This document shows positions 1 through 64,000 of a DNA stretch of 64,000 nt, in pieces. The stretch covers positions 372,001 through 436,000 of the forward strand of contig CALWKS010000001.1 in assembly GCA_944381325.1 (NCBI GenBank), given 5' to 3'. The first letter of the stretch is position 1. The number at the start of each line of letters is the position of its first letter. The position numbers were made by a program, and so were the translations under genes. The DNA comes from an uncultured Christensenellaceae bacterium. GTDB taxonomy: Bacteria > Bacillota > Clostridia > Christensenellales > UBA3700. Below the pieces are notes generated by a model. It worked only from the letters and a program-made list of their open reading frames with translations, ran no database searches and was not told the DNA's origin.

Positions 1-151
1 GAAATTTTTCTTTATAATATATTTTTGTCGGCCACCATACGATTTTCATTAAAAATCTGCCTATAGAGCCGAGTATTCTGTAAAAAAGCCCCGGTTTCTT
101 CGCTTTCTTAGCTTCAGGGGTTGCCGTGTTGCTGTTAGTGTGTGTTGACAT
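1..151 (-). CDS. 1-acyl-glycerol-3-phosphate acyltransferase-like, N-terminal fragment
   Basis: The reading frame opens at an ATG inside the last codons of cmk and runs off the window edge, giving 50 visible residues. They comprise a short polar start, a Lys-rich stretch and then a hydrophobic, aromatic segment beginning GLFYRILGSI. This resembles the start of PlsC-type acyltransferases, which make phosphatidic acid at the membrane, and a plsC gene commonly follows cmk in Clostridia. The catalytic HxxxxD motif would lie beyond the edge, so the name is an inference from position and the hydrophobic start. The overlap with cmk (17 bases) implies translational coupling. Confidence 0.5.
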   Translation of the reverse strand, partial: MSTHTNSNTATPEAKKAKKPGLFYRILGSIGRFLMKIVWWPTKIYYKEKF

Positions 152-794
152 AACGTAAAATAACCTCTATCACTTCGTCGGTCGTCATATTCGTGCTGTC
201 AATAAGCACTGCATCCTCAGTCTGCACCAAAGGAGCAAAATCTCTGTGAGTGTCGTTGTAATCACGGTCATTGACGTCCGCAAGAACTGTCTCATAACTT
301 ATATCCGAGCCTTTGGCTCTGAGTTCTTCATATCTTCTTTTCGCTCTTTCCTCGGGCGTTGCAGTGAGGAAAAACTTATATTTGCTGTCAGGCAGAACAA
401 AACTTGTGATATCTCTGCCGTCGAGAACTATGTCGTTTTTCCTGGCTATTGCTCTCTGCTGTTCGACAAGGAAAAGTCTGACCTCTTTGATCTTGGAAAC
501 GTCGGAAGCCATTTTTGAAACGTGATGCTCTCTTATTGCGGAAGAAACGTCCTCCCCGTTGAGATATATCTTCTTTTCGTCTCCTTCACCGCGGAATTCA
601 ATTTCTATCTCGCTCAGCAACGGTATTACTTTTTCCTTATCGTTGACATCGATTCCTTTGCGATGGACGTAAAGAGCGACCGCACGGTACATAGCGCCGG
701 TATCCAGATAAATGATACCCAGTTTTTTTGCAAGTAATTTGCTGATAGTGCTTTTTCCGGCTCCGGAAGGACCGTCAATGGCGATATTGAGCAT
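135..794 (-). CDS. cmk: cytidylate kinase
   Basis: Phosphorylates CMP and dCMP to the diphosphates with ATP in the cytoplasm. The 219-residue product has the usual length. It carries a P-loop GPSGAGKST at residues 8-16, a DTGAMYRA nucleotide-binding segment just after it, a DGRDI motif in the middle and the lid-region Arg residues (PEERAKRR). An SD sequence GGAGG lies about 5 bases before the ATG. It follows the flavoprotein gene and overlaps the next gene at its 3' end, so it is probably one unit of a surE-flavoprotein-cmk-plsC operon. Confidence 0.95.
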   Translation of the reverse strand: MLNIAIDGPSGAGKSTISKLLAKKLGIIYLDTGAMYRAVALYVHRKGIDVNDKEKVIPLLSEIEIEFRGEGDEKKIYLNGEDVSSAIREHHVSKMASDVSKIKEVRLFLVEQQRAIARKNDIVLDGRDITSFVLPDSKYKFFLTATPEERAKRRYEELRAKGSDISYETVLADVNDRDYNDTHRDFAPLVQTEDAVLIDSTNMTTDEVIEVILRYVNTH

Positions 795-878
795 AAGCGC
801 CTCCGAAAATAATTTATGCGGAAATATCCGCTTATTACAGTTTATCCTATATTATAATAAATATCAAGTAAAATTTTT

Positions 879-2111
879 CTAAAGAAGCGCGCGCACGACA
901 GCCTTGGCAGTGGCAAAAGCTATCTGAAGATTGAATCCGCCCGTAAGCGCGTCGACGTCAAGGACTTCTCCTATAACGTAAAGTCCTTTGACTTTTTTGC
1001 AGGACATATCCTTGGGATTGATTTCTGAAACGTCTATTCCGCCCTGCGTTATTATTCCGAAATCTATTTTATCCTTTTTCACGGCTTCGAAACGCAATCC
1101 TTTGATCGTATTTACAAGCGCTTCGCGTTGCTTTTTAGAAATCGCGCCTGCCCTGAACTCTTCGTCTATTCCAGCTCTTTCAAGCACTTTAGGCGCGAGA
1201 GAACGAGGCATCAGCGTATATAGTACGGTCTTTACCGAAGCTTTGGGAGCGCTTGCAATTTCTCTCTGCACGCGTGCGTCTAAAGTCTGAAAATCGAGTG
1301 CGGGCTTGAGATCTATCTGAATATATGAGCCTTTAGGAAAAACGCTGTTTTTATCGCAATATTTTCCGATTTTCGAAGAAAGCGTAAGAATGATAGGACC
1401 GCTTACCCCTGTATGAGTAAACAGCATTTCACCGAAGTCCGAAGCAACGCATTTTTCTCCTGAAACAAAAGAAGCTTTCACATTTTTAAGGGATAACCCC
1501 TGCAATCCTTCAGTTCCTTTTGCAATTATCGGAACTAGTGCAGTCGTGGGATTTTTAACGTTAAGCCCGAGTTTTGACGCAAATCCGTAACCGTCCCCCG
1601 TACTGCCTGTCGCAGGATACGTTGCTCCGCCCGTAGCAAGAACAACGACTTCACAATCATAACTGTTTTTATCCGTTTTTACCGCGTTTACTGAGCCGTT
1701 AGCAACGTTTATGTCTGTTACCCTCTCTTCAAGACGCAGATCCGCGCCGTTAGAAAGCGCGTATTTTTCAAGCGCTTTTACTATATCGTTTGACTTGTCG
1801 GAAGCAGGGAAAACTCTGTTCCCTCTCTCAGTTTTCAGCTTTACGCCGAGAGAGTTGAAAAAAGCCATGCAGTCCGCAGGAGTAAACCCGTAAATCGCGG
1901 AATTCAAGAATTTGGGATTTGTAACAACGTTGTCGAGAAAGGTGCGGACGTCGCAATCGTTGGTAAGATTGCATCTGCCTTTACCGGTGATAAAAAGCTT
2001 TTTGCCGACGCGTTCGTTTTTTTCAATCAGAATTACGTCGTGTCCCGCCTCTGCGAGTCCTCCCGCACACATCAATCCCGCAGCTCCGGCGCCTATAACT
2101 ACCGCTCTCAC
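879..2111 (-). CDS. NAD(P)/FAD-dependent oxidoreductase, HI0933/YhiN family
   Basis: A 410-residue flavoprotein. The N-terminal Rossmann motif GAGAAG (residues 7-12) binds FAD, followed by an acidic IEKN at the end of the second strand and the family signature GKGRCNLTN around residues 43-51. The C-terminus has the second FAD-contact signature (GEVLDVDALTGGFNLQIA). The family is widespread, and its physiological substrate is generally unknown; the database label BaiN comes from a bile-acid study of relatives and should not be taken as function here. The gene overlaps surE by 4 bases and lies 84 bases before cmk, an order often seen in Clostridia. Confidence 0.85.
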   Translation of the reverse strand: MRAVVIGAGAAGLMCAGGLAEAGHDVILIEKNERVGKKLFITGKGRCNLTNDCDVRTFLDNVVTNPKFLNSAIYGFTPADCMAFFNSLGVKLKTERGNRVFPASDKSNDIVKALEKYALSNGADLRLEERVTDINVANGSVNAVKTDKNSYDCEVVVLATGGATYPATGSTGDGYGFASKLGLNVKNPTTALVPIIAKGTEGLQGLSLKNVKASFVSGEKCVASDFGEMLFTHTGVSGPIILTLSSKIGKYCDKNSVFPKGSYIQIDLKPALDFQTLDARVQREIASAPKASVKTVLYTLMPRSLAPKVLERAGIDEEFRAGAISKKQREALVNTIKGLRFEAVKKDKIDFGIITQGGIDVSEINPKDMSCKKVKGLYVIGEVLDVDALTGGFNLQIAFATAKAVVRALL

Positions 2112-2851
2112 AGTTTTATCCCCTTTATCGCTTCAAACAAAGCGGAATCGTTGAAATTGAGTTTTACGGGAGCTATAGTTGCATATCCCTGTTCAGTCAG
2201 CACAACGTCGGTGTCTCCGTCGTTGACTTCGCTTGCCACGGGATAACCCGTTATAAAATATCCGCTTCCCTCGACATACTGGTATTCGTCCAGGTATTTT
2301 CTGTCGCCGGTAGTGGAAAAACGCACGCCTTTGAGCTGAGGGGGCACGCACGGGAAATTTATATTGAAAATCGTGTTTTTATCTGTAGGCAGAAGACCTA
2401 TCAGAAATTCAAGATTATTTGCAACAAAATCCGCAACGTAAGTATAATCGTTATCCTTGCAATCGTAAGACACGGCAATTCCGTAAACGCCGTGCATGCA
2501 CGCTTCAAGCGCGGCGTTGACCGTGCCTGAATATGCGATATCCGTGCCTATGTTGCAGGTATTGTTTATTCCGCTTATAACGACGTCAGGCTTCTCTCCC
2601 TTCATTATCGTATCTATTCCGAACTTCGTGCAATCTGCGGGAGTTCCGTTGAGAATATAGCTCTCGAAGTTTTCAGATACAGCCATCTGCATATAGTTGA
2701 GCGCGCTGTGGAAAGTAAGACTTCTGCTGCTTCCGCTTCTCTCAGTATCGGGAGCAATAACCGTTACGCTGTGTGATTTTGAAAGACTTTCGGCAAGAGT
2801 GAGAATGCCTTTTGCGTAAAGTCCGTCGTCGTTTACAAGTAAAATTTTCAT
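2108..2851 (-). CDS. surE: 5'/3'-nucleotidase SurE
   Basis: A 247-residue metal-dependent phosphatase that removes phosphate from nucleoside monophosphates. The start is set at MKILLVNDDG because the metal-binding Asp pair (residues 8-9) is always near the N-terminus in SurE; an upstream TTG would add 13 unrelated residues. Other signatures are the SGSSRSLT segment and SGINNTCNIGTDIAYSGT, which supply metal and phosphate ligands. There is no good SD directly before this ATG. The oadA terminator lies just upstream, so this gene probably heads its own transcript. Confidence 0.93.
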   Translation of the reverse strand: MKILLVNDDGLYAKGILTLAESLSKSHSVTVIAPDTERSGSSRSLTFHSALNYMQMAVSENFESYILNGTPADCTKFGIDTIMKGEKPDVVISGINNTCNIGTDIAYSGTVNAALEACMHGVYGIAVSYDCKDNDYTYVADFVANNLEFLIGLLPTDKNTIFNINFPCVPPQLKGVRFSTTGDRKYLDEYQYVEGSGYFITGYPVASEVNDGDTDVVLTEQGYATIAPVKLNFNDSALFEAIKGIKL

Positions 2852-2907
2852 AGCTATATTATTACACGACGATCCGCCTTTTGTAAACAAAAAGCGGACT
2901 TCCTCAT

Positions 2908-2935
2908 AAAAAATGCCGCGCCTTACGGCGCGGCA
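2908..2935 (-). terminator. terminator after the decarboxylase operon
   Basis: A perfect 9-bp stem (TGCCGCGCC / GGCGCGGCA, loop of 4) stands 20 bases past the oadA stop and is followed on the minus strand by TTTTTT. This is a classic intrinsic terminator. Confidence 0.9.
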
Positions 2936-2954
2936 GATTTATGCGAATTGCTTA

Positions 2955-4346
2955 TCAGACGGGCTGAATACCGTTTGCGGTATCGCCGATTTCGCTGTCA
3001 ACCTTATACTTGTTAGCCTGACGGTACTTGAAATAGTTGATAGCGACCTGCGGGAACAGTGCGTAGGACAAAACGTCCTCTTCCTGCTCGATATATTCCT
3101 TGATTTCGTCGCGGTACTTAGCAAGCTCAGGCTTGATAAGGTCTGCGGGACGGCAGGTGATCGGCTTTTCGTCGCCGAGAACCTTCTTGACGATTTCGGG
3201 ATTGGGCTCAGCAGGAAGCTTGCCGTACTTTCCTCTCAAAACGTCCTTGGTCTCTGCAGAAACCATCTTGTATCTCTCTCCGCTGATAACGTTGAATACT
3301 GCCTGAGTGCCGACTATCTGGCTGGTAGGAGTAACAAGCGGCGGATAACCGAGGTCCTTTCTTACATTGGGGACTTCTGCGAGAACTTCGTCGTATCTGT
3401 CCATAGCGCCCAGCTTCTTGAGCTGACCTACGAGGTTTGAAAGCATACCGCCCGGAACCTGGTAAATAAGAGCGCGAACGTCGGTCTTGAGAGACTTTTC
3501 AGTCAGCCAGCCGTCTTTCTTGAGTCTGTCAGCAACCTTATCGAAATATGAAGACAGTTCGTTGAGAGTCTTGAGGTCGAGACCGGTGTCGTACTCTGTG
3601 CCCTGAAGAACTGCGACCATAGGTTCGGTAGCAGGCTGAGATGTACCGTTGCCGAGAGCTGAAAGCGCGCAGTCGATGATGTCGACGCCTGCTTCGATAG
3701 CCTTAAGATAAGTCAGATTGCCAGTGCCTGAAGTCTGGTGAGTGTGCAGGTGAATTGGCACTTTTACTACTTTCTTGATACCCTTTACGAGTTCGTATGC
3801 GGTATAAGGCAGAAGAATACCTGCCATATCCTTGATACAGATGATGTCAGCGCCCATCTTTTCAAGTTCTTTTGCGAGCTTGATGAAGTATTCGTTGGTG
3901 TGAACGGGGCTGGTCGTATAAGATATCGTAGCTTCGCAGATACCGCCGTACTTCTTGCAGCTGTCCATAGCCTGCTTCATGTTTCTGGTATCGTTGAGCG
4001 CGTCGAAAATTCTGATGATGTCAATGCCGTTTTCGATTGATTTCTTTACGAATTCGTCAACGACGTCGTCAGCATAGTGCTTATATCCGAGGATATTCTG
4101 TCCGCGGAGAAGCATCTGAAGTTTTGTGTTGGGCATAGCCTTTCTGAGCTGGCGCAGTCTCTCCCACGGATCCTCGTTGAGGAAGCGGAGGCATGAGTCG
4201 AAAGTAGCGCCGCCCCAGCACTCTATAGAATAATATCCTACTTTGTCGAGTTTGGACGCGACGGGAAGCATCTCGTCCAGACGCATACGGGTCGCAGCCT
4301 GCGACTGATGCGCGTCTCTGAGTATAGTTTCTGTAATTTTAACCAT
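2955..4346 (-). CDS. oadA: oxaloacetate decarboxylase alpha-type carboxyltransferase (OadA/PycB/5S family)
   Basis: Moves the carboxyl group between a keto acid, expected to be oxaloacetate or pyruvate, and biotin. The 463-residue product has the TIM-barrel motif DAHQS at residues 11-15, the metal-site Lys in CIKDMAG (K172), and the HLHTH metal ligands at 199-203. The C-terminal part is the conserved carboxylase domain. No biotinyl domain is fused: biotin is on the separate carrier encoded upstream, as in PycB or the 5S subunit of transcarboxylase. SD GAGGT precedes the ATG. It is the last gene of the five-gene operon and has a strong terminator. Substrate choice between oxaloacetate decarboxylation and transcarboxylation cannot be read from sequence. 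Confidence 0.92.
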   Translation of the reverse strand: MVKITETILRDAHQSQAATRMRLDEMLPVASKLDKVGYYSIECWGGATFDSCLRFLNEDPWERLRQLRKAMPNTKLQMLLRGQNILGYKHYADDVVDEFVKKSIENGIDIIRIFDALNDTRNMKQAMDSCKKYGGICEATISYTTSPVHTNEYFIKLAKELEKMGADIICIKDMAGILLPYTAYELVKGIKKVVKVPIHLHTHQTSGTGNLTYLKAIEAGVDIIDCALSALGNGTSQPATEPMVAVLQGTEYDTGLDLKTLNELSSYFDKVADRLKKDGWLTEKSLKTDVRALIYQVPGGMLSNLVGQLKKLGAMDRYDEVLAEVPNVRKDLGYPPLVTPTSQIVGTQAVFNVISGERYKMVSAETKDVLRGKYGKLPAEPNPEIVKKVLGDEKPITCRPADLIKPELAKYRDEIKEYIEQEEDVLSYALFPQVAINYFKYRQANKYKVDSEIGDTANGIQPV

Positions 4347-4370
4347 ATATTCTTACCTCGTGATTCAATC

Positions 4371-5750
4371 TTATTTGCCGAACAGAGCAAGCAGAACGCC
4401 TGCTGCAACGGCACTGCCGATAACGCCTGCGACGTTGGGGCCCATAGCGTGCATAAGCAGATAGTTTCTCGGATTCTCTTCCTGACCTAAGTTGTGGGAA
4501 ATTCTTGCAGCCATAGGAACTGCGGAAACGCCTGCAGAACCGATGAGCGGGTTGACCTTTCCTTTCGAAACCCAGTACATAACCTTGCCGAGGAGCAAGC
4601 CGCCTGCCGTACCGCCTGCAAACGCAAACACACCGATGACGATGATTTTAAGCGTCTGCCAGGTAATGAATACTTCAGCAGTAGCCTTTGTACCGACAAG
4701 AACGCCCAGAAGAATCGTAATGATGTTGATGAGCTCGTTCTTGGAAGTATTGGTAAGTCTGGGAACAACTTCGGATTCCTTGAACAGGTTGCCCAGCATA
4801 AGCATACCGAGAAGCGGGACTGCACTGGGAAGGATAACACCTACGACGAGAGTAACGATGATCGGGAATACGACCTTTTCTGTCTTGGAAACGGGTCTGA
4901 GCTGTTCCATGACTACGGCTCTTTCCTTCTTCGTCGTCATAAGTTTCATTATAGGCGGCTGAATGACCTTTATCAAAGCCATATACGAGTACGCCGCAAC
5001 TGCGATTGACGGCAACAAGTGAGCCGCAAGTTTGGTAGTAACGTAAATTGCGGTAGGACCGTCAGCACCGCCGATAATAGCTATAGCGGACGCTTCTTCA
5101 CCTGTAAATCCGATATTGATCGCAATTATAAAGGTAAGGAAGATACCCAGCTGTGCCGCAGCGCCCAGGATAAGGCTCTTGGGATTTGCAATGAGCGGAC
5201 CGAAGTCTGTCATAGCGCCGATGCCGAGGAAGATGAGCGGCGGATAAATTACCCACTCAACGCCCTTATACAGATAGTAGAACAAGCCCTGGTCAGCAAC
5301 GACTTCGTGCGTGGAAGTAACTGTTATGCCGGGGAAAAGCTCCTGAACCTTAGCGGTTACCGCAGCAACTTTATCAAGCATGCTCATACCGTCGGTATTT
5401 ACGTTAAGCATCTGTGCAAGCTGAGCGATCGTACCGCTTATCACGGTGCCGTCTTCCAGCTTCAATGCTTCAGACAAATTGCTCGCGTCGAAGAAAGTAT
5501 ATCCCGCGGTACCGTACAGAACATTGTAAGTACCGGGTATGTTGATAATGAACATACCGAAACCTATTGCGAGGAGCAGGTTGGGCTCGAACTCCTTATA
5601 CACCGCGAGGTAGATCAGAACGCACGCAATAACGAGCATTACGAGATTCTGCCACAGCGGAGTGAGCGAAGTCATAAAGCCTGTGCTCATCCAGAGGTTT
5701 TTCAGGGAATCTACAAGGTCGAGCGACAAAATTGTAGATGAAAACGCCAT
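4371..5750 (-). CDS. oadB: Na+-translocating decarboxylase beta subunit
   Basis: The integral membrane subunit that decarboxylates carboxybiotin and exports Na+. The 459-residue protein is mostly hydrophobic helices. The hallmark SAIAIIGGADGPT is at residues 221-233, with the catalytic and Na+-site Asp at 230 (D203 in Klebsiella OadB). MTDFGPLIANP around 180-190 is also a family signature. It is longer than many OadB proteins because of a hydrophilic stretch at about residues 78-155, between an N-terminal hairpin and the first conserved block. It lies between the biotin carrier and oadA with short gaps, so the complex should be made stoichiometrically from one mRNA. Confidence 0.95.
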   Translation of the reverse strand: MAFSSTILSLDLVDSLKNLWMSTGFMTSLTPLWQNLVMLVIACVLIYLAVYKEFEPNLLLAIGFGMFIINIPGTYNVLYGTAGYTFFDASNLSEALKLEDGTVISGTIAQLAQMLNVNTDGMSMLDKVAAVTAKVQELFPGITVTSTHEVVADQGLFYYLYKGVEWVIYPPLIFLGIGAMTDFGPLIANPKSLILGAAAQLGIFLTFIIAINIGFTGEEASAIAIIGGADGPTAIYVTTKLAAHLLPSIAVAAYSYMALIKVIQPPIMKLMTTKKERAVVMEQLRPVSKTEKVVFPIIVTLVVGVILPSAVPLLGMLMLGNLFKESEVVPRLTNTSKNELINIITILLGVLVGTKATAEVFITWQTLKIIVIGVFAFAGGTAGGLLLGKVMYWVSKGKVNPLIGSAGVSAVPMAARISHNLGQEENPRNYLLMHAMGPNVAGVIGSAVAAGVLLALFGK

Positions 5751-5765
5751 TGTTTTGCCTCCGTA

Positions 5766-6152
5766 TTACGCTATCGTGCAGAGTACCGCGCCGGTATCGA
5801 CGTTTGCGCCTTCGCTTACAGAATAAGTGATAACGCCGTCTTTGGTAGCAACGATGGGGGTATCCATCTTCATAGCTTCGAGGATAACGATCGTATCGTT
5901 CGTCTTAACGGTTGCGCCGTTTGCAAAGCAAAGCTTCTTTACAAGACCGGGCATCTGGCTCTTAACGGGTTCGCCCTTTCCTGCCGCAGGTGCTGCAGCG
6001 GGTGCGGGTGCAGCTGCGGGAGCTGCAGCAGCTACGGGAGCCGCTTTAACTGCGGGAGCAGCGGGAATAACTACCGCGCCTGCCTCGCCGCCTACTTCTT
6101 CGATTTCTACGGCATAAGCCTTGCCGTTTACGGTTACATTGAATTTACGCAT
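5766..6152 (-). CDS. biotin carboxyl carrier subunit (gamma/1.3S type)
   Basis: A 128-residue carrier. Residues 1-25 form a short N-terminal segment typical of the family, 28-58 are an Ala/Pro-rich flexible linker, and 60-128 are the biotinyl domain. The biotinylation motif EAMKM is at residues 92-96, with biotin expected on K95. It shuttles CO2 between the carboxyltransferases and OadB. One carrier lies between genes for two different carboxyltransferases, which suggests that both use it. Confidence 0.95.
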   Translation of the reverse strand: MRKFNVTVNGKAYAVEIEEVGGEAGAVVIPAAPAVKAAPVAAAAPAAAPAPAAAPAAGKGEPVKSQMPGLVKKLCFANGATVKTNDTIVILEAMKMDTPIVATKDGVITYSVSEGANVDTGAVLCTIA

Positions 6153-6170
6153 ATTAACATCCTCTCATTA

Positions 6171-6617
6171 TTATTTAATTTCACTGATAGAGCGGACCCT
6201 GAACGGGAGATCGCTCATTTCGACTGCCTGTGCGCCGTAATACGCCGCTATAGCCGCCGTTATTGCCGCAACAACTTCGTCTTCGTCTGAATACTCGATA
6301 GCCTGTACGGGCGCGGGTATTTCCTTTACTTCCTCTACAACGGGAACTTCGTTTGCCTTTTTAGCCGCAAGTTTAGCGGGCAGATTCTGAAGATAAGCAA
6401 CAGCCTTAATAATCAGAATGAGCAGCAAAAGGACTACGAATACCATGCCGAGGCCCATAACGAAGACAAGCAGACCCGTAACAAGACGCTGTCCGAAATT
6501 CATGTCGCCGATGCCGAGTGCGTCGGGAGATCCTTCGACCGCACACGCAGAAAGCACCGTCGCCATAACTATCGCAAGCAGCATTATCACGGTAATCAAA
6601 GCCAATCTTTTCTTCAT
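6171..6617 (-). CDS. OadG-family small membrane subunit with a lipobox
   Basis: A 148-residue protein. The start is placed at MKKRLAL because GGAG lies about 7 bases upstream; the longer frame would overlap the previous gene and lacks an SD. OadG-type subunits anchor the carboxyltransferase to OadB. Here an N-terminal signal-like helix ends in LSAC (Cys at about residue 25), a lipobox. A second hydrophobic helix follows at about residues 44-69, then an Ala/Glu-rich segment with the DEDEVVAAITAAIAAY and FRVRSI signatures common in clostridial OadG-like proteins. A lipid anchor on an OadG subunit is unusual; the first helix could simply be uncleaved. Confidence 0.75.
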   Translation of the reverse strand: MKKRLALITVIMLLAIVMATVLSACAVEGSPDALGIGDMNFGQRLVTGLLVFVMGLGMVFVVLLLLILIIKAVAYLQNLPAKLAAKKANEVPVVEEVKEIPAPVQAIEYSDEDEVVAAITAAIAAYYGAQAVEMSDLPFRVRSISEIK

Positions 6618-6627
6618 ACTACGCTCC

Positions 6628-8031
6628 TTAAATACCAAGCAGCATCATAAGCGCGGACGCGATGTAGGGGCGGAGATTCTTTGCCTCAACCACGTTGTCT
6701 ACATAGCCTTCCTGAGCGCCGAGCATCGGATTTGCCTGAATCTTGGCATACTGCTCTGCCAGTTTAGCTCTGGTAGTTTCAACGTCCTTCGCCTTGCCGA
6801 GTTGTTCGCTCATAAGAGCGTTTACAGCCGTTTCGTTGTTTATCGGAGATATTTCTGCATTCTGAGTAGCGAGAGTGTAATCGAAACCTATACCCTTGCT
6901 CATGAGAACGCTGTATCCGAAGCCGATCGCCTTGCCGCAAGCTACGCCGATCTTATCGATAGAGCTGTTTGCAACGGTAGCAACGAGGTCTGCCGTAACT
7001 TTAGCCGCGCCTGCGAGTTCTTCTGAAAGGCTGGGGTTTACGCCGAGAGTGTCGACGAGAGTTACCAGCGGAATATCGAAACCGTCGAGTTTTTCAATGA
7101 AAGAAGTCAGCTTCTTTACGCCTGCAAGTGAAAGATATCCGTCTCCTACCTTGCTGTCGGTTGCCGCAATACCTACACTGATGCCGTTTACCTTTGCGAG
7201 CGCGCAGGTTACTTCAGGTGCGTATTCGCCGCAGTACTCAACGTAATCGCCGTTGTCAGCGACAGCCTTGACCTTTACAGCCGCCGAGCACTCTTTGTTG
7301 AGAGCGCTTGCAACGCGGTTGGGATCGTCGGTGGACTCTTCTTCAGCCGCAAGAAGAATGCTCGTGAGCTTAACCAGCTGCTTCTTGAGATCTGCTTCGT
7401 TCTTGTAAACGAACTGAGCAAGATCGCTGCCCTTCTTGTGAGCCTTAAAGCCGATCATATCAGCGTATTTCGGATAATCCTTTTCCTTTGAAGCGAGATA
7501 CATCGGGGAATTGACCGACATGATCGCGCTTTCGGACATGAATACGAAATCCGCCATTGCCGCAAACGACGCCATCATGCCGACGGCATTGCCTTTGACA
7601 ATACAAAAATGAGGTACCTGACCGCTTACGATAGCTGCTTCTGAAAGCACCTTCGCAAAACCTTCAAGTACGCTCACTCCTTCGCCCACTCTTGCGCCCG
7701 CACAGTCGATAACGGAAATAATAGGGGTGCCGGTCTTTACCGCTCTCTGCATACATCTTACGATTTTGTCTGCATGAGCTTTGCCGAGACTTCCCTTAAG
7801 AACTTCCGCATTTTGTGCGAATACGTGGAAGGGGCTTCCGTTTACGGTCGCGTAACCGGTAACAACGCCTTCGCCGAGAGCGCTTGCCGCATCGTCGAAG
7901 CCCTTACCTGTAACGAATACGTCGGTTTCGACAAAACTGCCTTTGTCGACGATACCGTCAAGGAAATCTTTGACTTTTGAGCAAGCCTTTTCGATCGCTT
8001 TAGCGCTGACCGTGAGATTGCTGTTCTCCAT
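6628..8031 (-). CDS. divergent acyl-CoA carboxyltransferase (MmdA/12S-like)
   Basis: A 467-residue protein of the carboxyltransferase (crotonase-like) fold with N- and C-terminal halves, slightly shorter than MmdA (about 510). DCAGARVGEGVSVLEG in the N-half and the AMADFVFM segment place it in the family. The usual Gly-Gly oxyanion segment of MmdA (CAGGA) reads GNAVGMMA here, and the C-half AY.AM segment is also changed, so substrate and even activity are uncertain. SD GGAGGG precedes the ATG. As first gene of the operon it should pair with the biotin carrier, OadG-like protein and OadB to form a methylmalonyl-CoA- or glutaconyl-CoA-decarboxylase-like pump, or with OadA as a transcarboxylase. 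Confidence 0.8.
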   Translation of the reverse strand: MENSNLTVSAKAIEKACSKVKDFLDGIVDKGSFVETDVFVTGKGFDDAASALGEGVVTGYATVNGSPFHVFAQNAEVLKGSLGKAHADKIVRCMQRAVKTGTPIISVIDCAGARVGEGVSVLEGFAKVLSEAAIVSGQVPHFCIVKGNAVGMMASFAAMADFVFMSESAIMSVNSPMYLASKEKDYPKYADMIGFKAHKKGSDLAQFVYKNEADLKKQLVKLTSILLAAEEESTDDPNRVASALNKECSAAVKVKAVADNGDYVEYCGEYAPEVTCALAKVNGISVGIAATDSKVGDGYLSLAGVKKLTSFIEKLDGFDIPLVTLVDTLGVNPSLSEELAGAAKVTADLVATVANSSIDKIGVACGKAIGFGYSVLMSKGIGFDYTLATQNAEISPINNETAVNALMSEQLGKAKDVETTRAKLAEQYAKIQANPMLGAQEGYVDNVVEAKNLRPYIASALMMLLGI

Positions 8032-8094
8032 ATTAAACCCTCCAGATTATATATAAAGTTTTAATTATCTTGGAAATAATTTACACCATTACAC

Positions 8095-8123
8095 ATTATA
8101 AATATTTATACCCCAAAAATCAA
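8095..8123 (-). promoter_or_regulatory. sigma-A-type promoter of the decarboxylase operon
   Basis: On the minus strand TTGATT (8118-8123), a 17-base spacer and TATAAT (8095-8100) lie about 65 bases before the first carboxyltransferase ATG. This predicts a leader of about 55 bases. Confidence 0.6.
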
Positions 8124-8540
8124 CTGATTTTCAGATAAAATAAACCCCTATATGACAATTTTTTAACATTACTGTTTTGTAATGGTTTTTATGATTTTTT
8201 TGTAACGGTTATGGATAAAATATATCTACATATGAGAATCATTTCGAATATTATTGTTTATTAATTCCGATAAGTTCGGTCGCAAGAACAAAAAGTTTTG
8301 AATAATTAGAAAAAAATATTCTCGGATCGCTATGAAATATTCAGCCGCGCCGCGACTGCAATATATATAATATTGATATTTAATATGAATATTAACCGCA
8401 CTGTTTTTAAGATGATAAACTTTTTGAAAATCTTATATCGATATAAACATTCAGAAAATCAGTCAGATCAACGGTTTAACAAAAGAAAGTCTGCAAATAC
8501 GCTCGTATTTCAGCAGTTCAATACTGAATTTGTTGAATAT
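8124..8540. other. AT-rich gene-free stretch
   Basis: About 400 bases between the decarboxylase promoter and the rluB terminator. It is rich in T and A runs and contains no frame with a plausible start, SD and protein-like composition on either strand. I see no clear RNA structure. Regulation of the operon could be located here. Confidence 0.5.
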
Positions 8541-8564
8541 AAAAGCGCCGCATTCAAGCGGCGC
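8541..8564 (-). terminator. terminator after rluB
   Basis: A 7-bp stem GCGCCGC / GCGGCGC with a 6-base loop follows rluB within 6 bases; TTTT follows on the minus strand. Confidence 0.8.
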
Positions 8565-8569
8565 AGATA

Positions 8570-9283
8570 TCATAAACTCTTTAAATACGCTATTTCTCCG
8601 TCTGTCAGATACCTGTAAGCTCCTCGTCCGAGTCCTCCGAGTTTGAGATCTCCGACGGCTATTCTCTTAAGGAAAATAACTTCTCTTTCAACAGCCTCGA
8701 ACATTTTGCGTATCTGACGGTTTCTTCCTTCGGTTATCGTTACGCGAAGACGAGAAATTCCGTCCTTGTATTCAAGCAGCTTTACGCGGCTTCTGTTGGT
8801 CTTTTCACCGTCTATTATTACGCCTTTTCTCAGCTGAGCAAGCTTATGTTCAGGCATTTCACCGTTGACTTTGACAAGATAAGTCTTTTCGACCTCGTGG
8901 CTCGGATGAGTAAGACTGTAAGTCAGATCTCCGTCATTGGTCAGTATAAGCAGACCTTCGGTGTCATAGTCAAGTCTTCCCACCGGTACGAGATGAGGGA
9001 TTTTTACGTCTTCAAGATAATCGTAAACGGTTTTTCTGCCCTTTTCGTCGCTTACTGTGGTAATGCAGCCCTTCGGCTTGTAAAGCATTATATAACTGTA
9101 TTCCGATACGGGTTTTACCTTTATTCCGTCAACGGTTACGCTGTCGTTTGAAGGATTAATGCACGTGCCGAGTTCAGTAACGGTCTTGCCGTTCACCTTG
9201 ACTTTTCCTTCTTCTATCAGCTTATCCGCGCCGCGGCGTGAAGCCACTCCGCACGACGCCAAAAATTTGTTCAATCTCTCCAT
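8570..9283 (-). CDS. rluB: 23S rRNA pseudouridine synthase, RluB family
   Basis: Isomerises a uridine in 23S rRNA. The 237-residue protein has an N-terminal S4 RNA-binding domain (MERLNKFLASCGVASRRGADKLI) and the RsuA/RluB catalytic motif GRLDYDTEGLLILTNDG with its Asp nucleophile. EGRNRQIRKMFE in the C-half is also a family signature. The start is firm because the S4 domain begins at residue 1, yet this makes a 62-base overlap with the end of the upstream carboxypeptidase gene. The family is certain, but target position (RluB versus RsuA or RluF) is not proven. Confidence 0.92.
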   Translation of the reverse strand: MERLNKFLASCGVASRRGADKLIEEGKVKVNGKTVTELGTCINPSNDSVTVDGIKVKPVSEYSYIMLYKPKGCITTVSDEKGRKTVYDYLEDVKIPHLVPVGRLDYDTEGLLILTNDGDLTYSLTHPSHEVEKTYLVKVNGEMPEHKLAQLRKGVIIDGEKTNRSRVKLLEYKDGISRLRVTITEGRNRQIRKMFEAVEREVIFLKRIAVGDLKLGGLGRGAYRYLTDGEIAYLKSL

Positions 9284-10463
9284 TTGCCGAATTCACCTGC
9301 CAGTCTCCGACCAGATTCATAAGAGACAGCAGAGCTCCTTTATGCTTGATCTCATTTATAGTAATGATTTTTCGGCTAAAAATCAAGCGATTCTCGTCAT
9401 ATACATTCAAAGTACCCACTTGTTCTCCTGCACCCAATGCGTCGGGATAGCTCTTAAGAGGAACGAACTCATAGCGGAAATTCTCGCTTTCTCCGTTTTT
9501 GAGAGGATAATATATGTCTTTTTCAAGCCTTAAGCTTATATTTTCGCCGCCTATAGAAAATTCGTCGAGATTTTTAGACGAATCGCCTATTTTGCAGTAA
9601 TCGTAACATCTGAACGCTTCGTTCAGAAGAGCTTTAGTCCTTTCCCACATATCCGGGCAATTGAGGACTACGCTGATAAGCTGCATACCGTTTCTTTGCG
9701 CCGCGCCGACAAAACAACGTCCGGAGTCTGTCGTATAACCAGTCTTAACGCCGTTTGCGCCGCTGAACGAAGACAACAACTTGTTTTTATTGTAAATCGT
9801 TCTCCCCTTAAGATATTCACTCCCTTCGACGTCGTGACACTTACTTGAAACTATCTCTGCAAACAAAGGATTTTTCATAGCGTAAGCTGTTATCCTTGCA
9901 AGATCGTGAGCAGAGGTATAGTGATTTGATGAATGCAATCCGTGTGGATTATCAAACTTTGTATTTTCAAGTCCGAGCTTGTCCGCAAAGCTGTTCATCA
10001 TGTCGACGAACTTATCTTCGCTTCCGCCTACGGCAATTGCGATTGCCGTAGCTGCGTCATTGCCCGACTGAAGCATCAGACCGTATAAAAGATCTTCAAG
10101 TTTCCATCTTTCACCCTTCTTGAGGTATATGGACGATCCCTCTATGCCGACCATATCTTCAGTTATCTCTACGACCTTATCATAAGAGCTGTTTTCTATC
10201 GCAACTATTGCCGTGGCGATCTTTGTAGTGCTTGCCATTTCAAGGCGCATATCCTTGTTGTAAGACGAAAGCACTCTGCATGATTCTTGTTCTATAACAA
10301 TTTGTGATGAACCGCTTTGTTGAGCGTAAACTACAGGCATTTTAAGCCATATAAAGGCTAATAGAATAATTATTATTATAGAAATCGCATTAATTAATAA
10401 TAATTTTTTTGCTACTTTTTGCTCTTGAGCATATTTATTGCAGCTGAAATCAAGTTTTCCCAT
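9222..10463 (-). CDS. serine-type D-alanyl-D-alanine carboxypeptidase (DacF-like, copy 1)
   Basis: A penicillin-binding protein that trims the terminal D-Ala from peptidoglycan stems. The 413-residue product has an N-terminal membrane helix at about residues 20-47 ending VYAQQ (possible signal cleavage), then STTK (78-81), SGN (133-135) and KTG (240-242), the three active-site motifs. The C-terminal beta domain is present. The start overlaps ytfJ by 52 bases, and its 3' end overlaps rluB by 62 bases. Position in a ytfI-ytfJ-dac block suggests a sporulation or cell-envelope role. A second DacF-like protein is encoded at 19931-21118. Confidence 0.9.
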   Translation of the reverse strand: MGKLDFSCNKYAQEQKVAKKLLLINAISIIIIILLAFIWLKMPVVYAQQSGSSQIVIEQESCRVLSSYNKDMRLEMASTTKIATAIVAIENSSYDKVVEITEDMVGIEGSSIYLKKGERWKLEDLLYGLMLQSGNDAATAIAIAVGGSEDKFVDMMNSFADKLGLENTKFDNPHGLHSSNHYTSAHDLARITAYAMKNPLFAEIVSSKCHDVEGSEYLKGRTIYNKNKLLSSFSGANGVKTGYTTDSGRCFVGAAQRNGMQLISVVLNCPDMWERTKALLNEAFRCYDYCKIGDSSKNLDEFSIGGENISLRLEKDIYYPLKNGESENFRYEFVPLKSYPDALGAGEQVGTLNVYDENRLIFSRKIITINEIKHKGALLSLMNLVGDWQVNSANGEIEQIFGVVRSGFTPRRG

Positions 10464-10774
10464 TTCCCTCCGCTCTCCTTTTTATCGAGTTTTATCATAC
10501 TGAAATCATTGTTGTCGCTTACAAGAAATCCTATCGGCGTTATGTTTATTCCACCGCCTCCGCCTCCCGCAAAAGGAAAAGGAAACGGCGCTTTTTCTAC
10601 GCCTGATTTATACTGTCCGCCACCTGTTACAAAGCATACCGTAACTTTCGACACAGGAAGAACAACATTGCCGTCAGGCATCATAATCGGTTTGCCCACG
10701 ACGTTTTCGCTGTCCATCATACTCTTTATATTGTCCATTGTTACGTTTATAAGTTCGTTCATTTCTCCGTCCAT
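10412..10774 (-). CDS. ytfJ: GerW family sporulation protein (YtfJ)
   Basis: A 120-residue protein of the GerW/YtfJ family, whose Bacillus member is a forespore protein linked to germination. Visible features are a polar N-terminal helix (MDGEMNELINVTMDNIKSMM), the segment GKPIMMPDGNVVLPVSKVT, a Gly-rich run (AGGGGGGINITPIGFLV) and an amphipathic C-terminal helix. SD GAGGT lies before the ATG. It is located between the DUF2953 gene and dacF, matching the Bacillus ytfI-ytfJ pair. Confidence 0.9.
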   Translation of the reverse strand: MDGEMNELINVTMDNIKSMMDSENVVGKPIMMPDGNVVLPVSKVTVCFVTGGGQYKSGVEKAPFPFPFAGGGGGGINITPIGFLVSDNNDFSMIKLDKKESGGKWENLISAAINMLKSKK

Positions 10775-10834
10775 ATTCTTTACCTCGTCATTTTATATAT
10801 GTGAGCAAAATAATACTGATATCTTCACTGCTCT

Positions 10835-11515
10835 TTAATTGGTCGCAGTCTTTTCTGTTGCCGCTTTTTTATTTAACTTTTTATTTTTCACAATAAGAGA
10901 CAATATCGACAAAAGAATTCCCATGAGTCCTGTTCCCGTATCGATATCAAGAGTAAGCACCGTATTTTCATATCTGAAATTGGGATATACGCAAATATCC
11001 GATGTTTTTGCTTTTATTTTATCCCCTATCATCAATTGAGCTGCGCCCATAACAGCCGCAATCGAAGATACAGTGATAGACGTAGCCATACTGTTGCCCG
11101 TTCCTACTGTAAGATAGGCGCGTATAGTTTTAAATTTTAATTTATGCGAAGAATCTATCCATTCTGAAAACACTGTCATTTTTTCAGATATTTTTCGAAA
11201 ATATCCGATTTTTTCATTTCCATCTGAAATTTTTTTATTATTTATTGTAGTCCCAACGTTCATCTCATGTTCTTTTTTGTCGTTGATCTTTATCTTTTTC
11301 AATTCTCTTGAATTTACCTGACTGTAAAAATCGCCGTTACACTCAAATGCCTTGTATTTTATCGCATGATAATTGCGAAAGAAGAAAATATCTGCGACAA
11401 ATGTCCCTGTTTCCAAGTCAAAATACGCTTTCATACGCACTCCGCACAATAAAAATGCTATAATAGCGCCCGTTGAAACAGATATAATAATGACTGAAAA
11501 AATTGCGATAATCAT
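10835..11515 (-). CDS. DUF2953 membrane protein (YtfI-like)
   Basis: A 226-residue protein with one N-terminal membrane helix (residues 1-25), a soluble middle with many Lys residues and a short C-terminal hydrophobic helix near 195-210. The TGNSMATSITVSSIAAVMGA segment and the Tyr/Pro-containing strand before DIDTGTG fit the DUF2953 family, and the ytfJ gene is next to it as in Bacillus. Function is unknown, although linkage implies sporulation. The SD is not obvious. Confidence 0.72.
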   Translation of the reverse strand: MIIAIFSVIIISVSTGAIIAFLLCGVRMKAYFDLETGTFVADIFFFRNYHAIKYKAFECNGDFYSQVNSRELKKIKINDKKEHEMNVGTTINNKKISDGNEKIGYFRKISEKMTVFSEWIDSSHKLKFKTIRAYLTVGTGNSMATSITVSSIAAVMGAAQLMIGDKIKAKTSDICVYPNFRYENTVLTLDIDTGTGLMGILLSILSLIVKNKKLNKKAATEKTATN

Positions 11516-11563
11516 ATTTCTATCTTGTGCAACGCTGATTTTATTATGTAATCATTGAAACAG

Positions 11564-11590
11564 AAAAAACGCGCCTCAAACGACGCGTTT
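11564..11590 (-). terminator. terminator after the LysR-linked operon
   Basis: A 7-bp stem AAACGCG / CGCGTTT with a 10-base loop lies about 57 bases past the lipoprotein stop and is followed on the minus strand by a T run. Confidence 0.65.
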
Positions 11591-11646
11591 TAAAGTTTTT
11601 TAAATTATCATTATTTTGTTTGTAAACGGCAATAAATTTTCACAAT

Positions 11647-12198
11647 TTACATTAAGTCCTCTGCTTTTTCAAACGTAAGCGTAACGCTTCCGATATCAAT
11701 TGCTGACAAAAAAGATTCTATATCAGAAATTCTGCCGATTTTCGTATAGCTGTATGAGGTCTCAAAACTTTCATAAAAAACTACAAGGCAATTATTTCCC
11801 CACAGCATAATGTCTCCTGCATTTATTTTGCCGACGTTTTCTTTATTTGTGGGCAGCGTAAAACCGAGATAACTGTATTTTTCATGCGGCATATCGCTCA
11901 TTTCAAGAGTAAGAGGCAGTTTTTCATATAACATTTCAGCAGCTTTGTTGTTATACAATTCTGCATGCACAACTACGTCTTCGCCTTGTAATTTTATGAT
12001 TATTTTCATTGTCTCTCCGTTTTCTGCATCTCCGTCCTGATTATTGCCTGTATTTTCGCCCTGAATTCCGCTTTCGCCGCTTGCATTATTTTCGTCCGAC
12101 TTATCGTATGTTGTTTTACAAGCAATCAAATTAACCGAAATTAGAGCTATAAGCAAAATTATCAGAATAACGTGCTTACCGCATTTTATTTTACTCAT
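11647..12198 (-). CDS. cyclophilin-like fold lipoprotein
   Basis: A 183-residue putative lipoprotein. The N-terminal signal helix ends in the lipobox LIAC with Cys27. A low-complexity Asn/Glu/Gly linker (about 30-60) follows, then a compact domain of roughly 115 residues. Its LPLTLEMSDMPHEKYSYLG and INAGDIMLWGNNCLVVFYE segments resemble the bacterial cyclophilin-like family (Cyclophil_like2), which lacks proven isomerase activity. It overlaps the dehydrogenase gene by 8 bases and has no SD of its own, so it is probably translationally coupled. It would sit on the outer face of the cytoplasmic membrane; its role with cytosolic oxidoreductases is unknown. Confidence 0.75.
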   Translation of the reverse strand: MSKIKCGKHVILIILLIALISVNLIACKTTYDKSDENNASGESGIQGENTGNNQDGDAENGETMKIIIKLQGEDVVVHAELYNNKAAEMLYEKLPLTLEMSDMPHEKYSYLGFTLPTNKENVGKINAGDIMLWGNNCLVVFYESFETSYSYTKIGRISDIESFLSAIDIGSVTLTFEKAEDLM

Positions 12199-13366
12199 AT
12201 TTCAAACTGTCTTCAAGAACTTTTATTACGCCTGCACGGGTTAAGACCTTATATCCGCCCTGCATTATGAGCGTACTGTCTGCAACGGCTTCAAGCATTT
12301 CAGGTTTAAGCCCAAGCTCTCCGGCGTTCAGAACAAGTCCTAGTTCTTTCATCCAGCTTTCCATAGCATTAAGTCCCTCAAGTGCTGTTTCCTCGTCTGT
12401 CTTGCCCTCTTCAGACACGCCCCAGACGTTGACCGCAAAACGTTTGAATTTATAAAGTCCGTATTGCATTATCATCTTATAATAAGGCAATGACACCGCC
12501 GCAAGCGTCATGCCGTGCGTAGCGTCAGTATGCGCGCTGATCGCCTGTCCTATCATATGAACTTCCCAGTCCGTATCCTTACCCATTGCTACAAGCGTAT
12601 TGAGTGCCCAGGTCGCAGTCCACATTATATTGCTTCTGGCTTCGTAATCGAGAGGATTTTTAACCGCAATGCGCGAGCTGTGTATAAGAGAGCGCATAAG
12701 TCCTTCCATGATATAATCCGACGTATTGTCGTCGCTTCCTGAGAAATACTGCTCCATTATATGAGACATTATATCGAAAAATCCCGCCGTCATCTGATAC
12801 TTTGGCAAAGTGAAAGTGTATTCAGGATTGAGAATGGCAAACTTAGGAAATACGTTTTCTCCGAAAACCTGACCCACTTTCATCTTTTTATCTGTATTTG
12901 TAATTACCGAGCCGCCGTTCATTTCGCTACCAGTTCCCACCATAGTAAGAACACAGCCGACCGGGATTATTTTGCATTCCGGCTCTTCAAGGCGCTCGTA
13001 ATACTTTTCCCATACATCGTCTTCACAGTATGCAGCAACGGAAACGCCCTTCGAATAATCGCATACAGAACCGCCTCCTACCGCAAGAATAAGATCTGCA
13101 CCGAATTCTTTTGCAGCCTTTGCACCTTCGAGCAGTTTTGCATAAGTCGGATTGGGCATTACTCCGGATACTTCTCGGATTTCCTTGCCCGATTCTTTAA
13201 GTATTTTAATAACGCTGTCGTAAATGCCGTTTTTCTTGATCGAGCCTCCGCCGTAAACAAGCAATACGTTCTTTCTGTATTTTTTCAGCTCCCCCTCAAG
13301 TCCGCCGAGAGCGTTCTTTCCGAAATAAAGTTTTGTAGGATTGCAATATTCAAAATTACCAAGCAT
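12191..13366 (-). CDS. iron-containing alcohol/aldehyde dehydrogenase, YqhD/BdhA type
   Basis: A 391-residue NAD(P)H-dependent alcohol dehydrogenase. The nucleotide-binding GGGS is at 97-100, GTGSEMN at about 144-150. Metal ligands are D198 and H202 (GFFDIMSH), H270 (EVHMIGQ) and H284 (THG). Overall it matches the YqhD/BdhA branch, which reduces aldehydes with NADPH. It is the third gene of a LysR-linked operon and starts 11 bases after the flavoprotein. A detoxifying role for reactive aldehydes is an inference from relatives such as E. coli YqhD. Confidence 0.9.
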   Translation of the reverse strand: MLGNFEYCNPTKLYFGKNALGGLEGELKKYRKNVLLVYGGGSIKKNGIYDSVIKILKESGKEIREVSGVMPNPTYAKLLEGAKAAKEFGADLILAVGGGSVCDYSKGVSVAAYCEDDVWEKYYERLEEPECKIIPVGCVLTMVGTGSEMNGGSVITNTDKKMKVGQVFGENVFPKFAILNPEYTFTLPKYQMTAGFFDIMSHIMEQYFSGSDDNTSDYIMEGLMRSLIHSSRIAVKNPLDYEARSNIMWTATWALNTLVAMGKDTDWEVHMIGQAISAHTDATHGMTLAAVSLPYYKMIMQYGLYKFKRFAVNVWGVSEEGKTDEETALEGLNAMESWMKELGLVLNAGELGLKPEMLEAVADSTLIMQGGYKVLTRAGVIKVLEDSLKYE

Positions 13367-13377
13367 ATTTATTCTCC

Positions 13378-13917
13378 TTAAATATTTTTACCTTTGGCGT
13401 ACGCTTCTTCAAGCGCCTTGTTCCCTCTGATTTCTCCAGCATCTGTTACGCCCGGACACAAAATTTTGTCCGCAAGAGAAACTCCTTCAAAGCAATCGAT
13501 CCAACCTTCGACAGCCTTTATCGTGCCGTCAAAAGCGCTGTATTCTTCCTCTGCGCAAGCAGATATGAGATATACCGACTTGAACTTGTTTTCTCTAGGG
13601 AAAAGCGGATTAAGCCTGTCAAGAAAAGTCTTGAGCTGTCCGCTTACGCTGTAATAATAGACCGGCGTGGCAAAAACAAGGACGTCAGCATTCTGCACAT
13701 CATTCAATAAGCCGTTTACCGAGTCTGAAATAACGCACTTTTCGTGACTCTGACAATACAAACAACCGCGACAGAACTGCAGATCCAGATCTCTTACAGC
13801 GATATATTTTACATCGTTTCCGGCATCCGAAGCGCCTTTTGCAAACTCTTTCGCCAGCATATCGGAATTTCCGTTTTTACGCGGAGACGAAGATATTACT
13901 ACAACCTTTTTACTCAT
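13378..13917 (-). CDS. flavodoxin-fold FMN reductase with an iron-sulfur-type cysteine cluster
   Basis: A 179-residue protein of the NADPH-dependent FMN reductase / iron-sulfur flavoprotein group. The FMN loop is SSSPRKNGNS near the N-terminus. A compact cysteine cluster C-x2-C-x2-C-x5-C (FCRGCLYCQSHEKC) follows at about residues 49-62, as in Methanosarcina Isf, where it binds a 4Fe-4S cluster. ATPVYYYSVSGQLKTFLDRL is the second flavin-contact region. The ATG at 13917 is chosen because GAGGTG lies directly upstream. It overlaps the acetyltransferase gene by 8 bases. Confidence 0.85.
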   Translation of the reverse strand: MSKKVVVISSSPRKNGNSDMLAKEFAKGASDAGNDVKYIAVRDLDLQFCRGCLYCQSHEKCVISDSVNGLLNDVQNADVLVFATPVYYYSVSGQLKTFLDRLNPLFPRENKFKSVYLISACAEEEYSAFDGTIKAVEGWIDCFEGVSLADKILCPGVTDAGEIRGNKALEEAYAKGKNI

Positions 13918-14488
13918 TATGCACCTCAATATCTTTTATTTTCTTTGCCGGCACACCGCCGACAACTGTATTTTTTTCAACGTCTTTGGCAACCACTGCA
14001 CCCGCCGCAATGACGGCATTGTCGCCAATCGTTACACCCGGAAGTATTGTAGCATGAGCGCCTATCCAGACGTTTTTGCCGATTTTTACAGCCTTCGGGA
14101 ACATATCCGCACGACATTCAGGATTGAGATCGTGATTGAGCGTTGCTATTACAACCTGATGCCCTATAAGAGTTCCGTCTCCGATTTCTATACCTGCATG
14201 GTCCTGAAAACAACAGCCCGAATTTATAAACACGTTCTTACCAGGCTTTATATTTATTCCGCACTCAGTATAAAAAGGAGGAAAACATCTGAAACTTTTG
14301 TCGATTTCTCTCTCCGTAAGCCTTGAAAAAAGCTCAACTATTTCATCTGCGCTGTGCGTTCCGCTGTTGAGTTCAGCCGTTATAGCCTGAGCGCGCACCT
14401 GTAAGGCGTGCATAGCTTTATGTGCTTCGCTTCCTGCCTTTATTACCTTTGCACTTTCAATAAACTTTAAAAACTCTGCATTGTCCAT
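13910..14488 (-). CDS. maltose/galactoside O-acetyltransferase-like protein
   Basis: A 192-residue acyltransferase with the left-handed beta-helix hexapeptide repeat from about residue 75 to 185. An N-terminal helical region resembles the Maa/LacA substrate domain. The active-site His is probably in the ATLNHDLNPE segment, which replaces the usual TA.HP. It transfers acetyl from acetyl-CoA to a sugar or similar hydroxyl. SD GAGGA precedes the ATG. It is the first gene of the operon divergent from LysR. Confidence 0.85.
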   Translation of the reverse strand: MDNAEFLKFIESAKVIKAGSEAHKAMHALQVRAQAITAELNSGTHSADEIVELFSRLTEREIDKSFRCFPPFYTECGINIKPGKNVFINSGCCFQDHAGIEIGDGTLIGHQVVIATLNHDLNPECRADMFPKAVKIGKNVWIGAHATILPGVTIGDNAVIAAGAVVAKDVEKNTVVGGVPAKKIKDIEVHNE

Positions 14489-14506
14489 ATATTTATCCTC
14501 GTTTAA

Positions 14507-14536
14507 ATTATAAATTCAATTATTTAATTATGTCAA
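14507..14536 (-). promoter_or_regulatory. promoter of the acetyltransferase-lipoprotein operon
   Basis: On the minus strand a consensus TTGACA (14531-14536), an 18-base spacer and a consensus TATAAT (14507-14512) stand just before the acetyltransferase start. Confidence 0.75.
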
Positions 14537-14547
14537 ATACTTATATT

Positions 14548-14563
14548 TTATGCCTAGCCATAA
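14548..14563. promoter_or_regulatory. near-perfect palindrome, probable LysR operator
   Basis: TTATGCCTAGCCATAA is symmetric at 7 of 8 base pairs and contains T-N11-A spacing, the LysR-type recognition pattern. It lies between the two divergent -35 boxes, where a LysR protein could control both promoters. Confidence 0.6.
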
Positions 14564-14593
14564 TTGACACGCATATCAAAATAGCATTAAAAT
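14564..14593 (+). promoter_or_regulatory. promoter of the LysR gene
   Basis: TTGACA (14564-14569), 18-base spacer, TAAAAT (14588-14593). Only 6 bases separate the -10 from the ATG, so the transcript would be leaderless. Confidence 0.6.
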
Positions 14594-14599
14594 TGTTAT

Positions 14600-15493
14600 A
14601 TGGATATAAGAGAATTAAGATATTTTATAGCAGTCGCAGAAAACGGCAGTATATCTAAAGCCGCAGAACAGCTTTACGTAACGCAGCCAAATCTCTCAAG
14701 ACAGATCCAGAAACTCGAAGAAGATGTCGAACAAAAGCTTCTTGTCCGCGGCAACAAGAAAACAGAACTGACTGAAGCAGGAAGATTGCTGTATAAACGC
14801 GCTACAGAAATTGCTGAACTTGTTGACAGAACGCAAAGCGAACTCAAATCAGACCAGGAAGATATATGCGGAAAAGTCTGCATAGGAGGCGGAGAATCTT
14901 ATGCTGTCGGGCTTATTGCAAAAGCCGCAAAGGAAGTTTCCTCTCTTCACCCCAAGATAAAATTCGATTTTTTCAGCGGAGACACCGATGCCGTAACTGA
15001 AAAACTTGATAACGGACTGATTGACTTCGGCATACTTATCGAGCCGTCCGACCTTGACAAATACAATTCTTTAAGACTCCCCTTAAAAGACACGTGGGGA
15101 ATTCTTATAAGAAAAGATTCTCCTCTTGCATCGAGAGCTTTTGTTACGCGTGAAGATATTGACGGATTGCCCCTTATTTTTTCAGTACATTCGTTTAAAA
15201 AGAACGCTATCACGGATTGGTTCTGCAAGGATATGGCAAAACTAAACGTCGTAGCTACTTACAATCTTTTGTACAACGCTTCTCTCATGGTTGAACAAGG
15301 CATGGGATATGCCGTCGGTCTTGACAAAATAATCAATACGTCGGGAGACTGCCCTTTATGCTTCAGACCGTTTGAGCCTAAACTCGAAACCCACCTCGAC
15401 GTCGCATGGAAGAAAAAAGGTGAAATGTCAAAAGCCGCAAAAGTTTTTCTCGATCATCTCAAATCAATGCTTGATAACGAAAGTTCAGAATAA
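14600..15493 (+). CDS. LysR-family transcriptional regulator
   Basis: A 297-residue regulator. The winged helix-turn-helix occupies residues 1-60 (MDIRELRYFIAVAENGSISKAAEQLYVTQPNLSRQIQKLE), followed by a linker helix and a periplasmic-binding-protein-like effector domain (about 90-290). It is transcribed away from the acetyltransferase-flavoprotein-dehydrogenase-lipoprotein operon and almost certainly controls it. There is no SD, and its -10 box lies 6 bases before the ATG. The effector is unknown; a reactive aldehyde or quinone is a guess from the target genes. Confidence 0.93.
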   Translation: MDIRELRYFIAVAENGSISKAAEQLYVTQPNLSRQIQKLEEDVEQKLLVRGNKKTELTEAGRLLYKRATEIAELVDRTQSELKSDQEDICGKVCIGGGESYAVGLIAKAAKEVSSLHPKIKFDFFSGDTDAVTEKLDNGLIDFGILIEPSDLDKYNSLRLPLKDTWGILIRKDSPLASRAFVTREDIDGLPLIFSVHSFKKNAITDWFCKDMAKLNVVATYNLLYNASLMVEQGMGYAVGLDKIINTSGDCPLCFRPFEPKLETHLDVAWKKKGEMSKAAKVFLDHLKSMLDNESSE

Positions 15494-15530
15494 TGATATA
15501 TAAAACAAAATATTGAAATGAACTACAAAT

Positions 15531-15556
15531 AAAAAGACGGCAAATGCCGTCTTTTT
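15531..15556. terminator. bidirectional terminator between LysR and scpB
   Basis: A perfect stem AGACGGCA / TGCCGTCT with a 2-base centre is flanked by AAAAA and TTTTT, so it can stop both converging transcripts. Confidence 0.9.
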
Positions 15557-15599
15557 CGCTATAACTCAAATATTAATTATGTTTTATGCCGACTTAAAA

Positions 15600-16445
15600 T
15601 TATTCCTCGTCTTCTCCGTCGTCAAATTCGCTTTCTTGTTCTGCGATCTCGTCTGCAACGTCTTCTGAATCTTCGTCTTCGTCGTCAGTCGCCGCGGCTT
15701 CTTGTTCAACGCCTTCGTCAGCTTCAATAAAGGAATATTCTTCTCCCTGCAGGAAGTCGGGACTTTCGTTGGGGTCCATATACTCGTCCAGTTCTTTTTC
15801 CATCTGTTTGCGTTTGAGTTCCTGCTGTTTCGCCTTTTCTTCCGCTTCCTCGAAGCTGTCTGCGATATCGACTTCTCTGTAAAGACCTTCCTGAACGCGG
15901 TTGTAATTGCCGAGAACGACAAGTCTGTCGAGAACCTCTTTGTAATCGGGCAGATCGTCCAAATTTCTGAGACCGAAACGCTTAAGGAAAAGCTCTGTAG
16001 TGATATAAAGCACCGGACGTCCCGGCGTGTCGCGTCTGCCGTGAGCCTCGATAAGTCCCACTCTCATAAGCGTGGTGATAGCGTAGTCCGCGCTTCTTCC
16101 GCCTCTTATATCTTCGATTTCGCCTCTCGTTACAGGCTGTTTGTATGCAATTATCGACATTACTTCGAGAAGAGCGCGCGAAAGCTCTCTTTCCTTGACG
16201 GGTTTAAGCGCGGCGGCAACGATTTCTCCGTATTCCTTATTAGAAGCGAACTGGACTTTGTCTCCTATTGACAGAAGTATAATGCCGCAAGGGTCCTGAT
16301 ATTTCTGCTCAAGCCCCTTTATAGCGTCGTTCAGGTCTTTTCTCGTTGTGCCTTCAGGCAGCTTCGAAAGTATATCCGATCTCTTTATTGCGACGCCCGC
16401 CGCAAATATGATCGCTTCGACTATATGTATCAGATTATTCGTCAT
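15600..16445 (-). CDS. scpB: segregation and condensation protein B
   Basis: Part of the SMC-ScpA-ScpB condensin that organises the chromosome. The 281-residue protein has two winged-helix domains in the first 180 residues; SIIAYKQPVTRGEIEDIRGG and GLIEAHGRRDTPGRPVLYIT are diagnostic. The final 70 or so residues are a highly acidic Asp/Glu tail, making it longer than typical ScpB (about 180-200). It overlaps scpA by 11 bases and ends at a bidirectional terminator. Confidence 0.95.
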   Translation of the reverse strand: MTNNLIHIVEAIIFAAGVAIKRSDILSKLPEGTTRKDLNDAIKGLEQKYQDPCGIILLSIGDKVQFASNKEYGEIVAAALKPVKERELSRALLEVMSIIAYKQPVTRGEIEDIRGGRSADYAITTLMRVGLIEAHGRRDTPGRPVLYITTELFLKRFGLRNLDDLPDYKEVLDRLVVLGNYNRVQEGLYREVDIADSFEEAEEKAKQQELKRKQMEKELDEYMDPNESPDFLQGEEYSFIEADEGVEQEAAATDDEDEDSEDVADEIAEQESEFDDGEDEE

Positions 16446-17241
16446 ACTTATCCTCCGTCTTTGTCAGTTCTCCGAGGTCGAACGGCTTGCCTACCATATC
16501 CTCGTTGAGCGTAAGCACTATATCTTCGTAAAAATTCTCCTGCGTCGCAGTAAGATACTGCTTTTTCATAAGCTCGAGAAGCGCCTGGAAAGTTGTTATT
16601 ATCTCAACCCTCGATGCGTCTTCTTTGTACAGATCGGAGAATTTGACACACCTTTTCTCCTGCAATACCGTAGATATCAAGGTGATTTTTTCGCTTACGG
16701 TAAACTTGTCCTTTTTAATTTTCTTGATAGCCATCTGCTGCTCTTCTTTTGTGAAGCGCAGGAACACCTGACCGTAAGCCTCTATGAGCTTATTTCTGTC
16801 AAAGCTCTTGATGACGATATCCGCGTCCTCGTCAGTGTACATAGGTTCTCTGTAATACTGGTTGAGCACCTCGATCTGAGCCATTTTGTCAGCCTGATCC
16901 TTGAACATATTGTAAAGAATGACCTGGCGGCGGAGTTCTTCTTCAGGGTCGTACTCCTCTTCCTCTTCGTTGAACTCTTCTTCGACAGGAAGCAATGCGC
17001 GGGACTTGAGCTGCAAAAGCGTTGCCGCCATAAGCATAAAGTCGCTTGCAAGATCCATATCCACCGTGTCAAGCTGATTCATATACTCCAGATACTGATT
17101 TGTAACGTCGGATATACGGCAAGTCATAATATCGAGTTTCTGCTCACGTATAAGCGTGCAAAGAAGATCCAGCGAACCCTCAAAGTCCGCCAGTTTCAAA
17201 GGTATTGCGTCGCTTGCGTGATACTCGTAAAATCCTGACAT
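16435..17241 (-). CDS. scpA: segregation and condensation protein A
   Basis: The kleisin that bridges SMC heads, 268 residues. The N-terminal SMC-binding helix region reads LADFEGSLDLLCTLIREQKLDI, followed by ISDVTNQYLEYM. The centre is acidic (EEEFNEEEEEYDPEEELRRQV), and a C-terminal winged helix (about 195-250) contains FQALLELMKKQYL. It starts 10 bases after the site-2 protease gene. SD GAGGTAAT lies upstream. Confidence 0.95.
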   Translation of the reverse strand: MSGFYEYHASDAIPLKLADFEGSLDLLCTLIREQKLDIMTCRISDVTNQYLEYMNQLDTVDMDLASDFMLMAATLLQLKSRALLPVEEEFNEEEEEYDPEEELRRQVILYNMFKDQADKMAQIEVLNQYYREPMYTDEDADIVIKSFDRNKLIEAYGQVFLRFTKEEQQMAIKKIKKDKFTVSEKITLISTVLQEKRCVKFSDLYKEDASRVEIITTFQALLELMKKQYLTATQENFYEDIVLTLNEDMVGKPFDLGELTKTEDKYDE

Positions 17242-17251
17242 TATTACCTCT

Positions 17252-17980
17252 CTAAATTCCGAATATAGCCCTGAATATCGAATTCAACATATTTACGATC
17301 GCATCCATATAAAGTCCCAGGATATCAAGATAAGGTGAAATATACCCGAGAACAGTGCTCAGCACAAGAAGTCCGAGCAAAAGGAATGAGCCGTATCTGT
17401 AGTTGAACGCAACGTATTTATTGTCGGGCTTTGCAAGCGTTTCAACCAGTCTGAAACCGTCAAGCGGATATACAGGTATCAGGTTGAACGCCATAAGCGT
17501 GAGATTTATCAGAACTATATATTGCAGAAGATAAGCAAAATAATAAAATGCGTAATATCCTGCCGAATATATTTGCATATCCTGAACTGCGCCTTTTGTA
17601 GCAACAAGATAAAGCGCAAACAGCCCCGTAGCAACGAATGCGATTACGAAATTACAAAGCACGCCTGCAATAGAAACGGTGATCATGCCCTTTTTATAGT
17701 CCTTGAAATTTCTCGGATCTATAGGCACGGGCTTTGCCCAACCGAAACCGACTACCGCAAGCATAAGAAAACCTATCGGGTCAAAATGCTTAACGGGATT
17801 GACGTTTAGTCTTCCCGCCATTTTTGCCGTGTAATCCCCGTTCCAGTACGCAACTACGCCGTGTGCGAACTCATGCATGACTATTGCTATAAGCAACGCA
17901 GGCAGATAAGCAAGAATGGATATGAAAACCAGTCTCTTATCCTGAGCCGTAGCAAGCTGTTGTATAAGCGAAATAAGCAT
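17252..17980 (-). CDS. site-2 protease family membrane metalloprotease
   Basis: A 242-residue M50-type protein with five or six membrane helices. The zinc motif HEFAH is at residues 36-40; the third ligand is the Asp of VYPLDG around 175, in place of the commoner NPxPPLDG. Members of this small YwhC-like group are usually encoded near scpA and lack PDZ or CBS domains. Its start overlaps the lysA stop by one base (TGATG). Substrate unknown. Confidence 0.88.
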   Translation of the reverse strand: MLISLIQQLATAQDKRLVFISILAYLPALLIAIVMHEFAHGVVAYWNGDYTAKMAGRLNVNPVKHFDPIGFLMLAVVGFGWAKPVPIDPRNFKDYKKGMITVSIAGVLCNFVIAFVATGLFALYLVATKGAVQDMQIYSAGYYAFYYFAYLLQYIVLINLTLMAFNLIPVYPLDGFRLVETLAKPDNKYVAFNYRYGSFLLLGLLVLSTVLGYISPYLDILGLYMDAIVNMLNSIFRAIFGI

Positions 17981-19299
17981 CAGTCTTTATACTCCAATGA
18001 AACGTCGTTTCTTACCAGATCCTCGTAAGTCTGAGGTTTTACCGCATATGCGCTCTTGCCGTCCTTTACGAAAACGACGGGCGGCACAAAATTGCGGTTG
18101 TAATTGCTAGACATCGAATAGTTGTATGCGCCTGTGGTAAATACGGCAACGATATCGCCGCGCTTAGCTTCAGGCAGCGCAATATCCTTCAATATTATAT
18201 CCCCGCTTTCGCAACATTTACCTGCAACGGACACTGTTTCAACAGCCTTATCGTTGGCACGGTTGGCAAGTATAGCGTCATACTTGGCATCATACAGAGC
18301 GGGACGAATATTGTCAGTCATTCCTCCGTCTATCGCCAGATATTTTCTAACGCCCTTGATATCCTTGATCGCGCCTACCGAATAAAGCGTAACGCCTGAT
18401 TCGCCGACGATCGAACGACCGGGCTCAATCATAAAGAACGGCTTTTTGATGCCTTTCTTTTCAACCGCATTTTTAAGAGAAGACGTAAGTAATGCCACAT
18501 AGTCACAGTATTCTTTGACATCATACTTGGGATCGTCTCCGCTGTAATACACGCCGAAACCGCCGCCGAAGTTGAGCTCGTCAACCTCAACGCCTCTCTC
18601 TTTGAGTTTTACGACGTAATCGGTAACCACGTCTACAGCAAGCGCAAACGCCTGCTTATCGAATATCTGAGATCCTATATGACAATGAAGTCCTGCAAAG
18701 CGCAGATTTTTCTTTGTCAGAATTCTGTCGACAGCGCTGTCCGCATATCCGTTTTTGATGCCGAAACCGAACTTGGAATCGACCTTTGCAGTCTGAATAA
18801 AAGAATGGGTATGTGCTTCAACGCCGGGATTTACACGGATAAGAACTTTCTGAACGATACCCTTCTTTGCACACATTAAATCAAGCAGATCTATCTCGTC
18901 AAAACTGTCAACGACAAAAGTGCCTACGCCTGTCTCAAGCGCAAGTTCTATCTCTGAAGGCAATTTGTTGTTGCCGTGGAAATATGCCTTTTTCATATCG
19001 AAGCCGACAGAATTTGCGGTATATATCTCTCCTCCCGAAACGACGTCGATATACATTTTTTCCTGCTTAGCTATCTCATATATAGCCTTGCATGAAAATG
19101 CCTTTGAAGCGTAAGCAACTCCGCCGTCCCCGTAAGTGTTTTCAACGGTCTCTCTGAAAGCACGGCATACGCTTCTTATATAACTTTCGTCCATCACATA
19201 AAGCGGTGTGCCGTATTTCTCAACAAGATCGACGGCATCAACGCCGCCTATCTGAAGATGACCTTTTTCGTTTATATTCATCGTGTCTCTGTAGTTCAT
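17980..19299 (-). CDS. lysA: diaminopimelate decarboxylase
   Basis: Converts meso-diaminopimelate to lysine with PLP. The 439-residue product has the PLP lysine in YASKAF (K66), the glycine-rich phosphate loop LNFGGGFGVYY, EPGRSIVGESG and the CCESGD active-site segment contributed across the dimer. An SD (AGGAG) lies before the ATG. It is the first gene of a lysA-protease-scpA-scpB unit. I found no lysine riboswitch: the predicted leader is only about 16 bases. Confidence 0.96.
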   Translation of the reverse strand: MNYRDTMNINEKGHLQIGGVDAVDLVEKYGTPLYVMDESYIRSVCRAFRETVENTYGDGGVAYASKAFSCKAIYEIAKQEKMYIDVVSGGEIYTANSVGFDMKKAYFHGNNKLPSEIELALETGVGTFVVDSFDEIDLLDLMCAKKGIVQKVLIRVNPGVEAHTHSFIQTAKVDSKFGFGIKNGYADSAVDRILTKKNLRFAGLHCHIGSQIFDKQAFALAVDVVTDYVVKLKERGVEVDELNFGGGFGVYYSGDDPKYDVKEYCDYVALLTSSLKNAVEKKGIKKPFFMIEPGRSIVGESGVTLYSVGAIKDIKGVRKYLAIDGGMTDNIRPALYDAKYDAILANRANDKAVETVSVAGKCCESGDIILKDIALPEAKRGDIVAVFTTGAYNYSMSSNYNRNFVPPVVFVKDGKSAYAVKPQTYEDLVRNDVSLEYKD

Positions 19300-19321
19300 A
19301 TATTTTCTCCTATACTATAAG

Positions 19322-19350
19322 ATTTTAGCAAAAACATGGCGGCAAGTCAA
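19322..19350 (-). promoter_or_regulatory. promoter of lysA-scpAB
   Basis: On the minus strand TTGACT (19345-19350), 17-base spacer, TAAAAT (19322-19327), about 22 bases before the lysA ATG. Confidence 0.65.
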
Positions 19351-19882
19351 TTTATTATAAAATATATATTATAAAGAGCTTTTTGCAGATAACTCATAAT
19401 CCTGACATAAGCATTAATGCTATACACAAATCTTAAACCCCTCTGTTAAGTTCTGCATTTAAACTCAACCAGGTCTTATCTTACTTAATTCAAATAGATT
19501 TGATATTTATACGTCAAAAAAATTATCTTACTTTAACTATTTAAGCCATCCGATTGATAATAATGATTTTACTTAAATGGGTTAAACAGACGTTAAACGA
19601 TAAAATTATCATTGCGGTTATCACAAATTCAGCAACATTAATGAAGAGAAAATCAACTGAATTCCGAATTTGTCTTATCTGACATCTATAGTAATAATAA
19701 GTATTTTTAATTATTTATAGCCATAAATTATTTTTAGTATTTTTAAACATAATTAATTATATTTAATGCAATTTATGATATTTAATATTCAATTTAACTT
19801 TACCTACAAAAACACATCTTGAATATAATGAATGAGAATAGAATTTTCCTTTTCTGCTTCATCTAATAATTTTTGAGATAAA
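19351..19882. other. AT-rich gene-free stretch
   Basis: About 530 bases between the lysA promoter and the end of the second dacF gene. Base composition is far more AT-rich than the flanking genes, with many ATTTA and TTAAT words. No frame looks protein-like, and I see no stable RNA fold. It may be decayed DNA. Confidence 0.5.
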
Positions 19883-19902
19883 CGCGGCGGAAATCCGCCG
19901 CG
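19883..19902 (-). terminator. possible weak terminator after the second dacF
   Basis: An 8-bp stem CGCGGCGG / CCGCCGCG with a 4-base loop lies about 30 bases past the stop. The T run after it is poor, so termination may be partial. Confidence 0.4.
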
Positions 19903-19930
19903 CTTATACTGAATGATCGATGATCGATTA

Positions 19931-21118
19931 TCACCACTTGCCTGCCATATCCTTGATTATATCCCATATGGTTGCACGGGCTATATCGCTGTCGCTTACA
20001 AGATCGAAATAATATTCTTTGCCGTCGTGAGTGATCTTTATTTTGCCTATAACGTCGCCTTTGCTTATAGGCGCTTTTATTTTTTCAGGCAATTCGTACT
20101 CAACCTTGAAATCGTCTCCCTGTTTAATAAGCACTGAAGCGTCAACAGCCGCAACAGGCGTCATAGCTTTTACTCTGCTTCTCTCTACAAGCACACTCTT
20201 TTCAATCTTTTCGCCCTGCTTACACACAACCTGATTTTTAAAGTTGGCAAAAGCGTAATTGAAAAGTCTGCACGCTTCGCCAAATCTGGTCTTGCTGTCG
20301 TCAGCGCCAATTACCGTTGCAACGGTCTTTATTCCGTTTCTCTCTGCGCAAGCCGAAACACAGAACTTGGCGCTGTCGGTAAATCCCGTTTTGCCGCCCA
20401 GACATCCCTGATATTGTCTTATCATCTTGTTGGTATTGGTAAGCGTTGTAACTCTGCCTGACGGATGAGTGAATTCTTCAGTCCATATCCTGGCGTAATC
20501 GTAATACTTAGAATGCTTCATAAGCTCTCTTGTCATAACGTTTACGTCTCGCGCCGTAGAATATTGCTCATTCTCTGAAGGAAGCCCTGTAGGATTTGCA
20601 AATTTTGTATTGGTCATTCCAAGAGCTTCAGCCTTTTCGTTCATTGAATTCACAAAACCCTCCGCGCTTCCGCTGACAGTCTCCGCAAGAGCTACCGCGG
20701 CATCGTTGGCAGAAGCCACTATCACCCCTTTCAGAAGGTCGTCTACCTTGTACTTTTCATGAGCGTCAAGAAACATCTGACTGCCGCCCATAGAAGACGC
20801 ATATTCTGATACTGTAACGTCGTCATCAAGACTTATTTTGCCTTCTTCAACAGCTTCGAATACGAGATTTGCCGTCATTATCTTGACCATACTGGCTATC
20901 TCGTGCTTTGAATCCGCATTGTAAGAATAAAGCTCTGCGCCCGTGGCAAAGTCAGCAAGATAAGCTGAATGACAGCTTATTGAAAGCGCATTCTGATTAT
21001 TATCAGTTGCGTTTACCATATCTTCTCCGCCGTTTATCTCGCTTGCAAACACTACGCCCGAGCATATAGCAACGGTAAGCGCAAGCAAAGCGGAAATTAT
21101 TATCAACTTTTTCTTCAT
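19931..21118 (-). CDS. D-alanyl-D-alanine carboxypeptidase (DacF-like, copy 2)
   Basis: A 395-residue penicillin-binding protein. The start is put at MKKKLIII because GAGAGGTG lies 5 bases before it and a standard signal peptide (cleavage near VFAS, residue 26) follows. Active-site motifs are SMVK (76-79), SAN (136-138) and KTG (243-245); a C-terminal beta domain completes the fold. It lies just after deoB, as dacF does near drm in Bacillus. The two DacF-like proteins of this window have different N-termini (uncleaved helix versus clear signal peptide). Confidence 0.92.
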   Translation of the reverse strand: MKKKLIIISALLALTVAICSGVVFASEINGGEDMVNATDNNQNALSISCHSAYLADFATGAELYSYNADSKHEIASMVKIMTANLVFEAVEEGKISLDDDVTVSEYASSMGGSQMFLDAHEKYKVDDLLKGVIVASANDAAVALAETVSGSAEGFVNSMNEKAEALGMTNTKFANPTGLPSENEQYSTARDVNVMTRELMKHSKYYDYARIWTEEFTHPSGRVTTLTNTNKMIRQYQGCLGGKTGFTDSAKFCVSACAERNGIKTVATVIGADDSKTRFGEACRLFNYAFANFKNQVVCKQGEKIEKSVLVERSRVKAMTPVAAVDASVLIKQGDDFKVEYELPEKIKAPISKGDVIGKIKITHDGKEYYFDLVSDSDIARATIWDIIKDMAGKW

Positions 21119-21154
21119 ACTGCACCTCTCTTTTAAGATTGGATTTAGTATAAG

Positions 21155-21179
21155 AAAAAGCGCCGCTATTATACGGCGC
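21155..21179 (-). terminator. terminator after deoB
   Basis: Stem GCGCCG / CGGCGC with an 8-base loop, followed by TTTTT on the minus strand. It lies upstream of the dacF signal, separating the two genes. Confidence 0.8.
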
Positions 21180-21215
21180 AATTTGCATTGACTATCGTTT
21201 GTAATTGACTTGTTT

Positions 21216-22370
21216 TTAAATTTTCGGCGCGGCGTCTACTTCTCTGACCTCATACCTTACACCGAAATATTCAGCGATAATGCGGGCTATATTATAAAAT
21301 CCGCATAAAGTGCCGAGATTTTTCACTTCTTTGCCCTTCTGATAGATTATAAGAGGCACGTTTTCTCTTGAATGATCGGTCGAAGGCGTTGACGGGTCGC
21401 AACCGTGATCTGCCGTGATTATCAGCATATCGTCATTTGACAACTTTTTAGCGATATCGGGAATTATCTTGTCGAACGCATTCAGGCAATCTGCATATCC
21501 CTTCACGTCGTTTCTGTGCCCGTAAAGCATATCAAAATCGACGAAATTGGCAAAAACAAGACTGTCTTTATGCGGTATGAATTTTATAATCTGCTCCCCG
21601 ACCTCTTTGTTGCCGTGAGCGGAAAGCGCCTCGGTTACCCCGTAGCCGCAGAATATATCGTTTATTTTGCCGACAGATACGACGTCGATATCTTTTTCGG
21701 ATAGCGCGTTTAAAAGCGTTTTTGCGGGCGGATTCAGCGCGTAATCACGTCTGTCCGGCGTGCGGTAATAATTGCCGTCTTTATCTTTCGAAAACGGGCG
21801 GGCTATTATTCTGCCCACACTGTCTTTACCGCACATTATCTTTCTTGCCTTTTCACAACAATCGTAAAGCCGCGCAAGACCGAAAGTGTCAACGCTTGCC
21901 GCGATCTGAAGAACGCTGTCAGCCGACGTATATACTATGGGAAGCCCTGTTTTTTCGTGTTCTTCACCCAGCTCTTTTATTATCTCTGTACCGCTAGCCG
22001 CCTTATTGCCTAGTACGCCTGTTACACCCCATGCCTCGCACAACTTTTTAACAATATCGTCAGGGAAACCTTCTGGATATGTCGGATGAGGAGTTTTTAC
22101 GATAAGACCCGCGATCTCATAATGCCCAGTCGTCGTGTCTTTTCCTTCAGAGCGTTCTTCTATCCTGCCGTAACTTGCAAGCGGATGCTCTACGGGCTCA
22201 GCAAAGTCGAGTCCGTCTATATTGTCAAAACCGAGAGCGCGCAGATTGGGCGCATTGACAAAAGGATAAATAGCCTTATAAGTATTGCTCCCCTCGTCGC
22301 CGAAAGCCGCCGCGTCCTTCGCGCCGCCTATTCCGAGACTGTCAAGAACGATAAGATAACAAGTTTTCAT
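21216..22370 (-). CDS. deoB: phosphopentomutase
   Basis: Interconverts ribose (deoxyribose) 1- and 5-phosphates in nucleoside salvage. The 384-residue alkaline-phosphatase-superfamily protein has the N-terminal metal Asp in IVLDSLGIGGAKDA, the phosphorylated Thr region EGSNTYKAI, and C-terminal metal ligands in TADHGCDPSTPSTDHSRE. No SD exists before the ATG; instead a strong promoter sits with its -10 six bases upstream, so the mRNA is probably leaderless. Confidence 0.96.
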   Translation of the reverse strand: MKTCYLIVLDSLGIGGAKDAAAFGDEGSNTYKAIYPFVNAPNLRALGFDNIDGLDFAEPVEHPLASYGRIEERSEGKDTTTGHYEIAGLIVKTPHPTYPEGFPDDIVKKLCEAWGVTGVLGNKAASGTEIIKELGEEHEKTGLPIVYTSADSVLQIAASVDTFGLARLYDCCEKARKIMCGKDSVGRIIARPFSKDKDGNYYRTPDRRDYALNPPAKTLLNALSEKDIDVVSVGKINDIFCGYGVTEALSAHGNKEVGEQIIKFIPHKDSLVFANFVDFDMLYGHRNDVKGYADCLNAFDKIIPDIAKKLSNDDMLIITADHGCDPSTPSTDHSRENVPLIIYQKGKEVKNLGTLCGFYNIARIIAEYFGVRYEVREVDAAPKI

Positions 22371-22376
22371 ACTTTA

Positions 22377-22405
22377 ATTATACTATCTTTTACCTTTACG
22401 TTCAA
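22377..22405 (-). promoter_or_regulatory. promoter of deoB, leaderless geometry
   Basis: On the minus strand TTGAAC (22400-22405), 17-base spacer, TATAAT (22377-22382), then six bases and the ATG. Transcription would start at or next to the start codon. Confidence 0.7.
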
Positions 22406-22491
22406 GGTTTTTGTCGTCTGACCGAATAAGATAACGCGTTTATATCTTATTTTTCTACAACTTATTGCGTTTTACGTCAGAGCGCTGATTG

Positions 22492-22497
22492 TATAAT
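22492..22497 (+). promoter_or_regulatory. -10 box of the Spo0A-like gene, leaderless geometry
   Basis: TATAAT followed by six bases and the ATG at 22504. The -35 is weak: TTTACG gives a 15-base spacer. Confidence 0.45.
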
Positions 22498-22503
22498 TTA
22501 GCT

Positions 22504-22848
22504 ATGAACATAAAAGCAGGCATATCGGACTATCTGTTATCTTTAGGCGTAAAGCCTTCAAGCAAGGGCTATCGCTATCTTATCGAGCTCATCTATTTAA
22601 GCCTGTCGGGCGTAGAAATCCTTCCGTTGAAATACGTAGGCTATAAGCTTATATCCGATAAATTTCACGCCACCATTGACTGCGTTGACAAGAATATCCA
22701 AAACTGCATTTCAAAAGCCTGGCTGGACGGCGATCTTGACGCGCTTTACAGTGAATTCGGCAACACGATCGATCTCGAAAAAGGCAAACCTACTGCCAAA
22801 CAATTCATTATGCAGTCTTGCGATAAACTCAGGTGCGGATTAAACTGA
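22504..22848 (+). CDS. free-standing Spo0A-type C-terminal DNA-binding domain protein
   Basis: A 114-residue protein that matches only the effector (Spo0A_C) half of the sporulation master regulator: ISDYLLSLGVKPSSKGYRYL and LKYVGYKLISDKFHATIDCVDKNIQNCI cover the helix-turn-helix and recognition helix. There is no receiver domain, so it cannot be activated by aspartate phosphorylation. The ATG at 22504 is preferred over an upstream TTG. It has no SD, and a TATAAT lies 6 bases before the ATG. It is divergent from deoB and precedes a SpoIIM-like gene. It may bind 0A-box-like sites constitutively or compete with Spo0A. Confidence 0.85.
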   Translation: MNIKAGISDYLLSLGVKPSSKGYRYLIELIYLSLSGVEILPLKYVGYKLISDKFHATIDCVDKNIQNCISKAWLDGDLDALYSEFGNTIDLEKGKPTAKQFIMQSCDKLRCGLN

Positions 22849-22909
22849 TCGATATTTAATTAAAAAAATTAGCAGAATATTGCAATATTTTGTCGCATAA
22901 AAATTTACT

Positions 22910-23527
22910 ATGCGGACAAAGAAAAGACGGTTTTGTTTTAATATCAACTATTTAAGGAACACAATATGCGCTTTTTGCGAAGAACATTCTTCACTCATCG
23001 CAATAGTATGCTGTGCTTGTCTTACGGGAATGCTTCTCGGAATCGTAGTTGCAATAAAATTCGGCGAAGAATATTACAAACTCAACGTTTTTGCCGCATT
23101 GAAAACAGCTGAATACGGCAAATTTTCGACCTTTTTTAAGTTTTTTCTGCTCGCGTTGGCAACACTTGCGATAAACTTCTGCTGTGTGTTTAAAAAGTAT
23201 TTCTCGGCACTAGGTTTTCTTTGGGCGGCATTCCTCGGCTACCGCTTCGGGCTATGCTTCGTAGGCGCGGCAAACGTAGCGCTTATTGACGGGATTTTCT
23301 GCGTGATATTCTTCTATCTTCCGCTTTGTATAGGATACATAATGCTCACGGTCGTCGCAATCGGCGCGGCGAGCAAATACTGGATCGCTAAAGGCGCGAC
23401 AATGACCTGCACTCATTCGGTAACAGAACTTCTGTCTTTTTATGCGGCTCTGCTTCTGTGCTTTACTGTGCTTGCACTCGTATGCACGGTAATAATGCCA
23501 TGGCTGGTTTCCTTGATATTGCTTTAA
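22910..23527 (+). CDS. SpoIIM-like multi-pass membrane protein
   Basis: A 205-residue protein with a Lys/Arg-rich cytoplasmic start and about five membrane helices (approximately 28-48, 72-93, 98-118, 128-150, 172-203). The pattern and its position near deoB and dacF, as in Bacillus where spoIIM lies close to drm, suggest a SpoIIM/DUF95 relative, part of the engulfment machinery. Sequence identity to SpoIIM is not obvious by eye, so this is tentative. It lacks an SD and starts 61 bases after the Spo0A-like gene. Confidence 0.5.
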   Translation: MRTKKRRFCFNINYLRNTICAFCEEHSSLIAIVCCACLTGMLLGIVVAIKFGEEYYKLNVFAALKTAEYGKFSTFFKFFLLALATLAINFCCVFKKYFSALGFLWAAFLGYRFGLCFVGAANVALIDGIFCVIFFYLPLCIGYIMLTVVAIGAASKYWIAKGATMTCTHSVTELLSFYAALLLCFTVLALVCTVIMPWLVSLILL

Positions 23528-23653
23528 TACATCGTCGATGATTTTTAAGATCAATAAAAAAATCTCGTTGCGGTAAAATTCTAAAATTCCAATATAAAAT
23601 TGTCGCACAAGATCTGATATCAGAAAGTTCATTTGTTTTTATTTGAAGTAAAC

Positions 23654-23678
23654 AAAAAGCGGACGGTTGCCCGTCCGC
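23654..23678 (-). terminator. terminator after rny
   Basis: An 8-bp perfect stem GCGGACGG / CCGTCCGC with a TTGC loop, followed by TTTTT on the minus strand. Confidence 0.85.
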
Positions 23679-23700
23679 ATTCTTGCCTTGAAAAGATATG

Positions 23701-25308
23701 TTATTTCGCGTATTCTACGCGCCTTACTTCTCTTATCACGTTTACTTTGATTTGTCCCGGATATTCAAGTTCTGCTTCCAGTTTCTTGGCAATTTCTTTT
23801 GCCATGAACATTGTCTTGGAATCGTCGACTTCTTCAGGCTTTACGATAACTCTTATCTCTCTGCCTGCCTGTATCGCATAAGACTGTTCTACGCCGTCAA
23901 ACGAATTTGCAAGGCTTTCAAGTTTTTCAAGTCTCTTTACGTAATTCTCGAGAGACTCTCTTCTTGCGCCCGGTCTTGCGCCTGATACCGAGTCAGCCGC
24001 CTGAACGATTATAGCCTCAAGCGTCTGCGGCTCAACGTCGCCGTGGTGAGCTTCTATCGCGTGAATTACCGCGCGGCTCTCTTTGAATTTCTTAGCAAGT
24101 TCAACGCCTATCGTGACGTGAGTACCTTCGAATTCATGGTCAACGGATTTGCCTATGTCGTGGAGCAAGCCTGCTCTCTTTGCGACCTTTACGTCAGCGC
24201 CGAGCTCCGAAGCCATCATACCTGCGAGGTAACACACCTCGAGAGAGTGATTGAGCACGTTCTGACCGTAACTGGTGCGGTATTTAAGTCTGCCGAGGAG
24301 CTTTATAAGCTCAGGGTGCAAACCGTAAATATTCGCGTCGAACGCCGCCGTCTCGCCGGCTTCCTTTATCTGCGCGTCCATCTCTTTCTTTACTTTTTCA
24401 ACGGTCTCTTCAATCCTTGCAGGATGAATTCTTCCGTCAGATACCAGCTTTTCGATCGTAAGTCTTGCGATTTCACGTCTTACGGGATCGAAGCCCGAGA
24501 TGGTTACGATGTCCGGAGTGTCGTCTATGATCAGGTCAACACCCGTGCAATTCTCTATTGAACGGATGTTTCTTCCGACTCTGCCTATAAGCCTGCCTTT
24601 CATATCCTCGTTGGGAAGGGCTACGACAGACACAGCTATTTCAGAAGCGTGGTCTACTGCGCATCTCTGAAGCGCAAGACCTACTATGTTTCTCGCCTTT
24701 TTGTCAGCGTCTTCTTTTGCCTGCTGCTCTATCTCTCTTACCTTTACTTCTGCGTCCTTTCTCGCCTCATCAAGCATTTCCCCCATCAAAATATCCTTCG
24801 CTTCCGCCTGAGTCATGCCTGAAACCTTTTCAAGTTCCTGCACCATAGCGGTGTGAGCGTTTTTGACTTCGTCTTCGAGCTTTTCGATTTCTGCTTCTTT
24901 GAGCTCTACCTGCTTTTTCTTTTCGTCTATGAGGTCGGATTTTTTATCGATAGCGAGTTCACGCTTTACCAGCTGATCTTCACGTTGAGAAAGTCTCTGT
25001 TCCGTTCTTGACAACTCAGCCTTCTTTTCACGCGTTTCTCTGTCCAATTCCTGACGCAATCTTTGCTGCTCTTCCTTTGCTTCAACCTTAGCTTCTTTGA
25101 GGAACGTCTTTGCTTCGTTCTGGGATTCTTCTTTCAGCTTGTCGCATTCGTGCTTAACGCTGCCGACTGTGCGACGCGCATAAAATCTGTACACTACCAA
25201 ACCGATTGCAACTCCGACAACAGCCGCGACAATGCCTATCACAGCCGCTATACCGCCGGAAATTCCCGCCCCAAGGAGTAAGGTCAAGCCGATGTTACTG
25301 CTTAACAT
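23701..25308 (-). CDS. rny: ribonuclease Y
   Basis: The membrane-anchored endoribonuclease that starts mRNA decay in Firmicutes. The 535-residue product has an N-terminal membrane helix (about 12-40), a long charged coiled coil (50-200), a KH domain with [15 protein letters not shown], and an HD domain with LLHDIGK and AHHGD. The KH motif normally reads GREGRN; Val replaces Glu here. SD AGGAGG is strong. It lies downstream of recA, as in many Firmicutes, and has its own promoter. Confidence 0.96.
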
Positions 25309-25370
25309 TTAAACCTCCTGATATTCAATTTTTAAGTTTCATAAACCCGAACGCGTCGGGGTATTGTCTT

Positions 25371-25400
25371 ATTATAACCTTTTTTCGCGCGCGTTGTCAA
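25371..25400 (-). promoter_or_regulatory. promoter of rny
   Basis: On the minus strand TTGACA (25395-25400), 18-base spacer, TATAAT (25371-25376). The roughly 55-base leader contains a small hairpin CCCGA / TCGGG at 25346-25360. Confidence 0.65.
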
Positions 25401-25442
25401 TGTAAATCAGAATTTTTGACTTACATCGGCATAATTCGTTGT

Positions 25443-26450
25443 TTACGCGTCTGCAGCGACTATTTTCTGTCTGATTTCTTCCATGAGTTCAGGATTGTCT
25501 TCAAGGTATCTGACGGTGTTGTCTCTGCCCTGACCAATCTTTTCGTCGTTATAGCTGAACCATGAGCCGCTCTTTGTGATTATCTTCTTTTCTATCGCAA
25601 CGTCGAGCACGCATCCGCTCTGAGAAATGCCCTTGCCGAATATGATATCGAATTCAGCGGTACGGAACGGGGGCGCGAGCTTGTTCTTCACGACTTTCGC
25701 TTTTGTATGGTTGCCTACGAATTCAGCGCCGTCTTTGAGAGTATCGCCCTTTCTGACCTCTACTCTTACGCTTGCGCCGAATCTGAGAGCACGACCGCCG
25801 GGGGTGGTTTCAGGGTTGCCGAACATAACGCCCACTTTCTCTCTTATCTGGTTGATAAAGATTATGCAAGTATTGCTCTTGCTGATGATGCCGGTAAGCT
25901 TTCTCAGCGCCTGAGACATAAGTCTTGCCTGAACGCCTACCGAACTTTGTCCCATCTCGCCGTCGATTTCAGCTCTCGGAGTGAGCGCGGCAACAGAGTC
26001 GATTACTATAAGATCGATAGAATTGCTTCTTACAAGCGTTTCTGCAATGTTGAGCGCCTGCTCGCCGTCGTCAGGCTGAGACACGTAAAGATTCTTTACG
26101 TCTACGCCGAGATGTTCGGCATAAACGGGGTCGAGAGCGTGCTCTGCGTCGATAAACGCCGCCACGCCGCCCTGCTGCTGACATGAAGCAATAGCGTGAA
26201 GCGCAACCGTAGTCTTACCTGATGACTCGGGACCGTATATCTCTATAATTCTGCCGCGAGGCCAGCCGCCTATACCGAGAGCCATATCCAGCGTAAGGCA
26301 TCCGGAACTGAACGTGTCGACCTTCATAACTGTCTCGTCGCCCAATTTCATTATCGAGCCTTTGCCGTATTGTTTCTCGATTTTAGCGATGGCGTCTTCA
26401 ATTAGCGCGGATTTTTCCTTTGCCTTATTGTCGTCAATCTTTTTTTCCAT
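25443..26450 (-). CDS. recA: recombinase RecA
   Basis: Forms the filament for homologous recombination and SOS signalling. 335 residues with Walker [10 protein letters not shown] (about 66-74), Walker [12 protein letters not shown]1/L2 loops ([33 protein letters not shown]) and a short C-terminus without the long acidic tail of E. coli RecA. It starts 10 bases after cinA. No SOS box was found upstream. Confidence 0.97.
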
Positions 26451-26460
26451 AATTACCTCA

Positions 26461-27195
26461 TTATATTTTTCTTTTTATAGTCTGCCCGACGGCAATATTG
26501 CCGCGGATAACTCCGATAAAATTAAACAGCGCGCAGTTGGTAGCCGTATTGCGGATATAATTTCTGTCTCCGTCGATCATAAGCTCCAGTATCAGCGTGC
26601 CTTCTGCGCACGCGATTGCAACGTAACACAGCCCTACTGGAGTGTCGTATTCGTCAGTGTCGGGACCTGCGCAACCCGTAGTCGACAACGCATAGTCAGC
26701 GATACGGTTTGCAAGAAGTCCCTGAGTCATTTCTTTTGCTACTTCTTCGCTGACAATGCCGTATTTTTCAATAGTCTGCACCTTTACGTGCAATCTTCTT
26801 ATCTTTGCACTGCTGCCGTATGTAACAAGCCCTTCGTAAAAAACTCCGCTTGCTCCGCTTACGCTTACCGTGCGCGTGCTTATAAGTCCGCCTGTAAACG
26901 ATTCTGCAACGCTGAAAGTCTTGCCGCATTCTTTGAGTTCTTTTACAAGCACTTCTTCAAGCGTTTCGCCGTCCTCAGAATAAAGCGACTTTCCCAAAAG
27001 CGTTTTAAGCGCCATAACGACGCCGTTGAACACGACTTCGTCAGCAGTATAGTTGATTACGCTCAGCGTGAAATCGCGGTATTCTTCGCTTATTTCTACG
27101 CTCACGCCTTCTTTTGCCGCATTGCGTGCGGCTTCGATAACGTCTTCACTCAGATCGAAAGCCTTCAGAAGACACAGATTTTTACAATTTATCAT
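26461..27195 (-). CDS. CinA-related nicotinamide-nucleotide amidase, N-terminally shortened
   Basis: 244 residues, against about 410 in full CinA. The C-terminal amidase (PncC) domain spans about 80-244, with catalytic motif AESFTGG (S99; usually AESCTGG) and [11 protein letters not shown] in place of the usual SGIAGPGG. Residues 1-80 look like the middle KH-like domain of CinA. The N-terminal MoaB-like pyrophosphatase domain is absent. Deamidation of NMN to recycle NAD is the family function. It is located between pgsA and recA, the normal place of cinA, so loss of the first domain happened in situ. Confidence 0.85.
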
Positions 27196-27225
27196 AATAT
27201 AACCCCGTTAATTTTTAAGGAAACG

Positions 27226-27858
27226 TCAGTCTTTTGAACCTTCTCCGTTTTCAGCATCCTTGTCTTTGTCTGCAAAGATAGCTTTGTTTTTAAAAATATA
27301 GTTTAGTCCCGAATATACCGTAAGCACGGTCGCCGCGATCAGCAGTACGCCTGCCGCCCACATCGTGGATTCTCCGAAAGAGCTGCCGATTGGTACGAAA
27401 AGCGCCGTGCCTATTGCCGCAAGCGTTACCACGGTCTTAGCCTTGCCCCAGATATCAGCCGCAAGTATGAATTTCTTAGAAGCGGCTATCTGTCTGAAAA
27501 GCCCGATAATGAGTTCTCTTGCGATAATTATTATCGTGCAGATCATGGCAACGTAAGGCATGCCGTAAATAAAGTTGCCCTGCATTATAAAGCAAAGCCC
27601 TGTGAGCACGCAGACTTTGTCCGCGATAGGGTCGAGAAACTTTCCGAGCGTCGTAACCTGATTGTTGCGCCTTGCAAGGTAGCCGTCCAGGAAGTCAGTC
27701 AGCGCGGTCGCTATGTAAAGAAGCGCCGTTACGTAACACAAAATGTCTCCTGTCTGCTTATCGCCGTTGCCGTAAAAATACATTTCGAGACAGAACAGCA
27801 CGATAAGTATCGGAAGCATTACGATTCTTGTAACCGTAATTTTGGTGGGTAAATTCAT
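27226..27858 (-). CDS. pgsA: CDP-diacylglycerol-glycerol-3-phosphate 3-phosphatidyltransferase
   Basis: Makes phosphatidylglycerol phosphate at the membrane. The 210-residue product has the CDP-alcohol transferase motif DG-x2-AR-x8-G-x3-D-x3-D in DFLDGYLARRNNQVTTLGKF and LDPIADK (about 62-88), and four to six membrane helices. It overlaps rimO by 4 bases (ATGA). Confidence 0.94.
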   Translation of the reverse strand: MNLPTKITVTRIVMLPILIVLFCLEMYFYGNGDKQTGDILCYVTALLYIATALTDFLDGYLARRNNQVTTLGKFLDPIADKVCVLTGLCFIMQGNFIYGMPYVAMICTIIIIARELIIGLFRQIAASKKFILAADIWGKAKTVVTLAAIGTALFVPIGSSFGESTMWAAGVLLIAATVLTVYSGLNYIFKNKAIFADKDKDAENGEGSKD

Positions 27859-29171
27859 TTTTCAGTTTCTCCTATAAGGTCGCAGCCTTCGCTGCCGATC
27901 ATTCTCACATCGTAGAAATTGCCGATCTCAAGGCACTTGTCAGAGCCGAACCATACTTTTGCGTCAACATCGGGCGCATCGTACTGAGTTCTTCCTACAA
28001 AAGCTTCAGCCTCTTCGTCTATGCCCTCGTAAAGCACCTTTTCGACTTTTCCTATTCTGCGTTTTGTATTTTCATACATTATGCTTTCCTGCAAAGAGTA
28101 AAGCCTGTCGTATCTCTTCTGTTTTACGTCCTCGTCGATCTGTCCGTCCATTCTAGCCGCGGCGGTATTGTCTTCCTGAGAATACTTGAAGAAACCGCAT
28201 CTGTCCAGACGGGCAAATCTGAGGAATTCTTCAAGTTCGTCGACGTCGCTTTCGCTCTCTGTCGGGAAACCTACGATAAACGTGCTTCTTATGCAGAAAT
28301 CGCCTTTACCGCGTATCTTTTCAAACAGAGAGATAATGCCCTGCTTTGTGATACGCCTGTTCATCTTCTTTAATATCTTATCGCTTATATGTTGACACGG
28401 TATGTCAAGATATTTGCAAATTTTGTCGTTTTGAGAAATATAATCGAGAAGTTCGTCGCTTATGCCTTCGGGATAAAGATATAAAAGCCTTATCCATTCC
28501 ACGTCAAGCTTGTTCAGCTCTTTGAGAAGATCTATAAGCATACATCTTCCCTCCAAGTCGTAGCCGTAGCGAGTAACGTCCTGCGCAACGATGATAAGCT
28601 CTTTTATCGGATATTGTTTCAACAGCTCTTTCGCTTCTTCCACAAGCTCGTTTACGGGTACTGACGTATATTTTCCGCGAATCTGCGGTATCGCGCAATA
28701 AGTGCAGTGATTGTCGCATCCTTCTGCGATCTTGAGATAAGCGTAGTGAGGCGGAGTTGTAAGCACGCGCGCTTTCGTATGCTTGCGGAAGTCCTTGTCA
28801 TTGGGAATACACACGGTGTTTTTGCCGTCGAGATCTTTGATAATGCGCGGCAGAAGATGATAGCTTCCCGTACCGAGGAACGCGTCAACTTCAGGGAAAC
28901 CGTCCTTAAGGTCGTTCATATAACGCTGAGGCAGACAGCCTGTAACGATAAGATATTTGCATTTATCCTTCTTATACTCAGCCATTTCCAATATCGTGGA
29001 AATCGCCTCTTTCTTCGCTTCGTCGATAAATGCGCAGGTATTGACTATGATGACCTCTGCTTCAGCAGGATCAGGGGTAAACTCAAAGCCCGCCTCTGAA
29101 AGGTAGGCAAGCATATTTTCTGAATCTATTCTGTTTTTGTCGCAACCAAGCGACACTACTCCTATTTTCAA
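27855..29171 (-). CDS. rimO: ribosomal protein S12 methylthiotransferase RimO
   Basis: A radical SAM enzyme that methylthiolates Asp in ribosomal protein S12. 438 residues: N-terminal UPF0004 domain with three cluster cysteines (SLGCDKN, NTCAF, GCLPQRY), radical SAM motif CDNHCTYC, and a C-terminal TRAM domain. It begins with TTG; AGAGAGGGA is about 5 bases upstream and the sequence KIGVVSLGCDKNRID follows. First gene of a rimO-pgsA-cinA-recA unit. Confidence 0.95.
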   Translation of the reverse strand: MKIGVVSLGCDKNRIDSENMLAYLSEAGFEFTPDPAEAEVIIVNTCAFIDEAKKEAISTILEMAEYKKDKCKYLIVTGCLPQRYMNDLKDGFPEVDAFLGTGSYHLLPRIIKDLDGKNTVCIPNDKDFRKHTKARVLTTPPHYAYLKIAEGCDNHCTYCAIPQIRGKYTSVPVNELVEEAKELLKQYPIKELIIVAQDVTRYGYDLEGRCMLIDLLKELNKLDVEWIRLLYLYPEGISDELLDYISQNDKICKYLDIPCQHISDKILKKMNRRITKQGIISLFEKIRGKGDFCIRSTFIVGFPTESESDVDELEEFLRFARLDRCGFFKYSQEDNTAAARMDGQIDEDVKQKRYDRLYSLQESIMYENTKRRIGKVEKVLYEGIDEEAEAFVGRTQYDAPDVDAKVWFGSDKCLEIGNFYDVRMIGSEGCDLIGETEK

Positions 29172-29362
29172 ATATCCCTCTCTTACGCTTCTCTGTTAAA
29201 TTCTGAGACAACGCTTATACGATCACTTTTTTATCTTTTATCTGCCGCTGCCGCCTTCAGCTTATCGGGCGGCAAGCGTCAATTTGTTTTATTTTTCCGC
29301 AACCGAATGCGGATAGTCTTTATTTGCATTTAATATCGGCAGACGGTTAAATCAGTCTGTTC

Positions 29363-32300
29363 TTATTCTCCGTCTCCGCCTTCGTCAGAGAAAAGCCTGT
29401 CGTACTCTTCCTGAGTGATGAGGATTTCTCTCTGCTTGTTGCCCGGCGCAGGCTTGGATATAAATCCGCGCGCTTCCATCATATCGAGAAGCTTTGCCGC
29501 TCTCGGGAAGCCGAGGTAAAGCCTTCTCTGCAGCATCGATATGGATATAGAGCCGTTGTCGATAGCCAGCTTGACTGCCTGAGCGAACATCGGGTCGTTG
29601 CTGCCGCTGCCGCTGCCTTCTCCCGCTTCACCCGTAGTTGCCGCCTGATCGGGCTCTTCCTGAACGAAGTCGATAGCTTTCTGAATGTCTTCGTCAAAGT
29701 AAGCTTCGTTGTTCTCCTTGACCTGTTCAACGACAGAGAGAACTTCTCCGCCTGAAATGAACGCGCATTGCAGACGCACAGGTTGCGGCTTTGTACTGAG
29801 CTTATAGAGCATATCGCCCTTTCTCAGCAGCTTCTCTGCGCCCGAATAATCAAGAATGGTCTTGCTGTCTACGTTGGAAACTACCGCGAACGCAATTCTC
29901 GTGGGCAGGTTTGCCTTGATAGTACCCGTGATGACGTCGACAGAAGGTCTCTGCGTAGCGACGATAATATGAATACCTGCCGCGCGCGCCTTTGCCGTAA
30001 GACGTTTTACAAGCGCTTCGAACTCTTTTGCCGAAGGCGACTGCATTATGTCTGCCGCTTCGTCGATTATTATCAGGATATACGGCATTTTCTGCATATC
30101 CTTGTTGCCCTTGCAGTAAGAATTGTATTCTTCGATATTGGAGAGTTTGTGCTGTTTGATATCAGAATAACGTCTCTCCATCTCGTCTATCGCCCACTTG
30201 AGCGCGTTGATTATCTTAGCGTTGTCGCTGAGAATTTCAGGCACAAGCAAGTGCGGCAGACCTTCGTACTTATTGAATTCAACCTCTTTGGGGTCGATAA
30301 GAATAAGTCTGAGATCTTCAGGCGAATATTTGTAAAGCATACTGACAAGCATACAGTTGAGACATACCGATTTACCTGCGCCTGACGCACCTGCAACGAG
30401 TGCGTGCGGGAACTCGGTTATATCTCCTACGTAACATTCGCCGTCGATATCTTTACCCAGTGCGAAGAACAGACCGCTCGACTTGCCGTTGTTGAACTCC
30501 TTGGAGTCGATTATAGGCTTGAGTCCTACAGTACCTCTGTTCTCGTTTGGAATTTCGATACCTACAAATCTCTTCTTTGGGATAGGAGCTTCTATACGTA
30601 TGCTCTCTGCCGCAAGACACATTGCAAGGTCGTTGTAATGCTGAGGTATCTTGTTTACGCTTATGCCGGGCGGAACTTCAAGCTCTAGTCTGCTGAACGT
30701 CGGTCCCTTTACTACGTTGACGACCTTTGCGTCTATGCCGAAGTTGGCAAGGCAGGTCTCAACGCTCATTATCTTTTCTTCGAAATCAGTGCCCGAATCA
30801 ACCTCTTCTTTGTAGTCTCTCAGACAATCGAGACGGGGCGGAACGTAGGGTTTGCGCCTTACAGGTTTCTTGGGCTTCTGCGGCTCTGCCGCGCTTGCGC
30901 TTTCAGAAGGCGCGCTTACGTTGCTTACGCTCTCCTTTACAGAAGGTTTCTGCACGGGAGAAATATCGGTATTCACGCCGATAACGGGTCTGACCACAGG
31001 CTTTACGGGTTCGTAAGGCTTAGGCTCAGGCTTCTTGGGCGTTTCCTCTATATTGCTTCTGGTGTACTCTTCTGTGTTAGAGTTGAAACCTTTGAGCGGA
31101 TCTCCGCCGTACTCTGTCTTGTCTTCAGCTTCTCCGAATGCGTCCATCGATCCGCTGAGAAGAGACTTTCCGCTCTTTGTATCGTTGGGCTTTTCGTCCT
31201 TGACGTCTTCTTTCGTGCCTTCGTCGCCGTCAAGAAGCTTGTCTATGTTGGTGAAGAGGTTGCGCGTCATATCGTCTTCAGACGTCTTTTCTTCAGGCAC
31301 GTTAATGCTTGAAACGTCTTCTGTATTTTCAAAGCTGTCTGTCTGAATTCCGCTTGCGTCTGATACGTCCGCGTTTTCTCCGCGCTCTTTTTCTTCTTTC
31401 ATACGGCGCAGGTTTTCTTCCATCGTCCTGAGACGTGAATTGTTGCTGTAACCGTCGTAAATGTCCTTATTCTCCTGAGGTTTTTCAGGCTGTTTCTCGA
31501 CAGGCTTCTTAGCTCCGCCGTAAAGAATGTCCCATGAGCTCTTCGCTTCCGCCTTAGTATCGTCGGAATACGTGCTCTTTTTAGAATCGCGGTTGTAGAG
31601 CTTGTCCATAGCGTCCTGCTTACGGCGCTTGTTGTACACGTCAAGAGCTTCGTCTACGACCTTGTCGCTTATAGCGTCGTCAACGTTTCTTTCACGGTAA
31701 TAGGAAGAATAATCTTCTGCCTGCTCCTGAGTGCCTATATCCTCGATATCGTCATATTCTACGGGCTTTTTGCCGAAACGTCTGCCCATACGGTTGGAAT
31801 GCTGTCTGCCGTCGACGTCTCCGTTGTAGAATTCACGCTCGTCGTCCTGCACGGCATAAGTCGCCTCGGTCTGCTGATCTGCATAAGAAACCGTCTGAAC
31901 TGCCTTGCGGTCTTTTCTTGAAGACTTGCCCGAACCGAACTGTCTTGCTCTGAATGTGATCTCCTTGTTGAGCTGTGAGACAATGAGAAGAGCGATAACG
32001 CCGATCAGAAGCAATCCTGCAAGCACCTCGGAAACGATATAAAGCTTTGCAGGGAAATACAGTAAAAGCGCGCCGAGCCAACCTCCGGCGGTGTCAGCGT
32101 TCTGATAGCACGCATTCATATACTCGCCGTAAGTTCCGTCCGCATAAATTCTGGAGGAATAAAGGTGGATCATGATGATCACCAGCGCGACTGCAGCGAC
32201 GTAAAGCAATGTAACCCCCGTCGTAACGCTTCTCTTGCGCTTGAGCATAAGCGCAATGCCGATGATCATACCGCTGATTCCGTACGCATAAATCGCGTAG

Positions 32301-32461
32301 CCGAAAACCCCCGTCAAAAATTTAGTAACGACGGCGCCCGCCTTGCCGAATACTCCGAACAGAATAAGGCTCAGCACAAGGAACACGCTGAATATAGCGA
32401 GACCGTTGGCAAAACCCGAACTCTTCGGGCGATCGTTACTTGCAGCTCTTTTCCTTCTCAA
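29363..32461 (-). CDS. ftsK: DNA translocase FtsK/SpoIIIE
   Basis: Pumps DNA through the closing septum during division or sporulation. I place the start at a TTG (32461) with AAAGGAG 7 bases upstream, giving 1032 residues; a longer frame adds 43 residues without signals. Four membrane helices lie in the first 185 residues. A long acidic, Pro/Ser/Lys-rich linker (about 190-560) follows, then the motor with Walker A GASGAGKS near residue 690, Walker B ILIIIDEAADIM and the C-terminal gamma winged helix (SMLQRRLYLGFPRAAKLLDMMEARGF) that reads polarity sequences. A single promoter lies upstream. Confidence 0.95.
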   Translation of the reverse strand: MRRKRAASNDRPKSSGFANGLAIFSVFLVLSLILFGVFGKAGAVVTKFLTGVFGYAIYAYGISGMIIGIALMLKRKRSVTTGVTLLYVAAVALVIIMIHLYSSRIYADGTYGEYMNACYQNADTAGGWLGALLLYFPAKLYIVSEVLAGLLLIGVIALLIVSQLNKEITFRARQFGSGKSSRKDRKAVQTVSYADQQTEATYAVQDDEREFYNGDVDGRQHSNRMGRRFGKKPVEYDDIEDIGTQEQAEDYSSYYRERNVDDAISDKVVDEALDVYNKRRKQDAMDKLYNRDSKKSTYSDDTKAEAKSSWDILYGGAKKPVEKQPEKPQENKDIYDGYSNNSRLRTMEENLRRMKEEKERGENADVSDASGIQTDSFENTEDVSSINVPEEKTSEDDMTRNLFTNIDKLLDGDEGTKEDVKDEKPNDTKSGKSLLSGSMDAFGEAEDKTEYGGDPLKGFNSNTEEYTRSNIEETPKKPEPKPYEPVKPVVRPVIGVNTDISPVQKPSVKESVSNVSAPSESASAAEPQKPKKPVRRKPYVPPRLDCLRDYKEEVDSGTDFEEKIMSVETCLANFGIDAKVVNVVKGPTFSRLELEVPPGISVNKIPQHYNDLAMCLAAESIRIEAPIPKKRFVGIEIPNENRGTVGLKPIIDSKEFNNGKSSGLFFALGKDIDGECYVGDITEFPHALVAGASGAGKSVCLNCMLVSMLYKYSPEDLRLILIDPKEVEFNKYEGLPHLLVPEILSDNAKIINALKWAIDEMERRYSDIKQHKLSNIEEYNSYCKGNKDMQKMPYILIIIDEAADIMQSPSAKEFEALVKRLTAKARAAGIHIIVATQRPSVDVITGTIKANLPTRIAFAVVSNVDSKTILDYSGAEKLLRKGDMLYKLSTKPQPVRLQCAFISGGEVLSVVEQVKENNEAYFDEDIQKAIDFVQEEPDQAATTGEAGEGSGSGSNDPMFAQAVKLAIDNGSISISMLQRRLYLGFPRAAKLLDMMEARGFISKPAPGNKQREILITQEEYDRLFSDEGGDGE

Positions 32462-32524
32462 TTTGTACTCCTTTCCCGTAACGCACGCATATTTCCCGTA
32501 TGCATATAAATTTCCACTCTGTAC

Positions 32525-32553
32525 ATTATAGCACAGCGGTCGGGAGATTTCAA
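32525..32553 (-). promoter_or_regulatory. promoter of ftsK
   Basis: On the minus strand TTGAAA (32548-32553), 17-base spacer, TATAAT (32525-32530). It predicts a leader of about 57 bases to the TTG start. Confidence 0.7.
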
Positions 32554-32794
32554 TATAAAATAATACTTTTATTATAACCTTTATGCGCAAGTCAAAACTC
32601 TGTCTTAAAAGTGCTTTTTATATCAACCACGCAGTCTCGACCTGAAAAAGCCGCTTTAAAGCAATATTAAATCTGTTCATTCAAAAATCAACCGTTTTGT
32701 ACATATTTTATCGCAAAGCTTTTATCTTTATCGATCTTCAGAAAACCGCTTTATCAAACTCAATAAAACGGCAAGGATAAAAAACGATCTTAAT

Positions 32795-32823
32795 AAAAAC
32801 GCCCTTTGCTGAGCAAGGGGCGT
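32795..32823 (-). terminator. terminator after the monooxygenase-like gene
   Basis: An 11-bp stem (ACGCCCTTTGC / GCAAGGGGCGT, one G-T pair, loop TGA), followed by TTTTT on the minus strand. Confidence 0.85.
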
Positions 32824-32830
32824 TATAAAT

Positions 32831-33160
32831 TTATTGCCTTATAAATCTTTTGTCTTTCTCCGGCACATCCGAAGTCTCCTCAAATCTTTCAACTGTCATA
32901 TGAAGACGATATTTTTCTCTGAGAGCCGATATCGTCTGCATAACGGGAAGCGCGTGGTGTCTGTCAAGCGAAGACTGATCTTTCCATCTGTCGATCAGAA
33001 GAACTGTTTCAGGGTCGCTTTCAGAATAAAAGTATTCATACTTTTCATTGCCCTCTTCTGCTCTTATATAATCGACAGTTCCGCTTGAAATCATTTCTTC
33101 GACAAAGCGTTTTGCCGAGCCGTCTTTCCCTTTATAATAAATGTTTACCGTTATACTCAT
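32831..33160 (-). CDS. antibiotic-biosynthesis-monooxygenase-like (ABM fold) protein
   Basis: 109 residues. The ferredoxin-like ABM fold is suggested by the alternating strands MSITVNIYYK, YEYFYSESDPETVLLIDRWKDQSSLDRHHALPVMQTI. The W.d...ldrH...p sequence is typical of putative quinol monooxygenases such as YgiN. It would act on quinone-like small molecules without cofactor, but substrate is unknown. There is no clear SD; only a GGAT lies nearby. Confidence 0.75.
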   Translation of the reverse strand: MSITVNIYYKGKDGSAKRFVEEMISSGTVDYIRAEEGNEKYEYFYSESDPETVLLIDRWKDQSSLDRHHALPVMQTISALREKYRLHMTVERFEETSDVPEKDKRFIRQ

Positions 33161-33207
33161 ATCGCAATCCGATTAAGTAAGAATGATTACCTTCTACCTT
33201 GCATGGA

Positions 33208-33606
33208 TTATTTTTTATCGCACTTGTATCCCTGCTTGGCACTGAGACCGTTCTGACGATCAAAGTTTTCTTTGTTCTTATTGAGGTAAAGTTCAAAAAG
33301 CTCTTTTGAATCCATTCCCGCAGTCAGACACATACTTACGAAGAAATGCAGAATGTCCACGATCTCGTACTTTATCTTTTCGTCGTCAAGCGGCCTCGGA
33401 TTCTTCCACCACTTGAAATTGACTTCGTCGATAAGCTCTGCCATCTCGCTCATCATCGCAAGCGTCTGACGCTGAAGCCACTCTGCCTTATCGCTTCTGT
33501 CAAGATTTCTGCGTTCAGCTATATCGTCGTTCAATGCCTTCTGCATTAAAAATATTTTATCCAGTTTGTCCATATTTTTATCTTCAAGTATTTCTTTGAT
33601 ATCCAC
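33208..33606 (-). CDS. dUTPase-like all-alpha NTP pyrophosphatase
   Basis: 132 residues, begins with GTG (GGAGG 8 bases upstream). The metal-binding helices read EMAELIDEVNFKWWK and EIVDILHFFVSM, which matches the dimeric type II dUTPase (dUTPase_2) family. It would hydrolyse dUTP to dUMP and keep uracil out of DNA. It lies directly after the M16 peptidase gene (14-base gap), so it is probably co-transcribed. Confidence 0.85.
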   Translation of the reverse strand: MDIKEILEDKNMDKLDKIFLMQKALNDDIAERRNLDRSDKAEWLQRQTLAMMSEMAELIDEVNFKWWKNPRPLDDEKIKYEIVDILHFFVSMCLTAGMDSKELFELYLNKNKENFDRQNGLSAKQGYKCDKK

Positions 33607-33620
33607 AGGTGTTTCCTCCG

Positions 33621-34883
33621 TTACCTTTTTATAGCGCCGTAAAGATCGTCTTTTATCTCTCTGCCTACGTATGCGAGACTTACTTTTGTTCTGTCAAATT
33701 CCTGTTTGTATATGTCGTTGAATTCGTCAAAGCTCAACGCGTCGAGTTTTGCGATAAGGTCGTCAAAGTCGACAAGCGCGTCTGCCATAAGCAACCACTT
33801 CGAATAAAAACGCATAAGCGCGCCGTTGCTGTCCTGCCCGAGGATATAAGCGGCTTTCGCCTGCTGTATACTGCGGCGGAATTCTTCCTCTGTAAATCCG
33901 TTTTTGCGCACGTCGTCAATTATATCTGCAACGATTTCTACCGCCTGAAGCGCGGATTTCGTATTCGTACCGACATAAATTGCGTTTATGCCGTTGTCGT
34001 AATAACACGAATTGTAAGAATATACACTGTAAGCCAAGCCGTGTTTTTCTCTTACCTCTGCAAAAAGCCTGCTTGACATTCCTCCGCCAAAAACGTAACC
34101 GCCTGCATTGACAGCAAGATAATTCTTGTCCGTCATGCTTACGCTCGGAAACACGAGTCCTATGTTTGCCTGCTCGATCGGCTTGAAAATAGTCTTGCTG
34201 CTACCCTCTGTAACGTGCGCGGTGTCATGCCACTTCCTTCCGCTTATAGATCTGAATCTGCCTTCAAAGTATTTTTCTACTATTTTCTTCGCTCTGTCAG
34301 CGCTCATATTGCCTATTATGGCAATTACAGTCGTCTCTGCACAATAGTTTTCGTCTATATATCTGAGAAGGTCTTCTCTTTTGAGAGAATTTACCGTTTC
34401 TCTCGTTCCGAGTATCGGGCGCGCAAGCGCATTGTCGCCGAAATAAAGTGCTCCAGCCGTTTCCATACACACGTCGGCATTGTCGTCGTCGCTCATAGAT
34501 ATCTCTTCCAGTACGACTTTGCGTTCTCTCTCCAGTTCATCATTATCGAAAACTGAATTGAAAAGCAAGTCAGAAAGTATCTCAGCGCACCTTTCGCCGT
34601 CCTCGTCAATACTGAACGTATAAAAACAGGTTGAAGTCTTGCTGGTAAAGGCGTTTATCTGCGCGCCGAGAGCGTCGACTTCTTTGACAATATCAAGTGA
34701 ACTGCGCGTCTTTGTTCCTTTGAAGAACATATGCTCCAGAAAGTGCGATACGCCGTTGTTTTCTGCCGTTTCGTTTTCACTTCCCGCGCCCGTAAGAATG
34801 CCTATAGCGACCGCACGCGTGGAAGTCCTTTCAAGATGAACGAGCCTGAGCCCGTCAGCGAATTGATAAACTTTTGCTTTCAT
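33621..34883 (-). CDS. M16-family zinc peptidase (YmxG/MlpA-like)
   Basis: 420 residues with the inverted zinc motif HFLEH at 47-51 and the distal Glu of the family in the following helix; two M16 halves. In Bacillus the homologue follows ylxY in the pnp cluster, and that neighbourhood is kept here although ylxY has turned round. Probably a cytosolic peptidase; substrate unknown. SD GGAGG precedes the ATG. Confidence 0.92.
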   Translation of the reverse strand: MKAKVYQFADGLRLVHLERTSTRAVAIGILTGAGSENETAENNGVSHFLEHMFFKGTKTRSSLDIVKEVDALGAQINAFTSKTSTCFYTFSIDEDGERCAEILSDLLFNSVFDNDELERERKVVLEEISMSDDDNADVCMETAGALYFGDNALARPILGTRETVNSLKREDLLRYIDENYCAETTVIAIIGNMSADRAKKIVEKYFEGRFRSISGRKWHDTAHVTEGSSKTIFKPIEQANIGLVFPSVSMTDKNYLAVNAGGYVFGGGMSSRLFAEVREKHGLAYSVYSYNSCYYDNGINAIYVGTNTKSALQAVEIVADIIDDVRKNGFTEEEFRRSIQQAKAAYILGQDSNGALMRFYSKWLLMADALVDFDDLIAKLDALSFDEFNDIYKQEFDRTKVSLAYVGREIKDDLYGAIKR

Positions 34884-34903
34884 CTTTCCTCCAATATATA
34901 TTC

Positions 34904-34932
34904 AGTATAAAATATTATACGCTTTTTGTAAA
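34904..34932 (-). promoter_or_regulatory. promoter of the M16 peptidase gene
   Basis: On the minus strand TTTACA (34927-34932), 17-base spacer, TATACT (34904-34909), about 20 bases before the ATG. Confidence 0.55.
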
Positions 34933-34951
34933 GTAATAACCCCTTTTTCAT

Positions 34952-34980
34952 ACCGCGCTTAAACCCTTCATATACTGCTT
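34952..34980 (+). promoter_or_regulatory. possible sigma-E-type promoter of ylxY
   Basis: TCATACC, 14 bases, CATATACT just before the ylxY SD resembles the sporulation sigma-E pattern (ATATT-like -35, CATA..T -10). It is a weak pattern match only. Confidence 0.3.
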
Positions 34981-34992
34981 AAGGAGGCGTTT

Positions 34993-35757
34993 ATGAAGTT
35001 GTCTGAAAAGAATGCGTCCGTAAAAAATACGGACAGAAAAAACAAGCTGTTTATTGAAATCTTATCCAACTGCACGATAATCGTTATGCTGATATCCCTA
35101 TGCATCATAGGATTCAGCGGCAGCGGCGCATACAACACGGTATTTTCCGCCGGCGGCGAAAATTCACCGATATACCGCGGCGAAACCGCGCGCTCGGAAG
35201 TGTCGATCATGTTCAACGTATACCAAGGCAACGAATACCTTGAAAAAATTCTCGACACGCTCAAGCAATATGACGCTCATTGTACGTTTTTTGTAGGAGG
35301 ATGCTGGGCTGACGACAACAACGAACTTATAAAACGCATTCTCGACGAAGGGCACGAGATAGGTAATCACGGATATTTTCATAAAGACGCAAAAAATCTG
35401 TCTTATCAGCAGAATAAAAGTGAAATCGTAGCCACAAACGACCTTATAAAAGCAATGACAGGCAAAACCCCCGTACTTTTCGCCCCTCCGTCAGGCAGTT
35501 ACGGAAAGGAAGTGCTCAAAGTATGCGAAGATCTCGATATGAAAGTAATCATGTGGAGCAGAGACACGATCGACTGGCGCGATAAAAACACCGAGACTAT
35601 TTTTACCAGAGCCACTGAAAAAATCGAAGCAGGCGATATGATACTCGCCCACCCCACTTACAACACCGCCGAAGCCCTGCCCGACATTCTGAAATACTAC
35701 AAAGAACACGGACTCACCCCCGTAACCGTATCTCAGATAATAAGCAAGACGGTTTAA
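34993..35757 (+). CDS. YlxY-type polysaccharide deacetylase-like protein
   Basis: 254 residues with an N-terminal membrane helix or signal anchor (about 17-42) and a NodB-type domain. The catalytic TFDDG is replaced by MFNVYQG, as in the YlxY branch, which has lost the Asp pair. HGYFH (metal His), APPSGSYG, DTIDW and LAHPT occupy the other motif positions. It is therefore probably not a standard deacetylase. SD AAGGAGG. In Bacillus ylxY lies between pnp and the M16 peptidase on the same strand; here it is inverted. Confidence 0.85.
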   Translation: MKLSEKNASVKNTDRKNKLFIEILSNCTIIVMLISLCIIGFSGSGAYNTVFSAGGENSPIYRGETARSEVSIMFNVYQGNEYLEKILDTLKQYDAHCTFFVGGCWADDNNELIKRILDEGHEIGNHGYFHKDAKNLSYQQNKSEIVATNDLIKAMTGKTPVLFAPPSGSYGKEVLKVCEDLDMKVIMWSRDTIDWRDKNTETIFTRATEKIEAGDMILAHPTYNTAEALPDILKYYKEHGLTPVTVSQIISKTV

Positions 35758-35834
35758 ATCAATTATACATGATAGTATCAAGTTTAATTGTTGTTTTTAT
35801 CTCTAACAAAGCATGTAATTCTCAACAAAACATA

Positions 35835-35868
35835 AAAAAAAGAGACCCTATATCGGGTCCCTTTTTTA
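35835..35868. terminator. bidirectional terminator between ylxY and the acetyltransferase
   Basis: Stem GACCC / GGGTC extended by A/T pairs with one mismatch, loop TATATC, flanked by A8 and T6 runs, serving both converging genes. Confidence 0.85.
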
Positions 35869-36480
35869 TTCAATTTCAGCCCAGTTTATCTTTCTGTCTT
35901 TAAAATAATATTCTTTATCTCTTTCATTGATTTCTCGCAATATTCTGCAAGGATTACCAACGGCAACCACACCTGATCCGATATCTTTTGTAACCACGCT
36001 TCCTGCTCCTATAACCACATTATCTCCTATGGTAACACCGGGAACTATTACTGTTCCAGCGCCTATCCAACAATTCCTTCCTATTTTAACTGAAGCATTG
36101 TATTGATAGCCCTTTTCTCTGAGTTCAGGTAAAATAGGATGTCCCGCAGTCGCAACAGTAACGTTAGGTCCCAACCAAGTATTATCTCCGATGTATATAT
36201 ACGTATCGTCAACCAGTGTAACGCCGAAATTAAAATAAACGTTATCACCTAAATGTACGTGTCTTCCTGCAAAATTTGAATAAAACGGCGGTTCGATATA
36301 ACAATTCTTACCAATATGCGCGAACATCTCTTTCATAAGAGACTGTCTTTTTTCAGTCTCTGAAGGACGCGTATGATTGAACTCGTAAAGTCTTTCAAGG
36401 CATTTTGTCTGATAAGATAATATCTCCTCGTCTGCAGGCAAATACAAGTCGCCTCTGTGCATTCTGTCTTTCATTTTCAT
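35866..36480 (-). CDS. sugar O-acetyltransferase (LacA/Maa type)
   Basis: 204 residues starting at MKMKDRMH, where GAGGCG lies 4 bases before the ATG; an upstream TTG would add six residues. The N-terminal Maa domain is followed by hexapeptide repeats (about 70-190) and the active-site segment ATAGHPILPE. It acetylates a sugar hydroxyl with acetyl-CoA. Its place between pnp and ylxY is not part of the ancestral block. Its relative in the LysR operon differs at the active-site segment. Confidence 0.88.
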   Translation of the reverse strand: MKMKDRMHRGDLYLPADEEILSYQTKCLERLYEFNHTRPSETEKRQSLMKEMFAHIGKNCYIEPPFYSNFAGRHVHLGDNVYFNFGVTLVDDTYIYIGDNTWLGPNVTVATAGHPILPELREKGYQYNASVKIGRNCWIGAGTVIVPGVTIGDNVVIGAGSVVTKDIGSGVVAVGNPCRILREINERDKEYYFKDRKINWAEIE

Positions 36481-36569
36481 AAATCGCCTCGTTTTCAAAT
36501 TATCAATCTGAATTCAGATAAAGTTTAATCTGATTCACTAAAAAAATTTAGTAAATTAATTGATTTAAC

Positions 36570-36595
36570 AAAAAGGCGCGGCATAAAGTCGCGCC
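36570..36595 (-). terminator. terminator after pnp
   Basis: Stem GGCGCG / CGCGCC with a 9-base loop 21 bases past the pnp stop, followed by TTTT on the minus strand. Confidence 0.75.
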
Positions 36596-36616
36596 CTTTA
36601 TTATTATCAAGTCTGA

Positions 36617-38695
36617 TTACAGTTTCTTGACAAGGCTGAGAGAAATACCCTTCTCAGAAATGCCGTCAACCTTTACGAGAACTTTGTCGCCGACGTTTAC
36701 AACGTCTTCAACTTTTTCAACTCTCTTCTTGTCGAGCTTGGAGATATGAATCATACCGTCCTTTCCGGGAGCGATTTCAACGAATGCGCCGAAGCTTGCG
36801 GTGCGGACAACGGTACCTTCAGTCTCAAGACCGACTTCAGGATCGTTTACGATAAGTTCGATTATCTGACGAGCCTTTGAAATCATATCTTCGTCCGGGC
36901 TTGCGATAAATACGTCGCCGAAGTCGTTGATGTCAATCTTAACGCCGGTCTCGTCGATTATCTTGTTGATAGTCTTGCCGCCGCTACCGATAACGTCTCT
37001 GATCTTGTCAGGATTGATGTTGAAAGATATGATCTTGGGAGCGTACTTGGAGAGGTTTGCTCTGGGAGCAGGCAGTACGGCCAGCATTTTGCCCAGAATT
37101 TCAAGTCTGCCCACTTTTGCCTGAGCGAGAGCCTTTCTGAGGATCTCTTCGTTAATACCCTTGATTTTGATATCCATCTGAATTGCGGTGATACCTTCGG
37201 TTGTACCTGCAACCTTGAAGTCCATATCGCCGAGGAAGTCTTCAAGACCCTGAATATCGGTAAGAACGCTTACCTTGCTCTTATCTTCGTTGGAGATAAG
37301 ACCCATAGCCACGCCTGCAACAGGTCTCTTGAGCGGAACGCCTGCGTCCATAAGAGCGAGGGTGCTGCCGCATACGCTTGCCTGTGAGGTGCTGCCGTTA
37401 CTGCTCAGAACTTCAGATACGGTTCTGATAGCGTACGGGAAGCTGTCTTCGCTGGGGAGCATAGGCTCGAGAGCGCGTTCAGCAAGAGCGCCGTGTCCGA
37501 TCTCACGTCTGCCCGGGCTCTTCATCGGTTTAGCTTCGCCGGTGCTGTAAGGGGGGAAGTTGTAGTGATGGATGTATCTCTTGCAAACTTCGTCGTCGAG
37601 ACCTTCCAGCTTCTGAACTTCGCTTATGCTGCCGAGGGTCGCGCAGGTAAGAACCTGAGTCTGACCTCTGGTGAACACGCCGCTTCCGTGAACTCTGGGG
37701 AGAACGCCTACTTCGCACCAGATAGGTCTGATCTCGGTAAGCTTTCTGCCGTCGGGACGGATACCTTCGTCAAGGATCTTAGCTCTTACTTTAGCTTTCT
37801 TCATAGCGTAAAGCACTTCGCCCATATCCTTCTTTCCTTCGGGGAACTGTTCAGCAAAGTGAGTGTAAACGTCGTTGTCGAGTTCTTCCTCAGCCTTTTC
37901 TCTCTCCTGTCTGTCGAAGTGATTGAGAACTTCGTCCATCTTCTTGTCAGCGTATTCCTTAACCGCCGCTTCGATTTCAGGAGCCGGATGATAAAGGTCG
38001 GGAACGATCTTCTCTTTGCCGATTTCTTTCTGAATGCCTTCGATGAAAGCAACTATCTTCTTGATCTCTTCATGACCGAACAGGATAGCGCCGATCATTT
38101 CTTCTTCCGTTACTTCGTTTGCGCCCGCTTCAACCATGAGGATAGCTTCCTTGGTGCCGCTCAGGGAGAGGTGCAGCTTGCTTCTGTCTCTCTGCTCGGT
38201 GTTGGGGTTGATGACGTACTGACCGTCAACGTAACCGACAACTACTGAGCCGGTAGGACCTGCAAACGGAATATCTGATATAGAAAGCGCGATAGAGCTG
38301 CCCAGCATTGCGTAAACCTCAGGCGGAATGTCTGTGTCTACTGAAAGGCAGGTAGCTACGACTGCAACGTCGTTGTAGAAGCCCTTGGGGAACAAAGGTC
38401 TGAGCGGACGGTCGATAAGTCTCGACGTCAGGATAGCCTTGTCGCTGGGGCGTCCTTCACGCTTTTTGAAGCCGCCGGGGATTTTGCCGACGGAATACAT
38501 TTTCTCTTCAAAGTCGACGCCGAGGGGGAAGAAATCTATGCCGTCTCTCGGAGCCTTTGCCATCGTCGCGTTTACCATGACTACGGTGTCGCCGCATCTT
38601 ACGATACAACTGCCGTTAGCCTGTCCGCAATACGCGCCGGTTTCGACGGTTACTTCTCTGCCGCCGATCTGAGTGGAAAAAATCTTTCTTTCCAT
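36617..38695 (-). CDS. pnp: polyribonucleotide nucleotidyltransferase
   Basis: Phosphorolytic 3'-5' exoribonuclease of 692 residues: two RNase PH domains (about 1-230 and 300-540), a KH domain with [11 protein letters not shown], and a C-terminal S1 domain ([20 protein letters not shown]). SD GGAGG precedes the ATG. It follows rpsO, as in most bacteria. Confidence 0.97.
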
Positions 38696-38782
38696 TACTA
38701 ACCTCCAATTAGTACGTTGTATATACCTTTATTTTTTATCGGAATAAGCCGCGTTTTTCAGCCACGCGGAAGGCTTGCACAG

Positions 38783-38815
38783 AAAAAACGGGGTTGCCGA
38801 ATACGACACCCCCGT
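38783..38815 (-). terminator. terminator/attenuator between rpsO and pnp
   Basis: Stem ACGGGG / CCCCGT followed by TTTTTT on the minus strand, just past the rpsO stop. Part of the transcripts may read into pnp. Confidence 0.8.
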
Positions 38816-38821
38816 TGCCTT

Positions 38822-39088
38822 TTACTTTCTCAGACCCAGCTTAGCAATCAATGCGCGGTAGCGCTCGATGTCGCTATTCTTGAGATAGGTAAGCATATTG
38901 CGTCTCTTACCGACCATCTGCTTAAGACCTCTCATGCTGTGAAAGTCTTTCTTGTGAATCGCGAAGTGCTCGTTGAGCTGTTCGATTCTTGCGGTGAGAA
39001 GAGCGATCTGAACTTCGGGTGAACCGGTGTCGCCTTCATGCTGTGCGTACTGAGCAATGATCTGCTCTTTTGTAAGTCCTTTTTCCAT
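38822..39088 (-). CDS. rpsO: 30S ribosomal protein S15
   Basis: 88 residues, full length. [25 protein letters not shown] and [22 protein letters not shown] are the 16S-binding signature of S15. The SD AAAGGAGG is close to ideal. The roughly 260-base region upstream has a TTGACA but no convincing -10 for it. Confidence 0.98.
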
Positions 39089-39352
39089 TTTTTTGCCTCC
39101 TTTCTTTGGAAAAGTAATTTGCCGTCAACTGAGAAAAACATCGGAGTTATTGTCAATCCCGGTCGCGGTACATTTGATATGTTAGCATAAATAAATATTT
39201 AAGGCAACCAAAAACAACCAACTTTTCAGATTTTTAACGCCTTTACGTCAATTAAACGTAAAAAAGCGGATTATATCGTATAAGTCGAATTTTTCAAACC
39301 TTTTTTGCTTAATTTTTACTTTCTTTTGCCTGAACGGCGGTTGCAAAACCGT

Positions 39353-40783
39353 TTACTTTGTCTCGCCAAGAAAGAAAGCGCGTTTTTTGTCGAACACTTC
39401 TCTACCTCTTTGAAGGTACACGTCAAGCCCCTTGGGATTTGCACAGCGCTCGAGAGAATTCTTTGCAATATCGAGTTTTTTGGATATTCCGCCGGCGCCG
39501 TTGGCGATTATGGTTGAAGTCTCTTCCATAATGTCAACGTTGTATATACAGAATTTGCCCGGCTTGGAATAGCCTACGTTTTCAAGATTGCCGCTTACAT
39601 ATTTCTGACGATACATATAATACGGAGTGTAACCCGCCTTTCCTACGGCTTCTCTAGCATAATCCACCATCCTTGCCGCAAGCTCGTCAGACGAATTGTC
39701 ATAACCGCCGACCTTGAGCACAGACCCTTTCTTAAGCGCAAGAGTGTGCACCGTAATGTTTTCAGGATTAAGCGCAATGGCGCAGTCTACAGAATGTCTG
39801 AACTCTTCAAATCCTTCACAGGGAAGCATGGCGATAAGGTCAGTGTTTATATCGAAGTTATATTTGCGCGCCTCGGCATACGCTCTGTATATATCTTCGA
39901 CGGTATGTCTTCTGCCGATAACGTCAAGCGTAGCCTGATTGAAAGACTGCGGATTTATCGAGATGCGCGTTACACCCGTTTTATCCATAATTTTGAGCTT
40001 GTTTTCAGTAATCGTATCAGGTCTTCCCGCTTCTACGGTAAACTCGCTTTGACCAAAGTCGCAAAGCTTTAATATGCTTTCAAAATCTTCGTCGGAAATA
40101 CAGGTGGGAGTTCCGCCCCCGATATATACGCTTCGTATTCTGTATCCAGTCTCGACTATCAGCTTTTTGCAATCGGCAAGTTCCTGTCTTAAAAGTTCTG
40201 AATAAACGGGAACGTGCTTCTTGACTTTAGAAAATTCAGCAGATATGAATGAACAGTATACGCACCTTGTCGGACAGATCGGAATGTTGACGAATACGTC
40301 CGATACGCCGTCTTCCTTCAGATAAATTTCAGATTGATTTTTTACAATCTGAGAGACAAGCGAAGTCTTGTCCCTGCTCACTCTCAAGTCCTCTTCAAAG
40401 ACCTTTTCCGCATCAACGCCCTGAGACAAAAGATCGTGAAAAAGCTTGGTAGGACGTATGCCGGTAAGCGAGCCGTAAGGCAAAGACACTCCTGTTATCA
40501 TTTTCAGCACATCATACAACGCAACCTTGGATATTCTCTTGATTTGCGCGATTTTAGCCAGATTATTTCTGAATATATCTATTTTTTGCTTTATTTCATA
40601 ATACTTTTTAGGCAATAATGCACACGAGATTATAACTTTTGTTTCTTGATCGTCACTCGCAAGAGACAAAAAAAGTTCTTCGCCGCCCTCTTCGTCAGAT
40701 ATATGCGGCTCAAATTCTCTGACTACTTCCATGTAGTCTGCATAGTATTTTTCAGCGTCTGTTTTAAATTTGATCTTTATCAT
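39353..40783 (-). CDS. hemZ: coproporphyrinogen III oxidase-like radical SAM protein HemZ
   Basis: 476 residues. An N-terminal domain of about 160 residues is followed by the radical SAM core with CPTRCVYC (CxxxCxxC) and GGGTPT. HemZ-type proteins are relatives of HemN, many without proven oxidase activity and common in Clostridia. It overlaps the MBL gene by 4 bases and is last in a dtd-MBL-hemZ unit. Confidence 0.9.
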   Translation of the reverse strand: MIKIKFKTDAEKYYADYMEVVREFEPHISDEEGGEELFLSLASDDQETKVIISCALLPKKYYEIKQKIDIFRNNLAKIAQIKRISKVALYDVLKMITGVSLPYGSLTGIRPTKLFHDLLSQGVDAEKVFEEDLRVSRDKTSLVSQIVKNQSEIYLKEDGVSDVFVNIPICPTRCVYCSFISAEFSKVKKHVPVYSELLRQELADCKKLIVETGYRIRSVYIGGGTPTCISDEDFESILKLCDFGQSEFTVEAGRPDTITENKLKIMDKTGVTRISINPQSFNQATLDVIGRRHTVEDIYRAYAEARKYNFDINTDLIAMLPCEGFEEFRHSVDCAIALNPENITVHTLALKKGSVLKVGGYDNSSDELAARMVDYAREAVGKAGYTPYYMYRQKYVSGNLENVGYSKPGKFCIYNVDIMEETSTIIANGAGGISKKLDIAKNSLERCANPKGLDVYLQRGREVFDKKRAFFLGETK

Positions 40784-41391
40784 AATCCGAATAATATTGG
40801 GTTTGATTTTCTCTCATGTTCAAGGCTCGTCTCAACGTCGTGTCCGCAAAGCAGCCTGTAGTCTCCTTTAAGAGCAAAAAGTCTTTCAATACTGTTTTTA
40901 AGCTTGTTGAAATCGCCGTCGTAATTGTCATATCTGCCGTAGCTGTCTTTAAACAGAACGTCTCCGCAGAATATAACGTCATCCATTATATAGCATATCT
41001 CCCCTTCACTGTGTCCGGGGGTATGCATCGCTTTGACTTTTGCGCCGCAAAGATTTAGTTCGTCTCCGTCTTCTACGCACACGTCAACGTCAAAATGCCT
41101 GACCGTGTTTCTTCCCCACGGGCTGAAATTCTTGCTGCCGTCGTCTATTTTTTCAATATCCGATTTGTGCATATAAATTTTTGCACCCGTAGTTTCTTTT
41201 AAATCAGCCGCGCCCATGATATGGTCATAGTGCCCGTGAGTTACAAGAAGCGCTCTTATCTTCACGCCGAGTTTTTCTGCGGCGCTTATGATAAACGGCG
41301 CGTGAATACAATCCACCACAAAGCCTTCTTTACTCTCCTCGTTCCATACGAGGTAACAGTTGGTCTGATAAGATATGTTCTGAATTTTCAT
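40780..41391 (-). CDS. metallo-beta-lactamase-fold hydrolase (glyoxalase II-like)
   Basis: 203 residues with the zinc motif HGHYDH at 52-57, a HTPGHSEGE segment and a second metal Asp in the FCGDVLF loop. It belongs to the GloB-like group found beside dtd in Clostridia; substrates are not established. It starts just past dtd (1-base gap). Confidence 0.9.
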   Translation of the reverse strand: MKIQNISYQTNCYLVWNEESKEGFVVDCIHAPFIISAAEKLGVKIRALLVTHGHYDHIMGAADLKETTGAKIYMHKSDIEKIDDGSKNFSPWGRNTVRHFDVDVCVEDGDELNLCGAKVKAMHTPGHSEGEICYIMDDVIFCGDVLFKDSYGRYDNYDGDFNKLKNSIERLFALKGDYRLLCGHDVETSLEHERKSNPILFGL

Positions 41392-41392
41392 T

Positions 41393-41839
41393 TTAATCCG
41401 CCTGTTTTTCTATTATCATCGTTACCGGTCCGTCGTTTGACATATCGATATGCATATGTTCTCCGAAAATTCCGCTTGCTACCTTGCCGAGCATTTCTTT
41501 GAACTTGCCCAAAGTGTAATCGTACATAGGCTTTGCAACGTCAAAATGCGCTGACTTTGAAAAATCGGGACGTCTGCCCGTTGCCGCATTGCCGTAAAGC
41601 GTGAAATTGGACACACACATCACTTCTCCGTTTATATCTTTCAAAGTCTTATTGAGCTTGCCGTTCTCGTCGCGGAAAATCCTCATACCTACGATCCTGT
41701 CGACAACGTAATCTATTATCTTTTCGTTGTCGCCGTTGGTATAACCTACAAATACGAGAAATCCTTCGCCTATTTCAGACACCTTTTCTCCATTTACGGT
41801 AAGCGTTGCATTGTTTACTCTCTGAATTACTGCTCTCAT
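41393..41839 (-). CDS. dtd: D-aminoacyl-tRNA deacylase
   Basis: 148 residues starting at MRAVIQRV, with AGAGGAT upstream. Removes D-amino acids from mischarged tRNA. SNFTLYG is near the active site (normally SQFTLYA), and NDGPVT carries the cis Gly-Pro that selects D-residues. A short leader hairpin GCCGC / GCGGC sits before the SD. Confidence 0.94.
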   Translation of the reverse strand: MRAVIQRVNNATLTVNGEKVSEIGEGFLVFVGYTNGDNEKIIDYVVDRIVGMRIFRDENGKLNKTLKDINGEVMCVSNFTLYGNAATGRRPDFSKSAHFDVAKPMYDYTLGKFKEMLGKVASGIFGEHMHIDMSNDGPVTMIIEKQAD

Positions 41840-41864
41840 ATATCCTCTCTGCCGCCTTTGCGGC

Positions 41865-41892
41865 TGTATATTATTTCTTTTCTGCCTGTCAA
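41865..41892 (-). promoter_or_regulatory. promoter of dtd-hemZ
   Basis: On the minus strand TTGACA (41887-41892), 16-base spacer, TATACA (41865-41870), about 26 bases before the dtd ATG. Confidence 0.6.
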
Positions 41893-42045
41893 ACAACTTA
41901 TTGCAAGGCTCTTACATAATACTTATTACCTGCTTTTTACCTACAAACGCAAATCGTAAACGATTGCGGTAAATTATTGCGTTTCTTTTAAGTCTGAAAC
42001 CGTATATTTTCTGAAAGTAAGACCCTCAACAATTGCTTATTGCAT

Positions 42046-42070
42046 AAAACGGCGGCGAAATTTTCGCCGC
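42046..42070 (-). terminator. terminator after relA
   Basis: An 8-bp stem GCGGCGAA / TTCGCCGC with loop ATT lies close to the relA stop, followed by TTTT on the minus strand. Confidence 0.75.
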
Positions 42071-42080
42071 ACGGATTGAT

Positions 42081-44240
42081 TTATACGTTATTCGTTCTGG
42101 ATACCGTGGTTACGCCTTTGAGTGACTGGATCTTCTTTATCAGGTTTTCCAGATCGTTTACGTTGCTTATCTCAACGGTTACCGTTATCACCGCAGTGCC
42201 ATTCTTCTCAGATCTCGCGCTTATGTTGGTCATAGTGATCTTCATGTTGTTTATAAGCGTTGCGACTTCTATTACCAGGCCGTTTCTGTCTTCTGCGGTT
42301 ATTCCCAACGAAGATACGAACTTCTCGCCTTCAGCGCTCTTAGACGGCCATACAGCCTCAATAAGGCGCTCAGGTTCGAGATATTTAACGTTGGGACAAT
42401 CGGCTCTGTGTATCGTTACTCCGCGGCTTCTTGAGATATATCCGACGATCTCGTCTCCCGGTACAGGAGTACAACAATGAGAGAAACGGATTTTTATATC
42501 GTTGAAACCTTTTACGATAATGCCGCTGTCATTCTTGCGCTTGCGCGAAGTAACCGGCTTGACCTCGATGACGGGTTCTTTCTTGCACTCTTCGACCTTA
42601 TAGAACTCTATCATCTTGGTGAGCACCTGATTGGTCGTAAGCTCTCCGTAACCCACCATTGCGTAAATTTCGTCAGGGTCGATAACGTTGTATTTCTGCT
42701 TGATATAATCGCGCCACGGCGAAAGCGCTACAAGCTCAGAAAGCTGATAATTCTTGTGCTTTGCTTCACGCTCAAGCATATCTTTGCCGCGCTTGATATT
42801 CTCGTCGCGCAGTTCTTTCTTGAAGTAGCTCTTGATTTTGCTCTTCGCCGACGGGGTCTTTACGAATTTCAGCCAGTCTCTGGACGGACCTTTTGCGGTG
42901 TTTGACGTAACGACTTCAACAACGTCTCCGTTGGTCAGCACGGTGTCGACAGGCACCATCTTAGAATTGATTTTTATGCCTACGCACTTATTGCCCACCT
43001 GAGAATGTATTGCATAAGCAAAGTCAATACCCGTAGCACCCGCAGGAAGATTCATTACTTCGCCTTTCGGCGTGAATACGAAAACCTGATCCACGTAAAG
43101 GTCAAGCTTAAGCATATCCAGATATTCGCGCGAGTCACTGACGTCGTTCTGCAGCTCCATAACGCTTCTTATCCAGGCAAGCTTGTTGTCGTCGATAGAA
43201 GAATTGCCGTCGGCTACGCCTTGCTTATACTTCCAGTGCGCGGCGATACCGTATTCAGCAATACGGTGCATTTCATGCGTGCGTATCTGGATTTCAAACG
43301 GCGAGCCGTAACTTGAAAGCACAGTCGTATGCAGCGACTGATACATATTGGTCTTAGGAACGGAAATATAATCCTTGAATCTGCCGGGAAGCGGCTTCCA
43401 CATCGTATGGATAGCTCCCAGCACGGCATAGCAGTCTCTGACGGTATCGACGATTATTCTTACAGCGGTAAGGTCGTAAATCTCCTCAAAGCTCTTGCCT
43501 TTTTTCATCTTTCGCCATATGCTGTAAAAATGCTTTGGCCTGCCGTTTATATCGCCCTTGATGCCCAACTCGTCAAGCATTTTGCGAAGGTCTGCGGTTA
43601 TTGAATCGACGAGTTTCTGCCTCTCTACCTTTGTCGACGCGACCTTTTCGGCAATCATGTAATAGTCATCGGGATAAAGATATCTGAGACACAGATCCTC
43701 GAGTTCGCCTTTTACGCTTGCGATACCCAGTCTTGCCGCTATCGGCGCATAAATCTCAAGAGTTTCAGTTGCGACTCTCTTGCGGTCTTCTTCCTTACGG
43801 TAAGAAAGCGTACGCATATTGTGCAGTCTGTCCGCAAGTTTTATGATTATTACGCGAATATCGTTGCTCATGGCAAGGAACATTCTTCTGAGGTTTTCCG
43901 CCTGAGCTTCTTCGCGCGATTTGAAATTGAGCTTATTGAGCTTGGTAACGCCGTCCACAAGCATTACGACGCTGTGTCCGAATTCGTTTTCGATCTCTTC
44001 TTCAGTTACTCCGGTATCCTCGACTACGTCGTGCAGAAGCGCCGCGATTATCGTATCGCAGTCAAGACCGAGTTCGACCAGAATGCTTGCAACCGCAACA
44101 GGGTGAATGAAATACTCTTCGCCGGAATGACGCAACTGTCCTTTATGCGCCGTTTTGGCAAAGTAATACGCACGGACTATCCTCTGATAGCTCGTGTCGG
44201 AATAAGTATTTTCAATTTGAGTCAAAAAGTCTTCAACCAT
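42081..44240 (-). CDS. relA: bifunctional (p)ppGpp synthetase/hydrolase
   Basis: 719 residues from MVEDFLTQ, where an AGGA lies before the ATG; an upstream TTG would add ten residues. The HD hydrolase domain is intact (RHSGEEYFIHP; LLHDVVEDT), the synthetase domain contains YDLTAVRI and HTTVLSSYG, and TGS and C-terminal ACT domains follow. It both makes and degrades (p)ppGpp in the stringent response. It sits between recJ and dtd, the standard clostridial order. Confidence 0.95.
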   Translation of the reverse strand: MVEDFLTQIENTYSDTSYQRIVRAYYFAKTAHKGQLRHSGEEYFIHPVAVASILVELGLDCDTIIAALLHDVVEDTGVTEEEIENEFGHSVVMLVDGVTKLNKLNFKSREEAQAENLRRMFLAMSNDIRVIIIKLADRLHNMRTLSYRKEEDRKRVATETLEIYAPIAARLGIASVKGELEDLCLRYLYPDDYYMIAEKVASTKVERQKLVDSITADLRKMLDELGIKGDINGRPKHFYSIWRKMKKGKSFEEIYDLTAVRIIVDTVRDCYAVLGAIHTMWKPLPGRFKDYISVPKTNMYQSLHTTVLSSYGSPFEIQIRTHEMHRIAEYGIAAHWKYKQGVADGNSSIDDNKLAWIRSVMELQNDVSDSREYLDMLKLDLYVDQVFVFTPKGEVMNLPAGATGIDFAYAIHSQVGNKCVGIKINSKMVPVDTVLTNGDVVEVVTSNTAKGPSRDWLKFVKTPSAKSKIKSYFKKELRDENIKRGKDMLEREAKHKNYQLSELVALSPWRDYIKQKYNVIDPDEIYAMVGYGELTTNQVLTKMIEFYKVEECKKEPVIEVKPVTSRKRKNDSGIIVKGFNDIKIRFSHCCTPVPGDEIVGYISRSRGVTIHRADCPNVKYLEPERLIEAVWPSKSAEGEKFVSSLGITAEDRNGLVIEVATLINNMKITMTNISARSEKNGTAVITVTVEISNVNDLENLIKKIQSLKGVTTVSRTNNV

Positions 44241-44360
44241 AATTCCTGCCGTCAGATTGCTTAGTTGCAACTCTGTAATTATATAATACCACTTTTTTCA
44301 ATAGTATCCAATAGTAAATTGAAATTTGAGCGTGTTTTTATGATGATTTTCAGCTGTTTT

Positions 44361-46640
44361 TCAACCGCATATTGCCTGATACAGTCTGCTGTCTTTGAGT
44401 TCTGCTTTTACGCCTTGCACGCAATGAATATCTGCGCCGTAAATCACCAGCCCCAACTCAACAAATACGTAAAAACAGATATAGAATTTACGCTTGTCAA
44501 TGACACAGTCTGCCATAGCCGTTGAATACAGCATTTCAAGATCAGCAAACCTTGCAGTCTGAGTAATCTTTCGTATCGCTCTGTAAGCAGCGCCGAATTC
44601 TTCGTATGTAGGCGCATATCTTCTGTAAACTTCATGCAGATCGCCTACAGTAAACGTCCTGATCTTTCCGTTCAGCGCAAACGTTTCTGCGCCGTATAGC
44701 GGAGTTTCGAGAAGAATAACGTCTGAATAAAAATCAGTTGCGCCTTTTGCAGGACAAAGGATAATACGCGTTTTGGGAAGCTTTCCTTCCCCTTTGCCGT
44801 ATGCGATCTCAAGACCTGACGCTGCGAAGGCTTTTTCAGCAGTTTCTTTGCTGAAAGCTACAAAACACACTCCGTAATCACGCTTAGCAAGGCGCTCTGC
44901 TTCCTCTTTTTCCAATGTCTCGATCTGAGCTTTAACCCCGTCAGGCTTGTTTACACGCCTTTTGAGACTGTATTCGAAACATACGTCGTCATCGGGAAGT
45001 TCTCCCGACGTAACGCTTCTTACGACCGCCTGAGTGCGCTCGACATTGTTGAACACGGAATACGATATATCCAGATAAAGGCGTTTTTTTGCCTTGCTGT
45101 TCAGATATTCTCTGTCTTCAGACATACCGAAAGCAAGCACTTCCATATTCTTTAATCTGCATTTTATATGGCTTCCGTCCCCGAAAGGCACAAATCCGCA
45201 CTTTCCCTCATCTGTTGCAAATACGGGTGCGGGATTGCCTTCTCCGAAAGGCTGAAGCATCATAAGCTGCTTGGTTATCTCAATGCTTATCGGCTTTTCT
45301 ATAACGCAATCGCAATCGCGCACTGCTTTTACAACAGTATCTTTGTAAACTTCACGTGCATAGGCGTTTACAGCCGCTTTGAAATCCTCAAAATTGCTTT
45401 CTTCAAGCCCTACGCCGCATGCCATTGGATGACCGCCGTAACGGCTGAGATATCCCGACGCGTGCTTTATGCAATCAAGGATATTAACGCCCGCAACGCT
45501 TCTTCCCGAGCCCTTGAGCACGCCTTTATTCTTGGTAAACAGTATAACCGGACGCGAGAACATTCCCACTATGCGCGACGCCGTTATACCCAGCACTCCG
45601 TCATCCCAGTAAGGCGCGTAAAGAATAATGAAGAGATTATTTTCAAAGTCGTAATCTCTGAGCTTATCCAGACAGTCCTGAGTGAGATCGTCCGTAAGCT
45701 GCTGACGCACGTCATTTGCTTTGTTTATTTCTTCTACAAGGCATTTTAAAAGGAACATATCGTTTTCAACAAACAGCTGTACGACTTCGTTGGCGTCCTT
45801 CACTCTGCCCATCGCGTTTATTCTGGGAGCGAGTTTAAATGCGATATCAGAAGAAGTAACCGTGCCTTTTGTGCAACTGTCGACAAGCAGCGCAATACCC
45901 CTTCTGTAACGTCTGTTGATACTTATAAGCCCGTAATATGTGATAACTCTGTTGTCCCCTATAAGCGGAACGACGTCTGCCACTGTCGCAAGCGCGGCGA
46001 TATCGTAATATTTCTTGCTCTCTTCAACTCCTGCCAGCGCTTCGACTATTCTGAGAGCTACTCCTGCTCCGCAAAGATTGCGGAACGCAGTGTCTGTCTT
46101 TGCGCTTACGTGAGGATTGAATACGGGACAGTCAGGAAGCTGCTCTCCCGGCTGATGGTGGTCAGTTATAAGCATATCGAAGCCCAGTTCCTGCTGAGCA
46201 TAGTCAACCTCTGCAACGGAATTAATTCCGCAGTCAACGCTGATGATAACCTGCGCGTCTGTATTTTCTGCTATATAATCGAGAGCCGCAACGCTTATGC
46301 CGTAACCGTCGCTGTGTCTGTTGGGAATAAAATAATTTACTTTACCCTTGCTGACCTTTGAAAGATAGCCGTAAAGTATGGACACGGCGCAAACTCCGTC
46401 GCAGTCGTAGTCGCCGTAAATCACGATGCTCTCCCCGTTTTCTGTAGCGGTTTTCAGCCTTGAAACTATTTCGTCTATACCCGAATATTCTTCAAGCGGA
46501 GTAAGAGAAGTCAAAGAAGGGTGCAAAAATTCACGCGCTTTTTCAACGTCGTCAATCCCTCTCTTTACAAGAAGATCGGCAACTATTGAATCAAGCGCAA
46601 GCTCTCTTTGCAATATCAACGATTTTTCTTTATCTTCCAT
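44361..46640 (-). CDS. recJ: single-stranded-DNA exonuclease RecJ
   Basis: 759 residues. DHH motifs YGDYDCDGVCAV and TDHHQPGEQLP lie in the N-half, and the DHHA1 segment (GRSVAGVNILDCI, YGGHPMACG) follows. Around 570 residues is typical of shorter RecJ; the additional C-terminal portion of about 180 residues (CPAKGATDFYSDVILLETP onward) is the extra domain of Firmicutes RecJ. Acts in recombination and mismatch repair. SD GGAGA precedes the ATG. Confidence 0.94.
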   Translation of the reverse strand: MEDKEKSLILQRELALDSIVADLLVKRGIDDVEKAREFLHPSLTSLTPLEEYSGIDEIVSRLKTATENGESIVIYGDYDCDGVCAVSILYGYLSKVSKGKVNYFIPNRHSDGYGISVAALDYIAENTDAQVIISVDCGINSVAEVDYAQQELGFDMLITDHHQPGEQLPDCPVFNPHVSAKTDTAFRNLCGAGVALRIVEALAGVEESKKYYDIAALATVADVVPLIGDNRVITYYGLISINRRYRRGIALLVDSCTKGTVTSSDIAFKLAPRINAMGRVKDANEVVQLFVENDMFLLKCLVEEINKANDVRQQLTDDLTQDCLDKLRDYDFENNLFIILYAPYWDDGVLGITASRIVGMFSRPVILFTKNKGVLKGSGRSVAGVNILDCIKHASGYLSRYGGHPMACGVGLEESNFEDFKAAVNAYAREVYKDTVVKAVRDCDCVIEKPISIEITKQLMMLQPFGEGNPAPVFATDEGKCGFVPFGDGSHIKCRLKNMEVLAFGMSEDREYLNSKAKKRLYLDISYSVFNNVERTQAVVRSVTSGELPDDDVCFEYSLKRRVNKPDGVKAQIETLEKEEAERLAKRDYGVCFVAFSKETAEKAFAASGLEIAYGKGEGKLPKTRIILCPAKGATDFYSDVILLETPLYGAETFALNGKIRTFTVGDLHEVYRRYAPTYEEFGAAYRAIRKITQTARFADLEMLYSTAMADCVIDKRKFYICFYVFVELGLVIYGADIHCVQGVKAELKDSRLYQAICG

Positions 46641-46793
46641 ATTTTCTCCGCGCGCGTATATTACGCGTATTATATATCTATTATATACGAACTTTCTTAT
46701 AAAGTCTTGATTTGACGGTATAAAAAATCAATGTTGACAAAAATTGAAAGTCATAGCTTCAATATGTCTTATATACTACTTAAACCCTATATC

Positions 46794-46823
46794 AAAAAAG
46801 CGGCCGCTTATGCGACCGCTTTT
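46794..46823. terminator. terminator between recJ and secF
   Basis: An 8-bp stem AAAAGCGG / CCGCTTTT with an internal CGC / GCG pairing, flanked by A and T runs. It mainly stops the secDF transcript. Confidence 0.75.
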
Positions 46824-46836
46824 CAAAGACAAGTAA

Positions 46837-47952
46837 TTACGCGTTTTTCTTCTTTTTCTGTCCGACAAACGAAGGAGAAGCTTTGCTTGCTCTCGCCTTC
46901 TTCCAGTTGTCGCCGGCATTTTTCATAAGCGCGTACAACGCAGGTGAAATGAATACCGATGAATAGAAACCTTCTACGAGGCCGAAGATAACCGGCAAAG
47001 CGAATTCTCTTACGGTAGAAGCGCCGAGGATTGCAAAGATAACAATCGCAAACATTGTCGTAACGGTCGTGTTGATAGTTCTCGTCATAGACTGCTTTGT
47101 CGATTTGTCAGCAATTGCAAAGTTGTCAAGGAACGCATTCTGACTGAGCTTCTTATCGATCTTGTTGTTTTCACGAACACGGTCGAAAATAACTATAGTG
47201 TTGTTTATCGAGTAAGCAACGATGGTGATCATTGCCGCGATAAACGAGCTGTTTACCTGGATGTGGAAGATTATCGTAAGCGCAACCATCATAGCAACGT
47301 CGTGGATAAGTGCAATGATTGCCGCAAGACCACTCCAGAGCTCGAAACGAATGATAACGTATACGAGGATTATCGCAAGTGATATCACAAGAGATATGAT
47401 CGCAGTGCGGATAAGCGATTCGCTCGCCGTTGCACCGATATTGCTCATAGTAACGTCAACGTTTGCATATCCGTTATCAGCGCTGTAGATCTCCTTGAGT
47501 TTAGCTTCGATAAGAGTATTTCTTTCATTGGTAAGCTCGTTGGTCGGATCGTAAGTCTTGGATATATTGTCGTATTTTACTACGAGAGCCATATTCGCGC
47601 CCGAGTCGGATTTCTGGCTGTAGCTTACGGTCGCCTTTACCGCTGAAGGAGCAATAGTGATATTGTACTTTTCCTTAGCTATCTGAACAACCTGATTTGC
47701 TATATCGTCATCCTGAAGAACACCTACGACAGTGTCAAGATGTTTCTGATAATTCTGAGTAAGCTCGTCTTCGCCGAGGACAACGTTCACTACTGAACCG
47801 CCCGCGAAGTCTGTACCGATATTCATACCCTTTGAAATATCCTTGTAAGATACCGCATAACCTGTGAATACCGCAGCGGCGATAAGAATTACTACAAAAG
47901 GTATAACAAACCAAATTTTAAACATTTTGGGGATGTTTCTGTTTATTTTCAT
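46837..47952 (-). CDS. secF: protein translocase subunit SecF
   Basis: 371 residues, longer than typical SecF (about 300) because of an enlarged extracytoplasmic loop between helices 1 and 2 (about 35-190). Six helices, with the FAGGS segment and the conserved C-half (SLVISLAIILVYVIIRFELW). Works with SecD to use the proton or sodium gradient in late export. Overlaps secD by 4 bases. The Lys-rich end (KKKKNA) is normal for the family. Confidence 0.95.
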   Translation of the reverse strand: MKINRNIPKMFKIWFVIPFVVILIAAAVFTGYAVSYKDISKGMNIGTDFAGGSVVNVVLGEDELTQNYQKHLDTVVGVLQDDDIANQVVQIAKEKYNITIAPSAVKATVSYSQKSDSGANMALVVKYDNISKTYDPTNELTNERNTLIEAKLKEIYSADNGYANVDVTMSNIGATASESLIRTAIISLVISLAIILVYVIIRFELWSGLAAIIALIHDVAMMVALTIIFHIQVNSSFIAAMITIVAYSINNTIVIFDRVRENNKIDKKLSQNAFLDNFAIADKSTKQSMTRTINTTVTTMFAIVIFAILGASTVREFALPVIFGLVEGFYSSVFISPALYALMKNAGDNWKKARASKASPSFVGQKKKKNA

Positions 47953-49334
47953 ACCGCAGCACCTCCCTTAACATCTTCAGCGACGGCAGGAGCAGTTTCC
48001 TCTTCTTCCTCGTCCTCTATCTTACGCTTGAGCGCATACATAGAAGCGTGCTTTTCACTGTGGAACGCCATGATCGCCTTAAGCAGGATACGAGTGATGA
48101 GCAGCGAGGTGATCAGTGACAGAACTATACCGATAAGGAGCGTAATGCCGAAGCCCTTGATCGACGAAGCACCGACAAGCATAAGAACAACCGCACCGAT
48201 GATCGTCGTGATGTTTCCGTCGAGGATCGCACCGAGTGAACGCTTGAAGCCTTCGCTTACAGATATACGCATTGATTTGCCCTTTGCGTATTCTTCTTTG
48301 ATTCTTTCAAATATAATGACGTTTGCGTCGACAGCCATACCCATACTGAGAAGGATACCTGCAATACCCGAAAGCGTAAGCTGTACCCACGGGAACACAG
48401 AAAGGAAGAAGACGTAAGTCATCGTGTAATAAGCGAGCGCGATGCTTGCCGCAACACCCATAAGTCTGTATATTGCAACGAGATAAATTACGATGAGCAG
48501 CAGACCTACGAGACCTGCGATAACGCCTGCTCTGATAGCAGATTCACCGAGGGTCGCGGTAAGAGTGCTTGACTCTCTCATATTCAGCTGGAGCGGGAAA
48601 CTGCCTGCCTGAATCTGAACCGCAAGCGCATAAGCGTCATCATAACTGTACTTGCCGCTTATAGAAGCCTGTCCGCCTGTGATCGCTTCACTTACCGATG
48701 CGTGCATAACGTATTCACCGTTGATATAAATACCGAGGTATTTGCCTGTAAGATCGGAAGTGATTTCCGCAAACTTGTCCGAACCTGTGCTTGTAAACTT
48801 GAGCGCTACCTCGTAATAACCTGTTTCGCTGTTGTACGTAACGCCGGTTTCTGCGATTTCGTCGCCGGTCATGAGCGTTTCGTTTACCGTTTCAGCATCC
48901 GTATATTCCTTGAATTCAAGGCTTGACGGACGTCCGATAAGTTCGAAAATTCTTTCCGGGTCGTCAACGTCCGGGACCTCTACTCTTATCGTGTCGCCGT
49001 AAACGCTGACCTGCGCTTCGGTGTAGCCTTTGTTGAACAAAAGCGATTCCAAACTTGCACGAGTACCTTCGATAGCCATTTCTATCTCTTGCTCGTCGTT
49101 CTCACCGTCTGTCATGCTCTCGGGAAGGTTGTCCCTGTCTACTTCGTATACCGCATACGCACCGCCGCTGAGGTCGAGACCCAGTTTGATGCAGGTGGGA
49201 TAGGCGTTGTAGTTGTAGATGCCGAGTTCGCCGTTATCGAGACTGACGAAAGCAAAGACCGTGCCTAAAATTATAAGTATGGAAAAAACAGCTAAAATAA
49301 CAATCGGAAGTGCGATTGATTTGCTCTTTATCAC
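47949..49334 (-). CDS. secD: protein translocase subunit SecD
   Basis: 461 residues with DLSGG near residue 54, a P1-like extracytoplasmic region and six membrane helices; SMGMAVDANVIIFERIKEE is the signature helix. Starts with GTG, with GGAGG 11 bases upstream. An acidic C-terminal tail is present. It follows the scf genes on the same strand but has its own promoter. Confidence 0.96.
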   Translation of the reverse strand: MIKSKSIALPIVILAVFSILIILGTVFAFVSLDNGELGIYNYNAYPTCIKLGLDLSGGAYAVYEVDRDNLPESMTDGENDEQEIEMAIEGTRASLESLLFNKGYTEAQVSVYGDTIRVEVPDVDDPERIFELIGRPSSLEFKEYTDAETVNETLMTGDEIAETGVTYNSETGYYEVALKFTSTGSDKFAEITSDLTGKYLGIYINGEYVMHASVSEAITGGQASISGKYSYDDAYALAVQIQAGSFPLQLNMRESSTLTATLGESAIRAGVIAGLVGLLLIVIYLVAIYRLMGVAASIALAYYTMTYVFFLSVFPWVQLTLSGIAGILLSMGMAVDANVIIFERIKEEYAKGKSMRISVSEGFKRSLGAILDGNITTIIGAVVLMLVGASSIKGFGITLLIGIVLSLITSLLITRILLKAIMAFHSEKHASMYALKRKIEDEEEEETAPAVAEDVKGGAAV

Positions 49335-49368
49335 CTTACTTGCCTCCTGAAATTAGTCCTACTCAAAT

Positions 49369-49397
49369 ATTATATATATATAATAATAATAAGTCAA
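49369..49397 (-). promoter_or_regulatory. promoter of secDF
   Basis: On the minus strand TTGACT (49392-49397), 17-base spacer, TATAAT (49369-49374), about 35 bases before the GTG. Confidence 0.7.
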
Positions 49398-49576
49398 TAA
49401 AAGTTTGATTGTTTTTTTGCGTTTAATTCATTTTCCGCACCGATTTGTTGATTTTTTATTTAAAAGTCAGGCATATTCATATCTTTACCGTTTAAGCCTT
49501 AATAAATCTTTGCTTTTTTCAGTATTTTAAAGACTTTTTAAAACGAACTTTCACTACTCTTCAATAAAATACATCG

Positions 49577-49607
49577 AAAAAAAACGGCTTTGCCTGAGCA
49601 AAGCCGT
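49577..49607 (-). terminator. terminator after scfB
   Basis: A perfect 10-bp stem ACGGCTTTGC / GCAAAGCCGT with loop CTGA, followed by a long T run on the minus strand, so scfAB is its own transcript. Confidence 0.9.
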
Positions 49608-49633
49608 AATACGCTGTCTTAGCTTGTTCTCCA

Positions 49634-50998
49634 TTATTCGCCTGCGGCTTCTATTGCGGCGATGGCAAGCGAAAGTTCAAAACGCTTTTTCATCATAGCG
49701 CAACTTATGTCGTAAGGCTTGTTCATATCGCCTGCAAAGTTGAGATTGTTGGCAACGCAGCCGCCGCTGCAGTAATACTTCGCGGGGCAATCGGTGCAAT
49801 CGGGCTTATTGGTAACGATATTTCCTGCAAAAATCTCCGTTACAGACTTGTCGTAATCCTTGCTTTCAAGAACGTTGCCCATTTTATAAGGTTTTCTCTC
49901 GGCAAACTGATGGCAGGGGTAAATATCTCCCCTCGGAGTTACTGCAAGATATTCGCAACCGCTTCCGCAACCGGTAAGTCTCTTGATAACGCAAGGTCCG
50001 CCCTCTAAGTCGTACATAAAATGGAAGAAATTAAACCATTTATCCTTGCTTTTGCGTCTTTCGATGTAAGCAGCGGAAAGCTTTTCGTACTCTTTGAAAA
50101 TCGCGGGAAGATGCTCTTTTCTTATCTGAAGATCAGGAAGATCCGTAACAACGGGCTCCATTGATATCTGATCGAATCCGCAATCGTTCAGATAAAGGAC
50201 GTCATTGCAGAAATCCAGATTTTTTGCCGTGAACGTGCCGCGGACATAATACGACTTGTCTCCTCTTATCTTGCGGAACTCAAGCGCGTTGTTGAGGATA
50301 ACGTCAAAAGCGTCAGCGCCGTTAGGCGTCTTTCTTACAGCATTGTGTATTTCTCTTCTGCCGTCTATGCTCAGAACGACATTGTACATATTGTCGTTGA
50401 GCCATTTTCTGTTCTCCTCGTTCAGAAGCAGACAATTGGTTGTCATTGTGAAAGAGAAAGTCTTGCCAGTGGACGCTTCGAGAGAACGCGCGTATTCTAC
50501 GACCGCCTTTACCGTGGTCATATTCATAAGCGGCTCTCCGCCGAAAAAGTCTATTTCAAGGCTCTTTCTGTTGCCGCTGTTGGCGATCAGAAAATCGACT
50601 GCTCGCAGACCGACCTCTACAGGCATATGAGCCTTGTCTGCGGTGCGGTATGTGCCTTCGTCCGCGAAGCAGTAACGGCAACGCAGATTGCAGTCATGGC
50701 ATATATGAAGGCAAAGTGCCTTTATCTCACCCGTTCTCTTCTTTTTCTGAGTTACGGTGCAAGGGCTGTCAAGGACGCCCTGAGCCTTGAGTTCTTCAAG
50801 CTCAAGGTTTATCTCTTTTTTCTCTTCCTCTGAAAGAGCATTAAAATCCTCCGCCTCAGCACCTTCAAAAGGCAAGCCCAGGCGGTCTTTTATACATAAA
50901 AAAGTGACATAATCCACATTGTGCAGACTGCCACTTTCGCTGTCGAAGGCAAAATAATGCGTTTTGCCCCCGTAAGTAAAGCCGAACGGATGAGTCAT
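49634..50998 (-). CDS. scfB: SCIFF peptide radical SAM maturase
   Basis: 454 residues. The N-terminal peptide-recognition region (1-90) precedes the radical SAM motif C103-NLR-C107-RY-C110. The C-terminal SPASM-type region includes GCGSGCEYL, CHQFA and CTDCPAKYYCSGGC, which bind auxiliary clusters. It forms thioether bonds from Cys to a residue alpha-carbon or side chain in the SCIFF peptide encoded just upstream. The SD overlaps the stop of scfA. Known in most Clostridia; its biological role is linked to quorum-like or regulatory signalling in some species. Confidence 0.95.
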   Translation of the reverse strand: MTHPFGFTYGGKTHYFAFDSESGSLHNVDYVTFLCIKDRLGLPFEGAEAEDFNALSEEEKKEINLELEELKAQGVLDSPCTVTQKKKRTGEIKALCLHICHDCNLRCRYCFADEGTYRTADKAHMPVEVGLRAVDFLIANSGNRKSLEIDFFGGEPLMNMTTVKAVVEYARSLEASTGKTFSFTMTTNCLLLNEENRKWLNDNMYNVVLSIDGRREIHNAVRKTPNGADAFDVILNNALEFRKIRGDKSYYVRGTFTAKNLDFCNDVLYLNDCGFDQISMEPVVTDLPDLQIRKEHLPAIFKEYEKLSAAYIERRKSKDKWFNFFHFMYDLEGGPCVIKRLTGCGSGCEYLAVTPRGDIYPCHQFAERKPYKMGNVLESKDYDKSVTEIFAGNIVTNKPDCTDCPAKYYCSGGCVANNLNFAGDMNKPYDISCAMMKKRFELSLAIAAIEAAGE

Positions 50999-51007
50999 CT
51001 CATCCTC

Positions 51008-51181
51008 TTACAGCAACGGCTTTTTTACGGTGTTTACTTTTTCGTCTCTGTTTTTGCAGCTCTGATTGCCGACGGTGCAGCTGGTCTTGCAAGCGCTCTG
51101 GCAGCTGGACTGACATTCTCCGCAACCGATGTTGCCGCTCTTCTTCATGCCGTTTACGGCGATACTGTTGATATGTTTCAT
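51008..51181 (-). CDS. scfA: six-cysteine SCIFF ranthipeptide precursor
   Basis: A 57-residue ORF. Cysteines lie at 20, 23, 27, 31, 35 and 42, and the core CGECQSSCQSACKTSC then TVGNQSC is nearly the consensus SCIFF sequence. A leader MKHINSIAVNGMKKSGNIG precedes it. A 14-residue charged tail after the last core Cys (NRDEKVNTVKKPLL) makes it longer than the usual 45 or so residues. SD GGAGG and a promoter precede it, and scfB follows 9 bases later. Maturation would install thioethers by ScfB. Confidence 0.96.
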   Translation of the reverse strand: MKHINSIAVNGMKKSGNIGCGECQSSCQSACKTSCTVGNQSCKNRDEKVNTVKKPLL

Positions 51182-51210
51182 AACAACCTCCGAACTAATA
51201 TTGTAAATAT

Positions 51211-51239
51211 ATTCTAATATATGCCGCAGGATAAATCAA
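51211..51239 (-). promoter_or_regulatory. promoter of scfAB
   Basis: On the minus strand TTGATT (51234-51239), 17-base spacer, TAGAAT (51211-51216), about 30 bases before the scfA ATG. Confidence 0.6.
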
Positions 51240-51274
51240 GTATTATCGGCAAATTCAGGCAAAATTTGTCGACT

Positions 51275-51303
51275 TTGAGAGGATATTGCCCCCTCAACAT
51301 ATT
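51275..51303 (+). promoter_or_regulatory. possible promoter of the small membrane gene
   Basis: TTGAGA, 17-base spacer, CATATT, about 40 bases before the ATG at 51344. A modest match. Confidence 0.35.
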
Positions 51304-51343
51304 CGTGTACGCTATTTCATATCCTTTTGCTAGGAGGTATTTT

Positions 51344-51736
51344 ATGGAAAAAATCAAATTCTCAAAATACGACGCGCTGGACATTGTAAGAAGCGCGCTT
51401 TTTGCAATCATTCTCTCAATACTGCTTGTGATGGCTTTTGCTATCATAGCCAAATTCGCCAATATAGCAGAAAATGTGATCGAGCCCGTAAACATAGCAA
51501 TCAAAATTCTTTCCGTCGCGGCAGGTTGCCTTATAGGCGTTCGCCACGACAGCAAGGGGCTGATCAAAGGTATTGTTATAGGACTTCTCTATTCAGGTCT
51601 CACTTATCTTATATTCGCAACGGTATGCGGAGATTTCACTCAGAACCCGATGACAGTATACGATATAATTGCCTGCATAGTTGCAGGAGTGCTCAGCGGT
51701 ATTCTTGCCGTCAACGTAAAACGAAAGAAAGCATAA
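51344..51736 (+). CDS. small four-helix membrane protein, TIGR04086-like
   Basis: 130 residues from MEKIKFSKYD, with AGGAGG directly upstream. Four hydrophobic helices (approximately 16-40, 48-65, 75-92, 101-121) resemble the TIGR04086 family, which I recall as lying beside yajC and the SCIFF genes in Clostridia. Here it is transcribed away from scfA, unlike its neighbours. Possibly involved in SCIFF export or sensing, but function is unknown. Confidence 0.7.
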   Translation: MEKIKFSKYDALDIVRSALFAIILSILLVMAFAIIAKFANIAENVIEPVNIAIKILSVAAGCLIGVRHDSKGLIKGIVIGLLYSGLTYLIFATVCGDFTQNPMTVYDIIACIVAGVLSGILAVNVKRKKA

Positions 51737-51826
51737 TCAACTTCGCCTTGTCTAGCAACGTCAGATCAAAGCCGGTTTTATTGCAAAGCGATAATCGAAA
51801 TTAAGTTTATAAAGTAATAAATCAAT

Positions 51827-51855
51827 AAAAAAAGCGGAGAAAACTCTCCGCTTTT
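51827..51855. terminator. bidirectional terminator between the membrane gene and yajC
   Basis: A 7-bp stem GCGGAGA / TCTCCGC with an AAAC loop, flanked by A7 and T4 runs. Confidence 0.85.
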
Positions 51856-51874
51856 ATATTGTTATCTTTTCAGA

Positions 51875-52447
51875 TCAGAACTTAAGATCGTTGTCGCCGT
51901 CGATACCGGTAACGTTGGAGCTTTCAGCGTTTTCTTCCGCAGAAGTTTCCTGAGCGAAAACTTCGGTTTCTTCAGCCTTAGCATTCTTCTTCTTTTTGCT
52001 CTTTGCAGCCTTCTTTTCAGCAGCCTGAGCGTCTTCTGCTACATCGTCAGCAGCAACGGGACCGTTTGCAGTGTCTGCAGCAGCGTTTTCTGCATTCGCA
52101 CCGTCAGCAGCCGCGCCTTCGGTTGCAGGATTGATTACAGTATATACAGCGCCCTTATCGATGGTAACGAGTGTGCTACCGTCGCCGCTGGCACTGATAT
52201 CGATAACAAAGGTGTTCTGCGCATTGTCGATCATCTTGATCGTGCCTACAAAACCGCCGATGGTCTTGATTTTCGTGCCGACTTTTATATTCGCCATCAT
52301 TTCCTGTGCTTTCTTCTGTCTCTTCTTCTGAGGAATGATAGACAAAAGCATAGTACCGACAAGCATTACGGCAAGAACGACAAGGATGATCCAGGAACTT
52401 CCGCCGCCGCTTGTAGAATCTTCAGCGAGTAAAAACAAATTGCTCAT
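51875..52447 (-). CDS. yajC: preprotein translocase subunit YajC with a long tail
   Basis: 190 residues. One N-terminal membrane helix (about 18-38) and the cytoplasmic segment of YajC (PQKKRQKKAQEMMANIKVGTKIKTIGGFVGTI) are normal. The last 85 residues are a low-complexity Ala/Glu/Lys tail, doubling the usual length. Accessory to SecDF. SD AAAGGAG precedes the ATG. Confidence 0.93.
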   Translation of the reverse strand: MSNLFLLAEDSTSGGGSSWIILVVLAVMLVGTMLLSIIPQKKRQKKAQEMMANIKVGTKIKTIGGFVGTIKMIDNAQNTFVIDISASGDGSTLVTIDKGAVYTVINPATEGAAADGANAENAAADTANGPVAADDVAEDAQAAEKKAAKSKKKKNAKAEETEVFAQETSAEENAESSNVTGIDGDNDLKF

Positions 52448-52610
52448 TTATTGTTCTCCTTTAATTTCAGTTAATTTGCGTAACATATTTTGCTTTCGCG
52501 TATATCTAATAATATAGAAATTCTTGGCAAATAGCAAGTTATTTTAACTTTATCATTGTAAATTTTTGATTAAACCAGGCTTAATATTGTCGAAAAGCGG
52601 CAATTTATGC

Positions 52611-53795
<1,185 letters not shown>

Positions 53796-53808
53796 TTATC
53801 TTATCAAT

Positions 53809-53879
53809 ATCTTTTCATACCGCTCATCACAAATTTATAAACGCGAAGAAATAAGCAGATCGAGAAGCGCGCGGCTTCA
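53809..53879. repeat. 71-bp intergenic repeat, copy 1
   Basis: Shares about 63 of 71 bases with the copy at 53987-54057, in the same orientation and 178 bases away. The best-conserved core is GCGAAGAAA.AAGCAGATCG and the AGAAG.GCGCGGCTTCA that follows it. No coding frame explains it. Confidence 0.85.
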
Positions 53880-53986
53880 GACACCTGAAAATCCACACTC
53901 TGTTTACTCGCTGTGTTGTTTCAGGCTTTTATTATCTGAATACGCAGAAGCAAGCAAGACACGGAGAACGAGCATTTGCCGACTTT

Positions 53987-54057
53987 ATCTTTTCTTCCCG
54001 CTCAGCAGTAATTTATGAACGCGAAGAAACAAGCAGATCGAGAAGTGCGCGGCTTCA
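53987..54057. repeat. 71-bp intergenic repeat, copy 2
   Basis: The partner of copy 1. Degenerate similarity continues outside the core: AAGCA.GAC motifs and a GACTTTAT or AAGTTTATT ending appear after each copy. A small hairpin CTTAC / GTAAG (54070-54084) follows this copy. Confidence 0.85.
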
Positions 54058-54133
54058 ACCGAAAGGAGCTTACTTGTCGTAAGTACTGAGGTGAAACGCA
54101 AGCACGACAAAGATATGCGAAGTTTATTCACGT

Positions 54134-55177
54134 TCAAAGAATTAACGTGGCGTCTCCGAACGAAAAGAACCTATACCCCTCTTTCACCGCTACTTCATAC
54201 ATCTTCAATGCGTTTTCTCTGCCCATAAACGCGCTTACGAGCATAAGCAGAGTCGACTGCGGAAGGTGGAAGTTGGTTATCAATGCGTCTACGGCTTTGA
54301 ACTTATAGCCGGGATATATGAATATATCTGTATCTCCGCTGCACGCTTCGACAGTGCCGTCTTCTTTTGCAACGCTTTCAAGCACGCGCACAGAGGTTGT
54401 GCCTACGCAGATAACGCGTCTGCCCTCTCGTTTTGCGCGAGTTATTATTTCAGCGTTTGCTTCGTCAACGCGGTAATACTCGCTGTGCATTTTATGATCG
54501 AGGACGTTTTCTTCCTTGACGGGTCTGAACGTGCCTAAGCCCACATGCAGAAGCACAGTAGCGATCTCAACGCCCATAGCTCGGATCTTGTCCAGAAGTT
54601 CAGGCGTAAAATGCAGTCCTGCCGTTGGAGCGGCGGCTGAGCCGTTGGTCTTGCAATACACAGTCTGATATCTGTTCTTATCCTCGAGTTTTTCTGTGAT
54701 ATAAGGCGGAAGAGGCATATTGCCTATCTCGTCGAGTATATCCTCGAATACTCCGTCAAAAGTAAATTTTATATCTCTCAGTCCTTCCTCTTTATAAGCG
54801 ACCACTTCGCCTGAGAGTTTGTCTGAAAAATAAAGTTTTGTGCCTACGCGGAGTTTCTTTGCAGGACGCGTGATGCATTCCCATTCAGTGTAATCCTTGC
54901 GCTTAAGCAGAAGAACTTCGCATTCTCCTTCTCCCAGTGTGCCGTCTGCAAGCACGCGCTTTGCGAATATGCGCGCAGGAATTACCTTGGTATTGTTGAT
55001 AACAAGCACGTCTCCTGCCCTGAGGTAGTCCGTTATATCACGGAAAATCCTGTGCTGAATAGTGTTATCCGCCCTGTTGTAGACCAAAAGCCGCGAAGAA
55101 TCGCGCGGCTCTGCAGGGGTCTGAGCTATCTGTTCTTTGGGCAGATAATAATCGAAATCAGTCGTTTTCATCGTCAT
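54134..55177 (-). CDS. queA: S-adenosylmethionine:tRNA ribosyltransferase-isomerase
   Basis: 347 residues. Transfers ribosyl from SAM to preQ1 in tRNA to form epoxyqueuosine. [25 protein letters not shown] at the start and [12 protein letters not shown] and [19 protein letters not shown] towards the end are diagnostic. Starts with a 4-base overlap with ruvB. Terminates into the repeat-bearing gap. Confidence 0.97.
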
Positions 55178-56244
55178 TTGTCGTCTTCTCCTGTCTCGAG
55201 TACGTCAAGTATGCTCATCTGTCTTACAGCGCTTTGGGGTACTTTGATGCCCAGATGCTTGTATGCGTCAGGCAGTACAATTCTTCCCCTTGGGGTACGC
55301 GCGATAAAGGTTATCTGCATCAGATACGGCTCGTAAACGTCTTCTATCGTGCCGCTGTCCTCTCCTACCGCCGCGCTGAGAGTGTCGAGACCTACAGGTC
55401 CGCCGCCAAATTTCTCTATCATGGTGGTAAGCAGTCTGCGGTCAACTGAATCGAGTCCGAGTTTGTCTATTTCCATTTTGCCCAAAGCGTGATCTGCCAC
55501 TTCGTAAGTAATTACGCCTTCGCCTTTGACTTCAGCAAAGTCGCGCACTCTCTTCAGAATACGGTTGGCAATACGCGGAGTGCCGCGGCTTCTGCGCGCG
55601 ATCTCTATCGCACCGTCGTCGGTAAGCTCTATACCCAAAATGGTTGCAGAACGTCTGACTATCTGAGCAAGCTGCTCCGGGGTATACATTTCAAGCCTGC
55701 AATTTACGCCGAAACGGTCGCGGAGAGGACCGGTGAGCATACCTGCCTTGGTCGTAGCACCGATAAGCGTAAAATGCGGCAGAGAAAGTCTTATGCTCTT
55801 TGCCGTAGGTCCTTTGCCGACGATAAAGTCAAGCGCAAAGTCTTCCATCGCGGGATAAAGCACTTCTTCGACGTTGCGGTTGAGACGGTGTATCTCGTCT
55901 ATGAACAGCACGTCGCCTTCACCGAGATTGGTCAGAATAGCCGCAAGGTCTGCCGCCTTTTCGATCGCAGGTCCGCTGGTTATTCTTATCTGACTGCTCA
56001 TCTCGTTGGCAATGATATGAGCAAGCGTGGTCTTGCCCAGTCCCGGAGGACCGTAAAGCAAAACGTGATCGAGAGCCTCGCCTCTTGCCACTGCGGCTTT
56101 GATATATATTTCGAGATTTTCTTTTACTTTGTCCTGCCCGACGTAATCCTTCATCGTCTTCGGGCGCAGATTGTTTTCATTATCCGCATCCGAAGCTATG
56201 GGCATAGATGACATAAATCTCTCTTCGTCGTCTTCGAAATTCAT
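55174..56244 (-). CDS. ruvB: Holliday junction helicase RuvB
   Basis: 356 residues. AAA+ motor with Walker [10 protein letters not shown] (65-73), Walker [11 protein letters not shown] and a C-terminal winged helix. Drives branch migration with RuvA. The first 20 residues are an acidic extension. Overlaps ruvA by 4 bases. Confidence 0.97.
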
Positions 56245-56846
56245 CTGTCAAAACTCCTTAATGCCAGAGTGATGATCTGCTCCAGCTTGTCCGTCTTTTT
56301 CATTGCCGCCGCTACTGCTGAATAAGCGTCGGTCTTGGATATTCCCAGAGAAACGAGCGCAGATATTGCGTCTGCCGCAACGCCGCCCTGCTGCTGTTCA
56401 GGCTGAGCAAACATATCAGAAGAAACAGAACTTGCCGCCACCGCGTCGTTCATCTGCTCTCTGAGCTCAAGTATAATGCGCTCCGCGGTCTTCTTGCCAA
56501 TACCTTTTACCTTGGATATCGTAGCCGCGTCTCCGCTCACGATCGCTACAGCAAGAGTGCTTACGTCAGCCGACGAAAGTATCTGAAGCGCCATCTTTCC
56601 GCCCACGCCGCTGACTGAAGTCAGCTTTGCGAACATATTCTTTTCTTCTTTGCTGTAAAAGCCGAAAAGTCTTACGTCGTCCTGCGTAACGCTGAGCGTG
56701 GTATAAACCGTGCATTCAAGCCCGATTTTGCCAAGCCTTGTCAGCGCGTTGTTGGACACAAGAAGTTCATAGCCCACGCCGCCTGCCTGGACTACCAGCT
56801 TGCCTTCTTCATAATGTATGACTTTTCCCGAAATACAATAAAACAT
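56241..56846 (-). CDS. ruvA: Holliday junction protein RuvA
   Basis: 201 residues: an N-terminal OB fold, helix-hairpin-helix motifs around [13 protein letters not shown] and [18 protein letters not shown], and a C-terminal domain that binds RuvB. No SD; a strong promoter has its -10 seven bases before the ATG, which suggests leaderless mRNA. First gene of ruvA-ruvB-queA. Confidence 0.96.
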
Positions 56847-56853
56847 ATATTAT

Positions 56854-56882
56854 ATTATAAAGTAATCCCCAGTTTTTGACAA
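56854..56882 (-). promoter_or_regulatory. promoter of ruvAB-queA, leaderless geometry
   Basis: On the minus strand TTGTCA (56877-56882), 17-base spacer, TATAAT (56854-56859), then seven bases and the ATG. A second overlapping TATAAT is at 56849-56854. Confidence 0.7.
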
Positions 56883-56902
56883 CCGTTTGACGACACACAA
56901 AC

Positions 56903-56930
56903 AAAAACGGGAGATTTTCTCTCCCGCCGT
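56903..56930 (-). terminator. terminator after coaE
   Basis: A 7-bp stem CGGGAGA / TCTCCCG with a 5-base loop, followed by TTTTT on the minus strand. Confidence 0.75.
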
Positions 56931-56968
56931 TTTTAAGTATACGATTTCGTAACGCTGCGCCGTATGTA

Positions 56969-57532
56969 TCAGCCGAGGTCCTTGAGTTTCTTCATAACCG
57001 TTTCCTGAAGTTCTCTCAGCGAACAGTCGTTGACTATGAGCGTATATCCCGCCTTTCTTCTCGTTTCGTCGTCGGGCTGAAGCGCCATTATCTTTTCAAC
57101 GCGTGAGCTGTCGCAGTCGTCGCGCACCACAACTCTGTTTATCCTCGTCTGTCTGTCTCCCACGACAAGCCAGACTTTGTCGAAGTAATCTTTCAGAAGC
57201 CCGTCTTCAAAAACCTGAACTTCGACGAACACGCGCGGCTTTTTTGCCGTAAGTTTGTCAAGTTCTTTCTTTACGTAAGGATGCGCCAAAGCGTTGAGTC
57301 TTTGAGTCGCTTCTTTGCTCCCGAGCACAGCCGCAGAAACTTTTTTGTTGTCTATTTCTCCATCCGTGAAAACATCGCCGAATTCTTCTTTAAGCTCTGA
57401 TTTATAAGCAGGGTCTTTTTTTACATCGCGGTAGACCGCGTCGCAGTCTATAACAGTTTCACCCGCGTTTTTCAGCATCGCAAGCACAGTGCTTTTGCCG
57501 CTGCCCACTCCGCCAATCACTGCAATTTTCAT
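56969..57532 (-). CDS. coaE: dephospho-CoA kinase
   Basis: 187 residues, the last step of CoA synthesis. P-loop GGVGSGKST at 7-15, the DCDAVYRDV segment after it and the LVVGDRQTRINRVVVRD lid region fit the family. SD GGAGG. It follows polA by 41 bases, probably in one transcript. Confidence 0.93.
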   Translation of the reverse strand: MKIAVIGGVGSGKSTVLAMLKNAGETVIDCDAVYRDVKKDPAYKSELKEEFGDVFTDGEIDNKKVSAAVLGSKEATQRLNALAHPYVKKELDKLTAKKPRVFVEVQVFEDGLLKDYFDKVWLVVGDRQTRINRVVVRDDCDSSRVEKIMALQPDDETRRKAGYTLIVNDCSLRELQETVMKKLKDLG

Positions 57533-57573
57533 ATCAGCCTCCTTACGGTTGCCGCGCCTTACGGCATTTTTAT

Positions 57574-60117
57574 TTATTTCGCTTCAAGCCAGTTGTCGCC
57601 GCTCCCGACGTCGGCAATAAGCGGCACGCTGAGAGAAGCGACGTTCTGCATGCAATTCTTAAGCAAGGTTTCAACCTTTTCTTTTTCTTCTCTAGGACAA
57701 TCGATGATAAGTTCGTCATGCACCTGCATTATAAGTTTTGCCTTAAATCCGCCCTTTTCAAGCTCTTTTTTCACCTCGATCATAGCGGCTTTTATTATAT
57801 CGCTTGCCGTGCCCTGCAAAGGCATATTCATTGCGACCCTTTCTCCGAACGCACGCGTCGCATATACAGACGCCTGAAGCTCGGGGATATATCTCTTTCT
57901 GCCGTAAAGCGTCTTTACGTATCCGTTTTCTTTCGCAAAAGCTACGCAGTCGTTCATAAACTGCTTTACTTTGGGATATGTCGCAAAATAATTCTGCATA
58001 TATACCCTTGCCTGAGGCACGCTTATACCGAGATCCTCACTCAGACCGAAATCGCTTATGCCGTATATAATGCCGAAGTTGACCGCCTTAGCGCTTCTTC
58101 TCATATCCTGAGTTACCTCGTCAAACGGCACGCCGAAAAGCTTAGCCGCGGTAGAACGGTGGAAGTCCTCTCCCTCGTTGAACGCACCGATCATCGTTTC
58201 GTCCCCGCTCATATGCGCCATTAAGCGCAGCTCTATCTGAGAATAGTCGCCGCACACAAGCACGTTGCCGTCTGCAGGCACGAACATCTTTCTTATGCGC
58301 TTGCCGCTCTCTTTGCGTATCGGGATATTCTGAAGATTGGGCTCGGTAGAAGAAAGTCTTCCTGTTGCAGTAACCGCCTGCTTGAATACGGTGTGTATCC
58401 TGCCGTTCGAGTCTATAAGCGGGATCATGCCGTCAAGATAGGTTGACTTGAGTTTAACAAGTTCTCTGTATTGAAGTATCGCGGGGATTATTGTATGCTC
58501 GTTTCTCAAAGCTTCAAGCACTTCGACGTTGGTCGAATAACCCGTCTTGGTCTTCTTGCCGTGCTTTAATCCCAGTTTCTCGAAAAGAATCTTGGCAAGC
58601 TGCTGAGTAGAATTTATATTGAACGGCTCTCCTGCCAGTTCTGTGATCTCAGCGGCAAGTTTTTCTGTTTCCGCAGTCAGTTCCCCGTTGAGTTCGTCAA
58701 GATATTTTCTGTCGACTCTGAAGCCCTCTCTTTCCATAGAATAAAGCACGTCCACAAGCGGAAGCTCGAGCTCTTTATAAAGCTTTCCCTGTTCTTTTTC
58801 TCTCATCTCTTCATCGAGAAGGTCGTCCAGTGCAAAAAGCGCCGCCGCTCCGTCGTCACCGTTTATCCCGTATGCGCTTGCAAGCGCGGAAAGCGACTTA
58901 TAGTTTCTGTTGCTGTCGCAAAGATAGGCTTTGAGCATAACGTCGTCGCTCACGCCTTTGAGCGTTATGCCGTACGGCTCTAGTAGATGCATATAAGTCT
59001 TTTTGTCAAAAAGGATCTTGCGCACGTCCTCGTCTTCGGCAAGCGGCTTGACAGCACGCAGAAATGCGTTGTAGTCGATGCCCTCTCCGAGCAAATTTTC
59101 AGATATGACAACTTCATAAGTTGAATCCGCGCCGCCTATGAATATGCGCTGAGACAAGTCGAGTGCGAATATGCCTGAATCCTTGATCTTTGACAGCGCT
59201 TTTGACAATGCTTCATCGTCTTCAAGCCTTTCAGCCTGTTTTATCTCTTTTATCTCTGCCTTTTTGCCGCCTGAAAAATTCAGTCTGTCCGCTATCTTGC
59301 CGAATTCGAATTCAAGCAGAATATCTTTAACGGAACTGTCGTACACCTGAGAAAAAGCCTGCTCTTCAGGCACGGTTTCTATTGGGCAGTCGCGGTCTAT
59401 GGTTGCAAGTTTATAAGAAAGGTATGCGCTTTCTTTGCCTTCAGTCAGCTTTCTGTTGAGCGCGCCTTTCGTCTCGTCAATATGAGCGTAAACTCCGTCC
59501 AGAGTGCCGTACTGAGCTAGTAGTTTCGTCGCCGTGCCCTCGCCTATACCTGCTACGCCGGGGATATTGTCTGAGCTGTCGCCCATAAGGGATTTAAGAT
59601 CTATTATCTGCGAAGGGGTGAAGCCGTCTTCTTTAAGACGCGCTTCGTCGTATTCGACTATTTCCGATATGCCCTTTTTCGTCATCAGGACGGTCGTTTT
59701 TTCTCCGACCAGCTGAAGGCTGTCGCGGTCTCCCGTAACAATATATGTCTTGCAGGAAGTGCGCTTTGAAAGCGTGCCGAGAATGTCGTCCGCTTCGTAT
59801 CCGTCAAGCTCCGCTATCTGCACTTTCATAGCGCGAAGAAGCCTTTTCAGCGGCTCGAGCTGAGAAGCGAGTTCTTCAGGCATAGGCTTTCTTGTCGCCT
59901 TGTAACCCTCGTACATTTTTTTGCGGAAAGTAGGAGCTTTGCGGTCAAAAGCCGCCACGACGTAATCGGGCTTATACTTATCCACCAGCTTTAAAAACAT
60001 ATTGACAAAGCCGAAGATCGCGCCGGTCTGCTGCCCCTGTCTGTTGGTCAGCGGAGGAAGCGCGTAAAAAGCTCTGTTGATAAGCGAATTTGAATCGAGT
60101 AATACGAGAGTCTGCAT
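57574..60117 (-). CDS. polA: DNA polymerase I
   Basis: 847 residues from MQTLVLLDSN. N-terminal 5'-3' exonuclease (DGYEADDILG; GDSSDNIPGV), a middle domain where the usual DTET exonuclease motif is absent, reading LDLSQ, and a polymerase domain with DYSQIELRLMAHMSGDE, RRSAKAVNFGIIYG and VHDELI. It therefore lacks proofreading, as in many Firmicutes. AAGGAT lies before the ATG. Confidence 0.96.
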   Translation of the reverse strand: MQTLVLLDSNSLINRAFYALPPLTNRQGQQTGAIFGFVNMFLKLVDKYKPDYVVAAFDRKAPTFRKKMYEGYKATRKPMPEELASQLEPLKRLLRAMKVQIAELDGYEADDILGTLSKRTSCKTYIVTGDRDSLQLVGEKTTVLMTKKGISEIVEYDEARLKEDGFTPSQIIDLKSLMGDSSDNIPGVAGIGEGTATKLLAQYGTLDGVYAHIDETKGALNRKLTEGKESAYLSYKLATIDRDCPIETVPEEQAFSQVYDSSVKDILLEFEFGKIADRLNFSGGKKAEIKEIKQAERLEDDEALSKALSKIKDSGIFALDLSQRIFIGGADSTYEVVISENLLGEGIDYNAFLRAVKPLAEDEDVRKILFDKKTYMHLLEPYGITLKGVSDDVMLKAYLCDSNRNYKSLSALASAYGINGDDGAAALFALDDLLDEEMREKEQGKLYKELELPLVDVLYSMEREGFRVDRKYLDELNGELTAETEKLAAEITELAGEPFNINSTQQLAKILFEKLGLKHGKKTKTGYSTNVEVLEALRNEHTIIPAILQYRELVKLKSTYLDGMIPLIDSNGRIHTVFKQAVTATGRLSSTEPNLQNIPIRKESGKRIRKMFVPADGNVLVCGDYSQIELRLMAHMSGDETMIGAFNEGEDFHRSTAAKLFGVPFDEVTQDMRRSAKAVNFGIIYGISDFGLSEDLGISVPQARVYMQNYFATYPKVKQFMNDCVAFAKENGYVKTLYGRKRYIPELQASVYATRAFGERVAMNMPLQGTASDIIKAAMIEVKKELEKGGFKAKLIMQVHDELIIDCPREEKEKVETLLKNCMQNVASLSVPLIADVGSGDNWLEAK

Positions 60118-60176
60118 ATCCTTCAACCTTTGAGATTTTCTGATTTGCGGCGGACGCAAAAAGCGATCCTGCTTTG

Positions 60177-60205
60177 AATATATTACATGCCGCGGAGTTT
60201 GTAAA
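60177..60205 (-). promoter_or_regulatory. promoter of polA-coaE
   Basis: On the minus strand TTTACA (60200-60205), 17-base spacer, TATATT (60177-60182). Leader of about 50 bases. The remaining stretch up to 60437 is AT-rich and shows no gene. Confidence 0.55.
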
Positions 60206-60437
60206 TAACCGACCGCAAAAATATACGGGATTTTTACAAACGGTTTACCTTGAATACAACTGAAAAACCTGATCTGAAACGCGGAATTTCAATGAATAAA
60301 CGGTGATTATATATTTTCTATTGACAATCCGCGCGTAATTATTCTCTCGATGTATAAACGCGTAAGACAATTAAAAAATATTATTTGCCGCATATCGGTA
60401 TTATACAATAAAAATGCTTTTTTGTCTATATTTTTGT

Positions 60438-60466
60438 TTGACTTTAACTGCGTATTTTGTTATATA
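60438..60466 (+). promoter_or_regulatory. promoter of the Na/Pi cotransporter
   Basis: TTGACT (60438-60443), 17-base spacer, TATATA (60461-60466). An in-frame ATG lies 5 bases further, and a structured 87-base stretch follows. Confidence 0.7.
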
Positions 60467-60483
60467 TGGTAATGGTAACAAGA

Positions 60484-60550
60484 GCGGAAAACCTCTTTCC
60501 GCACCTCCGCCGAACGGCGGCTCATAACAAGCGTACGGGCTTATCCGTAC
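60484..60550 (+). promoter_or_regulatory. structured leader with three perfect hairpins
   Basis: Three consecutive stems: GCGGAAA / TTTCCGC (60484-60502, loop ACCTC), CCGCC / GGCGG (60507-60520, loop GAAC) and GTACGG / CCGTAC (60533-60550, loop GCTTAT). They lie between the promoter and the conserved start of the transporter. I do not recognise it as a known riboswitch class. It could instead encode a 29-residue N-terminal extension. Confidence 0.6.
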
Positions 60551-60558
60551 ACGGGTAT

Positions 60559-62238
60559 ATGGAAGTTTTAAAAACAATTTTGACACTTTTTGGCGGACTG
60601 GGCGTATTCCTCATCGCACTCAAGATAATGAGCGAAAACCTCGAGTCCGTGGCAGGCAACCGATTAAGGTCGGTTTTCAACCGTATCAGCAGCAACAGAT
60701 TTGCAGGTATCGCGGTAGGTACAGGCGTAACGATGGTCATTCAGAGTTCGTCGGCAACCACAGTCATGGTCGTAGGTTTCGTAAACGCAGGCGTCATGAC
60801 TCTCTCTCAGGCGACTTCGATCATCATGGGTGCCAACATCGGTACGACAATTACGGCGCAGATAGGCGCGCTTCAGTCTCTGCCTATCACGGCTTTCTTC
60901 GCCGCTCTCGCCTGCGTCGGCGCGTTTATGCAGATGTCCAAGCACGACAAAGTCAACCTCTGGGGCTGCATAATCGGAAGCATAGGCATGATTTTCGTAG
61001 GACTTCAGGTAATGAGTTCTGCAATGAAGACATTCAGCAATTCTCCCGTCATCGAAGATGTAATGACCTCGATAAGCAATCCCGTATTGCTTCTTCTGAT
61101 AGGTCTTACGATAACCGCGATTGTTCAGAGTTCTTCAGCTACCACGATCATTCTTATAACAATGGCGGGCGCAAACCTGATGACGCTTGAAAACGCGATT
61201 TTCATCACTCTCGGTATCAATATCGGTACTTGCGTAACCGCAATGTTCGCGTCAATAGGCGCAACCCCCAACGGCAAACGCGCTTCTTTCATTCACCTGA
61301 CTTTCAACTGCATAGGCTCAGTGATTTTCTTCATATTGGCGCTTGTCCTGCCTATAGACAAATGGCTGCAGGCGGCTTTCCCTGAAATAGAAACGCAGAT
61401 CGCTATGTTCCATACAATATTCAACGTTACGACCACGATACTGCTCGTGCCGTTCATCAAACAGCTCACTCAGCTCGCCTGTCTCGTCATCAGAGATAAG
61501 AAACCCGCTCCCAACGAAGACGGTTTCGTAGAAGAAAAATTCCAGTACGTCGACGAACGACTGCTCGCTACCCCGACCATCGCGCTCGCTCAGGTACGCA
61601 AAGAGATCCTTCTTATGGCAAGCATAGCAAAGAAGAACTTCGATACATCGGTATACGCGATAACGATCGGCTCGCTTGCTAAACAGCCCAAATTCGAAGC
61701 GCGCGAAAAACATCTGAACTTCCTCAACAAAGAGCTGACAAACTATCTGGTAAAGGTTTCTTCAGCGCCTATTTCCAAGCAGACAGAGCGCGAACTCAGC
61801 TCTTACTACCACGTAATATCAGACCTTGAACGCGTAGGCGACTATTCTGAAAATATTATGGAATACACCGAAAAGCTGGTAAAGAACAACGTCTCTTTCT
61901 CAGAAGCGGCAAAAGGCGAACTGGCAGAGATGAAAAGCGCGATCGACAAACTTTACGACGTCGTCATGACGGGCTATATCAATAAGGATATTTCTCAGAA
62001 AGACGAAATGGAACAGCTTGAAGAAAGCGTCGACGAATACAAAGTCGCACTGGACCGCGCGCATATCGCAAGACTGAGCGAAAACCTCTGCTCTCCCGAC
62101 GCAGGTGCCGTATGGCTCAACCTGATAAACGATATGGAGAGAATAGGCGACCACTTCCGCAACGTCTACACGAGCATGGATTATTACGTAGAGCCCCCCA
62201 CAAAGGTAAAGGCAACCGTAAACGCAAAAGCGCAGTAA
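60559..62238 (+). CDS. Na/Pi-cotransporter with PhoU-like domain
   Basis: 559 residues from MEVLKTIL. Two Na_Pi_cotrans repeats carry the paired motif QSSSATTVMVVG and QSSSATTIILIT; 8-9 membrane helices occupy the first 310 residues. A PhoU-like helical domain (about 340-550) follows. Imports phosphate with Na+. No SD precedes this ATG; an in-frame ATG at 60472, next to the -10, would add 29 residues (MVTRAENLFPHLRRT...) through the hairpin region. The conserved family start favours 60559, although translation from 60472 on a leaderless mRNA is a real alternative. Confidence 0.85.
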   Translation: MEVLKTILTLFGGLGVFLIALKIMSENLESVAGNRLRSVFNRISSNRFAGIAVGTGVTMVIQSSSATTVMVVGFVNAGVMTLSQATSIIMGANIGTTITAQIGALQSLPITAFFAALACVGAFMQMSKHDKVNLWGCIIGSIGMIFVGLQVMSSAMKTFSNSPVIEDVMTSISNPVLLLLIGLTITAIVQSSSATTIILITMAGANLMTLENAIFITLGINIGTCVTAMFASIGATPNGKRASFIHLTFNCIGSVIFFILALVLPIDKWLQAAFPEIETQIAMFHTIFNVTTTILLVPFIKQLTQLACLVIRDKKPAPNEDGFVEEKFQYVDERLLATPTIALAQVRKEILLMASIAKKNFDTSVYAITIGSLAKQPKFEAREKHLNFLNKELTNYLVKVSSAPISKQTERELSSYYHVISDLERVGDYSENIMEYTEKLVKNNVSFSEAAKGELAEMKSAIDKLYDVVMTGYINKDISQKDEMEQLEESVDEYKVALDRAHIARLSENLCSPDAGAVWLNLINDMERIGDHFRNVYTSMDYYVEPPTKVKATVNAKAQ

Positions 62239-62266
62239 GTAATAATTATTTTTCAATATAATATAA

Positions 62267-62296
62267 ATCCCTTCGGAAACTCCGGAGGGATCTTTT
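62267..62296 (+). terminator. terminator after the Na/Pi cotransporter
   Basis: A perfect 10-bp stem ATCCCTTCGG / CCGGAGGGAT with loop AAACT, followed by CTTTT. Confidence 0.85.
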
Positions 62297-62452
62297 ATGT
62301 CTTGCCGCTGCCGCAAACTTCGATATCCTCTGCCCTGATTGTATATCTTGTCTGCGTTAAACGTTGATATATCCTCACAATGGCAACAGACTATCTCAAA
62401 TGATCGGCACAGGCGCACGATAGCTAGCAAAATCAAGCACGATTACAAGCTT

Positions 62453-62482
62453 AAAAAAAGGACGCGACTATCGCGTCCCTTT
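62453..62482 (-). terminator. terminator after the topoisomerase gene
   Basis: An 8-bp stem GGACGCGA / TCGCGTCC with loop CTA, followed by TTTTTTT on the minus strand. It lies 120 bases past the stop. Confidence 0.75.
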
Positions 62483-62601
62483 TACACCGTCTTATTTTTA
62501 TGCGTCTCACGCCGAAATAAGCGATCAGGCGCTTTTGTCTGCGCGCGCGTATCTTTTTACGACACGCGGCAGAATTGCCTCATACGACAGGTTTACTGCC
62601 G

Positions 62602-64000
62602 TCAGATGTTGTGTCTCTTGCTGTCGGCAATAACCATATTGAGATTGCTTCCGCCCTTCTTGCACGCTTCTTTGAGAATATTAGAGCCTTTCTTGGTGCG
62701 GTCTGTGATCTCTATGTCCTCAGTGTTGACTGAAAGACAGCTTCCGTCCACAAGCTGCAGAGCGAAATCGTAAGGCATTGTTACCGTATCCACAAATACG
62801 ATATTGCCTGACTTCTTGTCGTCGTTTATCGTTACGCCCTTGCGGTAGCGCTTCATCGGCTCGACAGAAGACAGCACGACGCGCTTTGCAAAGCCTGAAT
62901 CCGTAACAAGGACTATTTCACCTTCGCAGTCATGCTGAGTCGTGAACAGCACCGCATCGCCGTCTGACAGCTGAATTCCCTTCACGCCGCTCGCTTTCTT
63001 GCCCTGACACGGGATGTCCGCTTCTGCATTGAGCACCATTCCGTCTTTAGTTACAAAGAGAAGGTATTCGTCGTCTGAATTGACTATTTCAACGCCTATC
63101 ACTTCGTCGCCGTCCTTGAGCACGATCGCAGGAGAAACTGTCTTTTTGTCGACTGAATATTCTTTTGCTTCAGTCTTCTTGACCATACCTTGCGCGGTAT
63201 AGAAATAAAGTTCTTTATCCTGAAGTTCTGCAGGCGTGAACACGGCGACTATTCTTTCGTCGCTGTCTGCGCGCGCTATCTTGCTGACAGTAGTGCCGCG
63301 AGACTTCCACTTGTCCTCGCCAAGCTGGTCGATATCGAACACGACCGCATTGCCCTTCTGCGTAAAGGCGATCAGGTTGTAGTCGTTGCTGCAGTCTATG
63401 ACTCTCTTCACCAAGTCTGAAGCTCCGCAGTTAACTATGCTCTTCTGTGCAAGCGAGTAAGACTTGGGCGGCATAAACTTAAGGTTGCCCGCCTGAGTCA
63501 GAATGAGCTTGCCTGAACGCTCTATCTTTGCGTTTACGTCGATCGTGGTTACGGTAGCATGATCCGAAGACACGATCGTAGTGCGGCGCTTATCAGCATA
63601 TTTTTTCTTGATTTCAAGTATTTCCTTGCGGACTATCGCCAGCTGTCTGCGCTTGGAAGAGAGTATCTGATCGAGTTCAGCAATCTTTTCCTGAAGTTCT
63701 GCGATTTCAGCTTCAAGCTTCTTTGCGTCTACGCGTTTGAGATTCTTGAGTTTCATTTCAAGAATAGCCACTGCCTGGCGCTCAGTAAGGTTGAATTCCT
63801 GCTTTATCTGTTCTTTGGCTTCAAGGTCGGTCTGTGCGTTGAGTATTATATCGACTACGCGGCGTATATTGTTTACCGCAATAAGCTTTCCTTGCTGAAT
63901 GTGCTCCTGTTTGCGCGCGACGTTTACATCGTACTGGCTGCGCTTGTAAATTACCTGTCTCTGGAATTCGACGTAGTGAGATATGATTTCAATAAGTCCC
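62602..64000 (-). CDS. type IIA topoisomerase A subunit (GyrA/ParC family), C-terminal part
   Basis: The frame is open to the window edge; 466 residues are visible, the N-terminal breakage-reunion domain is missing. It contains the coiled-coil region (YVEFQRQVIYKRSQYDVNVA; LTERQAVAILEMKLKNLKRV), then a long KRR-containing helix and a six-bladed beta-pinwheel C-terminal domain from about 140. The first blade reads EDKWKSRGTTVSKI where GyrA has the GyrA-box (QRRGGRG). This suggests ParC or the second clostridial A-type subunit rather than GyrA, but only the whole gene can decide. Confidence 0.85.
   Translation of the reverse strand, partial: GLIEIISHYVEFQRQVIYKRSQYDVNVARKQEHIQQGKLIAVNNIRRVVDIILNAQTDLEAKEQIKQEFNLTERQAVAILEMKLKNLKRVDAKKLEAEIAELQEKIAELDQILSSKRRQLAIVRKEILEIKKKYADKRRTTIVSSDHATVTTIDVNAKIERSGKLILTQAGNLKFMPPKSYSLAQKSIVNCGASDLVKRVIDCSNDYNLIAFTQKGNAVVFDIDQLGEDKWKSRGTTVSKIARADSDERIVAVFTPAELQDKELYFYTAQGMVKKTEAKEYSVDKKTVSPAIVLKDGDEVIGVEIVNSDDEYLLFVTKDGMVLNAEADIPCQGKKASGVKGIQLSDGDAVLFTTQHDCEGEIVLVTDSGFAKRVVLSSVEPMKRYRKGVTINDDKKSGNIVFVDTVTMPYDFALQLVDGSCLSVNTEDIEITDRTKKGSNILKEACKKGGSNLNMVIADSKRHNI

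Follow-up and report, generated by a model that had tools for sequence, protein, structure and literature searches.

The window analysed here, a stretch of 64,000 nucleotides from an uncultured Christensenellaceae bacterium, contains two divergently oriented genes whose promoters lie side by side. On the plus strand, positions 60559-62238 encode a Na/Pi cotransporter of 559 amino acids with a C-terminal PhoU-like domain, beginning at ATG 60559-60561. The protein scores 191 bits against profile NF037997 (cut-off 50) and 197.7 against TIGR00704, the latter below the cut-off of 210; the PhoU model covers residues 343-545, likewise with a score below its cut-off. The minus-strand neighbour (57574-60117) is a gene that, judging from its sequence, we take to be polA. 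The genome groups with Candidatus Ornithoclostridium and uncultured Christensenellaceae genomes, in a genus within the Christensenellales.

Upstream of the transporter a plus-strand promoter can be read from the sequence at 60438-60466, with a -35 element TTGACT (60438-60443), a 17-nt spacer and a -10 element TATATA (60461-60466). It is not listed under a stricter promoter consensus scan; what supports it is its conservation throughout the 13 species of the genus and in both species of genus g3. The promoter is kept in the nine species that share the hairpins described below, and is recognisable as TTTGACTT...TTGTTATAAA or a similar sequence in four sister species and in genus g3. Transcription from it would be expected to start at about 60472. 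The divergent promoter towards the presumed polA (60400-60428, minus strand, TAGACA-17-TATAAT) has 11 of 12 consensus matches, and both of its hexamers are invariant across the nine species.

Between the transporter promoter and the ATG, three hairpins with perfect stems follow one another on the plus strand within 67 bases. H1 (60484-60502, GCGGAAA-ACCTC-TTTCCGC) has 7 bp and the loop ACCTC, H2 (60507-60520, CCGCC-GAAC-GGCGG) has 5 bp and the loop GAAC, and H3 (60533-60550, GTACGG-GCTTAT-CCGTAC) has 6 bp and is separated from the ATG by 8 nt. The 5' segment GGTAATGGTAACAAGA (60468-60483, plus strand), which lies where transcription is expected to begin or immediately past that point, is predicted to be single-stranded, so that about 12-16 unpaired nucleotides would precede H1; its length is 16 nt in all nine species and its mean difference between them is 21%. 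The ATG itself is predicted to be paired in this species, in a helix that its surroundings would form with the linker between H2 and H3.

An initial annotation of this DNA had placed the promoter and the three perfect hairpins at the same positions and had noted the lack of a Shine-Dalgarno (SD) sequence before the transporter ATG. Our analysis agrees on each point: the promoter is conserved across the genus, and the duplex energy with the anti-SD is only -2.2 kcal/mol, whereas the median over the 696 genes called in this genome is -7.8. The anti-SD-like CACCTCC to which the annotation also drew attention is present here but is not conserved among species. As a separate observation, the interval from the -10 box to H1 (window 60467-60483, TGGTAATGGTAACAAGA) is better conserved than the linkers, and in this species it contains a direct repeat of TGGTAA, a possible operator.

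Comparison with the genome background

Genome statistics were drawn from 846 kb of the same genome and from the 696 genes of our own gene call. An SD-like duplex of -4.5 kcal/mol or better precedes 83% of these genes, a percentage to be taken as approximate since both gene caller and SD score were home-made. Free upstream DNA is available for 53 SD-less genes, and in about 30 of them a simple pattern finds a -10-like box only a few bases ahead of the start codon, which gives them a leaderless appearance. With so many of the other SD-less genes apparently lacking a leader, an SD-less start behind a long structured leader would be exceptional in this genome. The apparently leaderless class, about 30 genes in contig C1 and part of contig C2 of G000, combines a TATAAT-like -10 element about 6 nt before the start with the absence of an SD; window position 22370, at the minus-strand gene 21216-22370, provides an example. 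The 16S 3' end was sought in the assembly with up to 3 mismatches and no match was found, for which the search pattern or the assembly may be at fault.

Groups of three perfect hairpins within 72 bases gave 127 overlapping hits in the 846 kb, whatever their context, and are thus not rare in raw sequence, but only eight of the 327 genes with free upstream DNA have three such hairpins in their last 85 bases. Ranked by total stem length, the transporter leader comes first among these eight; ranked by folding energy, it comes fourth. Its folding energy is mildly unusual (z -2.1 to -2.4), and over the nine species the mean z is -1.4 (-0.8 to -2.2 per species, two hand-aligned rows being one loop base short); raw folding energy was thus discarded as a weak proof of structure. 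The decisive evidence that the hairpins are real is their conservation in nine species.

Conservation and covariation of the hairpins

The transporter gene is present in 13 genomes of the genus, this one included. All three hairpins occur in nine of the 13 species, whose transporters are 88-100% identical to this one and which are set apart from the other four in the gene tree. Between species the stems differ by a mean of 14%, the loops by 57%, the linkers by 48% and fourfold synonymous sites by 52%, the last figure indicating that unconstrained sequence is well diverged. Taken singly, the loops differ by 68% (H1), 69% (H2) and 32% (H3), and the linkers by 43-58%.

H3 is paired in all nine species, with a stem difference of 6-8% and five of its six pairs invariant. 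The sixth, pair 3, is G-C, A-U (in two species) or G-U; the two-sided changes, in G000 and G008, lie on separate branches of the gene tree, and the G-U intermediate in G009 points to pairing in RNA rather than to a DNA palindrome. In H1, 96.8% of cells are paired and compensatory changes are found at pairs 4 and 5, which with pair 3 of H3 makes two-sided changes at three of the 18 pairs. H2 had to be aligned by hand because the automatic alignments put some rows out of register (with 77.8% of cells paired); in the hand alignment a CCGC/GCGG core is present in nine of nine species, and the next pair is C-G, U-G or U-A, or an outer U-A or G-C pair is added. Overall, 92.6% of cells are paired, compared with at most 63.1% when the partners are slid, and the covariation score was reached by 19 of 500 shuffles of the nine sequences. 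On this alignment we consider the covariation at the leader stems to be real but modest. An SD is absent from all nine hairpin species (duplex energy +1.9 to -2.6). The comparison gives good support to the view that this region is a conserved RNA leader, a 5' UTR in which selection acts on the stems.

Nature of the leader

Loop and linker lengths vary between species, so that H3 falls in different frames. Five species have a stop in the transporter frame 10-15 codons upstream; in these the sole start is the ATG by H3, G010 having in addition an ATG two codons earlier. A leader frame that is not conserved, together with in-frame stops in five species, argues for a 5' UTR RNA and against the structured N-terminal coding extension that the initial annotation had held out as an alternative, and we have abandoned the latter.

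A search against Rfam 15 returned nothing in the window at gathering scores and only chance-level matches at E up to 10; the annotation, too, had recognised no matching riboswitch class. Under strict filters, a covariance model of the leader found one strong site per genome, always before this gene, in nine of 46 family genomes; three further genomes gave weak matches (E 0.02-0.05). A weak match in another genus (L042) was read as a likely intergenic terminator hairpin. Within its own genome the model found nothing else convincing, and a search of the 846 kb for near copies of a whole hairpin was negative, which speaks against a repeat element.

The annotation had further proposed a regulatory RNA for phosphate or sodium. 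Its RNA component is borne out by stems kept in nine species and by the compensatory changes that a comparison upstream of homologues brought to light; the sensing component is not, as there is no conserved unpaired core, no Rfam match and no occurrence before other genes. A literature search for Pi cotransporters with riboswitches in Clostridia was without result. Two other arrangements were considered. The start-masking helix predicted here for the H2-H3 linker was rejected as a conserved feature, as each species' own pairs were no better than swapped ones (nine species, p 0.83). A split SD brought close by H3 was rejected because SD-like bases before H3 were not seen by eye in any species.

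Start signals in related species and genera

In the four sister species the same promoter is followed by an SD (-8.3 to -12.6). The leader of G001 (Candidatus Ornithoclostridium excrementipullorum; L027 3900-4003) consists of four other GC-rich hairpins and then an SD, so hairpins and SD are not mutually exclusive; in G004, G006 and G007 a single hairpin accompanies the SD. In genus g3, G020 (L057) has an unrelated sequence with perfect hairpins of 7, 5 and 5 bp and a 3-bp one before an SD-less ATG, and G019 has two hairpins and a weak SD. Taken together, genera g1 and g3 show hairpin leaders turning up repeatedly before this gene while their sequence changes fast. In genus g5 (L046-L049, L051, L053, L055, L056, L058-L062) a TATAAT-like box lies a few bases before the transporter ATG, and the Na/Pi gene there appears to be leaderless, so that one and the same gene would be started in different ways from genus to genus. 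Mostly SD-like bases were seen by eye in genera g2, g4 and g6. The three-hairpin leader is restricted, as far as we have searched, to one clade.

Interpretation

The promoter sequence, the hairpins, the selection on their stems, the missing SD and the position of the start codon are all seen in the data; where transcription starts, how the leader acts on translation or stability and whether it is regulated at all we infer. The explanation that we prefer, giving it as much credence as doubt, is a clade-specific structured leader that would set SD-less translation, and possibly stability, through structure alone. The transporter mRNA would carry a 5' UTR of about 87-91 nt, with a short unpaired 5' end and three independent hairpins, the last of which would be 7-8 nt away from an SD-less ATG. 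The hairpins would act by structure alone and not through a ligand pocket, most likely setting the access of the 30S subunit to the start codon: they would keep the leader compact and leave the 5' segment and the ATG region as the only open landing places, in a standby-like manner. A further effect may be protection of the 5' end against nucleases. That selection holds the stems while most loops and linkers are free to change agrees with a role of structure itself and argues against a ligand pocket, and we favour a standby-like function because the SD is absent clade-wide, the best-conserved stem stands beside the ATG and the conserved 5' segment is unpaired. The pairing predicted for the ATG in this species would hinder a simple landing model. 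An S1-domain protein is found in an 801-codon frame of the genome, at a score below the family cut-off, and its presence would allow S1-assisted initiation.

A stronger version, which we put forward tentatively and think doubtful, is that the string of hairpins replaced the SD in this clade and guides the ribosome to the SD-less ATG, in a genome that otherwise uses SD or leaderless starts; H3 lies about where the SD helix would sit. If this were true, orthologues of the same gene would use three start modes, namely a hairpin leader, an SD and a leaderless start. It is an open question how bacterial ribosomes locate start codons that lack an SD, and one orthologous gene with a recognisably conserved promoter, preceded by an SD, by SD-less hairpins or apparently by no leader, offers a natural series for reporters.

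The main rival to the standby-like reading holds that the hairpins are chiefly a 5' stabiliser against 5'-end-dependent decay and that the missing SD is tolerated and unrelated. Structure without conserved loops is what such a role would leave behind, and the sister species with other hairpins and an SD suggest that having hairpins outweighs their sequence. For stabilisation, however, a single hairpin right at the 5' end is required, whereas here about 12-16 nt are predicted to be single-stranded ahead of H1 and the best-conserved stem, H3, is the one farthest from the 5' end and next to the ATG. We judge this explanation unlikely.

Also unlikely, in our view, is a regulator that senses a ligand or protein, be it a phosphate or Na+ riboswitch or the target of an RNA-binding protein, and so controls the transporter. 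The position before a single transport gene speaks for it, as do stems conserved beyond what pairing needs (five of six H3 pairs invariant); the H3 loop (32%) and 5' segment (21%) are partly conserved as well, and a specific binding partner may for this reason be involved. The wider evidence runs the other way, with loops and linkers free to vary, the Rfam search empty, no terminator-like site on the coding strand and a start-masking helix that is not maintained across species (permutation p 0.83). In the known Na+ riboswitch, moreover, nucleotides at the base of P1 and in the loop of P2 are conserved (PMC9337991). Here no loop or junction that is conserved looks like a pocket for a ligand, which makes a riboswitch for a metabolite or ion unlikely.

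Leaderless genes are common in this genome, and a small ORF or N-terminal extension starting without a leader at ATG 60472, where transcription probably begins, could be translated through the hairpins and coupled to the transporter ATG. This frame is open across the leader in eight of the nine species; in G009 and G010 its end falls on the transporter ATG, and in G000 it is joined to the gene in frame. It is interrupted in G003, which has ATA and an early stop, and begins with TTG in G005; the frame of H3 differs by species and the frame end is not conserved relative to the gene, all of which makes this reading very improbable. Least tenable are palindromes that act in the DNA, as operators or as a mobile palindromic repeat, or antisense terminators placed between the two divergently oriented genes. 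Perfect palindromes do adjoin divergent promoters, and two weak terminator-like sites lie on the minus strand. Against this, each of the three stems has a G-U pair in at least one species, the element is single-copy in each genome with no near copy of a whole hairpin in 846 kb, and the minus-strand tail bases are not conserved.

Comparison with known systems

The structured leader that we favour is unlisted in Rfam; as a structured 5' UTR it would belong to a general kind already known, in a setting made unusual by the lack of an SD. Its closest parallels are the standby 5' UTRs, in which structured sites alter initiation rates over 100-fold (PMC3936740) and of which tisB requires both a single-stranded region and 5' structure (PMC7708055). 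These share with our leader a 5' segment that is single-stranded, here by prediction, and stable structure before the start; they act through structure rather than a metabolite, as our leader would. In the present case structure upstream of the start is conserved in nine species, and its transcription is deduced from the promoter. Unlike the synthetic standby series, which has an SD downstream (PMC3936740), our leader has none, and where tisB relies on a pseudoknot together with a ribosome-binding site that is masked (PMC7708055), the hairpins here are simple.

The Na+ riboswitch of the DUF1646 motif is likewise a 5' leader RNA before cation-linked transport genes, but it has conserved unpaired nucleotides proposed as the aptamer (PMC9337991), which the present leader, with no Rfam match, does not. 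The SD-less mRNAs of Bacteroidetes resemble the transporter mRNA in being leadered and devoid of an SD, with the start set by context and structure (PMC6847099). The absence of the SD is the rule in that phylum, whereas here it is an exception among mostly SD-preceded genes and, in a further departure from the Bacteroidetes mRNAs, is accompanied by a strong hairpin that ends 8 nt before the ATG.
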